A DNA stretch of 64,000 nucleotides from Motilimonas sp. E26 (lineage in GTDB: Bacteria; Pseudomonadota; Gammaproteobacteria; Enterobacterales; CBDFNC01), in the NCBI RefSeq assembly GCF_021278025.1, contig NZ_JAIBHJ010000015.1:1-64000 (forward strand). Direction: 5' to 3'. Each line of letters starts with the position of its first letter. Position 1 is the stretch's first letter. Shown here in pieces: positions 1 to 64,000 of this stretch. The translations under genes were made by a program, and so were the position numbers. The notes under the pieces were generated by a model. The model worked only from the letters and a program-made list of their open reading frames with translations, did not search any database and was not told the origin of the DNA.

Positions 1-689
1 GGCGTTTTACCTTGACTGTATGCGCTATACAGCGCCATGAATTCTTTGATTAATATACCGACCGACCAGCCGTCTGAGGCAATATGATGGACACACAGCA
101 ATAATTGCCAGTAAGTTTCTGACACCTTGACCAAAGTTACTCGTATCATAGGAGCAACTTCTAAATCAAAATTTGAACTTGCTATTTCTTGCGTTAAGGC
201 TTGTAAGCGTTGCTCACGCTCATGCTTATCAAAACCTGTAAAGTCCTGAACGTCGATATTAAAGTCCAAACAATCTTGCACTATTTGATAAGGAACAGAT
301 TCAGCTAAATGATAAGTGGCTCTTAGTGATTCATGGCGTCGAAGGATGGTTTTAAAACTTTCATTCAAAGCCTTTAGATCAAACTTTCCATTAAAAGAGA
401 TACTTCGCATGATATTATAATGAGCACTACCTTGAGACATGCTATCTAACAGCCATAACCCTTGCTGACTGAATGATAAAGGGCAATATGCAATATCACT
501 TGGTCGGGACTCTATGACCGGTATCGACTGCTTAAGCAACGCAGAAATGATACCCTCTTTATTATTAATAATGCTTTGTTTTAATGTATCTGTTAGCGCA
601 CCCTTTGCCGCTTTAAACGCAAGTTTCCCTTGGTCTAGATAGAGTTTTACGCCGGCTTTTGCCACATCATTTAGTACCTCAACTGACAT
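1..689 (-). CDS. Nonribosomal peptide synthetase, N-terminal part (TubC-type docking domain + condensation domain), runs off window
   Basis: The reading frame is open from an ATG at 687-689 to the window edge (about 229 residues), so only the N-terminus is present. Residues 1 to about 50 (starting MSVEVLNDVAKAGVKLYLD) look like a TubC-type N-terminal docking domain, the small fold that receives the C-terminal tail of the preceding synthetase. From about residue 65 a condensation domain follows, with the YCPLSFSQQGLW start motif and the active-site HHxxxDG motif (VHHIASDGWS, about residues 202-211). It lies 16 bases after the stop of the upstream NRPS gene, so it is co-transcribed and probably takes the peptide intermediate from it. 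By eye the base composition (about 43-47% GC in sampled lines) is higher than in the two genes upstream. The substrate of the next module cannot be read here. Confidence 0.9.
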   Translation of the reverse strand, partial: MSVEVLNDVAKAGVKLYLDQGKLAFKAAKGALTDTLKQSIINNKEGIISALLKQSIPVIESRPSDIAYCPLSFSQQGLWLLDSMSQGSAHYNIMRSISFNGKFDLKALNESFKTILRRHESLRATYHLAESVPYQIVQDCLDFNIDVQDFTGFDKHEREQRLQALTQEIASSNFDLEVAPMIRVTLVKVSETYWQLLLCVHHIASDGWSVGILIKEFMALYSAYSQGKT

Positions 690-705
690 CGACTATTATC
701 CTTAT

Positions 706-3700
706 CTAGAAAAATCCATCTTCAAGTTCAACTTCGGCATCTAGTCCCCTAGACGAGGTTAATAAGGCATTATCAATTACAGATGCAACTTCATAGATCG
801 ATGCATTCTCAAAAAAATCCCTAATTGATAACTTGACTGAAAATTCCTCAGAAATCATTCCTAATAACTTTGAGATCTTTATAGAGTCACCGCCCAGAGA
901 GAAAAAGTCATCATAAATAGACTTAACAGGTAAACTGAGGTCTTCCGACCAAATTTTAAAAAGTACTTCTTGAGTCGTATTATTTGCTATGCCATCAGTA
1001 ACATAAACTTGATCTACTGGTAAAACCAAAGCTCGTTTATTAACCTTGCCATTTGGTAACAACGGTATTTCCGAAACAGGTAAAACTCCATTTGGAAGCA
1101 TGTAGGAAGGAAGTTTCTTTGAAATAAGTCTTAACAAATCCTGGTGTTGATAAAAGTCATTATAAACAACAAAAACCTGTATACCATTTGAATCGAACTT
1201 GACACAAGCATCTTTAACAAAATCAAATGTTAAAAGGCAAGACTTAATTTCGTTCAAGTCAACTCTTTGGCCTCGTATTTTTACTTGATCGTCTGTCCTT
1301 CCAAAACATTCCAGTACACCATTACTCACCCTCCTTACTAAGTCACCCGTTCGAAACATTTTTTTGAAAAATGATGGTTCACCCTTTATATAAAATGGAT
1401 TATCGAGAAAAACTTCTCTTTGAAGAGAAGGGTTATTTAAATACCCTAGCGCTAAACTTTGACCAGATATATATAATTCCCCAATTTGTCCGTAAGGTAC
1501 AACTTGCAAGTTTTCATCTAGAACATATGTTTCTACATTATCAATACTACTTCCAATAGGAGCGTTAAACCCTCCTAGGCTTTCAAAAGATTCATTATCT
1601 ATTAAACATAATAAATTGTCATAACAGTCCTGATTTCTTTCAATATATTCACTAGATATAAATATCTGTTCATTTATAAGTTCTATAATATCATCTGTTG
1701 TGGTTAATGGATTTGATAAAACAACTCTAAAAACCCAGTTAACTCTACCTTCAATACTAAGTGACGTTTTGGAGGAAAAAGTATTATTTCTTTGAAATTG
1801 TATCTTCTGGATTTTTTTTGTAGCCTCATTAATCTGTTCAACTTCGTCTTTTGAATAATTTTTTTTGAATCTTAGTGATATAGGGATATATCTGTAATTT
1901 ACTATATTTAGGTCTGGCTTACCCACTAACTCAAACGCATCAGTAGTTTCAATAAGTCGTACTAAAAAATTAGTAAGGTGGACACTTCTATCAATAAGCC
2001 AAGAATAGCCTTTAAGGCCCAATATTTTTAAGCTTGAATAAAGAAGTAAAGATTGTGCAGGACGAGACCCCTCAATGGTATACTGCCCAAGGTCAAAACT
2101 ACCTTTATTTGATTGATAATTTGCGTAAGTAGCAATTGATGATGCTGAAGTAGGATCTTTAAACAAGCATAAACTGATACCTTGCGAGATATAAAGCATT
2201 TTATGTGGGCAAAAAGTAATGGTATCAGCTTGATCAATTCCTATTAGTCTATGCTTATTATTTTGTGACAACTTAAAAGCACCACCCCAAGCAGCATCTG
2301 CATGAAAGTGAATATTTTCTCTTGAAGCAACTCTAGCAATTTCACTTAAAGGGTCAACGGTACCAGTCTCTGTCGCGCCAGAAATACCAACAATGGCAAT
2401 AATTAAAATATTATCTCGTCTGCATTCCTCGATAGCACTATTAAGACTATCAATGGACATTCTTCCATCTTTGTCTTTATCAATATAAATTATTGAATTT
2501 TCACCTAACCCCATGAGACTAAGGCTTTTTCTAATAGAATAATGCATAAGATCTGTACCAAGCACTACTGCTCTAGGTAAACCAAGCTTATTCAACCAAT
2601 AATAAAATCCATCACTTCGAATATCATATTCTGCTACTCCAAGTTTCATGAGAGCATTATTTCTAGCGTAAGTTAGTGATGTTAGATTAGCCACGCTACC
2701 ACCACTTGTTACAGCGCCATATACAAAATTTGGATTTTGTGATTCTAGATAAAATTCATTAGGATGATCGTAGAACAGCCTATGCATCATAGCCAGAACT
2801 TGACGCTCAATCAAAGTAAAGCTATTGGATGTTTCTACCTTAACCATATTCTGGTTTAGTTTCGATATCAACTTACTTAGCTCTGGTATGTAGCTAGGTA
2901 ATTTCGATGTCATATGACCTATATATTTTTTATCACTAACATCAATACTGTTTGGTATAACTCTTTCATTTAAGTCATTTATAAATTCTTGAAAAGGAAT
3001 ACCTTCTTCCGAAATAATGGTATCAGAAAATGAGCCTTTAAAACCTTCATCAGTATCAATACATTTTTTAGATGAAAAAGCATCTTTTGATATGTTGAAT
3101 AAACCCTCTCCATGTTGATCTTCAAAAAAATAATTCATCACGCTTCTATTGGATTCGTAGCCACTTACTTCGTGGAATGTTGAATCACCACCTGTCTCAC
3201 TAGAACCATATAAGTTGATAAGTTTAGTTGTAGGTAATGCCTGGAAAAACATTCTAGCTTGGTCAATCCCTAATTGTTCTCCACTGGATATAACAATTCT
3301 TAAAGTTTTTAAATATTCGAGAGTAGAAGTATCAATCAAGGATTGTAAAAATGATGGTACAAGTGTTAAACGAGAGACTTTTTTTCTTTGAATTATTTTT
3401 TTTAGTTCGAATGGTGAAAGGAGCTCTTCTTTCGATAAAACAATAAGTTCATTACCTGCGACTAACGGCTGTAAAACTTCTGCTAAGTGGTCTACAAAGC
3501 TTACCGAGGTTTTAAAAGAAAAAACATCATCTGGAAGTGTTGGGTACTGTTTTTCAAACCAGCTTATACGATTAACGAGAGAATCATGACTCCCAATAAC
3601 TCCTTTAGGTACTCCGGTAGATCCTGATGTATAGATAATATACGCTGCATTATCAATGAAAAAGCTTTCATCTTTACTAAAATCTGAATAGTTACTATTG

Positions 3701-5367
3701 ATTTCTTCTATTCCAGAACTCGATACTTTCAAGCTACTCGTTGAGTCTTTAAGAATAAAATCAACCCGTTCTACTGGATAAGAAGGGTCAATCGGGACAT
3801 AGATTAACCTTGATTTAAAAATTGCAATCATCCAAGATATCAACTCAATACTAGGATTAAGCTGAACCGCAACTCGTTTACCTGAAGATAGTCCATAGTT
3901 AACTTTTAAAACTTCAATTTTTTTATTAATATCTTCCCACAAATCTTTATATGAGTAATTAACTCCAAAACTATAAACTGCAACTTTATCTCCGTTTTTT
4001 TCAGCCGTTCTTTCGATTATGTCTGATATATTTCCCTCTAAATACTCATTGATTCCAATGCCGCTTCGCGATATTGCTCTTTCCCTTTTATCATAAAATT
4101 CAATAACTTCATTTGGACTATTGCATATAAAATCAACTAAATTCAAAAAATCGTCTCTAATTTCTTTTATATCACTAATACTAAAATATGACTGATTAAA
4201 CTCAAGCCTCACTTCTAAAGAATCCGACTCCCAGAAATTAAATTGTAAAGGTGTTTGGTCCAATCCATTACTTAAACCAATAATCTCAACAACAGATCCC
4301 TCGACGAATGTAGTAATTTCTTTTGTTTGGTAGTTAAATCCAATTTCATACACCTTATCTCCACCTGAATAATCAGCTAGACTTTTTAAAATCTTGCTAT
4401 GAGGATATTTCTGATATCTGAAAGATCTGGAAACAGAAGCCTTAACGTCCTTCGCAAAATTAACAAAAGTTTTACCTCTATTTGGAATAACTCTAATAGG
4501 TAGGATGCTTGTGAACATGCCTACTTTAGACTTTTCAACAGCCGATGTTCTATTATGTGTTGGACAACCGATAAAAAATTGTTTGTTTGCATAAAATCTA
4601 AAGCTAAAAACTGCAATAATACTTAAGTAAATCTGCTGTACTGACATAGATATATTATCAGCCAAAGATTTCAGGTTTTCATGAGTTCGTCCATTAATAG
4701 TAAACTTAGTCGTTTTACTCGGAACGAGACCTTTTTTAAAATTGTTCTTATAAAATGGAGTAAAAACAGGTTCAGGAACATATGCAACTTCATTAATCCA
4801 GAATTTTTCATCTCTTAAATAGCGAGAACTATTAATATATTCAAAATCAAACTCGACTATAGTCGACATTGAAGGATCTTGACTTTCCGATACTCCGTAA
4901 TTATATATTTCACAAAGCTTAGTAAGCCAATTGTTAACTCCTATACCATCCATTAAAATATGATGAAATAGGATTACAAATCTATAATCATTTTCGTTAA
5001 TTTTTACAAGCCAGACTTCATAAAGTTTCTTATATGTAATTGGAAGTTCATAATTTTTTACTGATAGTAATAGCTCACTAAAATCAAACTCAGGATTTAA
5101 TTTATCACTAAAATCAACAAGGTTTATATTTGAATCTAACTCTCCATTTTTAATTTGGTAAGGAACTCCATTATCTTCTATAATATAGGTTTTAAAAACA
5201 TCATGAGTCTGTATCACTTCAATATGTGATTCTTTAAACTTTGCCACATCGATTTTAGGCAGTTTCATAAATCCAAATATATTATATTGTGTATTAGAGC
5301 CGTTCTTTACAGAGTCAAAAAAGACGTCTTTCTGAACTAAAGTCAATTCCAATTTATACTCTTCCAC
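706..5367 (-). CDS. NRPS module C-A-T with a PLP-dependent decarboxylase embedded in the adenylation domain
   Basis: This is a 1553-residue peptide synthetase. Residues 1-430 are a condensation domain with an intact HHILMDG motif at 135-141. Residues about 445-1450 are an adenylation domain: YTSGSTGVPKG (A3) at 579-589, NLYGSSETGGDST (A5) at 718-730, GELYISG (A6) at 1296-1302, RTGDL (A7) at 1339-1343, GRTDDQVKIRGQRVDL (A8) at 1356-1371, and PNGKVNK (A10) at 1438-1444. Between A5 and A6 a normal domain has a few dozen residues; here about 520 residues are inserted (see 1594-3165). Residues about 1463-1535 are a carrier domain, LGGDSIK, with phosphopantetheine serine S1495. There is no thioesterase. 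The acidic C-terminal tail (GLDAEVELEDGFF) could be the peptide that binds the docking domain of the next protein. Family assignment is secure. Substrate (beta-alanine made from aspartate) is inference. AT-rich, suggesting transfer. Confidence 0.93.
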   Translation of the reverse strand: MEEYKLELTLVQKDVFFDSVKNGSNTQYNIFGFMKLPKIDVAKFKESHIEVIQTHDVFKTYIIEDNGVPYQIKNGELDSNINLVDFSDKLNPEFDFSELLLSVKNYELPITYKKLYEVWLVKINENDYRFVILFHHILMDGIGVNNWLTKLCEIYNYGVSESQDPSMSTIVEFDFEYINSSRYLRDEKFWINEVAYVPEPVFTPFYKNNFKKGLVPSKTTKFTINGRTHENLKSLADNISMSVQQIYLSIIAVFSFRFYANKQFFIGCPTHNRTSAVEKSKVGMFTSILPIRVIPNRGKTFVNFAKDVKASVSRSFRYQKYPHSKILKSLADYSGGDKVYEIGFNYQTKEITTFVEGSVVEIIGLSNGLDQTPLQFNFWESDSLEVRLEFNQSYFSISDIKEIRDDFLNLVDFICNSPNEVIEFYDKRERAISRSGIGINEYLEGNISDIIERTAEKNGDKVAVYSFGVNYSYKDLWEDINKKIEVLKVNYGLSSGKRVAVQLNPSIELISWMIAIFKSRLIYVPIDPSYPVERVDFILKDSTSSLKVSSSGIEEINSNYSDFSKDESFFIDNAAYIIYTSGSTGVPKGVIGSHDSLVNRISWFEKQYPTLPDDVFSFKTSVSFVDHLAEVLQPLVAGNELIVLSKEELLSPFELKKIIQRKKVSRLTLVPSFLQSLIDTSTLEYLKTLRIVISSGEQLGIDQARMFFQALPTTKLINLYGSSETGGDSTFHEVSGYESNRSVMNYFFEDQHGEGLFNISKDAFSSKKCIDTDEGFKGSFSDTIISEEGIPFQEFINDLNERVIPNSIDVSDKKYIGHMTSKLPSYIPELSKLISKLNQNMVKVETSNSFTLIERQVLAMMHRLFYDHPNEFYLESQNPNFVYGAVTSGGSVANLTSLTYARNNALMKLGVAEYDIRSDGFYYWLNKLGLPRAVVLGTDLMHYSIRKSLSLMGLGENSIIYIDKDKDGRMSIDSLNSAIEECRRDNILIIAIVGISGATETGTVDPLSEIARVASRENIHFHADAAWGGAFKLSQNNKHRLIGIDQADTITFCPHKMLYISQGISLCLFKDPTSASSIATYANYQSNKGSFDLGQYTIEGSRPAQSLLLYSSLKILGLKGYSWLIDRSVHLTNFLVRLIETTDAFELVGKPDLNIVNYRYIPISLRFKKNYSKDEVEQINEATKKIQKIQFQRNNTFSSKTSLSIEGRVNWVFRVVLSNPLTTTDDIIELINEQIFISSEYIERNQDCYDNLLCLIDNESFESLGGFNAPIGSSIDNVETYVLDENLQVVPYGQIGELYISGQSLALGYLNNPSLQREVFLDNPFYIKGEPSFFKKMFRTGDLVRRVSNGVLECFGRTDDQVKIRGQRVDLNEIKSCLLTFDFVKDACVKFDSNGIQVFVVYNDFYQHQDLLRLISKKLPSYMLPNGVLPVSEIPLLPNGKVNKRALVLPVDQVYVTDGIANNTTQEVLFKIWSEDLSLPVKSIYDDFFSLGGDSIKISKLLGMISEEFSVKLSIRDFFENASIYEVASVIDNALLTSSRGLDAEVELEDGFF
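1594..3165 (-). other. Embedded PLP-dependent decarboxylase domain (PanP-like aspartate 1-decarboxylase) within the NRPS adenylation domain
   Basis: Codons about 735-1258 of the NRPS. The core (about 815-1240) is a group II PLP-dependent decarboxylase. It opens with YIGHMTSKLPSYIPELSKLI, very like the putative aspartate 1-decarboxylase PanP of Vibrio and Shewanella as I remember it. It keeps the phosphate-binding TSGGSVAN (887-894), the His expected to stack on the cofactor (H942 in DLMHYSIRKS), the Asp that pairs with the pyridine nitrogen (D1024 in HADAAWGG) and the Schiff-base lysine K1056 in FCPHKMLY, encoded at 2200-2202. Nothing looks broken, so it should be catalytically competent. About 80 residues of unrecognised linker (735-814) precede the core. 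Aspartate as substrate rests on resemblance only; glutamate or an aromatic amino acid are alternatives. Confidence 0.85.
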
Positions 5368-5391
5368 CTTAACCTCTATTTAAAAAATAAA

Positions 5392-6993
5392 TTAATAATT
5401 AATAAGAACGCCTGATTCAAACTTAAATATTTTGTCAGCCAGATAAAAATATCGATCATCGTGAGAGATCAATATAACGGTCTTACCTGATAGCTTTAAC
5501 TCTGGAATAATGTCTTTATAAAATCGTTCTTTAAACTCAGGATCTTGATCTGCCGCCCACTCATCAAATATATATAAATCCCGTTCTTCCATTAGTGCTA
5601 TTATTAAAGCAAGCCTTCTCCTTTGCCCATCAGATAATTTCAAAGTTGAAAACTTATTACCTTCAAGATCGACCTTACCTTTTAACCCAAGTTTCTCTAT
5701 CAAAACTTTAAATTCTTTTATCTTAGCTTCTGTCGGTTGGAAGTTTAACTCTTTGAATAAGTAATAATCTGAGTAAATGCATGAAATTAATTTACGATAT
5801 GACTTTATATTTGAGCTGGTTACCTCTACATCATCAAAAAAAATTGATCCAATATTTGGATAATTATGTAAACTTAGGATCTTTGAAAAAGTTGATTTAC
5901 CACTTCCGTTCCCGCCAACTATAAAGACAACCTCATTCCTATTAATCTGACAATTTATATTTCTAATAGAAAAGTTTCCTTTTGTATATTGAAAACTTAC
6001 ATTTACAAATTTTATGCTCTTCCAGCTTTGGACATCTTGATATTGATTTGAAGCCATTTCACCGGGTAACATATCAATTATCTCATAATATTTTCTGAGT
6101 GATACATTTGCCTTACTCACTTCAGAGGCAACATTCACTAAATATGAAACAGGTCCTGATATGTATATCAACACCATCATCACACCAATTATTTCATTTA
6201 TCTCAAATGATTCAGCATTCAAGAAATAAAAAATTGCAGTTGCAATAATTGTAAAAAAAATAAATTCAGCATAGCCTCTGTTGAATTGAAATATATAGTT
6301 TGCTTTTTTTTCTCTATCGACTACTTTTGTTTCTTTTTTGTATAAACCTTCCTCAATGAAAAAATCAGACTTTTCCGAATTAAGCTTGAGTTCTTTTGCT
6401 CCTAAAATTAAACCTCTAAACCCGTCTTGGAGTTGATCCATTTCTAGCCTGGACTCGGTCATCAGTTTACCACCAAATTTTATTGGAAACTGAAAGATAA
6501 CTGAAGAAATCACCAGCGGAATAAATACTAGAAAAAAAATATCAGTGTTTATATAAGCTAAGTATGAGAAAAGACCAATTAGAGTTGCAATCTGAACACA
6601 TATATCGGGGATTAAATTTGCTCCTGATACGATTCTTTGAACATCAGTATTTAAGGCTTGGTTCAGCTTTGACACACCAACACTTTCTATCTTTTTTATT
6701 TCAGCTTGATTTATTCTTCTATATAACCTTTTCCTCAGTGAGCTAGTTACACCCAAAGAAATATTATTAAGAATAACTTGCGATAAAATTTTTGAAAGCA
6801 GTATAAATAAAAATAATAGAATGAACACTTGCAAGTAACTTAAGTTAATAATTGCTGTCTTTAATTCATCTCCATTTATCGCTTTTAATATGACAGGTAT
6901 GACCAAAGAATGACTTATTCCCGATATAATCCCAATGACTATAGATGCTAACAACATCCTCGGTGAATATTTGTAGAAGACTTTTACTAGCAT
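5392..6993 (-). CDS. Cyclic-peptide/siderophore-type ABC exporter (PvdE/SyrD family)
   Basis: This is a fused membrane-plus-ATPase exporter of about 533 residues. The first 310 residues hold about six membrane segments; the C-terminal 210 are the nucleotide-binding domain with Walker A GGNGSGKST, signature LSDGQRRR, and a Walker B region FDEWAADQDP followed by ISHDDRYF. The DEWAADQDP and SHDDRYF stretches are typical of the PvdE/SyrD family that exports peptide precursors across the inner membrane. It is the first gene of the NRPS operon, 24 bases before the synthetase, so it very likely carries that product or its precursor. The start is uncertain: ATG at 6991-6993 is used here; an in-frame TTG at 7000-7002 has an AGAG just upstream and is a fair alternative. 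Strongly AT-rich. Confidence 0.88.
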   Translation of the reverse strand: MLVKVFYKYSPRMLLASIVIGIISGISHSLVIPVILKAINGDELKTAIINLSYLQVFILLFLFILLSKILSQVILNNISLGVTSSLRKRLYRRINQAEIKKIESVGVSKLNQALNTDVQRIVSGANLIPDICVQIATLIGLFSYLAYINTDIFFLVFIPLVISSVIFQFPIKFGGKLMTESRLEMDQLQDGFRGLILGAKELKLNSEKSDFFIEEGLYKKETKVVDREKKANYIFQFNRGYAEFIFFTIIATAIFYFLNAESFEINEIIGVMMVLIYISGPVSYLVNVASEVSKANVSLRKYYEIIDMLPGEMASNQYQDVQSWKSIKFVNVSFQYTKGNFSIRNINCQINRNEVVFIVGGNGSGKSTFSKILSLHNYPNIGSIFFDDVEVTSSNIKSYRKLISCIYSDYYLFKELNFQPTEAKIKEFKVLIEKLGLKGKVDLEGNKFSTLKLSDGQRRRLALIIALMEERDLYIFDEWAADQDPEFKERFYKDIIPELKLSGKTVILISHDDRYFYLADKIFKFESGVLINY

Positions 6994-7048
6994 ATGAAAC
7001 AAGTTGCTCTATTTATGGGGGGATTGTATTAAAGTGAAACAAGCTAAA

Positions 7049-7069
7049 TTGACACCTCACAAATGTCAA
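7049..7069. promoter_or_regulatory. Inverted repeat TTGACA-N9-TGTCAA upstream of the NRPS operon
   Basis: A perfect 6-bp inverted repeat with a 9-base spacer, 47-56 bases upstream of the exporter start. Read on the minus strand its first arm is a consensus -35 (TTGACA), with TAGCTT 17 bases downstream as a weak -10. It may therefore be both a promoter element and an operator. There is no experimental support. Confidence 0.3.
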
Positions 7070-8290
7070 ACTTTTATTAAAAAAAATCAAATGCGACATT
7101 ATCCTCCGTCACACTAAAAACAAGATAATCACACTACAAACCATGTAAAATAAACATTTTGTGTTGAATAAAACCTTTAAAATTTAGTTTATACTGTTAA
7201 CGGCGTTATTTTTAATTGTGAAAAGTTAGCAAAACGACTCATTTTAGTGACAAAGCTCAAACCCTAGAGCAACATACCAGCTTGCTTGCTACTTACTGGC
7301 GAAAGCATAAGCTCTTTCATCAAATAGAGTGGTTAATTCCACCTGATTAGAATTACTCCGGTCAACCAAAACTGGACTATGTTGTAGGGCAAGGTTGTGA
7401 ACATTTTTGACCATTTAGAACGAGCGATTTGACGAACTCAGTGACTATCGAAAATCTGCAACATTGATGTCGGTTTCCTAACAATCTACGCTACCACCGC
7501 CGGTGCCGGACTGGAGTATAAAATCCGCGAAGGGCTAAAGCATGCCGACGAATTCTTCCCCAGCATGGTCAAAAACAAGGCGACCTCAAAGCCGACAGCC
7601 GCAAGGTGTTTTTGAAATTCTAGGGCATAGACATGCTGGAGTTTGGCGAGCTGCGATTTATTACAGGGATGCAAGATTACCAGCGGCAGCTACTGCAGCG
7701 ACTTGGCCAGTTGTATGAATCATTTTATTCTTAAATTGGCTGCGGAATGTCGGGTGAATGCAGTCCGTGACGAACCGGCCGACTGTATAGCAATTGATGC
7801 AACTGAGAATGATGCTCAGCTGGAAAACAGCATGGGCGTATTCAGATCAGAGAATATCATATCACAGCAGCAGTCGCTCTGGCTCAGAAGCTTCCAGCAT
7901 AGAAAGGCCTGAAAACACTAAGGCTGGAAATAAGTTACCGTCTGGACAAAAAATCAGGAATACAGTCGCTAGAAGCTCGTTATTGCATTAGATCTGCAGA
8001 ACTAGCAGGGACAGGTTTCCCGCAGCAGTTCGTGGGCACAGGGGTATTGAAAACAGCCAGCATTAGGTCTTGGATGCCTCATTGAACGAAGATGCTCGTC
8101 AGATTTATCGTGGTGATGGTACAAAGATCATGGCTTGTATCATTATGTTGCATTCAATATGCTTTGAGCGGAGACCTGCAGGAAAGTGAACAGCCGCCGA
8201 AAGCAGCAATGAGGCAGAGTTATGAGGCATATCTTTAGCCATTGCTATGCTAGAGCGCCGAGTGGATAAAAAACTAAGCAGCCAAATTCA
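7070..8290. other. Gene-free stretch with decayed coding sequence, origin unknown
   Basis: No intact gene is visible between the NRPS operon and cobyric acid synthase. The first 150 bases are AT-rich leader. From about 7450 the composition rises and short stretches read like protein in changing frames with stops between them. For example, plus-strand codons from about 7475 give LTIYATTAGAGLEYKIREGL, and after a frame change near 7577 DLKADSRKVFLKF, a stop, then GIDMLEFGELRFITGMQDY to about 7720. This looks like a frameshifted, eroded gene, but I do not recognise the family. Open frames of 60-90 codons in this stretch (7643-7912, 7794-7991, 7486-7674 minus) have no recognisable content and are not called. 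Confidence 0.45.
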
Positions 8291-8291
8291 T

Positions 8292-8429
8292 CTATATATG
8301 TAAATTCGTGATTATCGCTGTTCTGTTTAAATCAAATTCATTCAATCGTACGCCAACATACCACGCTTTATGCTCTTTACGATTACAGATTGATGCCAGA
8401 GAGTGCTCTACTTTGGCGCGATGAAGGGC
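8292..8429 (-). pseudogene. Transposase C-terminal fragment, IS5-like (decayed)
   Basis: Minus-strand codons from about 8429 down to a stop at 8292 read LHRAKVEHSLASICNRKEH, then AWYVGVRLNEFDLNRT and ITNLHI. The R-x-VEH start, a Y-x-G in the middle and an NL near the end recall the C-terminus of DDE transposases of the IS5 group. No other part of an insertion sequence, no terminal repeat and no target duplication was found, so this is at best a remnant. The assignment is from pattern only. Confidence 0.35.
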
Positions 8430-8579
8430 GGTAATGGTCCCGATGTTGAGATGGCATACGCTTATATGCAAAATCGGAAATATGAAGGCTTGAACATCAC
8501 CCTGATTAAGCAAGATGTAACCCATGATCATAGTGCTGATCAAACCTTTAAAGATGCACTTCCACTATTATTCCCATAA
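8403..8579 (+). pseudogene. Possible C-terminal fragment of an alpha/beta-hydrolase (esterase)
   Basis: Plus-strand codons read VLYFGAMKGGNGPDVEMAYA, then about 20 residues, then VTHDHSADQTFKDALPLLFP before a TAA at 8577-8579. A beta-strand followed by a GG turn, and a late HDHS with helix DQTFKDALPLLF, fit the last 60 residues of an esterase with its catalytic His. The frame is closed by a TGA at 8391-8393, so no complete gene exists. It overlaps the putative transposase remnant read on the other strand, and the true junction probably lies near 8400-8430. Identification is tentative. Confidence 0.3.
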
Positions 8580-8627
8580 GCGAGACGGGTATTCGAGCAC
8601 AAGTCAGCAAGACTTGTGCTCTAACTT

Positions 8628-10016
8628 CTACAACCAGCCATCTCGCGCAAATTTTTCAGCTAAGCTATCTAGCTCAATATCTATTATCTGATGCCAATCT
8701 TGGGTCGGCAAATCTTGCCCTAATTGATGCACAAACCAGCTCATGAACACCGCATTTTCAAACGCACCGTGCAGGTAAATCCCCACTACATTTTCACGCT
8801 GCCAACCCAAATTAGATTGTAAAAATTCACTGACCTTACCGGTAGTTTGCGTTTGTCCATGGTGAATCTCATACCCGGTCATAGGTTGGTTTTGCCATTG
8901 AAAATGTACTTGCGAAGTAGACTTGATTTGCGCTAATTCAGTGGTTAATGGCAATAAGCCTAAGCCATCAAAATCACCGGCTTCTAAACGGCGCGGGTCA
9001 AGCAGCTTTTCACCTAATATTTGTAAACCGCCGCAAATACCCAGCACTAGCTTACCTAGTTGAGCCGCATCGATAACCGATTGAGCTAACCCCGTGTTAG
9101 CCAAATAGGCCATGCTGGCGCCTGAATTTTTACTGCCGGGTAAGATCACGGCATCAAAGCGTGACAAGCTTTGCTGTTCGCGGATCACCGTGACATTCAC
9201 GCCTTGCTGATGAAACAGGGGATCAAACTCATCCATATTAGCGGCATAAGGATAAATCACTAACGCAATGTTTAGCTCGCCTTTAACAAAGGTGTCACTA
9301 CCCCGAAAGGCATCTTCTTCTGGTAAACGGTGATCGTACATCGGAATGTTAGCCACCGTAGGAATACCGGTTTTTTCTTGTAACCAATCCATGGCATTGC
9401 CCAGCAGCAGCGGGTCGCCGCGAAATTTATTAAGCACAAAGCCTTTGATTAAGCCTTGCTCCTGCGGCGCTAAACACGCCCAAGTCCCTAGCAGATGAGC
9501 AAACGAGCCGCCACGATCAATATCAGAAATCAAATACACATCGGCCTGTGTTTCCAGCGCCACTGCCATATTGACAATATCACCGGCGCGTAAATTAATT
9601 TCCGCAGGGCTACCCGCTCCTTCTATCACTAACTGATCATAGTCAGATTGCAAACTGGTTAAGGCATTTTTTACATGCTGCCAGAGTAACGATTTACGTT
9701 CCATCCACGCCATGGCAGAAATTTCTGCATTGGCCACACCATTCACGATCACCTGGCTATAGGTATCGGCGCTAGGTTTCAGTAATACAGGGTTCATTCG
9801 CACATCGGGGGTGACTTTCGCGGCCAAAGCTTGCAAGTATTGCGCGCGACCAATTTCTAAACCATCGGGTGTAACGGCCGCATTATTACTCATATTTTGA
9901 GCTTTAAATGGTGCCACGTTAACACCGCGGTTAGCCAGAACACGGCAAGCCGCTGCTGCCAGTAAGGATTTGCCAGCATCACTGGTACATCCTAATAACA
10001 TGATAGGTTTTGCCAT
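8628..10016 (-). CDS. cobQ: Cobyric acid synthase (glutamine-hydrolysing)
   Basis: 462 residues. It amidates four carboxylates of adenosyl-cobyrinic acid a,c-diamide during cobalamin synthesis, using ATP and glutamine. The N-terminal half is the BioD-like P-loop domain (GCTSDAGKS at 9-17, then FKAQNMSNNA). The C-terminal half is a class I glutaminase domain with the nucleophile in LGICGGLQILG and the late YLHGAFEN. All signature residues are present; length is at the short end for the family. No other cobalamin gene is in the window, so it may serve salvage together with genes elsewhere. It ends 38 bases after the hydrolase-like remnant and marks the start of normal-composition chromosome. 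Confidence 0.93.
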   Translation of the reverse strand: MAKPIMLLGCTSDAGKSLLAAAACRVLANRGVNVAPFKAQNMSNNAAVTPDGLEIGRAQYLQALAAKVTPDVRMNPVLLKPSADTYSQVIVNGVANAEISAMAWMERKSLLWQHVKNALTSLQSDYDQLVIEGAGSPAEINLRAGDIVNMAVALETQADVYLISDIDRGGSFAHLLGTWACLAPQEQGLIKGFVLNKFRGDPLLLGNAMDWLQEKTGIPTVANIPMYDHRLPEEDAFRGSDTFVKGELNIALVIYPYAANMDEFDPLFHQQGVNVTVIREQQSLSRFDAVILPGSKNSGASMAYLANTGLAQSVIDAAQLGKLVLGICGGLQILGEKLLDPRRLEAGDFDGLGLLPLTTELAQIKSTSQVHFQWQNQPMTGYEIHHGQTQTTGKVSEFLQSNLGWQRENVVGIYLHGAFENAVFMSWFVHQLGQDLPTQDWHQIIDIELDSLAEKFARDGWL

Positions 10017-10172
10017 TGTTTCCCTTTATGCAAAAAGTCGCCATCATACCGTTAAACTCACAGCGGTGAAATGGACGCGCTGACTTAATCCTCATGTCAT
10101 CCAGTAAAAGCTGGCAACAGGCTCAATCTGATCTACACTATTTTAACTGTATATAAAAACAGGTGAGAGAGC

Positions 10173-11660
10173 ATGAATACGCAACCGACTAAACTAACCT
10201 GCGCCATACTAACTGGGATGTTAACTGCCTTGAGTGCAAGTAGCAGTGCTGAAACCTGCTCCCAAACCCAGTTACAGCGGTTTTTAACGCAGCAAAACCA
10301 GGCCTACCATGCTGGCAATCCTTGTATCTCAGACTCATCTTTCGATCAACTCAATCAACTCCTCGCTCATCCAATCAGTACCTTAAACACAGACATAGAC
10401 AATTCATGGGTGAGTCACCGTTACCCCATGAAAAGCCTTAATAGCACCACCAGCAAGCAAATGTTGTTGGAATTTATTAAACCCTTGTTGCAACGCGCCA
10501 ATTCGTTAATCATTCAACCGAAAATTGATGGCATCGCGATTGAGCTTATTTATCATCACGGCCAATTAGCCCAAGCCAGTACGCGAGGAAACGGTGCAGC
10601 AGGTAAAGACATCACTGCATTGATCTTACTTGCTCCGCACATACCTAAACGGCTTAATCAAAAGGCGCAGCAAGAGGAGGTGGTTATTTATGGCGAACTG
10701 TTTATTCCCCAACAAGCGTTTAAGCAAATACAGGGTTATTCGAGTAGCCGACAGTTAACGGCCGCGTTGGCGCAACAAAAACAGCCCGATATGACGTTAG
10801 CCAATTTACTCAATTTCTTCCCATATCAATTGGCTCAACCGTTGCAGCCTAATGATCTGGCAAGCCAGCAGTTATTGGCGCAATGGGGCTTTAAAGCCAC
10901 TCAAATCTTTAGCCAAACCATTAATGATATTGCGGATGCAGAGCGCTGGCTCAATACATGGCAACAAGATGTTGAACTGGATGCGGATATCGACGGCGTT
11001 GTGATAAAAGCCGCAGAACAAAACCTGCGCGACAGCTTAGGCAGTAATCAATCTTTTCCGCATTGGGCCATGGCGTTTAAGCCAAAAGCCAAGCGCGCGG
11101 AAGTAACCGTGACCAAACTGAGCTATCAAGTTGGTCGCACCGGTAAAATAACACCCATTTTGCATTTTCCGCCAGTGTCTTTGGGTAATAAAACCGTGCA
11201 GAAAGTCTCTGGACACTCAGTCAACTACATCAAACAACATGAAATAAACCAAGGTAGCTCAATCACAGTGGCATTGGCAGGTAAAGCCACGCCAACCATC
11301 ACCAAAGTCATCACCACGAGCACAGAGCAAGGTTATCAATTACCGTTTGTTAGACTCGGCCTTTGTTTATCTAGCGGCTATGCTTGTAAGCAGCGCTTTA
11401 AGCTGCAAATAAAATACACCATGAAAAAGCTAGGCTTGCCCTTAAATGTGAGAAAAGAAGTAAATCAATTGGTTAAACAAGGTGTGATCACCCAGCTCGG
11501 TCAGCTTGGTCCCTTCTATCAAGCAACCTATCATCGCAACTTAACCAAGCAGCGCCTACTCGCTAGCCTAACAGCACGCCCTTTAACCCTGAGTCATTTA
11601 AGCGCAATGGAGCATGAGCTAGAAAGGCAGCGATTACTGTTAGCGCGCTTAAGCATTTAG
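10173..11660 (+). CDS. ligB: NAD+-dependent DNA ligase, LigB type, with signal peptide
   Basis: 495 residues. The ligase adenylation domain carries the nucleotidyl lysine in PKIDG (K117), RYPMKSL before it, and the STRGNGAAGKDIT and YGELFIP motifs; the OB-fold region contains YQVGRTGKITPILHFPPV. It lacks the zinc-finger and BRCT domains of LigA, as expected for LigB. The first 27 residues (MNTQPTKLTCAILTGMLTAL, then SASSSAETC) form a plausible Sec signal peptide, so the enzyme may act outside the cytoplasm. Enterobacterial LigB also has such an N-terminus. A GAGAG ribosome site precedes the ATG. It stands alone, convergent with pat. Confidence 0.85.
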   Translation: MNTQPTKLTCAILTGMLTALSASSSAETCSQTQLQRFLTQQNQAYHAGNPCISDSSFDQLNQLLAHPISTLNTDIDNSWVSHRYPMKSLNSTTSKQMLLEFIKPLLQRANSLIIQPKIDGIAIELIYHHGQLAQASTRGNGAAGKDITALILLAPHIPKRLNQKAQQEEVVIYGELFIPQQAFKQIQGYSSSRQLTAALAQQKQPDMTLANLLNFFPYQLAQPLQPNDLASQQLLAQWGFKATQIFSQTINDIADAERWLNTWQQDVELDADIDGVVIKAAEQNLRDSLGSNQSFPHWAMAFKPKAKRAEVTVTKLSYQVGRTGKITPILHFPPVSLGNKTVQKVSGHSVNYIKQHEINQGSSITVALAGKATPTITKVITTSTEQGYQLPFVRLGLCLSSGYACKQRFKLQIKYTMKKLGLPLNVRKEVNQLVKQGVITQLGQLGPFYQATYHRNLTKQRLLASLTARPLTLSHLSAMEHELERQRLLLARLSI

Positions 11661-11679
11661 GCGCGAACATCCGTTATAC

Positions 11680-14385
11680 TTAAGAGGCGTCAGAGTCAGA
11701 CAACGGCAGCACCATTTCTATCAAACCGTCCTCTAGCTCGATAGTCACTTTAAAGCCTAATTTTTTTGCTAGCTCTGACATGCCGCGGTTTTGGATCATG
11801 GTAAATCCCATCAGCACTTGGGTGCCGTTGGCTTTGTAGTAGCGGATCAGTTTTTCCAGTAAAAAGCGCCCTAACCCTTGGCCTTGCATGTCGCCTTTCA
11901 CCACCATTGCAAATTCGGCATCGGTATTATCGGGATCCGTTGAAGCTCTAACCACGCCTAAGGTATCACCCTCACCATGTTCATCACACGCCACCGCGAC
12001 AAAAGCCATTTCACGGGCATAATCAATTTGCGTAAGCAGTGCCATTTCTTCATGGGTCATTTGTGCGCGCTCACCAAAGTAACGCTTGTATCGGTCTTCT
12101 GCTGATAAGCCAGAATCAAACACGCGGTGTTTAGGCTCATCTTCCGGCAAAATAGGACGCACTAACACTTTATTGCCATTACGCAAGGTAAAATACTCTT
12201 CTAACTCTTTTGGATAAGGCCGGATCGCCAGTCTTGCCGCAGGGTCCCCTTCAAGAGACTGTAAGGTTACATTCACGTCTAACAAGGTAATGCTATCACC
12301 TGCTATTAATACTGGGTTGAAGTCAATGTCTAAGATCTCTGGACAATCAATGATCAAGTGCGCCACTTGAGTCAGCATCACACAAAGGGCTTCTATGTCA
12401 AAGCCAAGGGGCAAGTGACGGTCACGAATTTTTTGACTCTTAAGGGCATTAATCACCATATAACGAGCCAGCGCCATGTTTAGTGGTGGTAAAGCAACTG
12501 CTGCATCGCGACTGATATCCCACTCAGAGCCACCTTCTCCCAACAAAATAGCGGGACCAAATACAGGATCGTTTTTCACTGCAATGCGCAGCTCTTGTGC
12601 CCCTGCCGTTAATGCCATTTTTTGTACTATCATGCCGTCAATTCTTGCCGTTGGAAAACGGTCTATTACCCGTTGCGTTACCGATTGCGCGGCTTGCAAA
12701 ACTTCAATTTGAGAATTAAGGTTAAGCACCACGCCATGCACATCTGACTTATGATGAATGTCGGGTGATTGCACTTTCAGCGCCACTGGGTAGCCTATGC
12801 GGTTGGCTGTCTCTACGGCTTCACTGGCATCTTTCGCGTACCAAGTCGGAATGGTTTTTAATCCGTAAGCTTCCAAGACTGGCTGCATTTCGTGGGTTTC
12901 TAACACAGACTTACCCTTATCTAGAGCACGCTGTAATATGTCTCTGGCACGCTGAGCATTAGCGGGTAAATTAGCTGGGATAGATTGCGGCGTTTCCATC
13001 AATAGTTTTTGGTTGCGGCGGTATTCCACCATGTGCATAAACGCCCCGACAGCGCCCTCTGGCGTGCGATAGGTGGGTAAACCCGCAGCAGAGAATAATT
13101 TTCTGGCTTCATAGGCGGCTTGCTCGCCCGTCCAGTTGGTTAATATATTGAATCGTCGTTGATTTGGGTGCAATTTTACCGCACTGATCACAGCTTCCGC
13201 TGTTTCGCCACTATGGGCTAACGCAGAAGGTGAGTGCATAACCAAGACGGCATCGATATCCTTAGAGTTCATTAACACATCTACCGCTCGCGCATAACGC
13301 TCAGGAGTGGCATCGCCAATAATATCGACGGGATTAGCACGCGACCAATTAGAAGGTAGTACTTTATCTAGTTCCGCTATCACCTGCTCGTCTAATTTAG
13401 CTAACTTTCCACCTCGTTCAATGAGTGCATCCACCGCTAACACGCCGGGCCCTCCGCCGTTGGTCACGATGGCAAGGCGTTCACCTTTCAAAGGATTGGA
13501 GTGCGCTAGGGTCTCTACCGCGGCAAACAATTCATGTAAATCTTTTACCCGCAGCATACCCGCACGTTTAAATGCTGCATCATAAACTGCATCACTACCT
13601 GTTACGCCACCGGTATGTAATTCAGCAGCAATCGCACCTTCATGACTGCGACCGGATTTGATCACCAAAATCGGTTTGTTGCGCGAGGCTGCTCGCGCCG
13701 CTGACATAAAGTCGCGACTTTGGTGCACTGAATCAACGTATAACATGATCGCGCGGGTTTTACTGTCTCGGCCAAGTAAATCGAGCAATTCATCAAAGTC
13801 GACATTAATACCATCACCGAGGGAAATAAAATGGGAAAAGCCGATACCTTTGTTATTAGCCCAATCTAATACTGTGGTACAGATTGCTGCCGATTGAGAC
13901 ACAAAGGCCAATTTTCCCGGTTGCGTGCCCGCGTGCGCTAAGCTGGCATTTAAGCCTATATTTGGCAAGATCAGTCCTAAGCTATTAGGCCCTAAAATTC
14001 GAATGCCGTACTTTTTGGCAAAATCATTCAATTGCTGTTTTAGCTCAATACCATCTTCACTGCACAATTGATCAAAACCACCAGAGATGACCACCGCCGC
14101 CTTACAGCCATGTTGTCCTAATTTTTCAACGATCCGAGGTACACGTAACGCTGCCGTACAAATAATTGCTAAATCAGGCACTTGTGGTAAGGCTTCTATA
14201 TTTGGATAAGCCAACACGCCCAATACAGCTTTGTATCTTGGTGTTACTGGCATAATAGGGCCAGAAAAACCACCAGAAAGCAGGTTTTTCATCACCACAT
14301 TGCCAGCACGTAGCTCACGAATAGAAGCACCAATAACGGCAATGGATTGAGGTTTAAACAACAAATCTAAATTACGTTGGCTCAT
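11680..14385 (-). CDS. pat: Protein lysine acetyltransferase Pat (ADP-forming acyl-CoA synthetase-like + GNAT)
   Basis: 901 residues, close to E. coli YfiQ/PatZ (886). Residues 1 to about 460 are a CoA-binding, succinyl-CoA-ligase-like region (KPQSIAVIGAS near the start, ILGPNSLGLI, TNGGGPGVL). About 480-700 is an ATP-grasp-like segment (YPVALKVQSPDIHHKSDVHG). The C-terminal 150 residues are a GNAT acetyltransferase with acetyl-CoA loop QGQGLGRFLLEKL. The family acetylates lysines of metabolic enzymes, classically acetyl-CoA synthetase, using acetyl-CoA. The synthetase part is thought to be regulatory. It is divergent from the RhlE-like helicase across a 226-base gap. Confidence 0.92.
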   Translation of the reverse strand: MSQRNLDLLFKPQSIAVIGASIRELRAGNVVMKNLLSGGFSGPIMPVTPRYKAVLGVLAYPNIEALPQVPDLAIICTAALRVPRIVEKLGQHGCKAAVVISGGFDQLCSEDGIELKQQLNDFAKKYGIRILGPNSLGLILPNIGLNASLAHAGTQPGKLAFVSQSAAICTTVLDWANNKGIGFSHFISLGDGINVDFDELLDLLGRDSKTRAIMLYVDSVHQSRDFMSAARAASRNKPILVIKSGRSHEGAIAAELHTGGVTGSDAVYDAAFKRAGMLRVKDLHELFAAVETLAHSNPLKGERLAIVTNGGGPGVLAVDALIERGGKLAKLDEQVIAELDKVLPSNWSRANPVDIIGDATPERYARAVDVLMNSKDIDAVLVMHSPSALAHSGETAEAVISAVKLHPNQRRFNILTNWTGEQAAYEARKLFSAAGLPTYRTPEGAVGAFMHMVEYRRNQKLLMETPQSIPANLPANAQRARDILQRALDKGKSVLETHEMQPVLEAYGLKTIPTWYAKDASEAVETANRIGYPVALKVQSPDIHHKSDVHGVVLNLNSQIEVLQAAQSVTQRVIDRFPTARIDGMIVQKMALTAGAQELRIAVKNDPVFGPAILLGEGGSEWDISRDAAVALPPLNMALARYMVINALKSQKIRDRHLPLGFDIEALCVMLTQVAHLIIDCPEILDIDFNPVLIAGDSITLLDVNVTLQSLEGDPAARLAIRPYPKELEEYFTLRNGNKVLVRPILPEDEPKHRVFDSGLSAEDRYKRYFGERAQMTHEEMALLTQIDYAREMAFVAVACDEHGEGDTLGVVRASTDPDNTDAEFAMVVKGDMQGQGLGRFLLEKLIRYYKANGTQVLMGFTMIQNRGMSELAKKLGFKVTIELEDGLIEMVLPLSDSDAS

Positions 14386-14493
14386 AACAAATACACTCAG
14401 AGGTTTACTTAGCTAAATAGTTTACTTGTGAATGATCCGAGCAGCCAATTTTTTCATGAGTAAATCATAAAGTTATGAATAAAATCACTTGTG

Positions 14494-14499
14494 TATAAT
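14494..14499 (+). promoter_or_regulatory. Candidate -10 element (TATAAT) of the rhlE-like gene
   Basis: A consensus TATAAT lies 113 bases before the chosen ATG, with no good -35. If real it gives a leader of roughly 105 bases. Long leaders are common on cold-regulated DEAD-box helicase genes. Confidence 0.3.
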
Positions 14500-14611
14500 A
14501 TTATCGTTTTCGTCAAGTAAGAGCTTTGATTGCACCCCGTGGTGATTTACGCTACCCTGCTTGCCCGCTAACGTGCGGTTCCCCTCAAAAGACACCGATA
14601 AGAGAGCAACT

Positions 14612-15946
14612 ATGAGCTTTGCCAATTTGGGCCTTTCTGCCCAAATCCTTGATGCCGTGACCCAACAAGGTTACACCACCCCTTCACCGATCCAAGCCGA
14701 AGCAATACCCGCGGTGATCCAAGGCAAAGATGTCATGGCAGCAGCGCAAACTGGTACCGGTAAAACCGCCGGTTTTACCTTGCCATTGTTACAAAAGCTT
14801 TCTCAAGGTCAACGTGCACAAGCAAACCAAGTACGCGCATTGGTATTGACGCCAACGCGTGAGCTAGCGGCACAAGTCGGCGAGAGTGTTGCTCTTTATG
14901 GCCGCAACTTACCGCTAACCTCTATGGTTGTTTTTGGAGGCGTAAACATTAAACCGCAAATAGCAGGATTACGCCGCGGTGCGGATATCTTAGTCGCCAC
15001 ACCAGGCCGCCTGCTGGATTTGTACCAGCAGAAAGTAATTAATTTTAAACGTTTAGAAATTCTGGTTTTAGATGAAGCCGACCGCATGCTCGACATGGGC
15101 TTTATTCACGACATTAAAAAAGTATTGGCCGTGCTGCCTAAGCAACGTCAAAACTTATTATTTTCAGCAACTTTTTCTGACGATATTCGCAAACTGGCCA
15201 AAGGCTTAGTTAATAATCCAGTTGAAATTTCAGTGGCACCGCGCAACACCACTGCCGCGCGCATTGAGCAATGGGTTTATCCCGTTGATAAAACTCGTAA
15301 AGCGCCTCTACTTGGCCAGTTAATTAAAGAAAATGACTGGAAACAAGTATTAGTGTTTACCAAGACAAAACACGGCGCTAACCGCCTCAGCCAAAACTTA
15401 GAAGCCAATGGCCTTAAAGCTGCCGCGATCCATGGTAATAAAAGCCAAGCTGCACGCACTAAAGCATTGGCAGGCTTTAAATCAGGCGAAATCCGCATTT
15501 TGGTAGCAACTGACATTGCCGCACGTGGTTTGGATATTGACCAACTGCCACACGTAGTGAACTTTGATTTACCTAATGTGTCTGAAGACTATGTCCACCG
15601 CATTGGCCGTACAGGCCGCGCTGGCGCTAGCGGTGAAGCCATTTCTCTCGTATGCCATGACGATGCAAAGCTGCTGCAAGATATCGAAAAGTTGATCAAT
15701 AAAACCATTGAACGAAAGACTATTCCTGGGTTTGAGATCAGCACAGAATTGCCCACCAAAAACTTTGCGCCGGCGAAAAAGCAAACCAACCAAGCTCGTC
15801 GCTCACGTAATCCCAATGCGCCAAAAAAACAGGGTAATCGTTCAGGTAGTAGTAATGCCAATAATAGCGGTAATGGTGCGCAGCCGAATAAACCTGCGAC
15901 ACGCCGACCTTCACGTCATCGTCCAGTGAATAAAACCGCGGCCTAA
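14612..15946 (+). CDS. rhlE: DEAD-box ATP-dependent RNA helicase, RhlE-like
   Basis: 444 residues from the ATG at 14612, which has an AAGAGAG ribosome site 5 bases upstream. An ATG 51 bases earlier is in frame but adds 17 residues unlike the family. The protein holds the Q motif ([11 protein letters not shown], then [12 protein letters not shown]), motif [38 protein letters not shown], and the C-terminal [10 protein letters not shown]. After about residue 370 comes a basic, Asn/Ser/Gln-rich tail ([20 protein letters not shown]) typical of RhlE proteins in RNA and ribosome remodelling. A rho-independent terminator follows directly. Confidence 0.92.
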
Positions 15947-15975
15947 CTAGGCGCGGTACTAAAAAAGTTTTACCA

Positions 15976-16012
15976 TAAAAAAGCCCCTAAATAATTTAGA
16001 GGCTTTTTTTTA
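15976..16012 (+). terminator. Rho-independent terminator after rhlE-like gene
   Basis: AAAAAGCCCCTAAAT pairs with ATTTAGAGGCTTTTTTTT around a short AT loop, about 30 bases after the stop. The A-run on the left arm lets it also serve the convergent dbpA gene. Confidence 0.85.
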
Positions 16013-16062
16013 ATCCTTATGTTTGATGGAGCAAGTACCACCAATAAGGTTTTATCTCGTGG

Positions 16063-17448
16063 TTAACGCATGCGAGCGATACGGAATTTGCGGCCTTTTA
16101 TCTTGCCTGCTTCTAGCTTTTTCAATGCGACCGTCGCCACTTCACTGCCGACCGCCACATAAGCCCAATTATCAAGGACTTGAATTTTGCCGATTTGCTT
16201 AAAATCGATACCATTATCACCTGTTAACGCGCCAACAATATCACCTGGGCGCACTTTTTGTTTTTTGCCGCCATCGATACGCAGTGATACCATTTTCGGC
16301 TTAGCAATCACGCCGTCTAGCACAGATAATTCAGGTAAGTGCTCCGCTTCAATGCGAATACCTAAGTAGTCTTCTAAAATGATTACTTTGTTCGCGTCTT
16401 TCGCACTGAACAATGAGCAAGCAACCCCTTTGCTGCCAGCACGGCCAGTGCGGCCAATGCGGTGCACATGCACCTCAGGATCGTGTGACAATTGGTAGTT
16501 AATCACCGCGTCAAGGGCGTCAATATCTAAGCCCCGCGCAGCAACGTCCGTTGCCACTAATACTGAAACACTTTTATTCGCAAAACGCACTAAGGTTTGG
16601 TCACGGTCTTTTTGCTCTAAATCGCCGTTTAATGCCAACGCACTAAAACCATAATTACACAGCTCATCCGCCACTTCCTGCGTGTCTTTTTTCATATTAC
16701 AAAACACCACACAAGATTCCGGTTGGTGCTTCATCAGTAGCAAACGGATCGCCAGTAAACGCTCTTCAAAGTTATTCACTTCATAAAAATGCTGTGAAAT
16801 GGTGCTCTGTTCATGTGTCGATTCAACCTTAACAAATTCAGGCTGATCCATGATGCGATCGGCGATAGATTTTATTTCATCGGGGAATGTCGCACTAAAC
16901 AATAATGTTTGTCGCTGTGTTGGCATTTTCTCAATAATCGCATCTAAAGCAGGCTGAAACCCCATGTCTAACATGCGATCAGCTTCATCCAATACAAAGG
17001 TATTGATGTTATCTAAAACTAATGTACCTTTCTCAATATGATCTAATACTCGACCTGGCGTACCCACAACAATATGCGCGCCGTGCTCTAAAGAGCCAAT
17101 TTGCGGACCAAAAGGCATACCGCCACATAATGTCAGTACTTTAATATTATGTATGGCGCGTGCCAGTTTACGGATCTCTGTTGCCACTTGGTCAGCCAAC
17201 TCACGAGTGGGACAAAGCACTAAGGTTTGAATACGAAAACGTTTCACATCAAGGGACTGCAACAAGCCAAGACCAAAAGCGGCCGTTTTCCCTGAGCCAG
17301 TTTTGCCTTGCGCAATCACATCTTTACCAGCAATGATTGCCGGTAAACTTTGCGCTTGGATCGGCGTCATCGATTGGTAACCAAGGGACTCAAGGTTACT
17401 GAGTAATTCGGTGCGTAAGGATAAAGAAGAAAAACAAACTTGGCTCAA
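16063..17448 (-). CDS. dbpA: ATP-dependent RNA helicase DbpA
   Basis: 461 residues from a TTG at 17446-17448, preceded by GGGACG, beginning MSQVCFSSLSLRTELLSNL. This matches the usual length (E. coli 457) and the start of the family. The in-frame ATG 84 bases earlier would add an unsupported 28 residues. Helicase motifs are complete: [56 protein letters not shown]. The last 75 residues (KPKMVSLRIDGGKKQKVRPG, then DIVGALTG and GKIKGRKFRI) form the DbpA RNA-binding domain, which in E. coli recognises hairpin 92 of 23S rRNA during large-subunit assembly. Confidence 0.92.
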   Translation of the reverse strand: MSQVCFSSLSLRTELLSNLESLGYQSMTPIQAQSLPAIIAGKDVIAQGKTGSGKTAAFGLGLLQSLDVKRFRIQTLVLCPTRELADQVATEIRKLARAIHNIKVLTLCGGMPFGPQIGSLEHGAHIVVGTPGRVLDHIEKGTLVLDNINTFVLDEADRMLDMGFQPALDAIIEKMPTQRQTLLFSATFPDEIKSIADRIMDQPEFVKVESTHEQSTISQHFYEVNNFEERLLAIRLLLMKHQPESCVVFCNMKKDTQEVADELCNYGFSALALNGDLEQKDRDQTLVRFANKSVSVLVATDVAARGLDIDALDAVINYQLSHDPEVHVHRIGRTGRAGSKGVACSLFSAKDANKVIILEDYLGIRIEAEHLPELSVLDGVIAKPKMVSLRIDGGKKQKVRPGDIVGALTGDNGIDFKQIGKIQVLDNWAYVAVGSEVATVALKKLEAGKIKGRKFRIARMR

Positions 17449-17693
17449 AACAATCGTCCCGTGTTCATGGATCAAAAAAACAATGCCAGCATTAGGCAGA
17501 GATAGGTGCAAGATTATAACAGCTGTTAACAATAAATATTGATTTTTCAGCTTAAGGTTGCAGCGATTAATTACAGGTAAAAACTTGAACTAAATCACAC
17601 TTAAATACCTTCCAATATACTTTAGATATAAAAGTAAAAATTTTGTCACATTGCCATCTATATTGAAGTAACAGCACTAAAAAGGTAATAACA

Positions 17694-19691
17694 ATGAATC
17701 GGTTCTTAGCCAATCTCACTATCAGAACAAAATTAATTTTAGTGGTACTGCTTCCCCTCTTAGGACTTACGTATTTCGGCGTCAATTATGTATCAGAGGC
17801 CTACTTCAATAAACAACAAGCAGAAAGCCTCAGCCAGTTAACAGTACTCGCGCGAGTCAGTAGTGAGTGGGTTCATGAACTACAAAAAGAAAGAGGTATG
17901 TCGGCTGGATACCTTGGTTCAAAGGGAAGTAAGTTCAAAGATCAACTTCCTGAGCAACGGCTACTGGTTGACACTAAGAGACAAGCCTTTAAAGCTCATA
18001 TTGAAAAAGTTCACTTCGCACCAGAATTAGCGGCCCTGAATCAAGATATATTAACTCAAGCTCAACGGCTGGCAACCATCCGTAACCAAGTTTCTCAGTT
18101 GCAAATAAGCGTAGCGGATGAAGTGGCTTATTATACTCAACTTAATAAAAAACTGTTAAGCGCCCTTGATACTGTTGCTAATCAAAGTACTGAAGCATCC
18201 TTGGCAATAGACGCTGTTGCAATCGGCGCTTTTCTTCAACATAAGGAGCGAGCAGGAATTGAACGCGCAGTGTTATCAAATACCTTCGCAGCAGATCATT
18301 TCTTACCCGGCTTTTATGAACGATTTATTCGCTTAATCGCAGAGCAAGATGCTTACCTAGATAGATTCATCGCCCACAGACCCGATTTAATATCTTACAT
18401 GAAACAACAACTACAGAGCCCAGAAATAAAAAAAGTAAATGAACTGAGACAATTAGCCCTTGATAAAGCCCAACAAGGCGGCTTTAACCAAGACCCAGAA
18501 GCTTGGTTTGCTGCTATTACTAAAAAAATAAATATATTAAAGAAGATTGAAGACATGCTGATTGACACTCTTGAGAAAGAAAGTGCGACTCAAATAGGCC
18601 AGCAAACACAAGCCTTTTGGCTTAGCTTAGCCATTACGCTTCCCTGTTTAATCATATCCATTATATTTAGTTTTTTCTTAGCAAAACAACTGACCCAGAG
18701 CATTACTATTAGCGTTAACACCATTGACTCTATCATCAACAATAAAAATTTTTCCACTCGTATCCCAATAACTGGAAAAGACGAGATAAATGTCATAGCA
18801 AAGCTCATTAATCACTTACTAGCAAATATTGAGCAATTATTAACAGAAATTAAAACCTCTACAGAAACCCTCACTGACGCATCAATAGAAAATGAAAAAC
18901 TCACGAAAAACATGCTGCAACAAATAAATGGCGGCATGACACAGATAGATTTAGTCGCCACGGCGATGAACGAAATGAACGCGACTGTTCATGACATTGC
19001 TCACAATGCGGTAAATGCATCAGAGCAGACTGAAGCAGCAACGAATCAAGCCAGCCACGGCGATGAGGAAGTTGATGCCACAGTACTTGCCATTTCTACC
19101 TTGCAAGAAGAAATGGGCTTAGTAATGAAAGTAGTAAAAGAGCTGGATAAGTCGGCCAACGAGATCGGTCAATTTCTCGATGTGATAAAAAATATTTCTG
19201 AACAAACTAATTTATTAGCCCTGAATGCTGCAATAGAAGCAGCTCGAGCTGGTGAGTCAGGGCGAGGTTTTGCTGTTGTCGCAGACGAAGTAAGGTCATT
19301 ATCAACCCAAACACGCAATAGTACATTACAAATAGAAACGATGACCAAAACGCTAAAAAGTGGCGCGAGTGAAGCCGTCGAAACAATGAACCGGGGCATG
19401 GAACAAGTTGAAGCAAGTGTTACAGAGGCCAAACGTGCTGGTCAAGATATTAGTGAAATAGTGAATAATATCAAGGCTATCAGCTTAATGAATATTCAAG
19501 TGGCAACAGCAGCGGAGGAACAAAGTAGTGTCACTGAGGAGATAAATCGAAACGTCTCGGATATGCAAGGAAACTTCCAGCAGATCGACCATTCATCTCA
19601 GCAGTTAAATCAGGTAAATAATAATTTAACCGCATTAGCCAAACAGCTTGATACGGTGCTAAGTGAGTATAACTTAGGCAGAGTTGGGTAA
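17694..19691 (+). CDS. Methyl-accepting chemotaxis protein with nitrate/nitrite-sensing (NIT) domain
   Basis: 665 residues. A membrane segment (about 14-34) is followed by a periplasmic NIT domain (about 45-295) with the hallmark [16 protein letters not shown] (63-78). A second membrane segment (about 306-328), a HAMP domain (about 329-382) and the cytoplasmic signalling coil follow. The hairpin tip carries the conserved [19 protein letters not shown] and [17 protein letters not shown] domains bind nitrate or nitrite in characterised proteins, so this receptor may steer cells toward those electron acceptors. The ligand is not proven by sequence. The ATG has an AAAGGT ribosome site. Single gene, divergent from dbpA. 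Confidence 0.9.
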
Positions 19692-19712
19692 GCTAACGAG
19701 AAGAAGAGAGCG

Positions 19713-21509
19713 TTATTTTTTGCCATTCTGTTCACTATTAAGAAATAACACTCTCATTTCTTCAGGGTTTATTGGTTTAGAAAATAAATAGCCTTGGTAC
19801 TCATCGCAGCCTTCTGCGTTCAACAAGGCCAGTTGCTGTTCATCTTCCACCCCTTCAGCTGTCACCGACATACCAAGGTTATGCCCAAGTTGAACCACGG
19901 TTCTGACTATCATGTGATCTTTATGATTGCAGACACAATCATCAACAAAGGATTTGTCAATTTTGAGCACATCAATGGGCAAGCGGCGCAAATAATTTAA
20001 CGAAGAATAAGCCACGCCAAAATCATCAATCGCCACTTTAACCCCTATGTCTCGTAAGCGGCTAAAAGTATCAATAATATGATTAGGATTTTCCATAATT
20101 GCGCTTTCTGTTATTTCTACCTGCAATAAATAGGCAGGAAAAGCAGCTTCAAGTAGTGCGCGTTTAATCATTTCCAGAACATTGTCATGGGCTAATTGCA
20201 CCGCGGACACATTGACCGAGATAACAACCTCTTTGCCCGCGTCCAGCCACCTCTTTCCTTGATGACAAGATTGTTGCATCACCCAAGCACCTAAGGCGAT
20301 AATTTGCTGACTTTCTTCGGCTATCGAGATGAAATCACTGGGGGGAATAACGCCTAAGTCAGGATGCTTCCACCTTACTAGTGCCTCGACACCAGAAATA
20401 ACCCCCTTTTTAACATCCACCTTAGGCTGATAAAGCAAGTAAAATTGCTCTTGCTCTAGGGCATACATTAACTCTTGTTCAAGTTGATATTTACGAATCG
20501 TTTCTTGGATTAGATCGTGGTCAAACCAGTGATAAGTATTCTTACCTTGTGCTTTTGAACGATACATAGCGATATCGGCATTACGACACCAGATATCATT
20601 TAAACCGGACGCGTCACTGTATAAGGCAATACCAATACTCGCGGTTAAATGATATTCGCGCTTTGCCAGATGATATGGGCTGTCAGCAAAGGCAATAATA
20701 CGCTGAGCTAACACATTGACCTCTCGCTCTAACTCGCTATTCTTTCTAACTACGACAGCAAACTCATCACCACCAATGCGATAAGCACGGATAAAATCAG
20801 ATTCAACAGACTTTAGTCGATGCGCAAACTCTTTTAGAACTAAGTCGCCAATATTGTGGCCCATATTATCGTTGATACGCTTGAAGCCATCTAGATCAAT
20901 TTGCAGTAAGGCTGTGGGGGTATGTGTTGACTCCATCTTCATTTTCATTTTCGCTATATCACGATAAAAACCCTTTCGATTAGGCAATTGAGTCAAATAA
21001 TCCGTCATACTCTCTTTTTTATAATTATTCATTTGAAACTGCAGCTTCTGCTGAAAAAAAGCCATCACAGAGGCAAAACTACTAATCGTGATAAGCTCAA
21101 GAGCATCTTCAATAAACTCATCAAACTCGTTCCCCTTGAGCTGAAATAAATAGGTCGAGAGTATCAAAAAAGCACTGGTGATAGGCCACAGTGAACTTGG
21201 GAATAAAATGATATAAGTAAGTGGGATCAATATAAATGTTTCTTCAACTTGATCCAAAGACAGTGGGTCAACAATACCACCAGTAACAATAAGGCTAAGG
21301 GAAAAAATACTTGTCATTATTTTTAACTTGCGTGAATCGGCACGTTTAGCAAACAGCATTAAGATGGGATAAAGCAAGTAAGTATAAGGAGCAATCTGAT
21401 GCTCGCTGTACAAAGTATAAGAAATGAGAGCGACGGCCACATAATAAAACAAACTAATCCAAGGCTTTATCGACAGCAAAGATCGCAGTGTCTTGTTGAT
21501 AGTGGCCAT
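19713..21509 (-). CDS. GGDEF-EAL cyclic-di-GMP protein, membrane-anchored
   Basis: 598 residues. The N-terminal 155 residues hold about five membrane segments with no recognised sensor domain. A diguanylate cyclase domain (about 165-330) has an intact GGDEF at 246-250. The phosphodiesterase domain (about 340-590) has EALVRW at 375-380, ITES at 466-469, DDFG at 495-498, K517, E552 and Q572, the set expected of an active EAL enzyme. Both activities therefore look possible; which dominates cannot be read. It is convergent with the chemoreceptor gene, with 21 bases between stops, and divergent from the second GGDEF gene. Confidence 0.92.
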   Translation of the reverse strand: MATINKTLRSLLSIKPWISLFYYVAVALISYTLYSEHQIAPYTYLLYPILMLFAKRADSRKLKIMTSIFSLSLIVTGGIVDPLSLDQVEETFILIPLTYIILFPSSLWPITSAFLILSTYLFQLKGNEFDEFIEDALELITISSFASVMAFFQQKLQFQMNNYKKESMTDYLTQLPNRKGFYRDIAKMKMKMESTHTPTALLQIDLDGFKRINDNMGHNIGDLVLKEFAHRLKSVESDFIRAYRIGGDEFAVVVRKNSELEREVNVLAQRIIAFADSPYHLAKREYHLTASIGIALYSDASGLNDIWCRNADIAMYRSKAQGKNTYHWFDHDLIQETIRKYQLEQELMYALEQEQFYLLYQPKVDVKKGVISGVEALVRWKHPDLGVIPPSDFISIAEESQQIIALGAWVMQQSCHQGKRWLDAGKEVVISVNVSAVQLAHDNVLEMIKRALLEAAFPAYLLQVEITESAIMENPNHIIDTFSRLRDIGVKVAIDDFGVAYSSLNYLRRLPIDVLKIDKSFVDDCVCNHKDHMIVRTVVQLGHNLGMSVTAEGVEDEQQLALLNAEGCDEYQGYLFSKPINPEEMRVLFLNSEQNGKK

Positions 21510-21659
21510 AAGCGTCCTTAATTGTTGGCTTTAATCAGTATGGCAAAGGCTCAAGCACAACTAAAGAACACAATTAAAATGTTACACAATTTGTCGTCAA
21601 CCTCACACTAGCCGTTCGCTTAAAATAGGTTTAATGATCCAATAACCTAAGTGAAATTC

Positions 21660-21674
21660 TTGAACATTGTTCAA
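21660..21674. promoter_or_regulatory. Palindrome TTGAAC-ATT-GTTCAA between two GGDEF genes
   Basis: A perfect 6-bp inverted repeat with a 3-base centre in the 412-base divergent gap between the GGDEF-EAL gene and the degenerate GGDEF gene. It has the size and symmetry of a dimeric repressor site. No regulator is assigned. The rest of this gap shows no gene. Confidence 0.3.
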
Positions 21675-21921
21675 ACAATAAGATAAGTCATCCAATAATG
21701 AAGCAATTACCTGCCGCACAAGATAGTTTTACAGCGCTTCGCCTAGTAAGTTATCATGGAGTAGTGTTTCCACTCGTTCATGCTTTCGCGCTACACGAAA
21801 CATAACTAATTTGTTTAAAAAATGCGTACTAAACAACACTTTTATTTATAAAAAACTGATTTATGACGCTAATTTAGCTATCTGCGCTAAAATAGGCTTA
21901 TCGATAGCAAGGAGGGCTATG

Positions 21922-22647
21922 ATGAAAAACTTGTCTCGTTCATTAAGCTTTACCAGTGCCGCTAAGCGCGACCTAATCATTATTAGCATCTGCTCATTGC
22001 CTTTGCTCATTACACTGTTGACTTTAGATATATCTGAAACAATGGTGACTTTCTTCCAGCAATATGAGCATTTTGAGCTAGATGAGTTAATGCCGCTGGG
22101 CATGTTTTTATCATTATGCTTCACCTGGTTTTCTTGGCGACGTTGGCGTGAAATAAAAGGGCTCTACCTAGTAGTAGAGAAATTGTCTTTACAAGATCCC
22201 ATTACCCTTAGCCATAACCGCCGAGCAGCGATCATCGAGCTCAGTAAATTACAGAAATCAAAGGCTCCATTTGGCTTAATTTTAGTTGATTTAGATAACT
22301 TTAAGCAGATAAACGAAAGCTTTGGTTACGATATTGGCGATGAAGTATTAGTAAAAAAAGCGCAGCTGTTACAACGTTATTGTGGCAAACACCAATTTAG
22401 CGCGCGTTGGGCTGGGGCACAATTTATTGTCATCGCCCATGGTTACGATGTTCACCAAACCCAACAATTGGCGAAAAAGTTACACCGAGCGGTGGTGGAT
22501 GAGTTGTTTAATAGCATGGAAATCGTTTGCCGTTTAGGACTGACCCAAAACCACCCCAATGACTCGGTGGAGCAAGCTTTACAGCGTGCGCAAGATGCAC
22601 TACTTGAAGCAAAATTAAGAGATGAAGACATCTATCAACAATGGTAA
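21922..22647 (+). CDS. Membrane-anchored degenerate GGDEF domain protein
   Basis: 241 residues from the ATG at 21922, which sits 5 bases after a strong GGAGGG. Upstream in-frame codons (from 21811) lack such a site. Two membrane segments lie at about 18-36 and 57-73. The GGDEF domain (about 88-240) keeps the metal-binding region LVDLDNFKQINESFG and YDIGDEVL. The signature itself reads AGAQF (164-168) instead of GGDEF, so diguanylate cyclase activity is unlikely. It may act as a c-di-GMP or GTP-binding effector, or be drifting. A bidirectional terminator separates it from sucD. Confidence 0.82.
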   Translation: MKNLSRSLSFTSAAKRDLIIISICSLPLLITLLTLDISETMVTFFQQYEHFELDELMPLGMFLSLCFTWFSWRRWREIKGLYLVVEKLSLQDPITLSHNRRAAIIELSKLQKSKAPFGLILVDLDNFKQINESFGYDIGDEVLVKKAQLLQRYCGKHQFSARWAGAQFIVIAHGYDVHQTQQLAKKLHRAVVDELFNSMEIVCRLGLTQNHPNDSVEQALQRAQDALLEAKLRDEDIYQQW

Positions 22648-22689
22648 TTACGTTGTCTAGCCCTTAGGCGATATGCATATAATTTTAAA

Positions 22690-22722
22690 TACAAAAAAGC
22701 CTCGCTAAAGCGAGGCTTTTTG
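22690..22722. terminator. Bidirectional rho-independent terminator between GGDEF gene and sucD
   Basis: AAAAAAGCCTCGC pairs with GCGAGGCTTTTT around TAAA, flanked by A- and T-runs on both sides. It can end both the rightward GGDEF transcript and the leftward suc operon. Confidence 0.9.
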
Positions 22723-22739
22723 CTAGTAAAGACTTGAAA

Positions 22740-23612
22740 TTACCAGCCTGTTACTTCTTTTAGTGCTGAGCCGATTTCAGCTAGCGATTTAGTGGTTTTA
22801 ACACCCGCCGCTTCTAGTGCAGCAAATTTATCTTCAGCTGTACCTTTACCGCCAGAGATAATTGCGCCAGCATGGCCCATACGCTTACCTGGAGGCGCTG
22901 TAACACCTGCAATGTAAGATACAACAGGCTTAGTGACATTGGCCTTGATATAAGCAGCAGCTTCTTCTTCAGCGGTACCACCGATTTCACCGATCATTAC
23001 AATCGCTTCTGTCGCTGGATCGTTTTGGAACATTTCCAATACGTCGATGAAGTTAGTGCCAGGGATAGGGTCACCACCGATACCAACACAAGTAGACTGA
23101 CCAAAACCAGCATCGGTAGTTTGCTTAACCGCTTCGTACGTTAGTGTACCAGAGCGAGAAACAATACCTACTTTACCTGGCTTGTGGATGTGGCCTGGCA
23201 TAATACCAATCTTACATTCACCTGGCGTGATCACACCCGGACAGTTAGGACCGATCATGCGAACACCCGTCTCTTCTAGCTTCACTTTAACGTCAAGCAT
23301 GTCAAGAGTAGGAATACCTTCAGTGATAGTAACGATTAGCTCGATACCGGCATCAATAGCTTCTAAGATTGCGTCTTTACAAAAAGCCGCTGGTACGTAG
23401 ATAACAGTTGCTGTTGCGCCAGTGGCTTCAACGGCTTCACGCACTGTGTTAAACACAGGCAGGCCTAAATGCTCTTGACCGCCTTTACCTGGCGATACAC
23501 CACCGACCATTTGCGTACCGTAAGCAATTGCTTGCTCTGAGTGGAATGTACCTTGGCCGCCAGTGAAACCTTGACAGATTACTTTGGTATCTTTATTGAT
23601 TAATACAGACAT
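22740..23612 (-). CDS. sucD: Succinyl-CoA synthetase alpha subunit
   Basis: 290 residues, the usual length. It forms the ADP-forming succinyl-CoA ligase with SucC, making ATP in the TCA cycle. The N-terminal CoA-binding fold has [14 protein letters not shown], and the active-site phosphohistidine lies in [10 protein letters not shown] near residue 246; [13 protein letters not shown] is also present. It is last in sucABCD, overlapping the stop of sucC by one base. Confidence 0.97.
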
Positions 23613-24778
23613 TATTTGCCCTCCGCAGCTTTAACTACTTGCTCAGCCGCGTCAGTTAGACTTGTAGCAGCAATGATATCGAGACCAGACTTAGCTAGCA
23701 CTTCACGGCCTAATTCCGCGTTGGTACCTTCAAGACGAACCACTACAGGCACTTCTACGCCTACTTCTTTAACCGCGCCGATAATACCTTCTGCAATCAT
23801 GTCACAACGCACAATACCGCCAAAGATGTTAACTAACACAGCCTTAACATTCGAATCAGATAGGATGATTTTGAATGCTTCAGCTACGCGCTCTTTAGTT
23901 GCGCCGCCACCAACATCCAAGAAGTTAGCTGGCTTGCCACCGTGTAGGTTGACGATGTCCATGGTACCCATCGCTAGGCCTGCACCGTTAACCATGCAAC
24001 CTACGTTACCGTCTAGCGCTACGTAGTTAAGTTCAAACTTAGCTGCGTGTGCTTCACGCTCATCTTCTTGTGAAGGATCGTGCATTTCACGTAATTTAGG
24101 TTGACGGTACATCGCGTTTGAGTCGATGTTGATTTTACCGTCTAGGCAAACTAGGTTGCCCTCACCTGTCACAACCAAAGGGTTGATTTCTAGCAGTGCT
24201 AGGTCATGCTGAATAAACATGTTGCCTAGACCTAAGAAAATCTTAGTAAATTGTTTAATTTGGTCACCTTTTAGGCCCAATTTAAACGCTAATTCACGGC
24301 CTTGGTAAGCTTGTGGGCCTACTAGCGGATCAATCGCAGCTTTGTGAATAAGCTCAGGTGTTTCTTCAGCAACCGTCTCAATGTCCATGCCGCCTTCAGT
24401 TGACGCCATGAATACCACGCGACGTGAACCACGATCAACCACTGCACCTAGGTATAACTCGTTAGCAATGTTTGACGCTTCTTCAACCAAGATTTGAGTA
24501 ACTGGCTGACCATTTGCGTCGGTTTGGTAAGTCACAAGGTTCTTACCTAACCATTTCTCAGCAAAGCCTTTAATGCCTTCTTTGGTGGTATGTAGCTCAA
24601 CGCCACCCGCTTTACCACGGCCGCCTGCGTGTACCTGACACTTAACAACCCATTTTTCTCCACCGATTTTATCGGCTGATTCAGCAGCGGCTTCTGCAGT
24701 GCTAGAAGCGAAACCTACTGGGACTGGCAATCCAAAGTCAGCAAAAAGCTGTTTTGCCTGGTACTCATGCAAATTCAT
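23612..24778 (-). CDS. sucC: Succinyl-CoA synthetase beta subunit
   Basis: 388 residues, exactly the E. coli length. The ATP-grasp domain begins [20 protein letters not shown] and carries [15 protein letters not shown]. The C-terminal ligase domain has [17 protein letters not shown] and [10 protein letters not shown]. Coupled to sucD. A 105-base gap with a hairpin separates it from sucB. Confidence 0.97.
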
Positions 24779-24835
24779 GATGTTCTATCCGTTTTTTTTA
24801 ACAACGTTCTTTAGGTGTGAATCACCCTGCGAAAT

Positions 24836-24857
24836 GGGCTTATCAAACAATAAGCCC
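24836..24857 (-). other. Intercistronic hairpin between sucB and sucC
   Basis: On the transcribed strand GGGCTTAT pairs perfectly with ATAAGCCC around a 6-base loop, but no T-run follows. It is therefore more likely an RNA-stabilising or attenuating element than a terminator. It would let sucAB and sucCD differ in transcript level. Confidence 0.45.
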
Positions 24858-24883
24858 AAACTTTTAAACTTTCTGATTACGAC

Positions 24884-26059
24884 TTATACATCAAGTAGTA
24901 AGCGTGTTGGATCTTCTAGTAATTCTTTAACAGTTACTAAGAAACCAACTGATTCTTTACCATCGATTAAACGATGATCATAAGATAAGGCCAAGTACAT
25001 CATAGGTAAAATTTCAACTTTACCATTCACAGCCATTGGGCGGTCTTGGATCTTATGCATGCCTAAAATCGCCGCTTGTGGCGGGTTGATGATAGGAGTA
25101 GATAATAGTGAACCGAACACACCACCATTAGTGATAGTGAAGTTACCACCCATCATTTCCTCAACCGTTAACTTACCGTCACGACCTTTCAGGGCTAGTT
25201 CACGAATACCTTTCTCGATATCAGCTAGACCTAACGTATCGCAGTCGCGTAATACAGGCGTAACCAGACCGCGAGGCGTTGAAACGGCAATGCTCACGTC
25301 GAAGAAATTGTGGTAAACAATATCATCGCCATCAATAGATGCATTTACCTCTGGGTAACGTTTTAGCGCTTCGGTGATCGCTTTAACATAGAAAGACATA
25401 AAGCCAAGACGAATGCCGTGTTTCTTTTCAAACACTTCTTGATATTGTTTACGAATATCCATGATCGGCTTCATGTTGATTTCGTTAAACGTAGTCAACA
25501 TTGCTGTTGAGTTTTTCGCTTCAAGCAAACGCTCAGCAATACGTTTACGCAGACGCGTCATCGGTACGCGTTTTTCGCTACGAGCAGCCACTGATTCAGA
25601 TGCAACAGGTGCTGTTGCGGCCGCTGTAGGTGCTGCTTTAGCATTGCGGAAATTCTCAACGTCTTCTTTAGTGATCACGCCGCCTTTGCCTGAGCCTTTA
25701 ATCTGGCTGGCATCAATACCGTGTTCGTTCATTAAGCGACGTACTGAAGGGCTAGCATCCGCCGCGCCTTTTGCTGCTGGCGCTTCTTCAGAACTGGCTG
25801 CGGGTGCAGCGGCAGTCGCAGCACCTGGTTTGATACGTCCAAGCAATTGTTTAGAAAGAACCGTTGCACCTTCTTCTTCGGTAATTGCTTCTAAAATACC
25901 TGATTCAGAAGCAGGTACTTCAAGGACCACTTTGTCCGTTTCGATATCCACTAGGATTTCGTCGCGTTCAACAAACTCGCCTGGTTTTACATGCCAAGTT
26001 GCCACGGTTGCATCCGCGACAGACTCAGGTAAATCGGGAACTAATATTTCGATAGCCAT
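24884..26059 (-). CDS. sucB: 2-oxoglutarate dehydrogenase E2 (dihydrolipoyl succinyltransferase)
   Basis: 391 residues. One lipoyl domain (1-80, lipoyl lysine in [13 protein letters not shown]) is followed by an Ala/Pro-rich linker, a peripheral-subunit binding domain (about 105-140, [14 protein letters not shown]), a second Ala-rich linker and the catalytic acyltransferase domain. The active-site SYDHRLIDG is near the C-terminus. It transfers the succinyl group from E1 to CoA. It starts 17 bases after sucA. Confidence 0.97.
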
Positions 26060-26076
26060 TTAGCTTTCCTTCACTC

Positions 26077-28893
26077 TTATTCTTTCAGACCAAGTGCGTC
26101 ATTAACCAACGCTTTTTGTTGTTTTAAATGTACAGAGATATAACCAACCGCCGGTGATGCAGAAGCAGCACGACCGGTATAAGTTAATGTCGCACCTTCA
26201 GGTAATACATTTCTGAAGTGATGCTGACTACAATACCAAGCACCTTGGTTTTGCGGCTCTTCTTGACACCAAACAAATTCTTTCACATGTTGATATTGCT
26301 TAAGAATCTCTTCTACTTCTTCTGTTGGGAATGGGTAGAGTTGTTCAATACGAATAATCGCAACATGGCTCAATTCATTGTTACGGCGCTGCTCGAGTAG
26401 ATCGTAATAGACTTTACCGCTACACATCACTAAACGAGTCACTTGTTTGGGATCAAGATCATCAATTTCATCAATTGCGTTATAGAAACGGCCATTCGCT
26501 AACTCATCAAGGCTAGAAACCGCTAATGGATGACGCAACAAGGATTTAGGCGACATGACGATCAAAGGACGACGCATTGGGCGTACCACTTGACGACGCA
26601 GCATTTGATAAACTTGCGCAGGTGTAGAAGGCACCACCACCTGCATATTATGTTCAGCACATAATTGTAAGTAGCGCTCTAGACGAGCGGATGAATGTTC
26701 TGGGCCTTGGCCTTCATAACCGTGCGGTAATAGCAAAGTAAGACCACACATACGGCCCCACTTCTGTTCACCTGAACTCAAGAATTGGTCGAATACCACT
26801 TGAGCACCGTTAGCAAAGTCACCAAATTGCGCTTCCCAAATCGCTAGCCCTTTCGGCTCTGCAGTCGAGTAACCGTATTCAAACGCTAGCACCGCTTCTT
26901 CAGACAAAACTGAATCATAGATATCTATCTTACCTTGGCCCTCTTTTAAATGAGCTAAAGGCAAATAAGTGGCCGCATCCGTTTGATTATGAAGCACAGC
27001 ATGACGATGGAAGAAAGTACCGCGTCCAGAATCTTGGCCGACAATACGTACGTTATATTGACTGTCTAAGATAGTGGCATAGGCCAATGTTTCAGCAAAG
27101 CCCCAATCTATCATTTTTTCACCGCGGATCATCGACAAACGATCTTGATAAATCTTATCAACACGGGAATGAAGTTTATGGCTGTCAGGATATTGACAAA
27201 CTCTCTCACCAAGCTCTTTCAGATGTTCGAGCGGGTACTGAGATTCATAAGAGGTGTCCCAATCATGCTTCAGGTATGGCGTCCAATCAACCGAATGTTT
27301 CTGCATTGGACGCCATTCATCAACCACACAATCGCCTTTATCAAGGGCATCACGGTAACCGTCAACAAACGCCTTCGCTTGCGCTTTATCAATGACACCT
27401 TCATTAACCAGCTGGTCAGCATAGATACTGCGCGGTGTTGGATGTTTTTTGATTTTTTGATACATCAATGGCTGAGTTGCGTTCGGCTCATCAGCTTCGT
27501 TATGCCCATGGCGACGGTAACACACCAGATCAATAACCACATCGCGTTTAAATGTATTTCTAAAGTCTAATGCGATTTGCGTAACTAAGATAACCGCTTC
27601 AGGGTCATCCGCATTGACGTGGAAAATAGGCGCTTGAACCATTTTTGCAATATCTGTGCAATACATGGTTGAACGAGTATCTTCTGGATTCGAGGTAGTG
27701 AAACCAATTTGGTTGTTGATCACGATGCGAATAGTTCCGCCAACCTTAAATGCACGCGCTTGCGACATATTAAAGGTTTCTTGAACCACACCCTGACCTG
27801 CAATAGCCGAGTCACCGTGCACTGTAATAGGTAATACTGAAGAGCCATCCTTGCAGCCTAAGCGTTCTTGACGAGCACGAACAGAGCCTAAGACAACAGG
27901 ATTTACTATCTCTAAATGAGATGGGTTAAACGCCAATGCTAAATGCACGTCTCCACCCGGCGTGGCAAAGTCAGAACTAAAACCTTGGTGATATTTAACG
28001 TCACCCGCACTGTCATCATAAACTTTTTTGCCAGCAAACTCATCAAACAAGTCCGTTGGTTTTTTACCCAATACGTTCACTAACATATTAAGTCGACCAC
28101 GGTGTGCCATACCGATAACCACTTCTTTGGCACCCTGCTCGCCGGAACGACGGATCAGCTCTTTTACCATCGGAACGAAGCTATCACCGCCTTCTAGAGA
28201 GAAGCGTTTTGCCCCTGGGAATTTAGAGCCGATGTATTTTTCTAACCCTTCAGCCGCAGTTAACCCTTCAAGAAAACGTTTTTTCGCATCAGTGCTAAAT
28301 GAAGGCTTACCTTCACAAGACTCAATTCGATTTTGGATCCAACGTTTCTGTTCTGTATTGGTGATGTGCATATATTCAGCACCAATAGAGCCACAGTAAG
28401 TACGTTTCAGCGAATCGACAAGGTCTTTAAGCACCATGGTGCCATTACCAACGGCGTATGAACCAACATTAAAGCTGGCATCAAAATCCGCGCCTTCCAA
28501 ATCATGGAAGAAAGGATCAAGTTCACGCACTGATTTACGCTGCCATAAACGCAATGGGTCAAGCTGAGCTTGTTGGTGACCACGGAATCGATAAGCATTG
28601 ATAAGTTGTAATACCTTAACTTGCTTTTCATCGTTGTGCATTTCACCAGAAGACGCAGTGAAACGTTTAGGTGATTTTGCTAAGCGACGAAATTCTTCAA
28701 TGACTTCTGAATGCGCCTGCTCTTGAGTTGCGTTTTCAAGGCCAGGAAGTTCATCGAAAATGGTACGCCACGTAGGGTCGATTTTTGTAGGGTCTTGCAG
28801 ATAGGCTTCATACAGCTCTTCAATATAAGCTGCGTTAGCACCAGCCAGGTGAGAAGATTCTAGCCAGGCTTTCATCACACTGTTTTGCATCAA
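26077..28893 (-). CDS. sucA: 2-oxoglutarate dehydrogenase E1 (thiamine diphosphate-dependent)
   Basis: 938 residues (E. coli 933). It decarboxylates 2-oxoglutarate and passes the succinyl group to the lipoyl arm of SucB. It carries GMAHRGRLNMLVNV, the thiamine-diphosphate region GDSAIAGQGVVQETFNMS with INNQIGFTT, and LPHGYEGQGPEHSSARLERY. It is first in sucABCD, 138 bases after sdhB, with a terminator between them. Confidence 0.97.
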   Translation of the reverse strand: MMQNSVMKAWLESSHLAGANAAYIEELYEAYLQDPTKIDPTWRTIFDELPGLENATQEQAHSEVIEEFRRLAKSPKRFTASSGEMHNDEKQVKVLQLINAYRFRGHQQAQLDPLRLWQRKSVRELDPFFHDLEGADFDASFNVGSYAVGNGTMVLKDLVDSLKRTYCGSIGAEYMHITNTEQKRWIQNRIESCEGKPSFSTDAKKRFLEGLTAAEGLEKYIGSKFPGAKRFSLEGGDSFVPMVKELIRRSGEQGAKEVVIGMAHRGRLNMLVNVLGKKPTDLFDEFAGKKVYDDSAGDVKYHQGFSSDFATPGGDVHLALAFNPSHLEIVNPVVLGSVRARQERLGCKDGSSVLPITVHGDSAIAGQGVVQETFNMSQARAFKVGGTIRIVINNQIGFTTSNPEDTRSTMYCTDIAKMVQAPIFHVNADDPEAVILVTQIALDFRNTFKRDVVIDLVCYRRHGHNEADEPNATQPLMYQKIKKHPTPRSIYADQLVNEGVIDKAQAKAFVDGYRDALDKGDCVVDEWRPMQKHSVDWTPYLKHDWDTSYESQYPLEHLKELGERVCQYPDSHKLHSRVDKIYQDRLSMIRGEKMIDWGFAETLAYATILDSQYNVRIVGQDSGRGTFFHRHAVLHNQTDAATYLPLAHLKEGQGKIDIYDSVLSEEAVLAFEYGYSTAEPKGLAIWEAQFGDFANGAQVVFDQFLSSGEQKWGRMCGLTLLLPHGYEGQGPEHSSARLERYLQLCAEHNMQVVVPSTPAQVYQMLRRQVVRPMRRPLIVMSPKSLLRHPLAVSSLDELANGRFYNAIDEIDDLDPKQVTRLVMCSGKVYYDLLEQRRNNELSHVAIIRIEQLYPFPTEEVEEILKQYQHVKEFVWCQEEPQNQGAWYCSQHHFRNVLPEGATLTYTGRAASASPAVGYISVHLKQQKALVNDALGLKE

Positions 28894-28956
28894 TTATCCC
28901 TTATTATACTTCTTGAGCAAACCGTTCCGCTTTATGCGGTTGTAGGGTAGTTTTAC

Positions 28957-28990
28957 CAAAAAAATAGCCACCTCTCCAGAGATGGCTATT
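28957..28990 (-). terminator. Rho-independent terminator after sdhB
   Basis: On the minus strand AATAGCCATCTC pairs with GAGGTGGCTATT (one G-T wobble) around TGGA, followed by seven T. It separates sdhCDAB from sucABCD, implying that suc has its own promoter or relies on read-through. Confidence 0.8.
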
Positions 28991-29031
28991 CAGTTTTTGC
29001 TGCAAAACATCACGTTTGGCAACAAATTATA

Positions 29032-29745
29032 CTAAACAGCCTTGTTTAGCAGCATTGACTTGATATGGCCAATGGCTTTAGTAGGGTTTAATCCCTTAGG
29101 ACAAACACTGACACAATTCATGATGCCATGACAGCGAAATACGCTAAACGCATCGTCAAGACCGGCTAAACGTTCATCTGTGGCAGTATCACGACTATCG
29201 ATTAAGAATCGATAAGCAGCTAGCAGCCCTGCAGGACCAATGAATTTGTCAGGGTTCCACCAAAATGAAGGACAAGAAGTAGAACAACATGCACAAAGAA
29301 TACATTCGTACAAACCGTCTAATTTTGCTCTTTGTTCTGGTGACTGCAAGTTTTCACCTGCAGGTGGTAATGCATTGTCTGTGATTAGGTATGGCTTGAT
29401 CTTCTCATATTGAGTAAAGAACTGAGTCATATCAATAACTAAGTCACGCACAACCGGTAAACCAGGTAGTGGACGAATCACTATTTTGCCGTTACCTGAT
29501 AGATCAGATAGGGGTGTGATACAGGCCAAACCATTTTTGCCGTTCATGTTTACGCCATCAGAGCCACATACCCCTTCGCGACACGAACGTCGGAAGGATA
29601 ACGTAGGATCTTGCTCTTTAAGCATCAGTAATGCATCTAACACCATGATGTCAGAGCCATCTTCAAGATTAAGGGTATAATCTTTCATGTATGGCACGTT
29701 ATCTACATCTGGGTTGTATCGGTATACCGAAAATTCAACTTTCAT
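29032..29745 (-). CDS. sdhB: Succinate dehydrogenase iron-sulfur subunit
   Basis: 237 residues (E. coli 238). The 2Fe-2S ligands are in SCREGVCGSDG with a later LAC; the 4Fe-4S ligands in CILCACCSTSCP; the 3Fe-4S ligands in CHGIMNCVSVCPKGL. It passes electrons from SdhA to the membrane quinone site. It follows sdhA by 12 bases. Confidence 0.97.
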   Translation of the reverse strand: MKVEFSVYRYNPDVDNVPYMKDYTLNLEDGSDIMVLDALLMLKEQDPTLSFRRSCREGVCGSDGVNMNGKNGLACITPLSDLSGNGKIVIRPLPGLPVVRDLVIDMTQFFTQYEKIKPYLITDNALPPAGENLQSPEQRAKLDGLYECILCACCSTSCPSFWWNPDKFIGPAGLLAAYRFLIDSRDTATDERLAGLDDAFSVFRCHGIMNCVSVCPKGLNPTKAIGHIKSMLLNKAV

Positions 29746-29757
29746 CTTAGCAACCCC

Positions 29758-31524
29758 TTAATACGTTCTGATCTTCGGCTCAAATGCTTCGCGGTGTACT
29801 GGCGTCATATTGACGTCACGCTTAACCATTTGTTCCGTTTCAGGGTTATAAAGAGAGTGACACAACCAACTTGCATCATCACGATCTGGGAAGTCAAAAC
29901 GACTATGAGCGCCGCGACTTTCTGTTCTAAAGTTTGCAGCTAGCGCTGTTGCGTAGGCCGTTTCCATGAGGTTATCAAGCTCTAAACATTCGATACGCTG
30001 AGTATTAAACTCTGAACTGGTGTCTGACAACTTAGCATCTTTTAAACGCTCACGAATGGCTTTTAGTTCAGCCAGACCTTCAGCCATGGCTTTACCTTCA
30101 CGGAATACCGAGAAATTCTTCTGCATACACTGCTGCATGTCTTTTTTGATTTGCACCGGACATTCACTGCCTTGGCCGCTTTCCCAACGATTAAAGCGAG
30201 CCAAAGAGGCTTGGATGTTCTCTTCTGAGGCTTCTTTAATATCAACGAGTTGGTCTAGAGCTTTACCTAAGTGCTGGCCAGCAGCGCGGCCAAATACGAC
30301 TAAATCAAGTAACGAGTTACCGCCTAAGCGGTTAGCGCCGTGTACCGATACACAAGCAATTTCGCCAACGGCAAATAAACCGGTAACATCCATCTCTTTG
30401 CCATCAGTATCTTGTTTAATCACTTGGCCAGTTACACGTGTCGGTAACCCACCCATCATATAGTGACAAGTTGGAATAACAGGGATCGGCTCTTTAACTG
30501 GATCAACGTGAGCAAAGGTACGCGATAACTCACAAATACCAGGCAGTTTAGATTCCAGCATTTCTTTGCCAAGATGATCCAACTTCAGCTTAACGTGTGG
30601 ACCCCAAGGACCTTCACAGCCGCGACCTTCACGAATTTCAATCATGATCGAACGAGCAACAACGTCACGGCCTGCTAAATCTTTCGCATTCGGCGCGTAA
30701 CGCTCCATGAAGCGTTCGCCATCTTTATTTAACAGATAACCACCTTCACCACGGCAACCTTCGGTCACTAAGGTGCCAGCTCCGGCAATACCTGTTGGGT
30801 GAAACTGCCACATTTCCATGTCTTGTACTGGCACGCCAGCACGAATCGCCATGCCAACACCGTCACCAGTGTTAATGTGGGCGTTAGTTGTTGACGCATA
30901 AATGCGCCCTGCTCCGCCCGTTGCTAAGATAGTGGCTTTTGATTTGAAATAAACCACTTCACCGGTTTCAATCTCAATAGCGGTACAACCCACTACGGCG
31001 CCTTCGTCATTTTTAACTAAGTCCAAGGCATACCATTCGGAAAAGACCATGGTCTTATTTTTAACGTTTTGCTGATATAGAGTGTGTAATAACGCATGGC
31101 CTGTACGGTCAGCAGCAGCAGCCGTACGCGCCGCTTGCTCACCACCGAACTCTTTGGATTGACCACCAAAAGGTCGTTGGTAAACGCGGCCATTGTCAAA
31201 ACGAGAGAAAGGCAAGCCCATATTCTCAAGTTCTGTGATCGCTTCAGGGCCAGTCTTACACATATACTCAATCGCGTCTTGGTCACCGATATAATCAGAA
31301 CCTTTCACGGTATCGTACATGTGCCACTGCCAGTTATCTGCGTGTGCGTTACCTAACGCAACGGTGATACCACCTTGCGCAGAAACTGTATGTGAACGGG
31401 TTGGAAAAACTTTAGATAATAGCGCGCAGCTTTTACCTTCTTTAGAAATTTGCAGTGCAGCGCGCATGCCTGCACCACCGGCGCCGATAACAACAGCGTC
31501 AAATTCGCGAACTGGAATACTCAC
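29758..31524 (-). CDS. sdhA: Succinate dehydrogenase flavoprotein subunit
   Basis: 588 residues from a GTG at 31522-31524, the same length as E. coli SdhA. The start reads [20 protein letters not shown] with the FAD dinucleotide fold at once. The covalent FAD histidine is in SHTVSAQGG, and catalytic [15 protein letters not shown] and RLGGNSLLD are present. The longer in-frame ATG would add 31 residues that belong to sdhD in another frame. The GTG shares its first base with the last base of the sdhD stop (TAGTG), so translation is probably coupled. Confidence 0.96.
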
Positions 31525-31868
31525 TAAACACCCCACAATACAGAGAAGCCAACGAACACATAAATAAAGGCTACAGATGTCAGTACAAACTGTAAACTTC
31601 CGCGCAGTAACGCGCATTTGATGTAATCAGTTAATACTTGCCACAAGCCAATCCAAGCATGCACTAACATGGCAACTAGCGCTAACATAGTGAAAGCTTT
31701 AGTAAACACGCCAGAGAAAAACCCCTGCCAAGATTCATATGTGATATCGGTGAAGGCAATAAAGCCAACAAGGTAGAGAGTGTAAAGTGTTAAGATGACG
31801 GCTGATGCGCGGATCAGTACAAAATCATGTACGCCACTGCGGCCTAAGCCTGATGCGATTTTTACCAT
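31524..31868 (-). CDS. sdhD: Succinate dehydrogenase membrane anchor subunit
   Basis: 114 residues from the ATG at 31866-31868 ([20 protein letters not shown]), matching E. coli SdhD in length. Three membrane segments (about 18-38, 56-78, 90-112). The heme b ligand His is expected in the [13 protein letters not shown] segment. The start overlaps the end of sdhC by 7 bases. A longer open frame to 32027 lies inside sdhC and is not used. Confidence 0.94.
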
Positions 31869-32248
31869 ACCATAATCCCCGCAAGTAGTGACAAGATGAT
31901 GGCGATAATGAAGCTCACTTTCGCGCTTTGTGTACCAGATTCTAGTTCTTCCCAGTAACCCAGATCCATGATCATATGTCGGACACCTACCACGATGTGG
32001 TAAGCCAATGCAGTCAGTATTCCCCAAAGAATGAATTTGATGAAGAAATTGTCGGCTAGACTAGCGACGCTTTCAAATCCTTCCTTTGAGCCTAACGATT
32101 GCGCTAATAGCGATAGCAAGATAGCTAGTGCTACAAACACAATGACGCCAGATACACGATGCAAGATAGATGCAATAGCAGTTACAGGAAAGCTTATTGT
32201 CTGTAGGTCGAGGTTTACAGGTCTTTGCTTTTTCACGGTGTTGCCCAC
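31862..32248 (-). CDS. sdhC: Succinate dehydrogenase cytochrome b556 subunit
   Basis: 128 residues. Begins MGNTVKKQRPVNLDLQTISF and continues with ITAIASILHRVSGV-like text, the family signature. Three membrane segments; heme-ligand histidine in AYHIVVGVRHMIMDLG. First gene of sdhCDAB, divergent from gltA across 390 bases. Confidence 0.96.
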   Translation of the reverse strand: MGNTVKKQRPVNLDLQTISFPVTAIASILHRVSGVIVFVALAILLSLLAQSLGSKEGFESVASLADNFFIKFILWGILTALAYHIVVGVRHMIMDLGYWEELESGTQSAKVSFIIAIILSLLAGIMVW

Positions 32249-32325
32249 TCAGCTCCATTGAGAGCATGCTTGTTATAGTTATATTCCCCGGAACAAACGC
32301 ACTTATCTCAACGCTCAAATAAGTT

Positions 32326-32340
32326 GTTAATTGGTTGTTG
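32326..32340. promoter_or_regulatory. ArcA-box-like site upstream of sdhC
   Basis: GTTAATTGGTTGTTG matches 11 of 15 positions of the ArcA box as I recall it (GTTAATTAAATGTTA) and lies about 80 bases before sdhC. Repression of sdh by ArcA under low oxygen is established in E. coli. Here it rests on this one match. The rest of the 390-base sdhC-gltA gap shows no gene. Confidence 0.3.
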
Positions 32341-32638
32341 CGGCCTTTATAACATTTCTCAAAGATAGCGTTATCACCGCTATCCTCGGAATGGCTTAAA
32401 ACCAAGCCAACAAACCATCCGGAGACCTCGGCGCCATTATATGAAGGGCATTACGCTTTTACAATGAAGTTTCAACATTTTGCATCACATTCTGTTAAGA
32501 AATAGTAACTAGCACTCATTTTTTCATTAACATACCACTTATATAAGCACAACAAAATTGACAAACGAGAGCAAGATCTGTAGAAATGAGCGGCGTTTGT
32601 TATTCCAACTCGCATATAAAGAGCAAAGGAGACGTGCT

Positions 32639-33925
32639 ATGGCTGATCAAAAAGCCACTTTACATCTACCGGGCCAAGAGCCTATTGAGCTGCCTATTTT
32701 AGAAGCAGCAGCAGGCTACAATGTACTAGACGTACGCGGCTTGGGTAAACATGGTTATTTCACTTTCGATCCCGGTTTTTTAGCAACCGCATCGTGTGAG
32801 TCAGAAATTACCTATATTGATGGTGCAAAAGGTGTATTACTGCACCGTGGTTATCCGATTGACCAATTAGCAAAGAAATCTGATTTTCTAGAGGTTTGTT
32901 ACATACTTCTGAACGGAGAGGTGCCCAACCGTAAAGAATTCGATGATTTTCATCGTGTTGTAATGCACCACACCATGGTTCATGAGCAATTAACAGACTT
33001 TTTCTCAGGTTTCCGTCGTGATTCTCATCCAATGGCAATCATGTGTGGTGTTGTAGGTGCATTATCTGCTTTCTACCATGACTCACTTGATATTTCAGAT
33101 GCTAGACACCGTGAAATTGCGGCTTACCGTTTATTATCAAAAATGCCAACATTAGCAGCGATGAGCTACAAGTACTCTATGGGTCAACCATTTGTGTACC
33201 CACGCAATGATCTAAGCTACGCTGGTAACTTCCTGCATATGATGTTTGCCGTTCCTTGTGAAGAGTACGTGGTTAACCCAGTACTTGAAAAAGCAATGGA
33301 TCGCATCATGATTTTACATGCTGATCACGAGCAAAATGCTTCTACATCAACAGTTCGATTGGCAGGCTCATCGGGGGCAAACCCATTTGCTTGTATCGCA
33401 GCGGGTATTGCATCACTTTGGGGCCCCGCTCATGGCGGCGCTAATGAAGCATGCTTAAATATGTTAGAAGAAATTGGTACTGTTGATCGTATTGATGAGT
33501 TTGTAGCACGTGCTAAGGACAAAGAAGACCCATTCCGCTTAATGGGCTTTGGTCATCGCGTTTACAAAAACTTTGACCCTCGCGCAACCGTTATGCGTGA
33601 AACTTGTCACGAAGTGCTAAAAGAACTAAACATTCAAGATCCACTTTTAGACGTAGCCATGCGTTTAGAGCAGATTGCGCTTGAAGACCCTTACTTCGTA
33701 GAGAAGAAACTTTACCCTAACGTTGATTTCTACTCAGGAATTATCTTGAAAGCCATGGGCATTCCGACCTCTATGTTTACTGTAATTTTTGCAGTTTCTC
33801 GCACAGTAGGCTGGATCGCACACTGGAATGAAATGCTAAGCCAACCAGGACAAAAAATTGGTCGCCCTCGTCAGCTTTACACGGGTCATACATCTCGTGA
33901 TTTCAGCTCAATTGACGAACGATAA
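32639..33925 (+). CDS. gltA: Citrate synthase (type II, hexameric)
   Basis: 428 residues from the ATG at 32639, with AAAGGAGA as ribosome site (E. coli 427). An in-frame ATT/TTG extension to 32558 is rejected. Catalytic histidines in [12 protein letters not shown] and [12 protein letters not shown], and the late active-site aspartate region [15 protein letters not shown], are present. It condenses acetyl-CoA with oxaloacetate and sits divergent from sdhCDAB. A terminator follows. Confidence 0.97.
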
Positions 33926-33971
33926 TTAAGTTATTGAAAAGTATTAGACTAATACTAACAAATGCATAAAA

Positions 33972-34002
33972 TAAAAGAGGCTATTCACGGCCTCTTTTTT
34001 TA
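33972..34002 (+). terminator. Rho-independent terminator after gltA
   Basis: AAAAGAGGC pairs with GCCTCTTTTTTT-type sequence around TATTCACG, 47 bases after the gltA stop and just before the next gene's ribosome site. Confidence 0.85.
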
Positions 34003-34014
34003 TGGGAGAACAAA

Positions 34015-34335
34015 ATGAAAAAACTATACCTTTTAGCACCTGCGCTATTACTCGCAGCATGTGCTAGTCAACCCCTGACTCAAGAAACCCTATTATATGT
34101 TAACGCTGAAACCGTAGAATGTACCGGTGTTGCCCCGATGAACTGCTTGCAGGTGAAAACACCAGAAACCCAAGAGTGGCAACTTTTTTACCAAAATATA
34201 GAAGGTTTTACTTTCGAACCAGGTTTCCAGTATCAGTTACAAGTGAAAAAAGAAATGGTCGAAAACCCACCAGCGGATGCTTCATCAGTGAAGTACAGTT
34301 TGATTAAGGTTATTAGTAAGTTACCAATGAAATAA
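34015..34335 (+). CDS. DUF4377-type lipoprotein
   Basis: 106 residues. Signal peptide with lipobox LLAAC (Cys at 16), then one domain: VNAETVECTGVAPMNCLQVK, a W followed by FYQNIEGF, then FEPGFQYQLQV and PADASSVKYSLIKV. This pattern is that of DUF4377, often found next to HslJ-like domains in envelope stress proteins. Function unknown. The GGGAGAA ribosome site overlaps the end of the upstream terminator. Confidence 0.8.
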   Translation: MKKLYLLAPALLLAACASQPLTQETLLYVNAETVECTGVAPMNCLQVKTPETQEWQLFYQNIEGFTFEPGFQYQLQVKKEMVENPPADASSVKYSLIKVISKLPMK

Positions 34336-34350
34336 AGCCCATTATAAAGA

Positions 34351-34388
34351 AAGAGAAAAATGGGCAGCCAGGTTTGCCCACTTTCTTA
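34351..34388. terminator. Probable bidirectional terminator between lipoprotein gene and kdsB
   Basis: AGAAAAATGGGCA and TGCCCACTTTCTT form a 6-bp GC-rich stem with an imperfect A/T extension around a GCCAGGTT loop. Both neighbouring genes converge on it. Confidence 0.55.
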
Positions 34389-34411
34389 ATAATAGATAAC
34401 CAACATCACAC

Positions 34412-35155
34412 CTAGGACCTTGTTAACAACTGATTAACCCGCTCATAATCTTCTGGTGTATCGATGCCTGCCGCAGGCGTTTCCTGAGCTACCGCCACAT
34501 GAATTTTTTCACCATGCCATAGCACTCGAAGTTGCTCTAACTTTTCAATCTGCTCTAATGGTGATTCACTCATGCCGATATATTTCGTAATGAATCCAGC
34601 ACGATAAGCATAAATGCCAATATGACGTAGTAAAGGGCAATGCGCATCGACTTGATGCGGAAAATGATCACGCTGCCAAGGCACACTGGCACGGCTGAAA
34701 TATAATGCGTAACCTTGTTTATCCAGCACCACTTTGACTGCATTAGGATTAAATACTTCATCTGCAGATGCAATACTCGTCGCTAAGGTAGCCATAGGTG
34801 CAGCCGTCTGGTTGGCTAAGTTGGCCGCTACTTGTTGTATGATGCTAGCAGGAATAAGGGGCTCATCGCCTTGCACATTTACAATCACTTCGTCAGCGGA
34901 AAAGCCGCACAATGCAACCACTTCAGCTAAGCGCTCGGTGCCAGATTGATGATCTGCACGTGTCATACACACTTCACAATCAACCGCATCGGCAATGCGC
35001 TGATCATCCGTCGCAACAATTATTCGCGCCGCGCCGCTTTCACGAGCGCGATCAACCACATGTTGCACCATAGGTTTGCCCGCAAGGGAAAGTAGTGGCT
35101 TGCCCGGCAGGCGCTCAGACTGATAGCGCGCAGGGATCACCACGACAAAGCTCAT
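34412..35155 (-). CDS. kdsB: 3-deoxy-manno-octulosonate cytidylyltransferase
   Basis: 247 residues (E. coli 248). Activates KDO with CTP for the lipopolysaccharide inner core. N-terminal nucleotide-binding [20 protein letters not shown], then [23 protein letters not shown] and the late [11 protein letters not shown]. Its ATG overlaps the stop of the Trm112-like gene by 4 bases. Last gene of the comEC-msbA-lpxK group. Confidence 0.96.
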
Positions 35156-35337
35156 GAACTCACCTCATCTAAGCTTAACTCACGTGCTTTCTCTTCAATT
35201 AACACCGGGATCCCCTCTGTGATAGGGTACGCCAAACGATCGAACTTACAGATTAACTCTTGCTGCGCCTTGTCAAAATGCAGTTTTCCTTTGCACACAG
35301 GGCAAGCAATTATTTCAAATAGATTATGGTCTAACAT
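35152..35337 (-). CDS. Trm112 family protein (YcaR-like)
   Basis: 61 residues. Two cysteine pairs would be expected for zinc; one CPVC is visible (in [13 protein letters not shown]), followed by [19 protein letters not shown], the family core. E. coli YcaR sits in the same place between lpxK and kdsB. It overlaps lpxK by 14 bases and kdsB by 4. Role in this operon unknown; Trm112 proteins activate methyltransferases in other organisms. Confidence 0.88.
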
Positions 35338-36307
35338 TTTGATTTATCTCTTTTAATTTCATAATAAAGTGTTCTTTAAATGGCGCAGCGATGAGCGCAG
35401 AAACAGGTAAATACCAAGCTTGTTTCAACTCGAAATCACGGCACTTGACTGCGTCTTTTTCGGTCATAAATAATGGATACTGTTGCTCTAAAGCCTGAAT
35501 TTCTTCTTGCTTAAAAGCGTGGTGATCAGCAAAGGCTCTTTGTTGTACTAGTTCAAAGCCTAACCCTTTTAACGTATTGAAAAAGCGTGGAGGATGACCG
35601 ATACCGGCGCAAGCATTCACTTTTTTGCCCACCTCAGCAGCATCAAATTCAACCTGGCCAACTACCGATTTAGGCGTACTCGGCTTTAATGACATCGCAA
35701 ATTCGTTACCTTGTGGATCGGCGCCATTATTAATTACAAAATCGACGCTGTTTAATCTCTTTTTACTTTCTCTTAAAGGACCTGCAGGCAGTAAAAGACC
35801 ATTACCAAAGCGTCGTTCACCGTCAACCACCACAATTTCAATATCACGTTGTAAAGCATAATGCTGCAGGCCATCATCTGAAATAATCACATTGACATCG
35901 CAATGTTCAATTAAATATTGTGCTGATTCAATACGCTTTGGTGACACTACAACCGGACAACCAGTGCGATGATAAATTAATACTGGCTCATCACCTGCTT
36001 GCGCACCTGTAGTATGCGTATCAACCAATAGCGGGTAATGAGGAGCGTTGCCTCCATAACCGCGGCTAATGACACCAGGGCGATAACCGAGTTGTGTTAG
36101 CCATTCGCATAAACCGATAACCACGGGCGTTTTGCCATTTCCGCCAACACTTATGTTACCGACGACTATCGTCGGCACTCCGACATGAACAGACTTTAGC
36201 CAACCTTGACGAAAAGCAAATCGGCGTGTTGCTGCAATTAAACCAAACAGCCAAGACAATGGCCAAAGTAAGCAGGTTATGCCATCTATGCGATACCAGA
36301 ACTTCAT
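35324..36307 (-). CDS. lpxK: Tetraacyldisaccharide 4'-kinase
   Basis: 327 residues (E. coli 328). Phosphorylates the lipid A disaccharide at the 4' position in the inner membrane. N-terminal membrane-associated segment, Walker A region [12 protein letters not shown], then [16 protein letters not shown] and the late MTEKDAVKC. Starts one base after the msbA stop. Confidence 0.95.
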
Positions 36308-36308
36308 A

Positions 36309-38057
36309 TTACGACGCTGCTGTTTGCATTTTAACTAAGCTGGCATACACCCCATCATGCTCACTTAAGAGTTGATGAGTGCCCTGCTCAATGATCCGCC
36401 CTTGATCAACCACCAAAATTTGGTCTGCATTTTCAATGGTAGACAAGCGATGCGCAATCACTATTGAGGTACGATCTTTTTGCAACGCCTCTAACGCGGA
36501 CTGAATATGGCGCTCAGACTCAGTATCAAGTGCTGAAGTAGCTTCATCTAAAATCAAAATAGGAGCATCACGCAGCAGTGCCCGTGCAATGGCAATACGT
36601 TGCCTTTGTCCACCAGACAACATCACGCCATCTTCACCTACTAATGTATCTAAGCCATCAGGAAACTGCTCAATAAACTCCATGGCATGAGCCGTTGTCG
36701 CTGCAGCAATTATTTGCTCACGGCTGTAGTTGTCCCCTGTTGCATAAGCGATATTGTTGGCAATAGTGTCATCAAACAAGTGTACTTTTTGCGATACATA
36801 GGCCATTTGTGAGCGCAAATTGTCAAGCGGAAAATCATAAATACTCTGTCCATCGATGCTCACGTCACCTTCAATACCGTCGTAAAAACGCGTGATAATG
36901 GAAGCGATGGTTGATTTACCTGAGCCTGACCGGCCAACCAAAGCGATACTTTTCCCAGCCTCAACGGTAAAACTAATATTATCCAACGCTGGCTTCTCTT
37001 TACCTTGGTAGCGAAATGTCACCTTATCAAAAGCAATTTGCCCTTTTACGCGCGCTATCGGTTTTTTCCCCGTGTCTTTTTCTAATTCACTGTCCAAAAT
37101 AGCGAACAAGCTGTCACAAGCCGCTAAACCTTTTTGAATTTCATTATTCACTTGAGTAATCGATTTTATTGGCTTCATCAACGCGAACATCGAGCTAATG
37201 ATCAGAGTAAACGTACCGGGGGTTAAGGTATCCATGACTTGTGGGAAAGTTGCTAAATACAGCACAAATGCTAACGCTATCGAAGCTAAAAACTGGATCA
37301 CCGGCACACTGATTGCTTGCGCCGATATCATTTTCATATTTTGCCGACGCACCTTGTTACTCACATTGGCAAATTTTTCTTGCTCAAGTGATTGCCCACC
37401 AAACATTAACACTTCTTTGTGGCCTTTTAACATTTGCTCCGATGACGTAGTCACTGAGCCCATTGCCGCCTGAATTTGATGACCTAAACCACGAAAACGC
37501 TTACTGACTTTATTGATCACAAAGCCCACGACAGGGCCAACCACGAAGAAAATTAACGAGAGTTGCCAGCTTTGGTAAAACATCATCGCAAGCAACGCCA
37601 CCACCATGGCCCCTTCACGGAAAATACTCACTAGGGAATTACTGGCGGCATTAGCCACTTGGTTACAATCGTAAGTAATTTTCGACAGCAAATCCCCAGT
37701 GCTATTTTTATCAAAAAAAGCCACTGGCATTTGCATCAAATGATTAAAAACTGCGCGTTGCAGCTTCATCACGACATGATTACCCACCCAAGCCATACAA
37801 TAGCTGCTCATAAAAGCCGCCAAGCCGCGCGCGGTAATGATGACTAAAACAAAAATAGGCATAAAAGTGAGTACATCTGGGTTTTTGCCGGTTAACCCTT
37901 CATCAAGTAGTGGTTTCAGAGAATATAAAAATGTAGCGTCAACAGCGGCATAGCCTAACATTCCAATCACGCCACCGAGGATCCCGAGTTTCTTATCTTT
38001 AACGTATTCAAGTAAGCGTTTGAAGGTGACAAAAGAAGAAGTTGTCGATTGTGTCAT
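36309..38057 (-). CDS. msbA: Lipid A export ATP-binding/permease protein MsbA
   Basis: 582 residues from the ATG at 38057, identical in length to E. coli MsbA; a GTG 9 bases upstream is an alternative. Six membrane segments (about 20-300), then the ATPase with Walker A GRSGSGKST, Q-loop, signature LSGGQRQRIAIARA, Walker B ILILDEATSALD and the His switch IAHRLS. It flips lipid A-core across the inner membrane. Adjacent to lpxK as usual. Confidence 0.96.
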   Translation of the reverse strand: MTQSTTSSFVTFKRLLEYVKDKKLGILGGVIGMLGYAAVDATFLYSLKPLLDEGLTGKNPDVLTFMPIFVLVIITARGLAAFMSSYCMAWVGNHVVMKLQRAVFNHLMQMPVAFFDKNSTGDLLSKITYDCNQVANAASNSLVSIFREGAMVVALLAMMFYQSWQLSLIFFVVGPVVGFVINKVSKRFRGLGHQIQAAMGSVTTSSEQMLKGHKEVLMFGGQSLEQEKFANVSNKVRRQNMKMISAQAISVPVIQFLASIALAFVLYLATFPQVMDTLTPGTFTLIISSMFALMKPIKSITQVNNEIQKGLAACDSLFAILDSELEKDTGKKPIARVKGQIAFDKVTFRYQGKEKPALDNISFTVEAGKSIALVGRSGSGKSTIASIITRFYDGIEGDVSIDGQSIYDFPLDNLRSQMAYVSQKVHLFDDTIANNIAYATGDNYSREQIIAAATTAHAMEFIEQFPDGLDTLVGEDGVMLSGGQRQRIAIARALLRDAPILILDEATSALDTESERHIQSALEALQKDRTSIVIAHRLSTIENADQILVVDQGRIIEQGTHQLLSEHDGVYASLVKMQTAAS

Positions 38058-38085
38058 AATGGCCACTTATGAAAAAAGAAACATT

Positions 38086-40383
38086 TTAACCTCTAGGAAC
38101 AAAAGGTAAAAGCGCTGAGTGATACCAATATGGTGAGATAGCATCACGAAAGCCTTTTATTACCCAGCTTTCACCTTGTGGGGCGATAATTAACATGCCT
38201 TGTTTGGCAGTGTTAGCCCCTCGCGCTCCAGCCTTTAAGTAGCGCTGGACAACTTCTTGATGAGGAAACCCCCAAGGGTTATACCTACCAGCGCTATAAA
38301 CCACCCAACTGGGTATGGTTGCATCAACAAATGCCGCAGAGGAAGAGGTTTTACTACCATGATGCGCAGCGATCACTACATCTGCTTTTATTTGATGCCC
38401 TGCCATTTTTATTAGCTGCGCCTCTGCACGGGCTTCAATATCACCTGGGATCAAGATACTAAAATCGCCATTGGTTAAATGCAGTACACATGAATTATTG
38501 TTACGAGAACGGCCCACCGCTTTACCCCGCTGGGTGAAAAAGCGCCCGGTAAATGCACCTAAGCTAATTTGTTGGCCTTGCTGGCAATACTGAAATGGCC
38601 ACTGCGGTTGACTGTGCCAATAACGACTTATTGTTAAGTTCGCCGCTATATCCTGCCAACCGCCGGCATGATCGTTATCTTTATGGCTAACAATAAAGTG
38701 TCGTAATTCACTAATATTGTTGGCTTTTAAATAGGGTAATATAACGCTTTTTGCCATACTAAAGCCTGTCGAGGTAGCAAACCCTGTATCAAACAGCAGG
38801 TACTCTTGCCGACTTTGCATCAATACACTCAAGCCTTGGCCAACATCAAAAACAACCACTTGCCAGTCTGGCTTGTTGGGAATGAACCATGTTCGTCCTG
38901 CAACCAGACTCATAGTCGCAAGCATTATTAGCGCAAGCCGAAAAACAATAGGTGCTCTTCGTTGCCATGCCCAATATAAAAGTGAGCCAATAGCTAAAAA
39001 CCAAATAGTCCAGCTTATACTTTGCTTATCTAATTCTAGCCAAGCGGTTGGTAAGTAAGTTAACACGAGTACCAACCACTCCAATACCCGATCAACCCAA
39101 GATAACAGCCATAGCCCTATTGACGGAGCTAAGAGCAGCAACGCCGTAACTAGCAAGCAGCCTGGCAGTACTAAAATGCTAACAACTGGAATAAACACTA
39201 AATTATAAACAGGCGACAAAGCACTAATACCTGAGAAATAAAATACCTGAACTGGCATCAGCAACAGCCAAAGCAATATTTGAAAATACAATAGATAGAG
39301 CAACCAGCGCCTACCTGTTGCGGCTTTCTTTTGGCCTAGCTTGATGATCAAGAAAATACCAATCACAGCACTAAACGAAAGCCACAAACTAACACTTAAA
39401 ATAGCGAGAGGATCCCATAACAATAAGCAAAATAGAACGAGTAACAATGTATCAACAGACGTGACTTTACGATTAAATATAAGGGCAAAAGCTGCAATTA
39501 AAAACATCAGTAAAGCGCGCTGTGTCGGTAAACTAAATCCAGCCAGCCAAGCGTAAGTAAAAGCGGCAACAACACCACTTATAATAGACCAACTCGCCAG
39601 CTTCACTGGCACAGCAAAGATATAGCTGAGCCCAGTTAAAAAAAGATAAGCCAAGGCGCTGCAAGCCCCCGCAACCAACATGATGTGCAAACCAGAAATC
39701 ACTAGCAAGTGAGCCAGCCCCATTTTTTGCACTTGCTGCTTTAAGTTATCATCCAGCCCGGTCTTATCGGCAAACACTAATGCCAACAATAACCCTTGCT
39801 CAGACATATCTTGAGTTAACGCGCTAATGCGTTCGTATAACAGAGCTCGCCAAGATAAAGTCTCACTGATAAACCCCTGAAATGACTTTACCGAAACCTG
39901 ATAGCCAATATGTTGGCTAAAGAGATAGGATTGTTTATTAAACGAAGCGAGATTTGCCCTGCCCCAAACAGGTTTTATCTTAGCCTTTAACTTAACTACC
40001 TGACCTGCTTTGAAATTCAGCTTAGCGCGATACCATGTTAAGCGAACTTTTTTGGTAAGCAATGGCTGGTAATCATCGATTGTGATTAAGTCTCCTTGAT
40101 AAAAATAGGGCATTGGAGAGGAATTTAATGAATTTATTCTCACAACTATGGTATGTTCTGCGCCTGAATCAAACTCGTCTGGTAACCAGTTTAATTGCCA
40201 ATGAGCAACGCAACTAAACCAGACGAGCGCTAAGGGGAAACCGCTTAGCGCGCGCATTTGTTGTTTAGCAAGCAATAGCGCTGCGAAAATAACACTCAAT
40301 ATGCATTGTTGTAACGATAGCAGCTGGGGTAAGAACAGCCCGCATGTTATGCCTGCGACAAAGCAAAAGTACCATCTGCGCAT
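38086..40383 (-). CDS. comEC: DNA uptake channel protein ComEC/Rec2
   Basis: 765 residues. Three parts: N-terminal soluble/DUF4131 region (about 1-200), ComEC membrane channel (about 200-500, with the SGLHIMLVAG motif and many hydrophobic segments), and a C-terminal metallo-beta-lactamase-like domain (VFDVGQGLSVLMQ, FIVSHKDNDHAGGW, AAHHGSKTSSS). It carries transforming DNA through the inner membrane in competent bacteria, so natural transformation is possible if the other com genes exist. Precedes msbA in one operon. Confidence 0.94.
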   Translation of the reverse strand: MRRWYFCFVAGITCGLFLPQLLSLQQCILSVIFAALLLAKQQMRALSGFPLALVWFSCVAHWQLNWLPDEFDSGAEHTIVVRINSLNSSPMPYFYQGDLITIDDYQPLLTKKVRLTWYRAKLNFKAGQVVKLKAKIKPVWGRANLASFNKQSYLFSQHIGYQVSVKSFQGFISETLSWRALLYERISALTQDMSEQGLLLALVFADKTGLDDNLKQQVQKMGLAHLLVISGLHIMLVAGACSALAYLFLTGLSYIFAVPVKLASWSIISGVVAAFTYAWLAGFSLPTQRALLMFLIAAFALIFNRKVTSVDTLLLVLFCLLLWDPLAILSVSLWLSFSAVIGIFLIIKLGQKKAATGRRWLLYLLYFQILLWLLLMPVQVFYFSGISALSPVYNLVFIPVVSILVLPGCLLVTALLLLAPSIGLWLLSWVDRVLEWLVLVLTYLPTAWLELDKQSISWTIWFLAIGSLLYWAWQRRAPIVFRLALIMLATMSLVAGRTWFIPNKPDWQVVVFDVGQGLSVLMQSRQEYLLFDTGFATSTGFSMAKSVILPYLKANNISELRHFIVSHKDNDHAGGWQDIAANLTISRYWHSQPQWPFQYCQQGQQISLGAFTGRFFTQRGKAVGRSRNNNSCVLHLTNGDFSILIPGDIEARAEAQLIKMAGHQIKADVVIAAHHGSKTSSSAAFVDATIPSWVVYSAGRYNPWGFPHQEVVQRYLKAGARGANTAKQGMLIIAPQGESWVIKGFRDAISPYWYHSALLPFVPRG

Positions 40384-40416
40384 TGGATAAACACCTAACT
40401 ACAATAAGTAAACTAT

Positions 40417-40938
40417 ATGCCAAAAAAGCTGATTAAGCGGTATACGCCCAACCCTGAAACGCTGAAAAATCATAAACACTTGAAAATATTTGGCGATTTA
40501 CTGCATGACGCGAACTTATGGCATTTAAACAGACGCTCTGCGGCAGGTGCATTTGCTGTTGGTTTATTTATGTGTTGGATCCCGCTGCCATCTCAAATGA
40601 TAATGGCTGCCGGACTGGCAATCTTATTTCGAGTGAACTTACCCCTATCTGTTGCTTTGGTGTGGATTTCCAACCCTATAACCATGCCACCTATGTTCTA
40701 TTTTGCTTATCTGATCGGCGCCTATTGCTTGCAACAACCGATTCAGCACTGGCAGTTTGAACTTTCTTGGCAATGGCTAATGGAAATACTTAATACCATC
40801 GGCCCAGCATTATTATTAGGTTGTGTCTTGTTGGCAGTGATCAGTGCAGCATTAGGCTATTTGGGAATTCATTGGTTATGGAGGCTATCAGTGATCCGTA
40901 ACCGATCTCAGCGTAAATCAAGAAAATTCAAAAAATAG
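40417..40938 (+). CDS. DUF2062 membrane protein
   Basis: 173 residues. Basic N-terminus (MPKKLIKRYTPNPETLKNHK), then RRSAAGAFAVGLFMCWIPLP, WISNPITMPPMFYFAYLIG and a last hydrophobic segment: three or four membrane helices of the DUF2062 family. Ends in a basic tail. In related bacteria it also lies divergent from comEC-msbA. Function unknown. Confidence 0.85.
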   Translation: MPKKLIKRYTPNPETLKNHKHLKIFGDLLHDANLWHLNRRSAAGAFAVGLFMCWIPLPSQMIMAAGLAILFRVNLPLSVALVWISNPITMPPMFYFAYLIGAYCLQQPIQHWQFELSWQWLMEILNTIGPALLLGCVLLAVISAALGYLGIHWLWRLSVIRNRSQRKSRKFKK

Positions 40939-41107
40939 CCGTATACTGATAAAGATAAAAATAAAGTCGCTTACAGCGAATTTTTAAGTCTTATTACTGA
41001 TTCACTTTGATTTATGTGATCTTTATCCTGTTCAACTTAACATATGTAATATTAAGTTCATAAATCTCGACTAGTATTTAGTTCGTAAATTAGGACCAAA
41101 TAAAAAT

Positions 41108-41128
41108 TGATAATCATTTCTGTTATCA
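41108..41128. promoter_or_regulatory. Fur-box-like palindrome upstream of the porin gene
   Basis: TGATAAT at the left and TTATCA at the right frame a 21-base element that matches the 21-base Fur consensus at 15 positions by my count. It lies about 90 bases before the porin start, where a promoter would be. It suggests iron-dependent control, known for some Vibrio and Shewanella porins, but is unproven. Confidence 0.5.
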
Positions 41129-41216
41129 TTATATTTGTTCAGCATTATTTTTTCAGCTCATATTGAGCTGATTAATAACAAGATTCTTGCTCCCTATAAT
41201 AAATTAAGGAAATATT

Positions 41217-42209
41217 GTGAAAAAGACGCTATTAACCTCAGCTATTCTAGCTGCACTTGCTTCTGGTTCTGTTTCAGCTGCTGAAGTTTACAAAGACGAA
41301 ACTCACAAAGTTGACGTGTACGGTAAAATCCAAGGCATGTACTACGACTCTAAAGACAAAGGCGAAGAAGGCGATCAGAGCTACTTCCGTCTAGGTGTTA
41401 AAGCTAAATCTGCTATCACAGAATCTGCTTACGCTTTTGGTCGCTTTGAAGTTGAATATGCAGCAAACACAAGCGATGACTTAGACGTACGTCTTGGTTA
41501 CGCTGGCCTAGGTGACAAGCAATTTGGTGCCCTTTCTTACGGTCGCCAATACGGTGCTTACACACTAGTATCTGATTTCACTGACGTGCTATACGAGTTC
41601 GGTGGCGATGCTTCTGGTACAGGTACTGATCACTTCGGTACAGGTAAAGCAGACAGCCTACTGAAATACTCGGTTGAATTTGGTGGTGCTACTTTTGAAG
41701 CTAACTACCAACTAGATAATACTAAAGAAGAAAAAGAAAGCGGCATTAACGATACCGCAACTTCTTACGGCCTTTCAGCCACATACGGTTTCGATTTTGG
41801 TGTTAACATCGGCGCAGCTTACAACAACGGTGAGCGCTTAACTGTTGGTGCTGGTGATGCAGAGATGACAGCTATTGCAATCAACTATGATGCAAACGGC
41901 GTTTATGCTGCACTTCTTTACTCTTTCGGTGAAAACTGGGGTAAAAGCGCAACGACTATCAATAACACAGACTTCACAGCATTCGAAGCTGCATTAGGCT
42001 ATGATTTTGCTAATGGTTTCGGCGTACTTGCAGGCTACAACAAGCAAGAAGCTGAAGCTGGCAACGTATCAACTGATACCGTTGACTACTACACTTTTGG
42101 TACTCGCTACCAATACAACAAACAGTTCGCTGTTCTTGCAGAATACAAAGCTGACCAAATCAAAGGCAACGAAGACGTTGTAGCTCTAGCCGCTGTTTAC
42201 AAGTTCTAA
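41217..42209 (+). CDS. Outer-membrane general porin (OmpU/OmpC-like)
   Basis: 330 residues from a GTG at 41217 with AAGGA upstream. Signal peptide (MKKTLLTSAILAALASGSVS, cleavage after SAA). The mature part begins AEVYKDETHKVDVYGKIQGM, typical of gram-negative trimeric porins, and runs in alternating hydrophobic/polar strands to a C-terminal Phe (VVALAAVYKF), the signal for BAM assembly. Acidic loop regions (KDKGEEGDQ, KEEKESG). Codon use is strongly biased, as expected of an abundant protein. It is a single gene ended by a terminator. Confidence 0.93.
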   Translation: MKKTLLTSAILAALASGSVSAAEVYKDETHKVDVYGKIQGMYYDSKDKGEEGDQSYFRLGVKAKSAITESAYAFGRFEVEYAANTSDDLDVRLGYAGLGDKQFGALSYGRQYGAYTLVSDFTDVLYEFGGDASGTGTDHFGTGKADSLLKYSVEFGGATFEANYQLDNTKEEKESGINDTATSYGLSATYGFDFGVNIGAAYNNGERLTVGAGDAEMTAIAINYDANGVYAALLYSFGENWGKSATTINNTDFTAFEAALGYDFANGFGVLAGYNKQEAEAGNVSTDTVDYYTFGTRYQYNKQFAVLAEYKADQIKGNEDVVALAAVYKF

Positions 42210-42235
42210 TATCTTTTGAACTTACTTAATTAAAT

Positions 42236-42262
42236 AAATCCTGCCTCGGCAGGATTTTTTTT
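42236..42262 (+). terminator. Rho-independent terminator after the porin gene
   Basis: AAATCCTGCC pairs with GGCAGGATTTTTTTT around TC, 27 bases after the porin stop. Confidence 0.9.
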
Positions 42263-42608
42263 GCCTAAAATAATACACTGCCTAACTTTACCTCAGTTTT
42301 ACTTGAGCTTATCTCAGCCGCTAAAGAAGATTTTTAGATGAATAGGCGAACGGGGATATCAACTCAGATTAACTGCACCAAACAGCCGGGCAAGAGTATT
42401 GCAACAGTCCATCTAAGTGGCTACTTTCTAAGCCCATTTGATACAAAATAGAATGGCGTAAACCAACACTTGGTACACAAGTATTTTGTCAATGTTCTGT
42501 TTAAAAATAAGCGTAGAAGCAATAGAAATAAAGCAAAGGTATGCCTTGAGCAGTTGTACTACCAATAACATACCCCACTGCTTGTAAGCGTTATGCATTT
42601 AGCATGAA
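42263..42608. other. Gene-free gap between porin and lolE
   Basis: About 345 bases with stops in all frames. I see no RNA gene, repeat or clear regulatory site. Confidence 0.6.
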
Positions 42609-43841
42609 TTAGCCGTGCCCTAGTTGCTGGGCAGGTTTTATCTTACTCGCACGCCATGCAGGGTAAAGCGTTGCTAGTAAGCTCATTAACACTGCGATAC
42701 CGGCAATAACAACCACGTCTAGCGGTTGCACCAAAGACGGCATAAAATCAATAAAGTAAATCTCGCCAGACAACACCTTTTGTCCAGTGAAAGACTCAAA
42801 AAACTGGAATATTTCCGTTAGGTTAAGTGCTACAATAACGCCTAAAATTACACCAAACAATGCACCAATCACACCGTTTAACAAGCCTTGCACAATAAAA
42901 ATATTACGCAGCAAAGCATTACCTGCCCCCATGGTTTGTAAAATAGCAATATCGCCTTTTTTCTCGTTCACAGCCATCACTAAGGTTGACACTATATTGA
43001 AACAGGCCACCGCAACCACAAGAAATAAAATGACATACATCAGTACTTTAACCATTTGAATATCTTGATAAACATTTCCTTGGCTAAACACCCAAGGCTT
43101 AATGTAAACCAATAAGCCTGAAGCATAAGCCACGCGGCGGGTAATAGACACGGCATCCATTACATCCGTGGTTTTAAAAGCCACACCGTTTACGCCAGCC
43201 GTTAATTCATTGCCTGTATTCAAATGAATAAAACCCAAGCTATGGTCAAGTTGACCGCCCATTTCCAGTAGACCGACTAAAGTAAAGGTAAGCCGCCTTG
43301 GCGCGGATAACTTGTTATCATTGCTTAAGTTAGGTAGTAACAAGGTAACATTATCATTAACCTGTAAACCCAGTTTATCGGCAATCCCCTTACCCAAAAT
43401 AAGCTGATAACCCGGCTCAGCTAAGCGCTGCCAGCCATCGCCGGTAACAAACTGTGACATCTGTGTCACCTTATCTTCTAATTCTGGCTCAATAGCGCGT
43501 AGTGCTACTCCTTTCATTTCATTGCCTTTTTGTAGCAACCCAGTGACATTTATATAGGGTGCAGCGGCTATCACTTGTCGGTCTTGCTCAACTTGCTTTA
43601 CTAAGGCAGGCCAATTTGCAAAGGGGCCTTGGGCCGATTCTAACTCACCGTGAGGGATCACCGATAAAATGCGCTCATGTAGCTCACGTTCAAAACCGTT
43701 CATCGCTGACACGCCAACGATCAACACAGCTACGCCAAGCATAATGCCCAACAATGACGACAAAGATATAAATGATATAAAACGATTTTTTTGTTTCGCG
43801 CGGCTGTAACGAAGGCCAATAAACGCCGATAAAGGTAACAC
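42609..43841 (-). CDS. lolE: Lipoprotein-releasing ABC transporter permease (LolE/LolC family)
   Basis: 410 residues, GTG start at 43839-43841 overlapping the lolD stop by one base (TAGTG). Four membrane segments: one at about 20-45 and three in the C-terminal 150 residues (VILFLVVAVACFNIVSTLVM, later segments to LATLYPAWRASKIKPAQQL). A large periplasmic domain lies between. The family forms LolCDE, which extracts outer-membrane lipoproteins from the inner membrane. The order lolC-lolD-lolE suggests LolE, though the two permeases are close paralogues. Confidence 0.92.
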   Translation of the reverse strand: MLPLSAFIGLRYSRAKQKNRFISFISLSSLLGIMLGVAVLIVGVSAMNGFERELHERILSVIPHGELESAQGPFANWPALVKQVEQDRQVIAAAPYINVTGLLQKGNEMKGVALRAIEPELEDKVTQMSQFVTGDGWQRLAEPGYQLILGKGIADKLGLQVNDNVTLLLPNLSNDNKLSAPRRLTFTLVGLLEMGGQLDHSLGFIHLNTGNELTAGVNGVAFKTTDVMDAVSITRRVAYASGLLVYIKPWVFSQGNVYQDIQMVKVLMYVILFLVVAVACFNIVSTLVMAVNEKKGDIAILQTMGAGNALLRNIFIVQGLLNGVIGALFGVILGVIVALNLTEIFQFFESFTGQKVLSGEIYFIDFMPSLVQPLDVVVIAGIAVLMSLLATLYPAWRASKIKPAQQLGHG

Positions 43842-44551
43842 TAAGATGGCTCTCCAACGCTGGCTAAAGAATGAGCACCTTGCAATACGCCATCACGCAT
43901 ATGCAATTGTCGATCTAGCTTATTCGCTAAGCTTAAATCATGAGTGACCACGACAAAGGCCGTGTTTAAGCTCTGGTTTAGCTCTCGGATCAGCTGATAG
44001 ATATTGTCAGCACTTTGTGCATCCAAATTCCCCGTTGGCTCATCTGCCAATAAAATAGCAGGCTGATTAATTAATGCCCGCGCAATCGCAACCCGCTGAC
44101 GTTCACCACCAGAAAGCTCGGAAGGGCGATGTTCAATGCGGTGCGCCAACCCTACTTTATCAAGCATGGCAATGGCTTGCTGCTTAGCTTGTTTAACCGG
44201 CAGCTTAGCGATCAACAAAGGCATCATGACATTTTCTAATGCGGTAAATTCGCCGAGCAAATGATGGAATTGATACACAAACCCCATCTCTTGATTACGT
44301 AACCGCGCTTGTTGTTTGGCAGACATTTGGTGAATGTTACAACCATTAAATAGCACTTCACCGCCACTGACGGAGTCAAGTGCGCCAAGTAAGTGCAACA
44401 AAGTACTCTTACCTGAGCCCGAACTGCCTACAATCGCCAGTAATTCACCCGGTTTCACATCCAAATCCACACCATGCAACACTTGCGTTGCCACATCACC
44501 ATCTTGGTATACCTTGGTGATATTACGACACGTTAACAAAAAATCATTCAT
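43841..44551 (-). CDS. lolD: Lipoprotein-releasing system ATP-binding protein LolD
   Basis: 236 residues from the ATG at 44549-44551 ([20 protein letters not shown]), near the E. coli 233; the longer in-frame start at 44614 lies inside lolC. Walker [10 protein letters not shown], MacB/LolD-type [16 protein letters not shown], signature [15 protein letters not shown], Walker [13 protein letters not shown]. Energises LolC/LolE. It overlaps lolC by 8 bases and lolE by 1, so the three are translated in a coupled way. Confidence 0.96.
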
Positions 44552-45761
44552 ATCTAAGAGCCTCTGCGGGTTTAACACGGGCCGCTCGCCAAGCAGGGTA
44601 AAAAGTCGCAGCAAAACTTAACAGCATTGCGCCCAAAATAATGTTTACTATTTGCCAACCATTAAACAAAACAGGAAGTTGGCCACCCACTGCTGTGTAT
44701 AAGTCAAAACCTAAAAATGCCAATAACGGATTGATATAAAGCGCTAATAGCATGCCTATCACAGCGCCAAATAACGCACCTAACACACCACTCCACGCCC
44801 CCTGCACCATGAACACGGCAATGATGTTGCTATTACTCATGCCTAAGGTTTTTAATATCGCGACTTCGCCTTCTTTATCTGTTACTAACATTACTGAGGA
44901 AGATAAAATATTAAACGCAGCGACGGCCACTATCAGGCATAACAACATACCAATCATGTTTTTTTCCATCTTTATTGCTTGGAAAAACTGGCCATGGCTG
45001 GTGCGCCAATCATAGACATAAAGATCTTGCGGCAATGTCAGTTGTTCAAAGCCTTGAATATGAAAGGGGTCATCGAGAAAAAAGCGAATACCTGTAGCTG
45101 CACCTTTGGGCAAGCGCATTAAACGAGCCGCATCTGCACCGTGTAAAAATATTTGGTTAGCGTCAGCTTCTGAGCCTAAAGTGAAAATCCCCGCCACAAC
45201 AAAGTTACGCTGGCTCGGGATCCGTCCTAACGGTGTAAACACTGAGCCTCGGGTAGAAATAATACGCAGCTTGTCATTTAAGCCAATATCCAATTCTTTT
45301 GCTAACTCACTGCCTATTAGCACGCTATAACTACCCGCGGTCAAATTATCTAACCGACCTAAATTAATCGCCTGCTTTAAAGTATTTGGTGCCCATTGCT
45401 CTGGGAAAATCCCTTGGATCTCAACTGCACGTAACTGTTTAGGGGTTTGCACCATGGCTTCAGCGTTGACCATGGCCGATACACCTTCAACATTAGCAAT
45501 ATCACCAATATCGCGCATCACACTTTGCCAATCAGGCAACAATTGCGCTTGATTGGTGATCACCACGTGAGGGATAGCGCCTAGTACGCGCTTTTTTTGT
45601 TTCTCTTCAAAGCCATTCATCACGGACAAAACCAAGATCAACGACATCACCCCGAGCAAGATGCCACCCGTTGAAAACAAGGATACAAACGAAACAAATC
45701 CATTGCTGCGTTTAGCTTTGGTATAGCGAAGCCCAATAAAGAGGCTGAGTGGATAAAACAT
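44544..45761 (-). CDS. lolC: Lipoprotein-releasing ABC transporter permease (LolC family)
   Basis: 405 residues. Same layout as the partner 42609-43841: [20 protein letters not shown], an N-terminal membrane segment, a periplasmic domain with the MacB-like core, and three C-terminal membrane segments ending [19 protein letters not shown]. First gene of the lol operon, divergent from the PilZ gene across 84 bases. Confidence 0.94.
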
Positions 45762-45845
45762 AAGTGTCTATTCAATAGCTTGCGAAAGCACAAAGATAAA
45801 GGATAATAAAGGGAATACAGGTTAAGACACAAGGGCAATCTTTTA

Positions 45846-46415
45846 ATGGACACAGAATCCTATTTTAGCGTGACGCATCCCCTAACGGTGAACATTGAGC
45901 CCTTGGCAAAAAATGACACAGTGCCCAATGCCGATGAATTGGTGCGCCACATGCCCGCCTCTTTTCAAATTGCCAGTGAAATTGCGCAGGTAGATGCAAA
46001 CTCGTTGCGCTTTCTCAACCAACTGGGCGAGCAAACCCAAGACTTAGTAAACTACCTCAGCCTACAATCAAAAAAAATAAACATGCTACTTTGTCACATG
46101 ATGGCACAAGAAGATGAGATTCAGTATCGCCATCATACCCTTGCCTTTGGTGGCGGCGGTATTCGTTATCTACATTCTCAAGCTATGGAAGTTGGCCAAT
46201 TCGCCAGCTTAAAAATATTTTTAGTCGATGAAGCCGCTGCCGTTTTTTGCTATGGTCAGGTCAGCCAGTGCCAGGCTGTCGAACAAGGCTATGAAATAGA
46301 GATGCATTTTGCCAGTATTCGTGAAACCGATCGCGACGTATTAATCAAAGCCAGTCTGCACATTCAATCGAAACAATTAAAACGACGCGCGGAGCTGCGC
46401 CAGGAACAAAACTAA
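45846..46415 (+). CDS. PilZ-like domain protein
   Basis: 189 residues. A mostly helical N-terminal region (about 25-100) is followed by a beta-rich part: LAFGGGGIRYLHSQA, VGQFASLKIFLV, CYGQVSQCQAVEQGYEIEMH, FASIRETDRDVLIKA. This fits an atypical PilZ domain, but I do not see a clear RxxxR c-di-GMP motif, so ligand binding is uncertain. It is 3 bases ahead of mfd and probably co-transcribed, an order seen in related gammaproteobacteria. Confidence 0.65.
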   Translation: MDTESYFSVTHPLTVNIEPLAKNDTVPNADELVRHMPASFQIASEIAQVDANSLRFLNQLGEQTQDLVNYLSLQSKKINMLLCHMMAQEDEIQYRHHTLAFGGGGIRYLHSQAMEVGQFASLKIFLVDEAAAVFCYGQVSQCQAVEQGYEIEMHFASIRETDRDVLIKASLHIQSKQLKRRAELRQEQN

Positions 46416-46418
46416 GAC

Positions 46419-49400
46419 ATGACAGTCTCTTCGTTACTTACTCTTCCCGCATTAAAAAAAGCGGGCGACAAACAATTTTTGGGCCAACTTTCTGGATCTA
46501 GCTTGGCATTAGGCGTAGCCGAATTTGCCCTGCAGCATCAAGGCATGGTGCTATTATTGGTGGCCGATACACCCAGTGCCCTTAGATTAGAGCAAGAAGT
46601 CACCTTCTTCTTACAAGGTAAAAAACCAGTACTGAGTTTACCGGACTGGGAAACCTTACCTTACGATAGTTTTTCACCCCATCAAGACATTATTTCAACG
46701 CGCCTTACTACCTTGTATCGCTTACCGCAAGTGACCACTGGCGTGTTAATCGTCCCTGTGGCGACCTTACTACTACGCTGTGCCCCTGCCAGCTATTTAA
46801 CCCAACATAGTTTGTTACTTAATACCGGTGAACAACGAACGATTCAAAGCTTACGGCAACAACTTGAGCAAGCGGGTTATTATCAAGTGGAACAGGTGAT
46901 GGAGCACGGTGAATACAGCGCTCGTGGTGCAGTATTTGATCTGTTCCCAATGGGCAGCACCCACCCGTATCGCTTAGACTATTTTGATGACGAAATTGAG
47001 TCGATCAAAGAATTTGATCCTGAAACACAGCGAAGCACACAAACTGTCAAGTCCATAGAGCTGTTACCAGCACGAGAATTTCCCACCGACAAAGCAGCTA
47101 TTGAGCGTTTTCGCAGCCAATATCGTGAGCGTTTTAATGCCAGTCGTGAAGCGCAATCCGTTTACCAACAAGTCAGTAAAGGCACCTTCCCCGCGGGTAT
47201 TGAATACTATTTGCCGCTCTTTTTCGAGCAAACGGCCTGCTTATTTGATTACTTGCCCGATACCACGGCCATTGCAGTGGTCGGCGACATTCAACAAGCC
47301 GCGACCCACTTTTTAGACGATGTAGAGCAGCGCTACGAAAACCGCCGCCACGACATCCAGCGACCTTTACTGCCCCCTCATGAGCTGTACTTGCGTATTG
47401 AAGAATGCTTTAGCCAGTTAAAGCAGTTTCCTCGCTTACATTTTAGTGAAGCAACACTGGATACCGAAAAAGCCGGTTACTTCAACGCGGGCACGCAAAG
47501 CCTGCCCACTATCGCGGTAAGTCACAATCAACCGCAACCACTTGCCGCCCTTACCGACTTTTTAGCGGATTTTGATGGCAAGATACTCTTTTGCGTAGAG
47601 TCTCAAGGGCGCCGTGAAACCTTACTGAGCTTACTTGATAAAGTAAAACTCAAACCGAAACAATTTCAGCAATTAGTTGACTTTACCCAGTCTGAAGCAC
47701 GTTTAGGCCTGATCGTTGGCGACGTTAGTCGAAGCTTTGTTCTTCCATCCGCTAATATTGCCTTTATTTGTGAAACGGAACTACTTGGCGATCGCGTGGT
47801 ACAACGCCGCCGTAAAGACAGCAAAAAAACCGTTAACACCGACGCGCTAATCCGCAACCTTGCCGAATTGGCTATTGGCCAAGCGGTAGTACATTTAGAT
47901 CATGGTATTGGCCGATATCAAGGGCTCCAGACCCTCGATATCGGCGGCATGGAAACCGAGTACCTCACTTTAGAATATGCGGGTGGCGATAAATTATATG
48001 TCCCGGTAACGGCCTTACACTTAATCAGTCGCTACAGCGGCGGTGATGATGAAACCGCTCATATTCATAAACTTGGTGGTGAAACATGGAGTAAGGCGAA
48101 ACGCCGCGCAGCGGAAAAAGTACGTGATGTCGCAGCCGAATTACTCAATGTTTACGCTAATCGCGAAGTCAAGCCTGGCCATATCTTCGCCATTGATAAA
48201 GAACAATACGCCAGCTTTGCCGCGGCATTCCCATTTGAAGAAACCGATGACCAAATAAGCGCGATTAATGCAGTACTGAGTGACATGTCGCAAAACAAAG
48301 CCATGGATCGCTTGGTGTGTGGTGATGTTGGCTTTGGTAAAACCGAAGTGGCCATGCGCGCCGCTTTCGTAGCAGTTAACGCTGGCAAGCAGGTCGCAGT
48401 GCTGGTACCGACTACCTTACTAGCGCAACAACATTATGAAAACTTTAAAGATCGCTTTGCTGACTGGCCAGTAGAAGTGGAAGTGATGTCGCGCTTTAAA
48501 ACCGCCAAGGAACAAAAAGAAGTATTGGTGCGATTAAAAGAAGGTAAAGTCGATATCTTGATCGGCACCCATAAACTACTTGGCGCCGATATCGAGTTTA
48601 TTGACTTGGGCTTGCTTATCGTCGATGAGGAACATCGCTTTGGCGTACGTCAAAAAGAAAAAATCAAGGCGCTGCGGGCCAACATTGACATTCTCACTCT
48701 AACAGCCACACCTATCCCTCGAACCTTGAATATGGCGATGAGTGGCATGAGAGATTTATCGATTATCGCCACACCACCAGCGAAACGCCTTGCCGTTAAA
48801 ACCTTTGTACGCCAACGTGAAGATGCGCTAATCAAAGAAGCGATTACCCGTGAGATCATGCGCGGTGGCCAGGTCTATTTTTTACATAACGCCGTGGATA
48901 CCATTGAAAAAACCGCTGCAGATTTAGCCGAGCTTGTCCCAGAGGCAAGGATCATCGTTGGTCATGGCCAAATGCGTGAGCGCGAACTGGAAAAAGTCAT
49001 GTCTGATTTTTATCATCAGCGTTACAACATTCTGGTCTGTACCACCATTATCGAAACAGGCATTGATGTACCGACGGCGAACACCATGATCATTGATCGC
49101 GCCGATAATCTAGGTTTGGCACAGTTACATCAATTAAGAGGGCGTGTTGGCCGTTCACATCACCAAGCTTATGCCTACTTATTAGCGCCCCATAAAAAGC
49201 TCATGAGTAAAGATGCGAAAAAGCGTTTAGAGGCCATCGCGTCTTTGGAAGCCCTTGGTGCCGGCTTTACACTTGCCACTCACGACTTAGAAATACGTGG
49301 CGCTGGGGAACTACTGGGTGATGACCAAAGTGGTCAAATTCACTCTATTGGCTTTAGCTTGTACATGGAAATGCTCGAACAAGCCGTTAACGCGCTGCGC

Positions 49401-49883
49401 GAAGGCAAAGAGCCGGATTTAACGCAATTGCTTAATCAACAAACAGAGATTGAGCTACGTATACCAGCGTTATTACCTGATGACTATATTGGCGACGTCA
49501 ACATGCGTTTGTCACTTTATAAACGCATTGCCAGTTGCACGAATAAAGATGAGCTAGATGATTTACAAATTGAACTCATTGACCGTTTTGGTCTATTACC
49601 TGAGCCAAGCAAACATTTACTGAAAGTAGCTGAATTTAAGTTAGCCGCATCAGCCATTGGCATAAAAAAAATCGAAGCTCATGCAGCAGGCGGCTACATA
49701 GAATTTGCAGAAAAAACTAAGGTAAATCCGGCATATCTGGTATCTTTACTGCAAAATCAACCGAAAATTTATCGCATGGAAGGGCCAACACGCCTGCGTT
49801 TTGCCATTCCGGCTCAAGAGCGAAGCGATAGAATTAAACTGGTGCAAACTATGTTGACTGCACTGACAGAAAACACCTTATAA
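46419..49883 (+). CDS. mfd: Transcription-repair coupling factor Mfd
   Basis: 1154 residues (E. coli 1148). UvrB-homology N-terminus (about 1-340, DWETLPYDSFSPHQDIIS), RNA-polymerase interaction domain (about 480-550, VVHLDHGIGRYQGLQTLDIG), SF2 translocase (Walker A GDVGFGKTEVAMRAAF, DEEHRFGVRQKE, LTATPIPRTLNMAMSG, HQLRGRVGRSHHQAYAYL) and the C-terminal TRCF domain. It displaces stalled polymerase and recruits UvrA. Confidence 0.97.
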   Translation: MTVSSLLTLPALKKAGDKQFLGQLSGSSLALGVAEFALQHQGMVLLLVADTPSALRLEQEVTFFLQGKKPVLSLPDWETLPYDSFSPHQDIISTRLTTLYRLPQVTTGVLIVPVATLLLRCAPASYLTQHSLLLNTGEQRTIQSLRQQLEQAGYYQVEQVMEHGEYSARGAVFDLFPMGSTHPYRLDYFDDEIESIKEFDPETQRSTQTVKSIELLPAREFPTDKAAIERFRSQYRERFNASREAQSVYQQVSKGTFPAGIEYYLPLFFEQTACLFDYLPDTTAIAVVGDIQQAATHFLDDVEQRYENRRHDIQRPLLPPHELYLRIEECFSQLKQFPRLHFSEATLDTEKAGYFNAGTQSLPTIAVSHNQPQPLAALTDFLADFDGKILFCVESQGRRETLLSLLDKVKLKPKQFQQLVDFTQSEARLGLIVGDVSRSFVLPSANIAFICETELLGDRVVQRRRKDSKKTVNTDALIRNLAELAIGQAVVHLDHGIGRYQGLQTLDIGGMETEYLTLEYAGGDKLYVPVTALHLISRYSGGDDETAHIHKLGGETWSKAKRRAAEKVRDVAAELLNVYANREVKPGHIFAIDKEQYASFAAAFPFEETDDQISAINAVLSDMSQNKAMDRLVCGDVGFGKTEVAMRAAFVAVNAGKQVAVLVPTTLLAQQHYENFKDRFADWPVEVEVMSRFKTAKEQKEVLVRLKEGKVDILIGTHKLLGADIEFIDLGLLIVDEEHRFGVRQKEKIKALRANIDILTLTATPIPRTLNMAMSGMRDLSIIATPPAKRLAVKTFVRQREDALIKEAITREIMRGGQVYFLHNAVDTIEKTAADLAELVPEARIIVGHGQMRERELEKVMSDFYHQRYNILVCTTIIETGIDVPTANTMIIDRADNLGLAQLHQLRGRVGRSHHQAYAYLLAPHKKLMSKDAKKRLEAIASLEALGAGFTLATHDLEIRGAGELLGDDQSGQIHSIGFSLYMEMLEQAVNALREGKEPDLTQLLNQQTEIELRIPALLPDDYIGDVNMRLSLYKRIASCTNKDELDDLQIELIDRFGLLPEPSKHLLKVAEFKLAASAIGIKKIEAHAAGGYIEFAEKTKVNPAYLVSLLQNQPKIYRMEGPTRLRFAIPAQERSDRIKLVQTMLTALTENTL

Positions 49884-49892
49884 AGGAACAAG

Positions 49893-50588
49893 ATGTTGCA
49901 ACGTTTGTTATTTATTTTCATAATGTTAGTAAGCCTGTCGAACGCACAAGCCAGCGAGCGTTATGAAGTTGAAGTCATCGCTTTTAAACACTATGTCGCT
50001 GCAGATAGTGCACCAGAAAACCTGAGCTATCAATTACCGTTATTACCCGTCGATCAAGGGATCAATATATTAGCAGGCTTACTGCCCAGCCAAACAATGC
50101 CTACAGTTATCGATGGCGAACAAGTATTTTCAGGCTCAGAAAGCATCCAGATTCTGCCTAAGTCTAGCTTAACCATGAATACGGAGATGAAGCGCCTTAC
50201 CCGTAACTTAGCTTTCACACCACTCATTCATCTTGGTTGGTCAGTAGAGCTAACGGAAGCAGGTGCTCCCTCAGTACGCATTTTAGCGGGCAAAAACTTT
50301 CAAGGCCGCTACCCACTTAGTAATAGCCAAAACAATGTGGATGTTGCAGGGCCTTTATTTGAGTTAGATGGTCTCATCACACTGTATAACGATCAACAGC
50401 TCTATCTAGAAACAGAACTGGTATTGCGTGCACCTCCGCCGTATCGTGGCACAGCAACGGAAGGAACCCAGCCAGCCCCGTCATTGATAGAGTTTCCAGT
50501 GAAACAACGCCAAGCGATTAACAGTGGAGACACCTATTACCTTGACCATCCACTATTGGGTTTATTGGTAACGATCCGTAAAATTTAG
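49893..50588 (+). CDS. csiV: CsiV-like protein
   Basis: 231 residues with a signal peptide (about 1-20, cleaved after AQA). Then YEVEVIAFKHYV at the start of the mature part, LTRNLAFTPLIHLGWSV in the middle, LDGLITLYNDQQLYLETELVLR, and a C-terminal YYLDHPLLGLLVTI that matches the family ending. CsiV of Shewanella and Vibrio is a periplasmic protein needed for CsrA-related or peptidoglycan-stress phenotypes. The name is from motif resemblance and position after mfd (9 bases). Confidence 0.7.
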   Translation: MLQRLLFIFIMLVSLSNAQASERYEVEVIAFKHYVAADSAPENLSYQLPLLPVDQGINILAGLLPSQTMPTVIDGEQVFSGSESIQILPKSSLTMNTEMKRLTRNLAFTPLIHLGWSVELTEAGAPSVRILAGKNFQGRYPLSNSQNNVDVAGPLFELDGLITLYNDQQLYLETELVLRAPPPYRGTATEGTQPAPSLIEFPVKQRQAINSGDTYYLDHPLLGLLVTIRKI

Positions 50589-50881
50589 CGCCTACTTAAT
50601 CGCATTGAAAGCTCTCCTGCCTTGTTTTAAATACTAGGCAAGCTAATCAAGATTCTAAACCACTTAGCGTAATAACCTAATGGGAGCACTGAGGTGCTCC
50701 AAAAGGGCAAGATGTACCCACTAGTTAAAATCAAGCATCCTTCAGATTGATTGGCTATAAATAGCTTCTGAATAAATTCAGAAACACGCGTTTACCTAGT
50801 AAATTAAAAGCCGCACTAAGCCACTCCAAAGTCAGTTTTTGTCTTCTATACTGAGGTAAATCCCTCTTTTTTTATAGTGCC

Positions 50882-52537
50882 TTGCAAAAGTATCGATATC
50901 GTTTGTTCATTAAATTACTATTGCCCACAGCCCTTGCCGTGTCTGCACTGAGTTTGTTACTGGTTTTTTGGGTACCAGAGCTCACCTATAACTTACAAAA
51001 GCAAGATCAAGTGAATACCCTCGAACATCTCAATCTTTTTTTTCAACAACAGTTTGACCGTGTCTCTTTACAAGATACGTATCCTTTCCACCCTGCATTT
51101 AGCCATGATAATGAAGAATCCACTGCCACAATTAAACTTTTACCCATCAAGCCCAGACACAATGAAATGGAATTTGCCATCAATAAACACTTCATTAGAA
51201 ACCCAAACTCTGACTACTTCGAGTGGACGAATACTGAAGAATATAAAACTCACTTTATGGTAAGTCCAATAAGGCTCAATCAAGTAAAGTGCGTGGCTTG
51301 TCATAATCAGTACCAAGTGGGTAGAAACAGGGCCTGGCGTGAAGGGGACATTGCTGGCTTTATTGCCTATGCAACGGACCGTGAGCATATCATTAACCAG
51401 GGAAGCGAAGTAAGAACGAACATCACAGTGATAATGTTACCATTTATGATATTAATGCTGGCCTGCGCCCTACTGAACTACCGAAAAACAAAAACAAATG
51501 TAGCTCGTTTACTGGATGCCGCCGCTGATATTACGCACGGCAATCTACAGCGACGCGTAGCAATAAAAGGACATGATGAACTTGCTCTATTTGGTCAGGC
51601 AATGAACATCATGCTGGATACGCTAGAACAAACACAATCTGAGCTGATGGCGAGCCAGCAGAACTTACGTAAAGTAAGTAAAGAGCTTAAGTTACTGAAC
51701 ATCGAATTAGAACAACGTATTTTTGAACGGACTGATGCCTTGAACTCCGCTCTATTAAACTTAAAAGAAACTCAAGAAGAGCTCATTAAAAACCAAGGAG
51801 CCATCACCGCCTCAACCTTAGTTGCTGGCATCGCCCACGACATCAATAATCCATTAGGCATAGCACTAACAGCCATCACCTACTTGCGCGATGAGAACTT
51901 AAAAATACAAGATAAGATCCAACATAACAGCATAAGGCGTTCAGAAATAACCACCTATATCGATCATGTCAACGAAAACTCTGACATTATTGAAAACAAC
52001 CTTCGCCAAGCCACTCAGCTGATCCGTAGCTTCAAAGAGCTCAGCATAAACCAATGTAACGATGCGTTACAGCCAATCCAGCTACAGCCATTTCTTGAAA
52101 GCTTGTTTTTGAGCCTAAGTCCAGAGTTAAAAAAAGGACAAATATCCTATCAACTTAACGTTCCTTCCGATTTGTCTTTGCTAAGTTATCCTGGATTTAT
52201 AAGTCAAATATTTACTAACTTAGTGCTTAATTCCATTCGTCATGGCTACAGTAAAAACCAAAAAGGGAAGATACAACTCACAGTGACACAAACTGGCGAG
52301 TTACTAGCATTTGACTACGCCGATGATGGTTGCGGCATAAACTCAGAAGTAACAAAAAAAATGTTCACCCCTTTTTTCACGACCCGTAAATCCAAAGGGG
52401 GCTCAGGTCTAGGCTTGAACATGGTGAAAGAGTTGATCAAACAAAAACTTAAAGGTGATATTAGCGTCTACAACGTCCGCCCCCATGGCTTGGGATTTAT
52501 TATCACTTTGCCTCAACTAAATGAAGAACAATTATAA
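50882..52537 (+). CDS. Sensor histidine kinase with periplasmic c-type heme motif
   Basis: 551 residues. Membrane segment about 10-32; periplasmic domain about 33-180 with a CVACH heme c site at 137-141, like the DUF3365/Tll0287-type heme sensor domains; second membrane segment about 182-200; HAMP about 201-255; coiled coil about 255-305; phosphoacceptor His319 in GIAHDINNPLG; and HATPase with NLVLNSIRHGY, DDGCGI and KGGSGLGLNMV. The covalent heme suggests redox or gas sensing. The start is a TTG without a clear ribosome site and could be wrong by a few codons. No response regulator is adjacent. Confidence 0.88.
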   Translation: MQKYRYRLFIKLLLPTALAVSALSLLLVFWVPELTYNLQKQDQVNTLEHLNLFFQQQFDRVSLQDTYPFHPAFSHDNEESTATIKLLPIKPRHNEMEFAINKHFIRNPNSDYFEWTNTEEYKTHFMVSPIRLNQVKCVACHNQYQVGRNRAWREGDIAGFIAYATDREHIINQGSEVRTNITVIMLPFMILMLACALLNYRKTKTNVARLLDAAADITHGNLQRRVAIKGHDELALFGQAMNIMLDTLEQTQSELMASQQNLRKVSKELKLLNIELEQRIFERTDALNSALLNLKETQEELIKNQGAITASTLVAGIAHDINNPLGIALTAITYLRDENLKIQDKIQHNSIRRSEITTYIDHVNENSDIIENNLRQATQLIRSFKELSINQCNDALQPIQLQPFLESLFLSLSPELKKGQISYQLNVPSDLSLLSYPGFISQIFTNLVLNSIRHGYSKNQKGKIQLTVTQTGELLAFDYADDGCGINSEVTKKMFTPFFTTRKSKGGSGLGLNMVKELIKQKLKGDISVYNVRPHGLGFIITLPQLNEEQL

Positions 52538-52612
52538 ATGTCACAAATACTTCACACGAATATCCTGTTTTAACACTATATTTACAAAATATTAATGTTA
52601 AAGAGCGACCCA

Positions 52613-53164
52613 ATGAGCACCACTATTAAACCAAGCTGCAAACAGATCAAAATGACCACCTTAAGCCAAACCCTTGAAAAGTTAATTGCCTGCTACCCTG
52701 AGGCCACTGTCATTAACTTTACCAAACACAAAATGGATATAGAGTTGCCTGCTAACTTATGTTGGCTAGATGTTAACCCTAAAGGCAAGACGCGAGTAAA
52801 CCAATCACAAGTTTTAACGGGTAGCCTGACCGAATTAGATTGGTTAGTGCATCTTGATAAAACCACGAACCAAAAATTCATCATCTTAATCAGTGAAAAC
52901 AAAAAGTACACCTATGAGCAGTTACAGTATTTATTAGATACGTTATCCAGTTGGGCACCTTGTATCGATTTATTAGTCGATAAACAAGTGAAAGATAATC
53001 CTGCTCGCTGGCCAATCAATGATTTGCATGAAGCACTAGAGCTTATCGACGTAAAAGATATAGAACTGACTAAAGTACCTAAATCTTGGCTAAAGCGCAT
53101 TCAGTACTGGTTAGGTGTTAGAACCCACTACCAAGTCTATCATTATGGCTCTCTTGATTTTTAA
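52613..53164 (+). CDS. Hypothetical protein, family not recognised
   Basis: 183 residues from the ATG at 52613, which has an AGAG 7 bases upstream; ATGs at 52595 and 52655 are in frame. Soluble, no signal peptide. It mixes short strands with helices (YEQLQYLLDTLSSWAPCIDL, then LINDLHEALEL-like and PKSWLKRIQYWLG). Follows the heme kinase by 75 bases and converges with the spermidine-synthase-like gene. Clearly coding by length and composition; function unknown. Confidence 0.7.
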   Translation: MSTTIKPSCKQIKMTTLSQTLEKLIACYPEATVINFTKHKMDIELPANLCWLDVNPKGKTRVNQSQVLTGSLTELDWLVHLDKTTNQKFIILISENKKYTYEQLQYLLDTLSSWAPCIDLLVDKQVKDNPARWPINDLHEALELIDVKDIELTKVPKSWLKRIQYWLGVRTHYQVYHYGSLDF

Positions 53165-53177
53165 TACGTTCGCTTCG

Positions 53178-54905
53178 TTACTTTTCTGCCGTAGTATCAA
53201 TTTCTAATCCCATTTCGGATTGCCAAGCTTGGTGATGATACTGATATAAAGTATGCGTGCCCAACTCATTGACCAACACTTGATCTCGTTGCCGATAGTA
53301 ATCGGCAGGAAAAACCAAAGCAGCCTGAAACACCTCAGCATTTAACCAAGTTAGTTCAAAAGGAAATAAAGGCTGTTGTTGCTGCGCCCGAACACTGGCG
53401 GGAGCGCCCATTTTAGTGGCAATACTCCACCCCCATTCACCAAAACTAGGCACATTCTGATGATATTGCTCAGTGTGAGAGAATCCAGCAGCGGCAAGGG
53501 TTTTACCAATAGAAATAAAAGCCTGCTTAGCATGAAACGGCGACGTAGATTGCACAACTATCGCCCCGTCACCATACAATAGTTGACGCAGTCTGGCATA
53601 GAAGTGCTTGCTGTATAACTTATTTAGGTCAGGATGACTGGGATCTGGTAAATCAACAATAATAGTGTCAAATAAAGCCCCTTGTTGCAGGAGTGAGTCC
53701 ACTTCTACAAAAGCATCACTATTAACCACAGATACTCTCGAATCGTTAAAAGCGTTTTGTGTTAAACGCATGACCACTCGACTGAGGTCATCCGGCAGGT
53801 AGCGCTCAGGGTATTGAAAAAGATCAACTAATTCATCATCTAAGTCTATTAATTTAACACTTTCAACAGGCCACTTAAGCACTTCACGTAAGGCTAATCC
53901 ATCTCCTCCACCAATAATTAATACTTTGTTATGACGGGCCGACACGGACATAGCAGGGTGAACCAGCATTTGATGGTAAATTTGCTCATCCATACTCGAA
54001 AACTGTAAACGACCATTGATGTAGAAACTGTAGGCTGAAGGCAAGTTACCCGACATATCTCGGCGAGTGAAAACAAGGTTCTGAAAGCGAGTTTGCTGCT
54101 GATGTACCACTTTATCTAAATAGAGTAGATCCTGCATTTTGTTCGACCACTGGCCACCATAGCAATACACCATGAAAATCATTAAAGCTAATATCAAATG
54201 ACTGATGACCAGCCACACCCGAGTTTTAATTTGTCCTCGGTAGCGCACAAAAAATATCACTCCCGCTACCAAGTTTAGACTCGCGGTTAGAGCCGCAGCT
54301 TGGTTAATTTCAATTTTTAGCATCACGATCACCCAGATCGCAGCACCTACACCAGCCCCTATATAGTCCGCACCATAAATAGTGCCAACATTATTACTTA
54401 AGTGTTTACCGTAAATATCCTCACGAATTCGTGCAATAAGTGGAATTTCCATGCCAATAAGAAAGCCAAGTAAAAAGCCAAAAACATAGGGCATCACTAA
54501 AGAAAACTTGACTAAACTTTCGAACATGCCTCCTAGTGGAAGCATGTCAACAGGAATAGCAAAAGTGTCAGCAATAATTTGCGGTAAATATTGAGTAAAA
54601 CCAATTAAGCTCGCAAGGAATATCGTTGCGCCGCAGCCAATAAGGGCAACACTTACTTCTAGCCAAGCAAAGCCTAAGTAGGGGTCTTTAATTTTTTTTG
54701 CCGCAAACGCGCCTAAACCCATAGCGACGATCATAATGCCTATCATGGCATAGATAACCGTTTCCATACTGCCTAGTACGCGAGCGCTGTAATGAGAGAG
54801 AAGGTATTCGTAGATTAAACCACACGCGGCCAATACTGCCATAATGCCAATAAGCAGGCAGTCATCGAGCAGCAACCTAGGGTTGCTGCGTAAGTTTTTC
54901 AACAT
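53178..54905 (-). CDS. Membrane-bound polyamine aminopropyltransferase-like protein
   Basis: 575 residues. The first 240 hold seven or so membrane segments (starting LLIGIMAVLAACGLIYEYLL). The C-terminal half is a spermidine-synthase fold with LVFTRRDMSGNLPSAYSFYI, GGGDGLALREVLKWP, LIDLDDELVD and DLPDPSHPDLNKLYSKHFY, so the aminopropyl-donor and amine-binding acidic residues look retained. This membrane fusion type co-occurs with DUF350 proteins, as here, and its substrate is not established. 5 bases after the DUF350 gene. Confidence 0.87.
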   Translation of the reverse strand: MLKNLRSNPRLLLDDCLLIGIMAVLAACGLIYEYLLSHYSARVLGSMETVIYAMIGIMIVAMGLGAFAAKKIKDPYLGFAWLEVSVALIGCGATIFLASLIGFTQYLPQIIADTFAIPVDMLPLGGMFESLVKFSLVMPYVFGFLLGFLIGMEIPLIARIREDIYGKHLSNNVGTIYGADYIGAGVGAAIWVIVMLKIEINQAAALTASLNLVAGVIFFVRYRGQIKTRVWLVISHLILALMIFMVYCYGGQWSNKMQDLLYLDKVVHQQQTRFQNLVFTRRDMSGNLPSAYSFYINGRLQFSSMDEQIYHQMLVHPAMSVSARHNKVLIIGGGDGLALREVLKWPVESVKLIDLDDELVDLFQYPERYLPDDLSRVVMRLTQNAFNDSRVSVVNSDAFVEVDSLLQQGALFDTIIVDLPDPSHPDLNKLYSKHFYARLRQLLYGDGAIVVQSTSPFHAKQAFISIGKTLAAAGFSHTEQYHQNVPSFGEWGWSIATKMGAPASVRAQQQQPLFPFELTWLNAEVFQAALVFPADYYRQRDQVLVNELGTHTLYQYHHQAWQSEMGLEIDTTAEK

Positions 54906-54910
54906 AAGAA

Positions 54911-55810
54911 TTAAGCCATTAATGCACTAAGAACTAACGCAATCGATACATTAATCGCAAATTCAATAGATGCCACGCCAACATTATGTTGCTGTTCAAT
55001 TTCGACATCACGTTTAATGCCCAGTAGCACCATGCGCTTGGCAATATAAGCAAGCACTTTCAGTAGTACCATCATCACTAGACTAATTGCAAACCACGAC
55101 AATAAACCAGCCACTAGATATGCCGGGTCATAGAAGACAAAATGGCTTGCCGCAGTCACTGCAACCGCAGTACCAATAAGGTGACCACTATAGCGCACCG
55201 CTAAAGCAACATTACCTTGGATAAGTGCATGCTGAAACCCCGCAACATTGTTTTGGTTATAGCGTTTCTCACGGATGCGAGACACTAAAACCAAAATAAT
55301 TTGACTGATTAACCAGCCAGACAAAATGGCAGTGAAGGTAGAAATATCAAAGCCTTCTACCCAAATTAACACAGCGCGAACAATAATGGCCGTCGCAATA
55401 GCACTTGCGGCATCTGTGATAGCAACAGCAGTGTTACGCTCTAAAATAAGTTGCGCTTTATTAAACTGCCCCAATGAAAATTTATCATGGACCCAACGAC
55501 CCGCCTTTATCAACAGCAAACCCGCGATGCCATAAACCGACATACCAATAATTTCATTGAGATAATTGTTTGCACTTTCACCAGTGATAGCCCCTGTTAA
55601 CACGATACCCATGGCCAATACACTGCCCGCCATACTAATGCCATAAGCAAAATTATCACGTTTAGCTAGCTCTTCAGTGGTATCAATTTTCCCCATGACT
55701 CCCATGATATAGCGCATGGTACTTAACAACAAAATGGCGATGACTACATCGATCAATAGGTAAACCAATAGTTCCGGATTAAATTCTAAAATGGCATTGA
55801 TGGTGTTCAT
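54911..55810 (-). CDS. DUF350 (YjfL-like) membrane protein, duplicated
   Basis: 299 residues with about eight membrane segments arranged as two similar halves (FAYGISMAGSVLAMGIVLTG in the first, corresponding SGHLIGTAVAVTAASHFVF in the second). DUF350 proteins such as E. coli YjfL lie in operons with membrane spermidine-synthase-like proteins and envelope stress genes. Middle gene of a three-gene operon. Molecular function unknown. Confidence 0.85.
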   Translation of the reverse strand: MNTINAILEFNPELLVYLLIDVVIAILLLSTMRYIMGVMGKIDTTEELAKRDNFAYGISMAGSVLAMGIVLTGAITGESANNYLNEIIGMSVYGIAGLLLIKAGRWVHDKFSLGQFNKAQLILERNTAVAITDAASAIATAIIVRAVLIWVEGFDISTFTAILSGWLISQIILVLVSRIREKRYNQNNVAGFQHALIQGNVALAVRYSGHLIGTAVAVTAASHFVFYDPAYLVAGLLSWFAISLVMMVLLKVLAYIAKRMVLLGIKRDVEIEQQHNVGVASIEFAINVSIALVLSALMA

Positions 55811-55824
55811 TTTATTGCCCTTCC

Positions 55825-56796
55825 TTATTTGCCACGACTGGGGCTACGCGAGCTAGTATTACGGTTAGTTCGAAAGCTACTACTGTTTGATGTAGTACTG
55901 CTTGATTTAGATTTAGCATTGGAGTAACTCGATCGACTAGCAAAACCAGTCGTCGCCTTTGCTTTTTGGCTGGCACTGGAAACTTGGCTGCTGCCAGTAC
56001 GACTCTTAGCGTAAGGGCTGCTAAATTTACTATTATTATTGCCAAATTTTTTGGCTGTTCGAGCAACTTGTTGCTCTTGGGCTTTATATTGTTTAGGGCT
56101 GGTGTAGCGTGAACGACCATAGTCGTTGTAATAACTGTAATCACGACCACGTGACCATGAATCATAAAGTACTGGCCGTGTTAAATTCGAGAATAAGGCA
56201 TACATACCGTACCATTCCCAAAACGACACGCCATTACTATTTTGGCTCCATTGTCCGTAATTTGGGTTGCCGACTAACTGACTGCCATCACCAAAGTCCT
56301 GTGCACCATTGGCTTGTAAACTCGATTGCTTACTTACCGCATTAACCCGAGCCAGTTTGCCATCTGACATATCCGCCAATACATTGATGGGATCAGATAG
56401 CGCATCAGAAAATAAATCTGGATTCGCCGCCTCGATGATATTTTCAAGTTCAGCTAGCTGCTCTTCCTTTGATACAAAATTTTGTGGCGAGTCTACAGCT
56501 TGTTTCAGACGCTTTTGCAACCCAGTGAACATGGGGCCTGCAGTCGTGGCATCTTTAGCCAGCTCATCAATAAGCGGCCCATAATCCGGCTTTTGCTGCT
56601 TAAGCAAAACAGCATATTGCTTTAATAAGGTTGCATTACGTACTTGACCTGCATCTAATTCACTTGCAAGGGTATTTAAACGCAGCTTAGCAACTCGTGT
56701 GTTAGCATCAATGGCCTCTGCTAGTTTATCACTGCACCCAGAGATAAATAATACGAGCCAAAATAATAAAAATGCCCCCACCTTCGGATGGTTCAT
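55825..56796 (-). CDS. Lipoprotein with Ser/Arg/Asn-rich tail
   Basis: 323 residues. Signal peptide with lipobox ISGC (Cys21). A helical region (about 22-150) is followed by a Trp/Tyr/Asn-rich middle (NPNYGQWSQNSNGVSFWEWY) and a low-complexity, highly basic tail from about 225 rich in Ser, Arg, Lys and Asn. Such a tail may bind an anionic surface (lipid, peptidoglycan, LPS). First gene of the operon with DUF350 and the aminopropyltransferase-like protein. Not recognised beyond that. Confidence 0.8.
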   Translation of the reverse strand: MNHPKVGAFLLFWLVLFISGCSDKLAEAIDANTRVAKLRLNTLASELDAGQVRNATLLKQYAVLLKQQKPDYGPLIDELAKDATTAGPMFTGLQKRLKQAVDSPQNFVSKEEQLAELENIIEAANPDLFSDALSDPINVLADMSDGKLARVNAVSKQSSLQANGAQDFGDGSQLVGNPNYGQWSQNSNGVSFWEWYGMYALFSNLTRPVLYDSWSRGRDYSYYNDYGRSRYTSPKQYKAQEQQVARTAKKFGNNNSKFSSPYAKSRTGSSQVSSASQKAKATTGFASRSSYSNAKSKSSSTTSNSSSFRTNRNTSSRSPSRGK

Positions 56797-57053
56797 TTTG
56801 CTCCCTTAGTCTATTGACTGATAATGCCAGAATTTTACTTAAAATTGATTAAAATTAACAGTAATATTAATGCGTTAGTTACTGTTTCAAAAAAAATGCC
56901 GATAATAAAAGGCATCTTAGATCAACAATAGTAGAACACAGCAGTAACTAAAAAGGGTTGAGAATGGCGATATCAGCATTGCCATACTTGAAATTCGTGA
57001 CATAGCCCACATATCTGTTTAACCTATGGCTCTACGTTAAGGATAACCATGCC

Positions 57054-57542
57054 ATGCGACATTTGTACCCCATCTCACAATATGACAATAATGGCGATCT
57101 AAAGCCGCCTATTTGGTTTTACGCTAGCTTGTTTTTTCTCGCGCGAACTTGGGTTATATGGATCATGTCTGCAACGATCCGCCCTGATGGCAGTAAAATA
57201 ATGGCACTATTTTACCCCATCAAAGTGCATTTTTTCATGGGTATGGCCAGTGGCACATTGGCAGTCGTACTCTTTCTCATCGCTAGCCGTAAAGAAAATA
57301 AATGGATTGCACCGCTTTGGCATAAAGGCAGAGTATTGCTGTTGATCGCGGTTCTTGTTGATTTTGGCTTGTTACTTAATGCTATTATGGATCAACATTT
57401 TAGTTATTCTTGGACTAGCGCTGTACAACTGGTTTTTGTTAGTTGGATTTTGCTCTACACCATAAAGAGCCAACGTTTAGCCGATTGCTTTAATAATTAC
57501 CAACTGGGAACGAAAACGACCAACAAAAAAATACCTGCATGA
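57054..57542 (+). CDS. DUF2919 membrane protein (YfeZ-like)
   Basis: 162 residues. Starts MRHLYPISQYDNNGDLKPP, then four membrane segments (WFYASLFFLARTWVIWIMS, later FFMGMASGTLAVVLFLIAS, VLLLIAVLVDFGLLLNAIM, AVQLVFVSWILLYTI). The short acidic/proline start and helix layout fit DUF2919. AAGGATAA ribosome site. Function unknown. The coding end runs into a terminator. Confidence 0.78.
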   Translation: MRHLYPISQYDNNGDLKPPIWFYASLFFLARTWVIWIMSATIRPDGSKIMALFYPIKVHFFMGMASGTLAVVLFLIASRKENKWIAPLWHKGRVLLLIAVLVDFGLLLNAIMDQHFSYSWTSAVQLVFVSWILLYTIKSQRLADCFNNYQLGTKTTNKKIPA

Positions 57543-57554
57543 GCAGGTATTTTT
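57526..57554. terminator. Rho-independent terminator overlapping the end of the DUF2919 gene
   Basis: AAAAAATACCTGC pairs with GCAGGTATTTTT around ATGA. A/T tracts on both sides allow use by ndh from the other strand. Confidence 0.85.
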
Positions 57555-57574
57555 ATCGGAATTGTAACCAAAAA

Positions 57575-58861
57575 TCAGTGCAATTTTAATCGCGGTCGTA
57601 GCACTCGGTTGATTCGCCCTACGACCGTCATCAATGCAGTCTTGACATAACCATGTAATGCTATTTGGTGCATGCGGTATAAAGACACGTAAACCAATCT
57701 CGCCATCCGCCCTTCTACCATCATAGAGCCACGCATTAAGTTACCCATTAAACTGCCAACCGTACTGAATTGACTCAAAGAAACCAAAGAACCATGATCT
57801 TTATAAACATAGTCTTTTTCTGGTTTACCTTTGAGGCGGGCTAAAATATTACTGTACACACAGCTGGCCATTTGATGTGCTGATTGCGCGCGAGGCGGAA
57901 CTTGCGTGCCATCGGCCAAGGTGCAGGCAGCGCAGTCACCCAGAGCATAGATGTTCTCATCTAAAGTGGTTTGCAAATTAGCTTTAACGACTAATTGATT
58001 CGCTCTGTTAGTTTCAAGTCCTGCGATGTCTTTCATAAAATCAGGCGCTTTAATGCCTGCTGCCCAAACCATGAGATCAGCTTCAATTAGCTCTCCTGAT
58101 TTAGTCATAAGCCCTTCAGGTGTAGCTTTGGTTACCATGGTCGCAGTTCTGACATCAACCCCTAGCTGTGTCAGTTCTTGATGCGCTGCACTCGAGATGC
58201 GCAAAGGCAACGCAGGCAAAATTTTCTCCCCTGCTTCCACTAACGTAACATGTAAATCACTGGCTGACATGTCATCAAAACCATAGCTTTTAACTTGCTT
58301 TAACGAATTAAACAGCTCTGCAGATAATTCAACCCCAGTAGCACCCGCTCCGACGATGGCAACGCTCACCGCAGCCGTTTGCTTCTCACCCAATTGCAAA
58401 AACTTATTCAGCATTTTATGGTGAAATTTATGTGCTTGATCTGGACTATCTAAGAAAATACAGTGCTCTCTTACGCCTGACGTACCAAAATCATTACTCA
58501 CGCTCCCTAGCGCCATCACTAAGATATCGTAATCAAGCTGGCGCTCACGGAGTACTTCTGAGCCATCATCGTCTAACATCGCCCCGAGGGTAATTGTTTT
58601 TTGCTCTCGCGAAATAGCTGAAAGTGTACCGAGTTGGAAATAAAAACCGTGATTTTTAGCATGGGCGCGATAACTAAGAGCATCAACGCCATCATCAAGT
58701 GAGCCAGCTGCGACTTCATGTAAAAGGGGTTTCCAAAGGTGGGTGCGATTTTTGTCGACTAAAGTGATATGCGCTTTCTTATTTCGGCCTAATTTACGGC
58801 CTAACTTAGTGGCTAGCTCTAATCCGCCGGCACCACCACCAACAACAATGATTTTGGTCAT
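57575..58861 (-). CDS. ndh: NADH dehydrogenase II (non-proton-pumping)
   Basis: 428 residues (E. coli 434). FAD fold [14 protein letters not shown] at 8-21, NAD fold [17 protein letters not shown] at about 168-184, then [10 protein letters not shown] and [14 protein letters not shown]-terminal amphipathic/hydrophobic region for membrane attachment. Feeds electrons from NADH to quinones. In E. coli ndh also lies beside ycfP, as here. Confidence 0.95.
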
Positions 58862-58931
58862 GTATTACTCCAATTAAAAGCTAAATAGCGCAGAGGGCTG
58901 CACTATTTTAGTCTTAGTAGAGTAATCAGAC

Positions 58932-59483
58932 TTAAGCGAGGCTTCCCTGAGCTTTAAATGTTTTTATCGTTTGTAAGTGATGGGAAATGTCTCGGAACTT
59001 GTGTTTTTGTTTTTCATCCCACACTATTTCGTAATATTCTTTCAGTTCCGTTTCGGATTTACTATTATCCAATACTTCATCGCCAGTTGAAAGGATACAA
59101 AGGCAATTTCCTGAATTTTTATTACGAAAATCCGAAACGCACTTACTATCGATATCCGTATACTCTTCTGGCCATTCAATTTTACCAACCATGTTGTCTT
59201 CCGGATGAAGATTAGGATTTAGCAATACTTGGCGTATTCCACATAAAAAGCCAATACGCTCACTCCAATAACCACCCAGTCCAACACCACAAATAAGTGG
59301 CGATTCATCATCGCAATGTTGAATGTGCTTATGTACTTCTTTTAACAGGTGGCTCATATCCATTCTAGGGTGAATAGTACTGTAATGAACAAAGCGCACA
59401 TCATCGTCAATAAATTTCAGCTGCATCACTTTTTCATGATTACCCGGGCTGGTCGCGTCAAACCCGTGCAAGTAGATAATCAT
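58932..59483 (-). CDS. ycfP: YcfP family alpha/beta-hydrolase-fold protein
   Basis: 183 residues (E. coli 180). Begins [20 protein letters not shown], then [20 protein letters not shown] where the nucleophile position reads GLGGY in place of the usual GxSxG serine, as in the UPF0227 family. [12 protein letters not shown] and a late HHLQTIKTF follow. Function unknown; hydrolase activity is doubtful without the serine. Upstream of ndh. Confidence 0.88.
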
Positions 59484-59736
59484 AAGCTCTCCTTCGTTGC
59501 CTTTACTACCCGTCTTTTGCGAGTTTAGGCTAGTCTATTTCGTTAATTAAATATCAATTTACCCCAATAAACACGCTGGTCAATTGGATTTTTATTGCTT
59601 AACTCACTCACCGTGTGTAAATCATATTCATTTAAGTGCGAAGCAAGATAGCTAAAAGTCAGCCATAGCTAGGGTATATTATGTTTGTGGTTAACTTTAA
59701 TCGTGGTAAAAGCCCGCATATAGCGGGCTGTTAAAT

Positions 59737-60333
59737 TTATAAACCAAACTTGTTACGCTCTTCAAGTTTACGAATCTCGGTTTCATCAGCCCATTCAATA
59801 ATACCACTTTGTAAGTCCATCAAGCGCATCGTGAACTTGTAATATACATCTTTCTTTTTACCATTATCTTTCACTATGCTCGACAAATTACCATAGAGCA
59901 TATACTGCGCCCCGATTTGCTTACCAAAGGAAATAGCGGTGGTGGGATCAACCATACCACCATCATTTTGAAATTCTAACTGCTGGCGCACCGCTTCAAC
60001 TCGTCCCATATCAACAAAGCGAAACTTACCTGAGCGCAACAGATTGGTTGAAATAGTGTCAGAAATTGATTCCGTATCAATGTGCTCACTGGTTTTGTTC
60101 TTAATGCGCTCAACATATACCACAGGACGGGCTTTGGCTGTGATTGCAACAACCGCAGGAAAGGTTAACATGTCATCGGTCATTTCCTGGGCGACTTTTT
60201 GTAGGTCGGTTGAGCCAAAACCGATGTCGGTGGTTTCTACTTCGGTTGCATCACCGTAGCTAATTTGATTAGAACAACCTGCCATAGTTAACGCTGCAAT
60301 ACCGATTGATACTGCCATCAGTGTCTTTTTCAT
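59737..60333 (-). CDS. lpoB: Penicillin-binding protein activator LpoB
   Basis: 198 residues (E. coli 213). Signal peptide with lipobox MAGC (Cys20), short linker, then the globular domain: FGSTDLQKVAQEMTDDMLTF, DTESISDTISTNLLRSGKF, GKQIGAQYMLYGNLSSIVK and MRLMDLQSGIIEWADETEIRK. LpoB is an outer-membrane lipoprotein that stimulates PBP1b. The linker is much shorter than that of E. coli. Last gene of hinT-COG3014-ycfL-lpoB. Confidence 0.92.
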   Translation of the reverse strand: MKKTLMAVSIGIAALTMAGCSNQISYGDATEVETTDIGFGSTDLQKVAQEMTDDMLTFPAVVAITAKARPVVYVERIKNKTSEHIDTESISDTISTNLLRSGKFRFVDMGRVEAVRQQLEFQNDGGMVDPTTAISFGKQIGAQYMLYGNLSSIVKDNGKKKDVYYKFTMRLMDLQSGIIEWADETEIRKLEERNKFGL

Positions 60334-60344
60334 CTCAATAAACC

Positions 60345-60779
60345 TTACTGTTTAACAACTTCTCGAATATATATATGTGCTTGTTCGGCACTTGAACTAA
60401 GGGCTGTCCCTTGAATAGACACTTGCTGGTGCCCGTGCAACTTTAACGGTTGCCATGGCGAACTGTCACGTTCAACCTCAAAACCTAAGTGATCAAACCA
60501 ATAAAATTTGTATTGCAATGTTTGATCAAAATCAGCGGTACTAATAACATTAGCTTGAACAACTAATAAATCATTGACCACTTTCGTTTTTATATCGCTT
60601 AACACTAACTTACTCGCCAGGTTTGGATTGTCTATTTTAACCACAGGCTGAGCGTTAATGCTGTCTATACCTAAACTAATTCCCGAGGTATTTTGGCTAC
60701 ATGCCACTAACACCAAGCATGTCAAACAAATAGACCAGTTACTAAGTAGATTCATCCGAAAACCTATTGAGTGATTCAT
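60345..60779 (-). CDS. ycfL: YcfL family lipoprotein
   Basis: 144 residues; signal peptide with lipobox LVAC. The body (KVVNDLLVVQANVISTADFD, then LQYKFYWFDHLGFEVE, SPWQPLKLHGHQQVSIQGTA) matches YcfL (DUF1425). ATG overlaps the stop of the preceding gene (ATGA); an inner ATG at 60755 is also possible. Sits before lpoB as in enterobacteria. Function unknown. Confidence 0.88.
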   Translation of the reverse strand: MNHSIGFRMNLLSNWSICLTCLVLVACSQNTSGISLGIDSINAQPVVKIDNPNLASKLVLSDIKTKVVNDLLVVQANVISTADFDQTLQYKFYWFDHLGFEVERDSSPWQPLKLHGHQQVSIQGTALSSSAEQAHIYIREVVKQ

Positions 60780-62215
60780 AAAGGAAAGACCTGAGTAGTG
60801 ATACCGTTGTTTTGCACCGAGATCAAGACTAAATTAAGCTTATCGGCATGAACGTTGAAATTGAGCGGGAACTGTTGCCGACCATCACTTAACACCAATG
60901 ATTGTTGTCCTAACGAAAGCTGAGTATCAACAACCAGGGCTTCATCAGGCAGTAAACTCCAACTACGAGTGTCGGCTGTTTCTGACGCCATATTATAAAG
61001 ATTAATCAATAAATTGCCCCAATCCCCTGCTTCTTTAGCCACCTTTTGGCGCACGAGCTCTTTGGCAAACAAGCGAAGCCCTTGGCGAATTAACTGTGCA
61101 GTGAGATCTTCTTGGAGCTGCTTCGCCGCCATTGACGTCAGTTTTGCAATAGGTGACGCATCAAGTTGGTCGTCCTTCCCTAATAATGTAAAATGCGCGG
61201 CTTGATCGCCTTGTTGATACACAGGCATGGCAACATTAAATACTCCATAATAGCCATCGGTAGAGCGAATTGGCACGGGTAAACGAACTTCTTGTTTGGC
61301 CGCAATCAAGCCAGATTCAATTAAAAAAACCACTCTTGCCACAGATGTTTGCTGCACAGAAAGAGCAGGGGTTGTCGTAAAGTCTCGCTCGAACTGCGCC
61401 CTATCATCGGCCATATCTAACTGCTCAGCTAAGTAAAGTAAGCGTTTTTGGATATATAAATTACCAGGAGTGATTTCTAATGCGCGTTTATAATCAATAT
61501 AAGCCGAATTGTATTCTTTAGCTGCATCATATAACAACGCAGAGAGGTAAAAGGTATAGGCGTTTTGATAGCCATTTTTCAACTCACCAATAACTCCACT
61601 CATGTCAGGGTAAGCACTTAATGCACCTTGAGTATCAGGAATAACGCCTTCTTCTTGTGCCGTTTCAACCGCACTTTGTAAGTCGGCTTGATGCTCCCTT
61701 AATGCTTTTTCTTGCTGCAAATTTGCCCTACGAATTTCAACTAAAGCTGCCTCTGGCTGCTTTAAAGCAAGGTAATTCAAGGCCAAATAATGATGAAGCA
61801 AAGTTCGTTCATAGCTTGGCACTGCGTAAATAATGGCATTATCATTGGTTATCGTCGTACTTAGCTGATTAATACCTTGAGATAATCGATACTGCGCCGC
61901 CCTGTCTTGTTGCGCAAGGGCCGCATCGGCTTGTTTCAAAGTATCTAAACTTTGCTGCCATTGTTGAGCAAGAAACTGGGCTCTGCCTTTCTCGAGTAAC
62001 AATAAAATATAGTTATGCTTTGCAGGAGAGCCTGGAGAAATATTATCCGCAGCAAGGCCAAATTGGCCTTGCGCAACCATGGCTCGTTGCGGCTGCATCT
62101 GCGTACTATAAGTGACAAACATATTTTTTACATTCGGCGCAGCACACCCACTAACGAGCAATCCCAACAGTAGGAGGCAAGAGTAATATTGACGCCGAAT
62201 CACTTTCGCTAGCAT
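60776..62215 (-). CDS. COG3014-type TPR lipoprotein
   Basis: 479 residues. Signal peptide with lipobox LVSGC (Cys24). TPR-like helices follow (QFLAQQWQQSLDTLKQADAA; LNYLALKQPEAALVEIRRAN; YNSAYIDYKRALEITPGNLY). The last 200 residues form a separate, beta-rich part. It lies in the hinT-ycfL-lpoB operon of many marine gammaproteobacteria and is absent from the E. coli version. Its neighbours suggest a cell-wall assembly role, but none is established. Confidence 0.85.
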   Translation of the reverse strand: MLAKVIRRQYYSCLLLLGLLVSGCAAPNVKNMFVTYSTQMQPQRAMVAQGQFGLAADNISPGSPAKHNYILLLLEKGRAQFLAQQWQQSLDTLKQADAALAQQDRAAQYRLSQGINQLSTTITNDNAIIYAVPSYERTLLHHYLALNYLALKQPEAALVEIRRANLQQEKALREHQADLQSAVETAQEEGVIPDTQGALSAYPDMSGVIGELKNGYQNAYTFYLSALLYDAAKEYNSAYIDYKRALEITPGNLYIQKRLLYLAEQLDMADDRAQFERDFTTTPALSVQQTSVARVVFLIESGLIAAKQEVRLPVPIRSTDGYYGVFNVAMPVYQQGDQAAHFTLLGKDDQLDASPIAKLTSMAAKQLQEDLTAQLIRQGLRLFAKELVRQKVAKEAGDWGNLLINLYNMASETADTRSWSLLPDEALVVDTQLSLGQQSLVLSDGRQQFPLNFNVHADKLNLVLISVQNNGITTQVFPL

Positions 62216-62569
62216 TTACTTCACCGTTAGCATTGGGCCTAAAGGCTCACCTCCAACCAAATGCAAATGGATATGATAGACCTCTTGGCCGCCATGTTCA
62301 TTACAATTCATGATTAGTCGATAGCCTGATTCATCAATGCCCTGCTCTTTTGCCAGCTGTTTCGCAACACGATACATTCGACCAATCACAACTTCATCTT
62401 CTGCCTGAATATCATTAGCAGTGGCAATTTGTTTGTTCGGTACAATTAATATATGCACCTTCGCTTTTGGCGCGATATCAGGAAAAGCGGTCACCAACTC
62501 ATCTTGATATAATAAGGTAGCAGGGATCTCTTGACGGATAATTTTACTAAAAATAGTTTCTTGAGCCAT
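62216..62569 (-). CDS. hinT: HIT family nucleotide hydrolase HinT
   Basis: 117 residues (E. coli 119). Purine nucleoside phosphoramidase with the histidine triad [10 protein letters not shown] near the C-terminus. Starts [20 protein letters not shown] and carries [16 protein letters not shown]. Its stop directly abuts the ATG of the next gene. First gene of the lpoB operon. Confidence 0.95.
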
Positions 62570-63053
62570 GGGCTATCTCCTATGTCGTGATTAAAATTGT
62601 GAGATGTGGCCTATAATGACAGAAGGCTTAAGATTAAGCATGTTTTTTCTAAGCCAATGTAATGTCGATAAAAGCTTGCCCTAATTGACTCTCTTTTGAT
62701 CAATCTGCCGAAACCTTGAGGTGCTCAACTTAGCGACTAGTGATAACTTAAACATCATTAATTTGAATTAGACTTAAATATTACGATTAGTAAAAAAGAG
62801 TGATGGACCCCAAATATGTCGAAAAAAACATCTTTTTTGATAGTTAAGTTAAAGATAAATAAGCATTTAACGATAACAATATAAGTAAGCAAGAAAAGTA
62901 AAACGCTGGATGCATCACAATGACAAGTAAAAAGGATGCCTAGAGAAGAAATGTTTAAGGTGCAGGTATGTACACCACATTTTTTATCTATGCTTGCTTA
63001 ATAAAAACAAGAGGCCTAGACCTCAACTTTCTAATGCAAAGCACGAGTATTTT
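62570..63053. other. Intergenic region between hinT and the terminal chemoreceptor gene
   Basis: 484 bases without a gene. It carries the divergent promoters and the sigma-28-like element at 62850-62876, and a small GAGGCCTAGACCTC imperfect palindrome near 63011. Nothing else is seen. Confidence 0.6.
62850..62876 (+). promoter_or_regulatory. Sigma-28 (FliA)-like promoter of the chemoreceptor gene
   Basis: TAAAGATA, an 11-base spacer, then AACGATAA, against the flagellar consensus TAAAGTTT-N11-GCCGATAA (6 of 8 in each box, exact spacing). About 178 bases upstream of the chemoreceptor ATG. Co-regulation with flagella is typical for chemoreceptors. Confidence 0.5.
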
Positions 63054-64000
63054 ATGAAAAATTTTTGGAACAATCTATCCATCATACGCAAAGTGGGGTT
63101 GGGCTTTGTCTTGTTAGTGATCATGTTATTGTTCACTAATTTCATGTCTTTACAAACAGGCAATAAGCTTGAAAGCGCCATGGCTGACGTCACAGAGCGC
63201 GCTACGCCTCTCGTTTTGCAAACCAGTAAAGCTGCCGTTGCATTATTGCAAGCAGATAATGACCTCAAGTATTTTCTACTCAGCGATAAGCCTGAAGAAT
63301 TAAATGAGTTAGTTACTCGTTTCAAAGAAAAGCAACAACGCTTTGAATCTGAACTCAATCAATTAGCACAAATGGCACAAGGCCAAAGTGGATTAAGCGC
63401 ACAAGTTGCTAGTATCACAGAGCAAGAGTTGCTTTATTTTTCAACCGCTAACGATGTAATGCCAGTGTGGATTGATTTTGTAAAGCAACGCGCTAAGTTC
63501 ACGTCACAAAAAAGCCAATTCGCGGTCATGACACCGAATCTTAAACAAAAAATACTCAGCTTAACTAAAGATGACCCAAGTGCGGCGGCTACAGCCGATG
63601 CGATGGTTTCAAAAATTTCACTATTAGAGCTAAGTACCAATGATGCACTCAACCAAGAAGATCCTGGTAAAGTAAAATCCACTTTAAGGCGTAATAAGTT
63701 TCAAATTCGTTCGATCGAAAATGCAGCCAAGTCACTCGCTAAAATGAATCCCGAGTTTGCTGGCCAAGCCGCTGACTTGGTAGCGCAATTAGTGAAAGAC
63801 ACCACCGACCCGAAATCGGGTCTATTGGCTGATTACCAAAAGTTGATGATTACTCAAGCCAATATCATCACCCAAGTACAACAAAGTGCCGAACAAGTTA
63901 ATCAAGCCATTAATATGCTGATTGAAATAAACAACAGTGCAGAAACCGTTGTAGCAAGTGCAGTCCAAAACACCAAAAGCACACTAATGACCAGCCGTAG
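63054..64000 (+). CDS. Methyl-accepting chemotaxis protein, N-terminal part, runs off window
   Basis: 315 codons from the ATG at 63054 to the window edge. It begins MKNFWNNLSIIRKVGLGFVL with a first membrane segment (about 12-30). A long, helical periplasmic region rich in Gln, Lys and Ser (NDLKYFLLSDKPEELNELVT; AAKSLAKMNPEFAGQAADLV) follows, as in four-helix-bundle-type receptors. The second membrane segment, HAMP and signalling domain lie beyond the window. Assignment rests on the N-terminal pattern. Confidence 0.75.
   Translation, partial: MKNFWNNLSIIRKVGLGFVLLVIMLLFTNFMSLQTGNKLESAMADVTERATPLVLQTSKAAVALLQADNDLKYFLLSDKPEELNELVTRFKEKQQRFESELNQLAQMAQGQSGLSAQVASITEQELLYFSTANDVMPVWIDFVKQRAKFTSQKSQFAVMTPNLKQKILSLTKDDPSAAATADAMVSKISLLELSTNDALNQEDPGKVKSTLRRNKFQIRSIENAAKSLAKMNPEFAGQAADLVAQLVKDTTDPKSGLLADYQKLMITQANIITQVQQSAEQVNQAINMLIEINNSAETVVASAVQNTKSTLMTSR

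Follow-up and report, generated by a model that had tools for sequence, protein, structure and literature searches.

An NRPS adenylation domain of Motilimonas sp. E26 interrupted between motifs A5 and A6 by a PanP-like decarboxylase with a probable role in β-alanine supply

Results

Organisation of the interrupted A domain

The window analysed here, the whole 64,000-nucleotide stretch (positions 1 to 64,000 of contig NZ_JAIBHJ010000015.1) from Motilimonas sp. E26, carries a nonribosomal peptide synthetase (NRPS) gene in which the adenylation (A) domain is interrupted by a complete PLP-dependent decarboxylase. Sequence comparison makes it likely that this insert supplies the substrate of the surrounding domain by converting aspartate to β-alanine, which would then be activated and loaded.

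The gene (706..5367, minus strand) starts with GTG and is open across all its 1553 codons without a break. ORF and Pfam analysis of the 1553-residue product gave the order C-A(N)-decarboxylase-A(C)-PCP, all coordinates below being on the minus strand. The condensation (C) domain (4102..5355, residues 5-422; PF00668, E 1.5e-47) contains the motif HHILMDG and is followed by the N-terminal half of the A domain (3166..4014, residues 452-734), in which A1 to A5 were recognized by the Pfam AMP-binding profile and by motifs, A3 reading YTSGSTGVPKG and A5 NLYGSSETG. The C-terminal half (1018..1563, residues 1269-1450) carries A6 to A10, the last as LPNGKVNKRAL, and precedes a PCP (thiolation) domain (781..963, residues 1469-1529; PF00550, E 2.2e-12) with the motif LGGDSIK. 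The motif positions are residues 579 (A3), 718 (A5), 1296 (A6), 1337 (A7), 1356 (A8) and 1437 (A10). A5 and A6 are thus 578 residues apart, whereas an ordinary A domain encoded in this genome (contig C11) has about 60 between them; about 530 surplus residues separate the two motifs. Pfam splits the AMP-binding domain into two stretches flanking a Pyridoxal_deC match at residues 787-1160 (E 1.5e-44). A single reading frame therefore holds a complete second enzyme flanked on either side by core motifs of the A domain, which places the protein among the interrupted A domains.

With its linkers the insert covers about 1564..3165 (residues ~735-1268), between A5 and the stretch APIGSSIDN that precedes A6. 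Within it, the fold-type-I PLP decarboxylase domain extends over 1663..3039 (residues 777-1235; TIGR03799 and PF00282). The PLP lysine K1056 was read in the motif CPHK (2200..2202), and D1024 and H942 are likewise present; the catalytic residues of both enzymes are intact. A preliminary description, made from the letters alone, had reported these three residues, the TSGGSVAN loop (residue 887) and the A motifs flanking the insert in one frame, and all of them were recovered exactly as claimed; the profile matches agree with it as well. Its location of the insert between A5 and A6 also holds, the extent of 1594-3165 being slightly shorter than the one found here.

Upstream and on the same strand lies a gene for an ABC transporter of the cyclic-peptide-export type (5392..7002, minus strand; TIGR01194, 323.9 bits, cutoff 286.2). 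On the other side the 5' part of a next NRPS gene (3..689, minus strand), with a TubC_N docking domain and a condensation domain according to Pfam, is cut by the contig end. Small or end-of-contig NRPS fragments, which are not linked by sequence to ORF 706-5367, were seen on contigs C57, C53 and the end of C11 (loci L014, L012 and L011): T-C-A (code DLWNMSLIWK), T-C-T-C, and A-T-TE followed by a nitroreductase-like gene. They could be the missing remainder of the assembly line.

Structure prediction from the single sequence of positions 985-4050 was unusable (pLDDT 32.7), and an AF2 model built from an alignment of 18 sequences was used instead. It is of moderate confidence (pLDDT 77.8, pTM 0.54), its linkers (model residues 298-410) being poorly modelled. 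In Foldseek, structures of single A domains of about 480 residues (4d56, 4d4i, 4d4g) were matched over about 1017 columns with TM-scores of 0.81-0.83 by target length; for 4d56 the values are 0.83 and 1017 columns, with a gap of the size of the insert. HitB (9l8h), a β-amino-acid enzyme, was matched with a TM-score of 0.82 by target length, and GADL1 and CSAD matched separately (0.77-0.79). Since whole A-domain structures are matched across some 1017 columns, the model suggests that the two halves pair as one A domain around the gap. The refuting condition set by the preliminary description, halves unable to fold together, is with moderate confidence not borne out.

The insert is a relative of PanP

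Among NCBIfam models, PanP (TIGR03799) matches the insert best, with 443.9 bits (E 6.5e-133), and a paralogue described below reaches 480 bits. Since the score is under the equivalog cutoff of 606.1, the insert should be regarded as a PanP relative and not as PanP itself. A published paper (PMC10102598) refers to the Vibrio fischeri PanP as an aspartate decarboxylase. Membership of the group II, fold-type-I PLP decarboxylases (PF00282) is clear (152.7 bits, cutoff 27; lysine, aspartate and stacking histidine present), and the nearest PDB sequences belong to decarboxylases of the diaminobutyrate type and of acidic amino acids, including GADL1 and CSAD. The PLP lysine, the aspartate and the histidine are invariant in the alignment, and the PanP blocks IGHMTS and LNQNxVK are common to the embedded domains, together with the HK motif. 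When the paralogue is compared with its orthologue in M. cestriensis, dN/dS amounts to 0.033 in the insert and 0.020 in the A core; purifying selection on the insert is strong.

The second NCBIfam match, diaminobutyrate decarboxylase, scores 158 bits, far under PanP. This activity was set aside because its product, a diamine without a carboxylate, could not be activated by the A domain. A free diaminobutyrate-type decarboxylase is encoded elsewhere in the genome (contig C14:56542-57609, locus L013), next to an aminotransferase in an ordinary polyamine-type operon.

Specificity code of the A domain

The ten-position code of the A domain was read as VDATISLGDK, positions 235-239 being checked against an alignment with LgrA. 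The usual Asp235 is replaced by valine (Val625) and the aspartate stands one place later, at position 236 (Asp626, 3490..3492, minus strand). Val or Ile at 235 followed by Asp236, as in β-alanine-specific A domains, was thus found. The paralogue has VDATVSIADK, and the pattern [VI]D[AV]x[IVF]S[ILV][AG]DK fits 20 of 21 interrupted A domains. Asp235 opens the code in 28 of the 31 uninterrupted A domains from the same loci; the other three have a code like that of the interrupted ones and belong to the same clade. Insert and code are correlated. At seven of ten positions the code agrees with VDWVISLADK, which we take to be a β-alanine code; a full-text literature search for that string gave no citable paper. 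The code of the host domain is of the β-amino-acid type and probably denotes β-alanine. In the preliminary description the substrate was unnamed; aspartate to β-alanine is proposed here from the PanP-type insert and the code.

A distant relative (L094:7263-10454) is a gammaproteobacterial A-decarboxylase-A protein of 1064 residues without C or PCP domain; its code (VGVTFSIAGK) is degraded and its A3 motif atypical.

Distribution and history of the embedded decarboxylases

A full-length paralogue is encoded in the same genome (contig C67:37350-42077, within locus L009:10974-17303). Its identity to ORF 706-5367 is 34-36% overall and 44% in the A5-A6 stretch. With the organisation TubC_N-C-A(decarboxylase)-PCP-C, it belongs to a separate NRPS locus that has a thioesterase and an MFS exporter.

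About 20 genomes share the A5-decarboxylase-A6 arrangement. A single contig scan gave 19 loci, most with the entire stretch, in Motilimonas eburnea, M. cestriensis, Alteromonas, Fulvivirga, Aquimarina, Pedobacter, a Cytophagales MAG, Fibrobacter MAGs, Acaryochloris and Cyanothece. In all of them the insertion point is identical: directly after A5 and ahead of the (I/V)PIGKP-type stretch before A6. A domains with embedded decarboxylases are a conserved family spread over several bacterial phyla, with members in congeners, Alteromonas, Bacteroidota, Fibrobacter MAGs and cyanobacteria.

The fusion is rare among the sampled genomes. It was counted in at least 4 of 296 genomes of the order (all of one genus) and at least 2 of 369 of the class, in at least 5 of 391 genomes of the order of genome G308 (one truncated frame included), and in at least 1 of 386 and 1 of 396 genomes of the phyla of G308 and G299, where the one is the query genome itself. 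These counts are lower bounds, because most searches scored only 3-4 candidates per genome. Among 72,556 plasmid records, no match covered 80% of the A5-A6 stretch.

In the decarboxylase tree, for which the diaminobutyrate-type enzyme of contig C14 (L013) served as outgroup, two free decarboxylases of Crocosphaera (L050:2029-3726 and L048:1637-3256) are nested within the embedded clade; L050 retains linker-like residues at its N-terminus. Together with these two proteins, the embedded decarboxylases occupy one side of a branch with an SH-aLRT of 100, opposite 33 free-standing relatives, once the outgroup and two Bacteroidota sequences, all of them distant, are excluded; with the two Bacteroidota rows the value drops to 74. 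A strict embedded-only clade without the Crocosphaera proteins was rejected (p-AU 7e-5), so that the latter apparently descend from embedded ones. This suggests a later release of the decarboxylase from the NRPS.

The tree of A domains unites the 21 interrupted domains in one clade (SH-aLRT 100) with three uninterrupted domains whose code is of the same type. Two of these three belong to Pedobacter clusters that also have an interrupted domain, and the third to Chitinophaga. In Pedobacter (L046:1854-12583 and the corresponding part of L043), one interrupted module with a β-alanine-type code is accompanied by a second, uninterrupted one with a near-identical code; because of this pairing, one decarboxylase may feed two modules. 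In Chitinophaga sp. YR573 (L051:1-13055), an uninterrupted A domain (VDWVTSIADK) is encoded in one NRPS cluster with a nearby, separate 491-residue PLP decarboxylase gene, followed by a CmlA-type diiron hydroxylase. This natural split (trans) version ties the A-domain clade to this type of decarboxylase.

Discussion

Proposed function and alternatives

Taken as a substrate-supplying insert, the nested PanP-type decarboxylase would convert free L-aspartate to β-alanine, the surrounding A domain would adenylate it and load the adjacent PCP, and the C domain would condense the β-alanyl unit into a nonribosomal peptide, which may be exported by the neighbouring ABC transporter. Decarboxylation before activation is the simplest order because a PLP enzyme cannot remove a thioester-activated α-carboxylate. 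Fold-type-I PLP enzymes are known as dimers, and the module would dimerise through the insert. An ordinary PanD is also encoded in the genome; the insert would therefore be a local supply and probably not the only source of β-alanine in the cell. A stronger version, in which the insert acts before activation and passes β-alanine directly to the A pocket, either of its own chain or of the partner, while the dimeric insert forces a dimeric module, would make these proteins a distinct class; we propose it tentatively, as less likely than supply as such.

Other functions have been considered. The insert might decarboxylate another acidic amino acid (glutamate to GABA, or a β-substituted aspartate) and the A domain load that product, which would fit the nearness of GAD, CSAD and GADL1 in fold and sequence and the dioxygenase or hydroxylase genes of some related clusters; this seems unlikely, as no curated family is closer than PanP, an aspartate enzyme, and the code is similar to the β-alanine code given above. 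A slightly less probable alternative is that the A domain activates the β-carboxyl of aspartate and that the insert strips the α-carboxylate from β-aspartyl-S-PCP to give β-alanyl-S-PCP. Methyltransferase inserts do act on an amino acid already bound to the PCP, the amine would once more stand β to the activated carboxyl, suiting Asp236, and an α-decarboxylation beside a carrier domain has been speculated upon by Milano et al. (PMC3870968). Yet VDATISLGDK offers no basic residue for a free α-carboxylate, the A10 lysine aside, and both the separate decarboxylase gene of Chitinophaga and the insert-free β-alanine-code module of Pedobacter better fit an enzyme acting on a free substrate.

A passenger or regulatory role of the decarboxylase, with no part in substrate supply, is very improbable. 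β-Alanine would be available anyway through PanD, and the domain does occur as a free protein in Crocosphaera, but the invariance of the active-site residues, the strong purifying selection on the insert and the co-occurrence of insert and code across phyla argue against such a role. An artefact fusing two genes, a danger that the preliminary description had itself raised, has a practically negligible probability: the genome is a draft of 84 contigs, one of which ends within the next NRPS gene, but the same architecture is found in the paralogue on another contig (C67) and in genomes from several phyla that were sequenced independently, and an assembly error is thereby ruled out. Supply of β-alanine by the insert thus stands as the best explanation, and with it the idea, already put forward in the preliminary description, of an interrupted A domain in which synthesis and activation of the substrate would share one polypeptide. 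The novelty then given to it was overstated, as discussed below.

If this reading is correct, an embedded PanP-type domain would be a genome-mining marker for β-alanine in nonribosomal peptides, the A5-A6 loop an additional site of the A domain that tolerates a large catalytic insert, and these proteins natural templates for engineered self-supplying modules.

Comparison with known systems

Jamaicamide contains a β-alanine unit. JamL of the jamaicamide synthase (Lyngbya majuscula, Q6E7J8) was described as having an A domain in which a Pyridoxal_deC domain with a function not clarified there is embedded, one of only two Pyridoxal_deC cases in the set of Milano et al. 2013 (PMC3870968), contrary to the earlier supposition that no decarboxylase insert had been described. 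In both proteins an A domain, the embedded Pyridoxal_deC, the remainder of the A domain and a carrier domain follow each other, and the JamL-type layout C-A-Pyridoxal_deC-A-CP in one protein is found in ORF 706-5367 when its Pfam domains are compared with the published layout (PMC3870968). Unlike the Motilimonas protein, JamL is a PKS-NRPS hybrid (KS-AT-ADH-KR-CP-C-...), the two being compared here by their described layouts. JamL was not recognised in the cyanobacterial genome samples or in the families of the two other cyanobacterial matches. Because JamL was reported earlier, the protein of ORF 706-5367 counts with this sparsely known kind, of which further published cases may exist, the literature search having covered open-access papers. 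Added here are the A5-A6 site, the spread over several phyla, the shared code, the near-single-clade history, the apparent release in Crocosphaera and the split version in Chitinophaga. The oddity of JamL thereby becomes a family whose insertion site is fixed, whose code is shared and whose predicted reaction is open to a single enzyme assay.

The reviewed interrupted A domains carry only methyltransferase, oxidase, monooxygenase or reductase inserts, typically at a8-a9 and sometimes at a2-a3 (PMC11355689 among other reviews), in agreement with the preliminary description. As in the methyltransferase-interrupted TioS, KtzH and TioN (PMC11355689), a second enzyme is nested here in one A domain and adenylation would be retained. 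In those proteins, the inserts occupy a8-a9 or a2-a3 and work on a residue already bound to the carrier, whereas the insert of ORF 706-5367 lies at A5-A6, outside both usual sites, and is proposed to act on a free precursor before activation. As a8-a9 is the typical site and a2-a3 an occasional one according to the reviews, A5-A6 is regarded as an unusual site and not as a sign of non-membership.

With PanP (TIGR03799) the insert shares fold, motifs and probably the reaction; PanP is free-standing, whereas the embedded copies score under the PanP cutoff and group, with the two free Crocosphaera proteins, in a clade of their own. Chitinophaga sp. YR573 (L051) has an A domain of the same clade (VDWVTSIADK) and a related decarboxylase gene in its cluster, but there the decarboxylase (491 residues) has a gene of its own and nothing interrupts the A domain.
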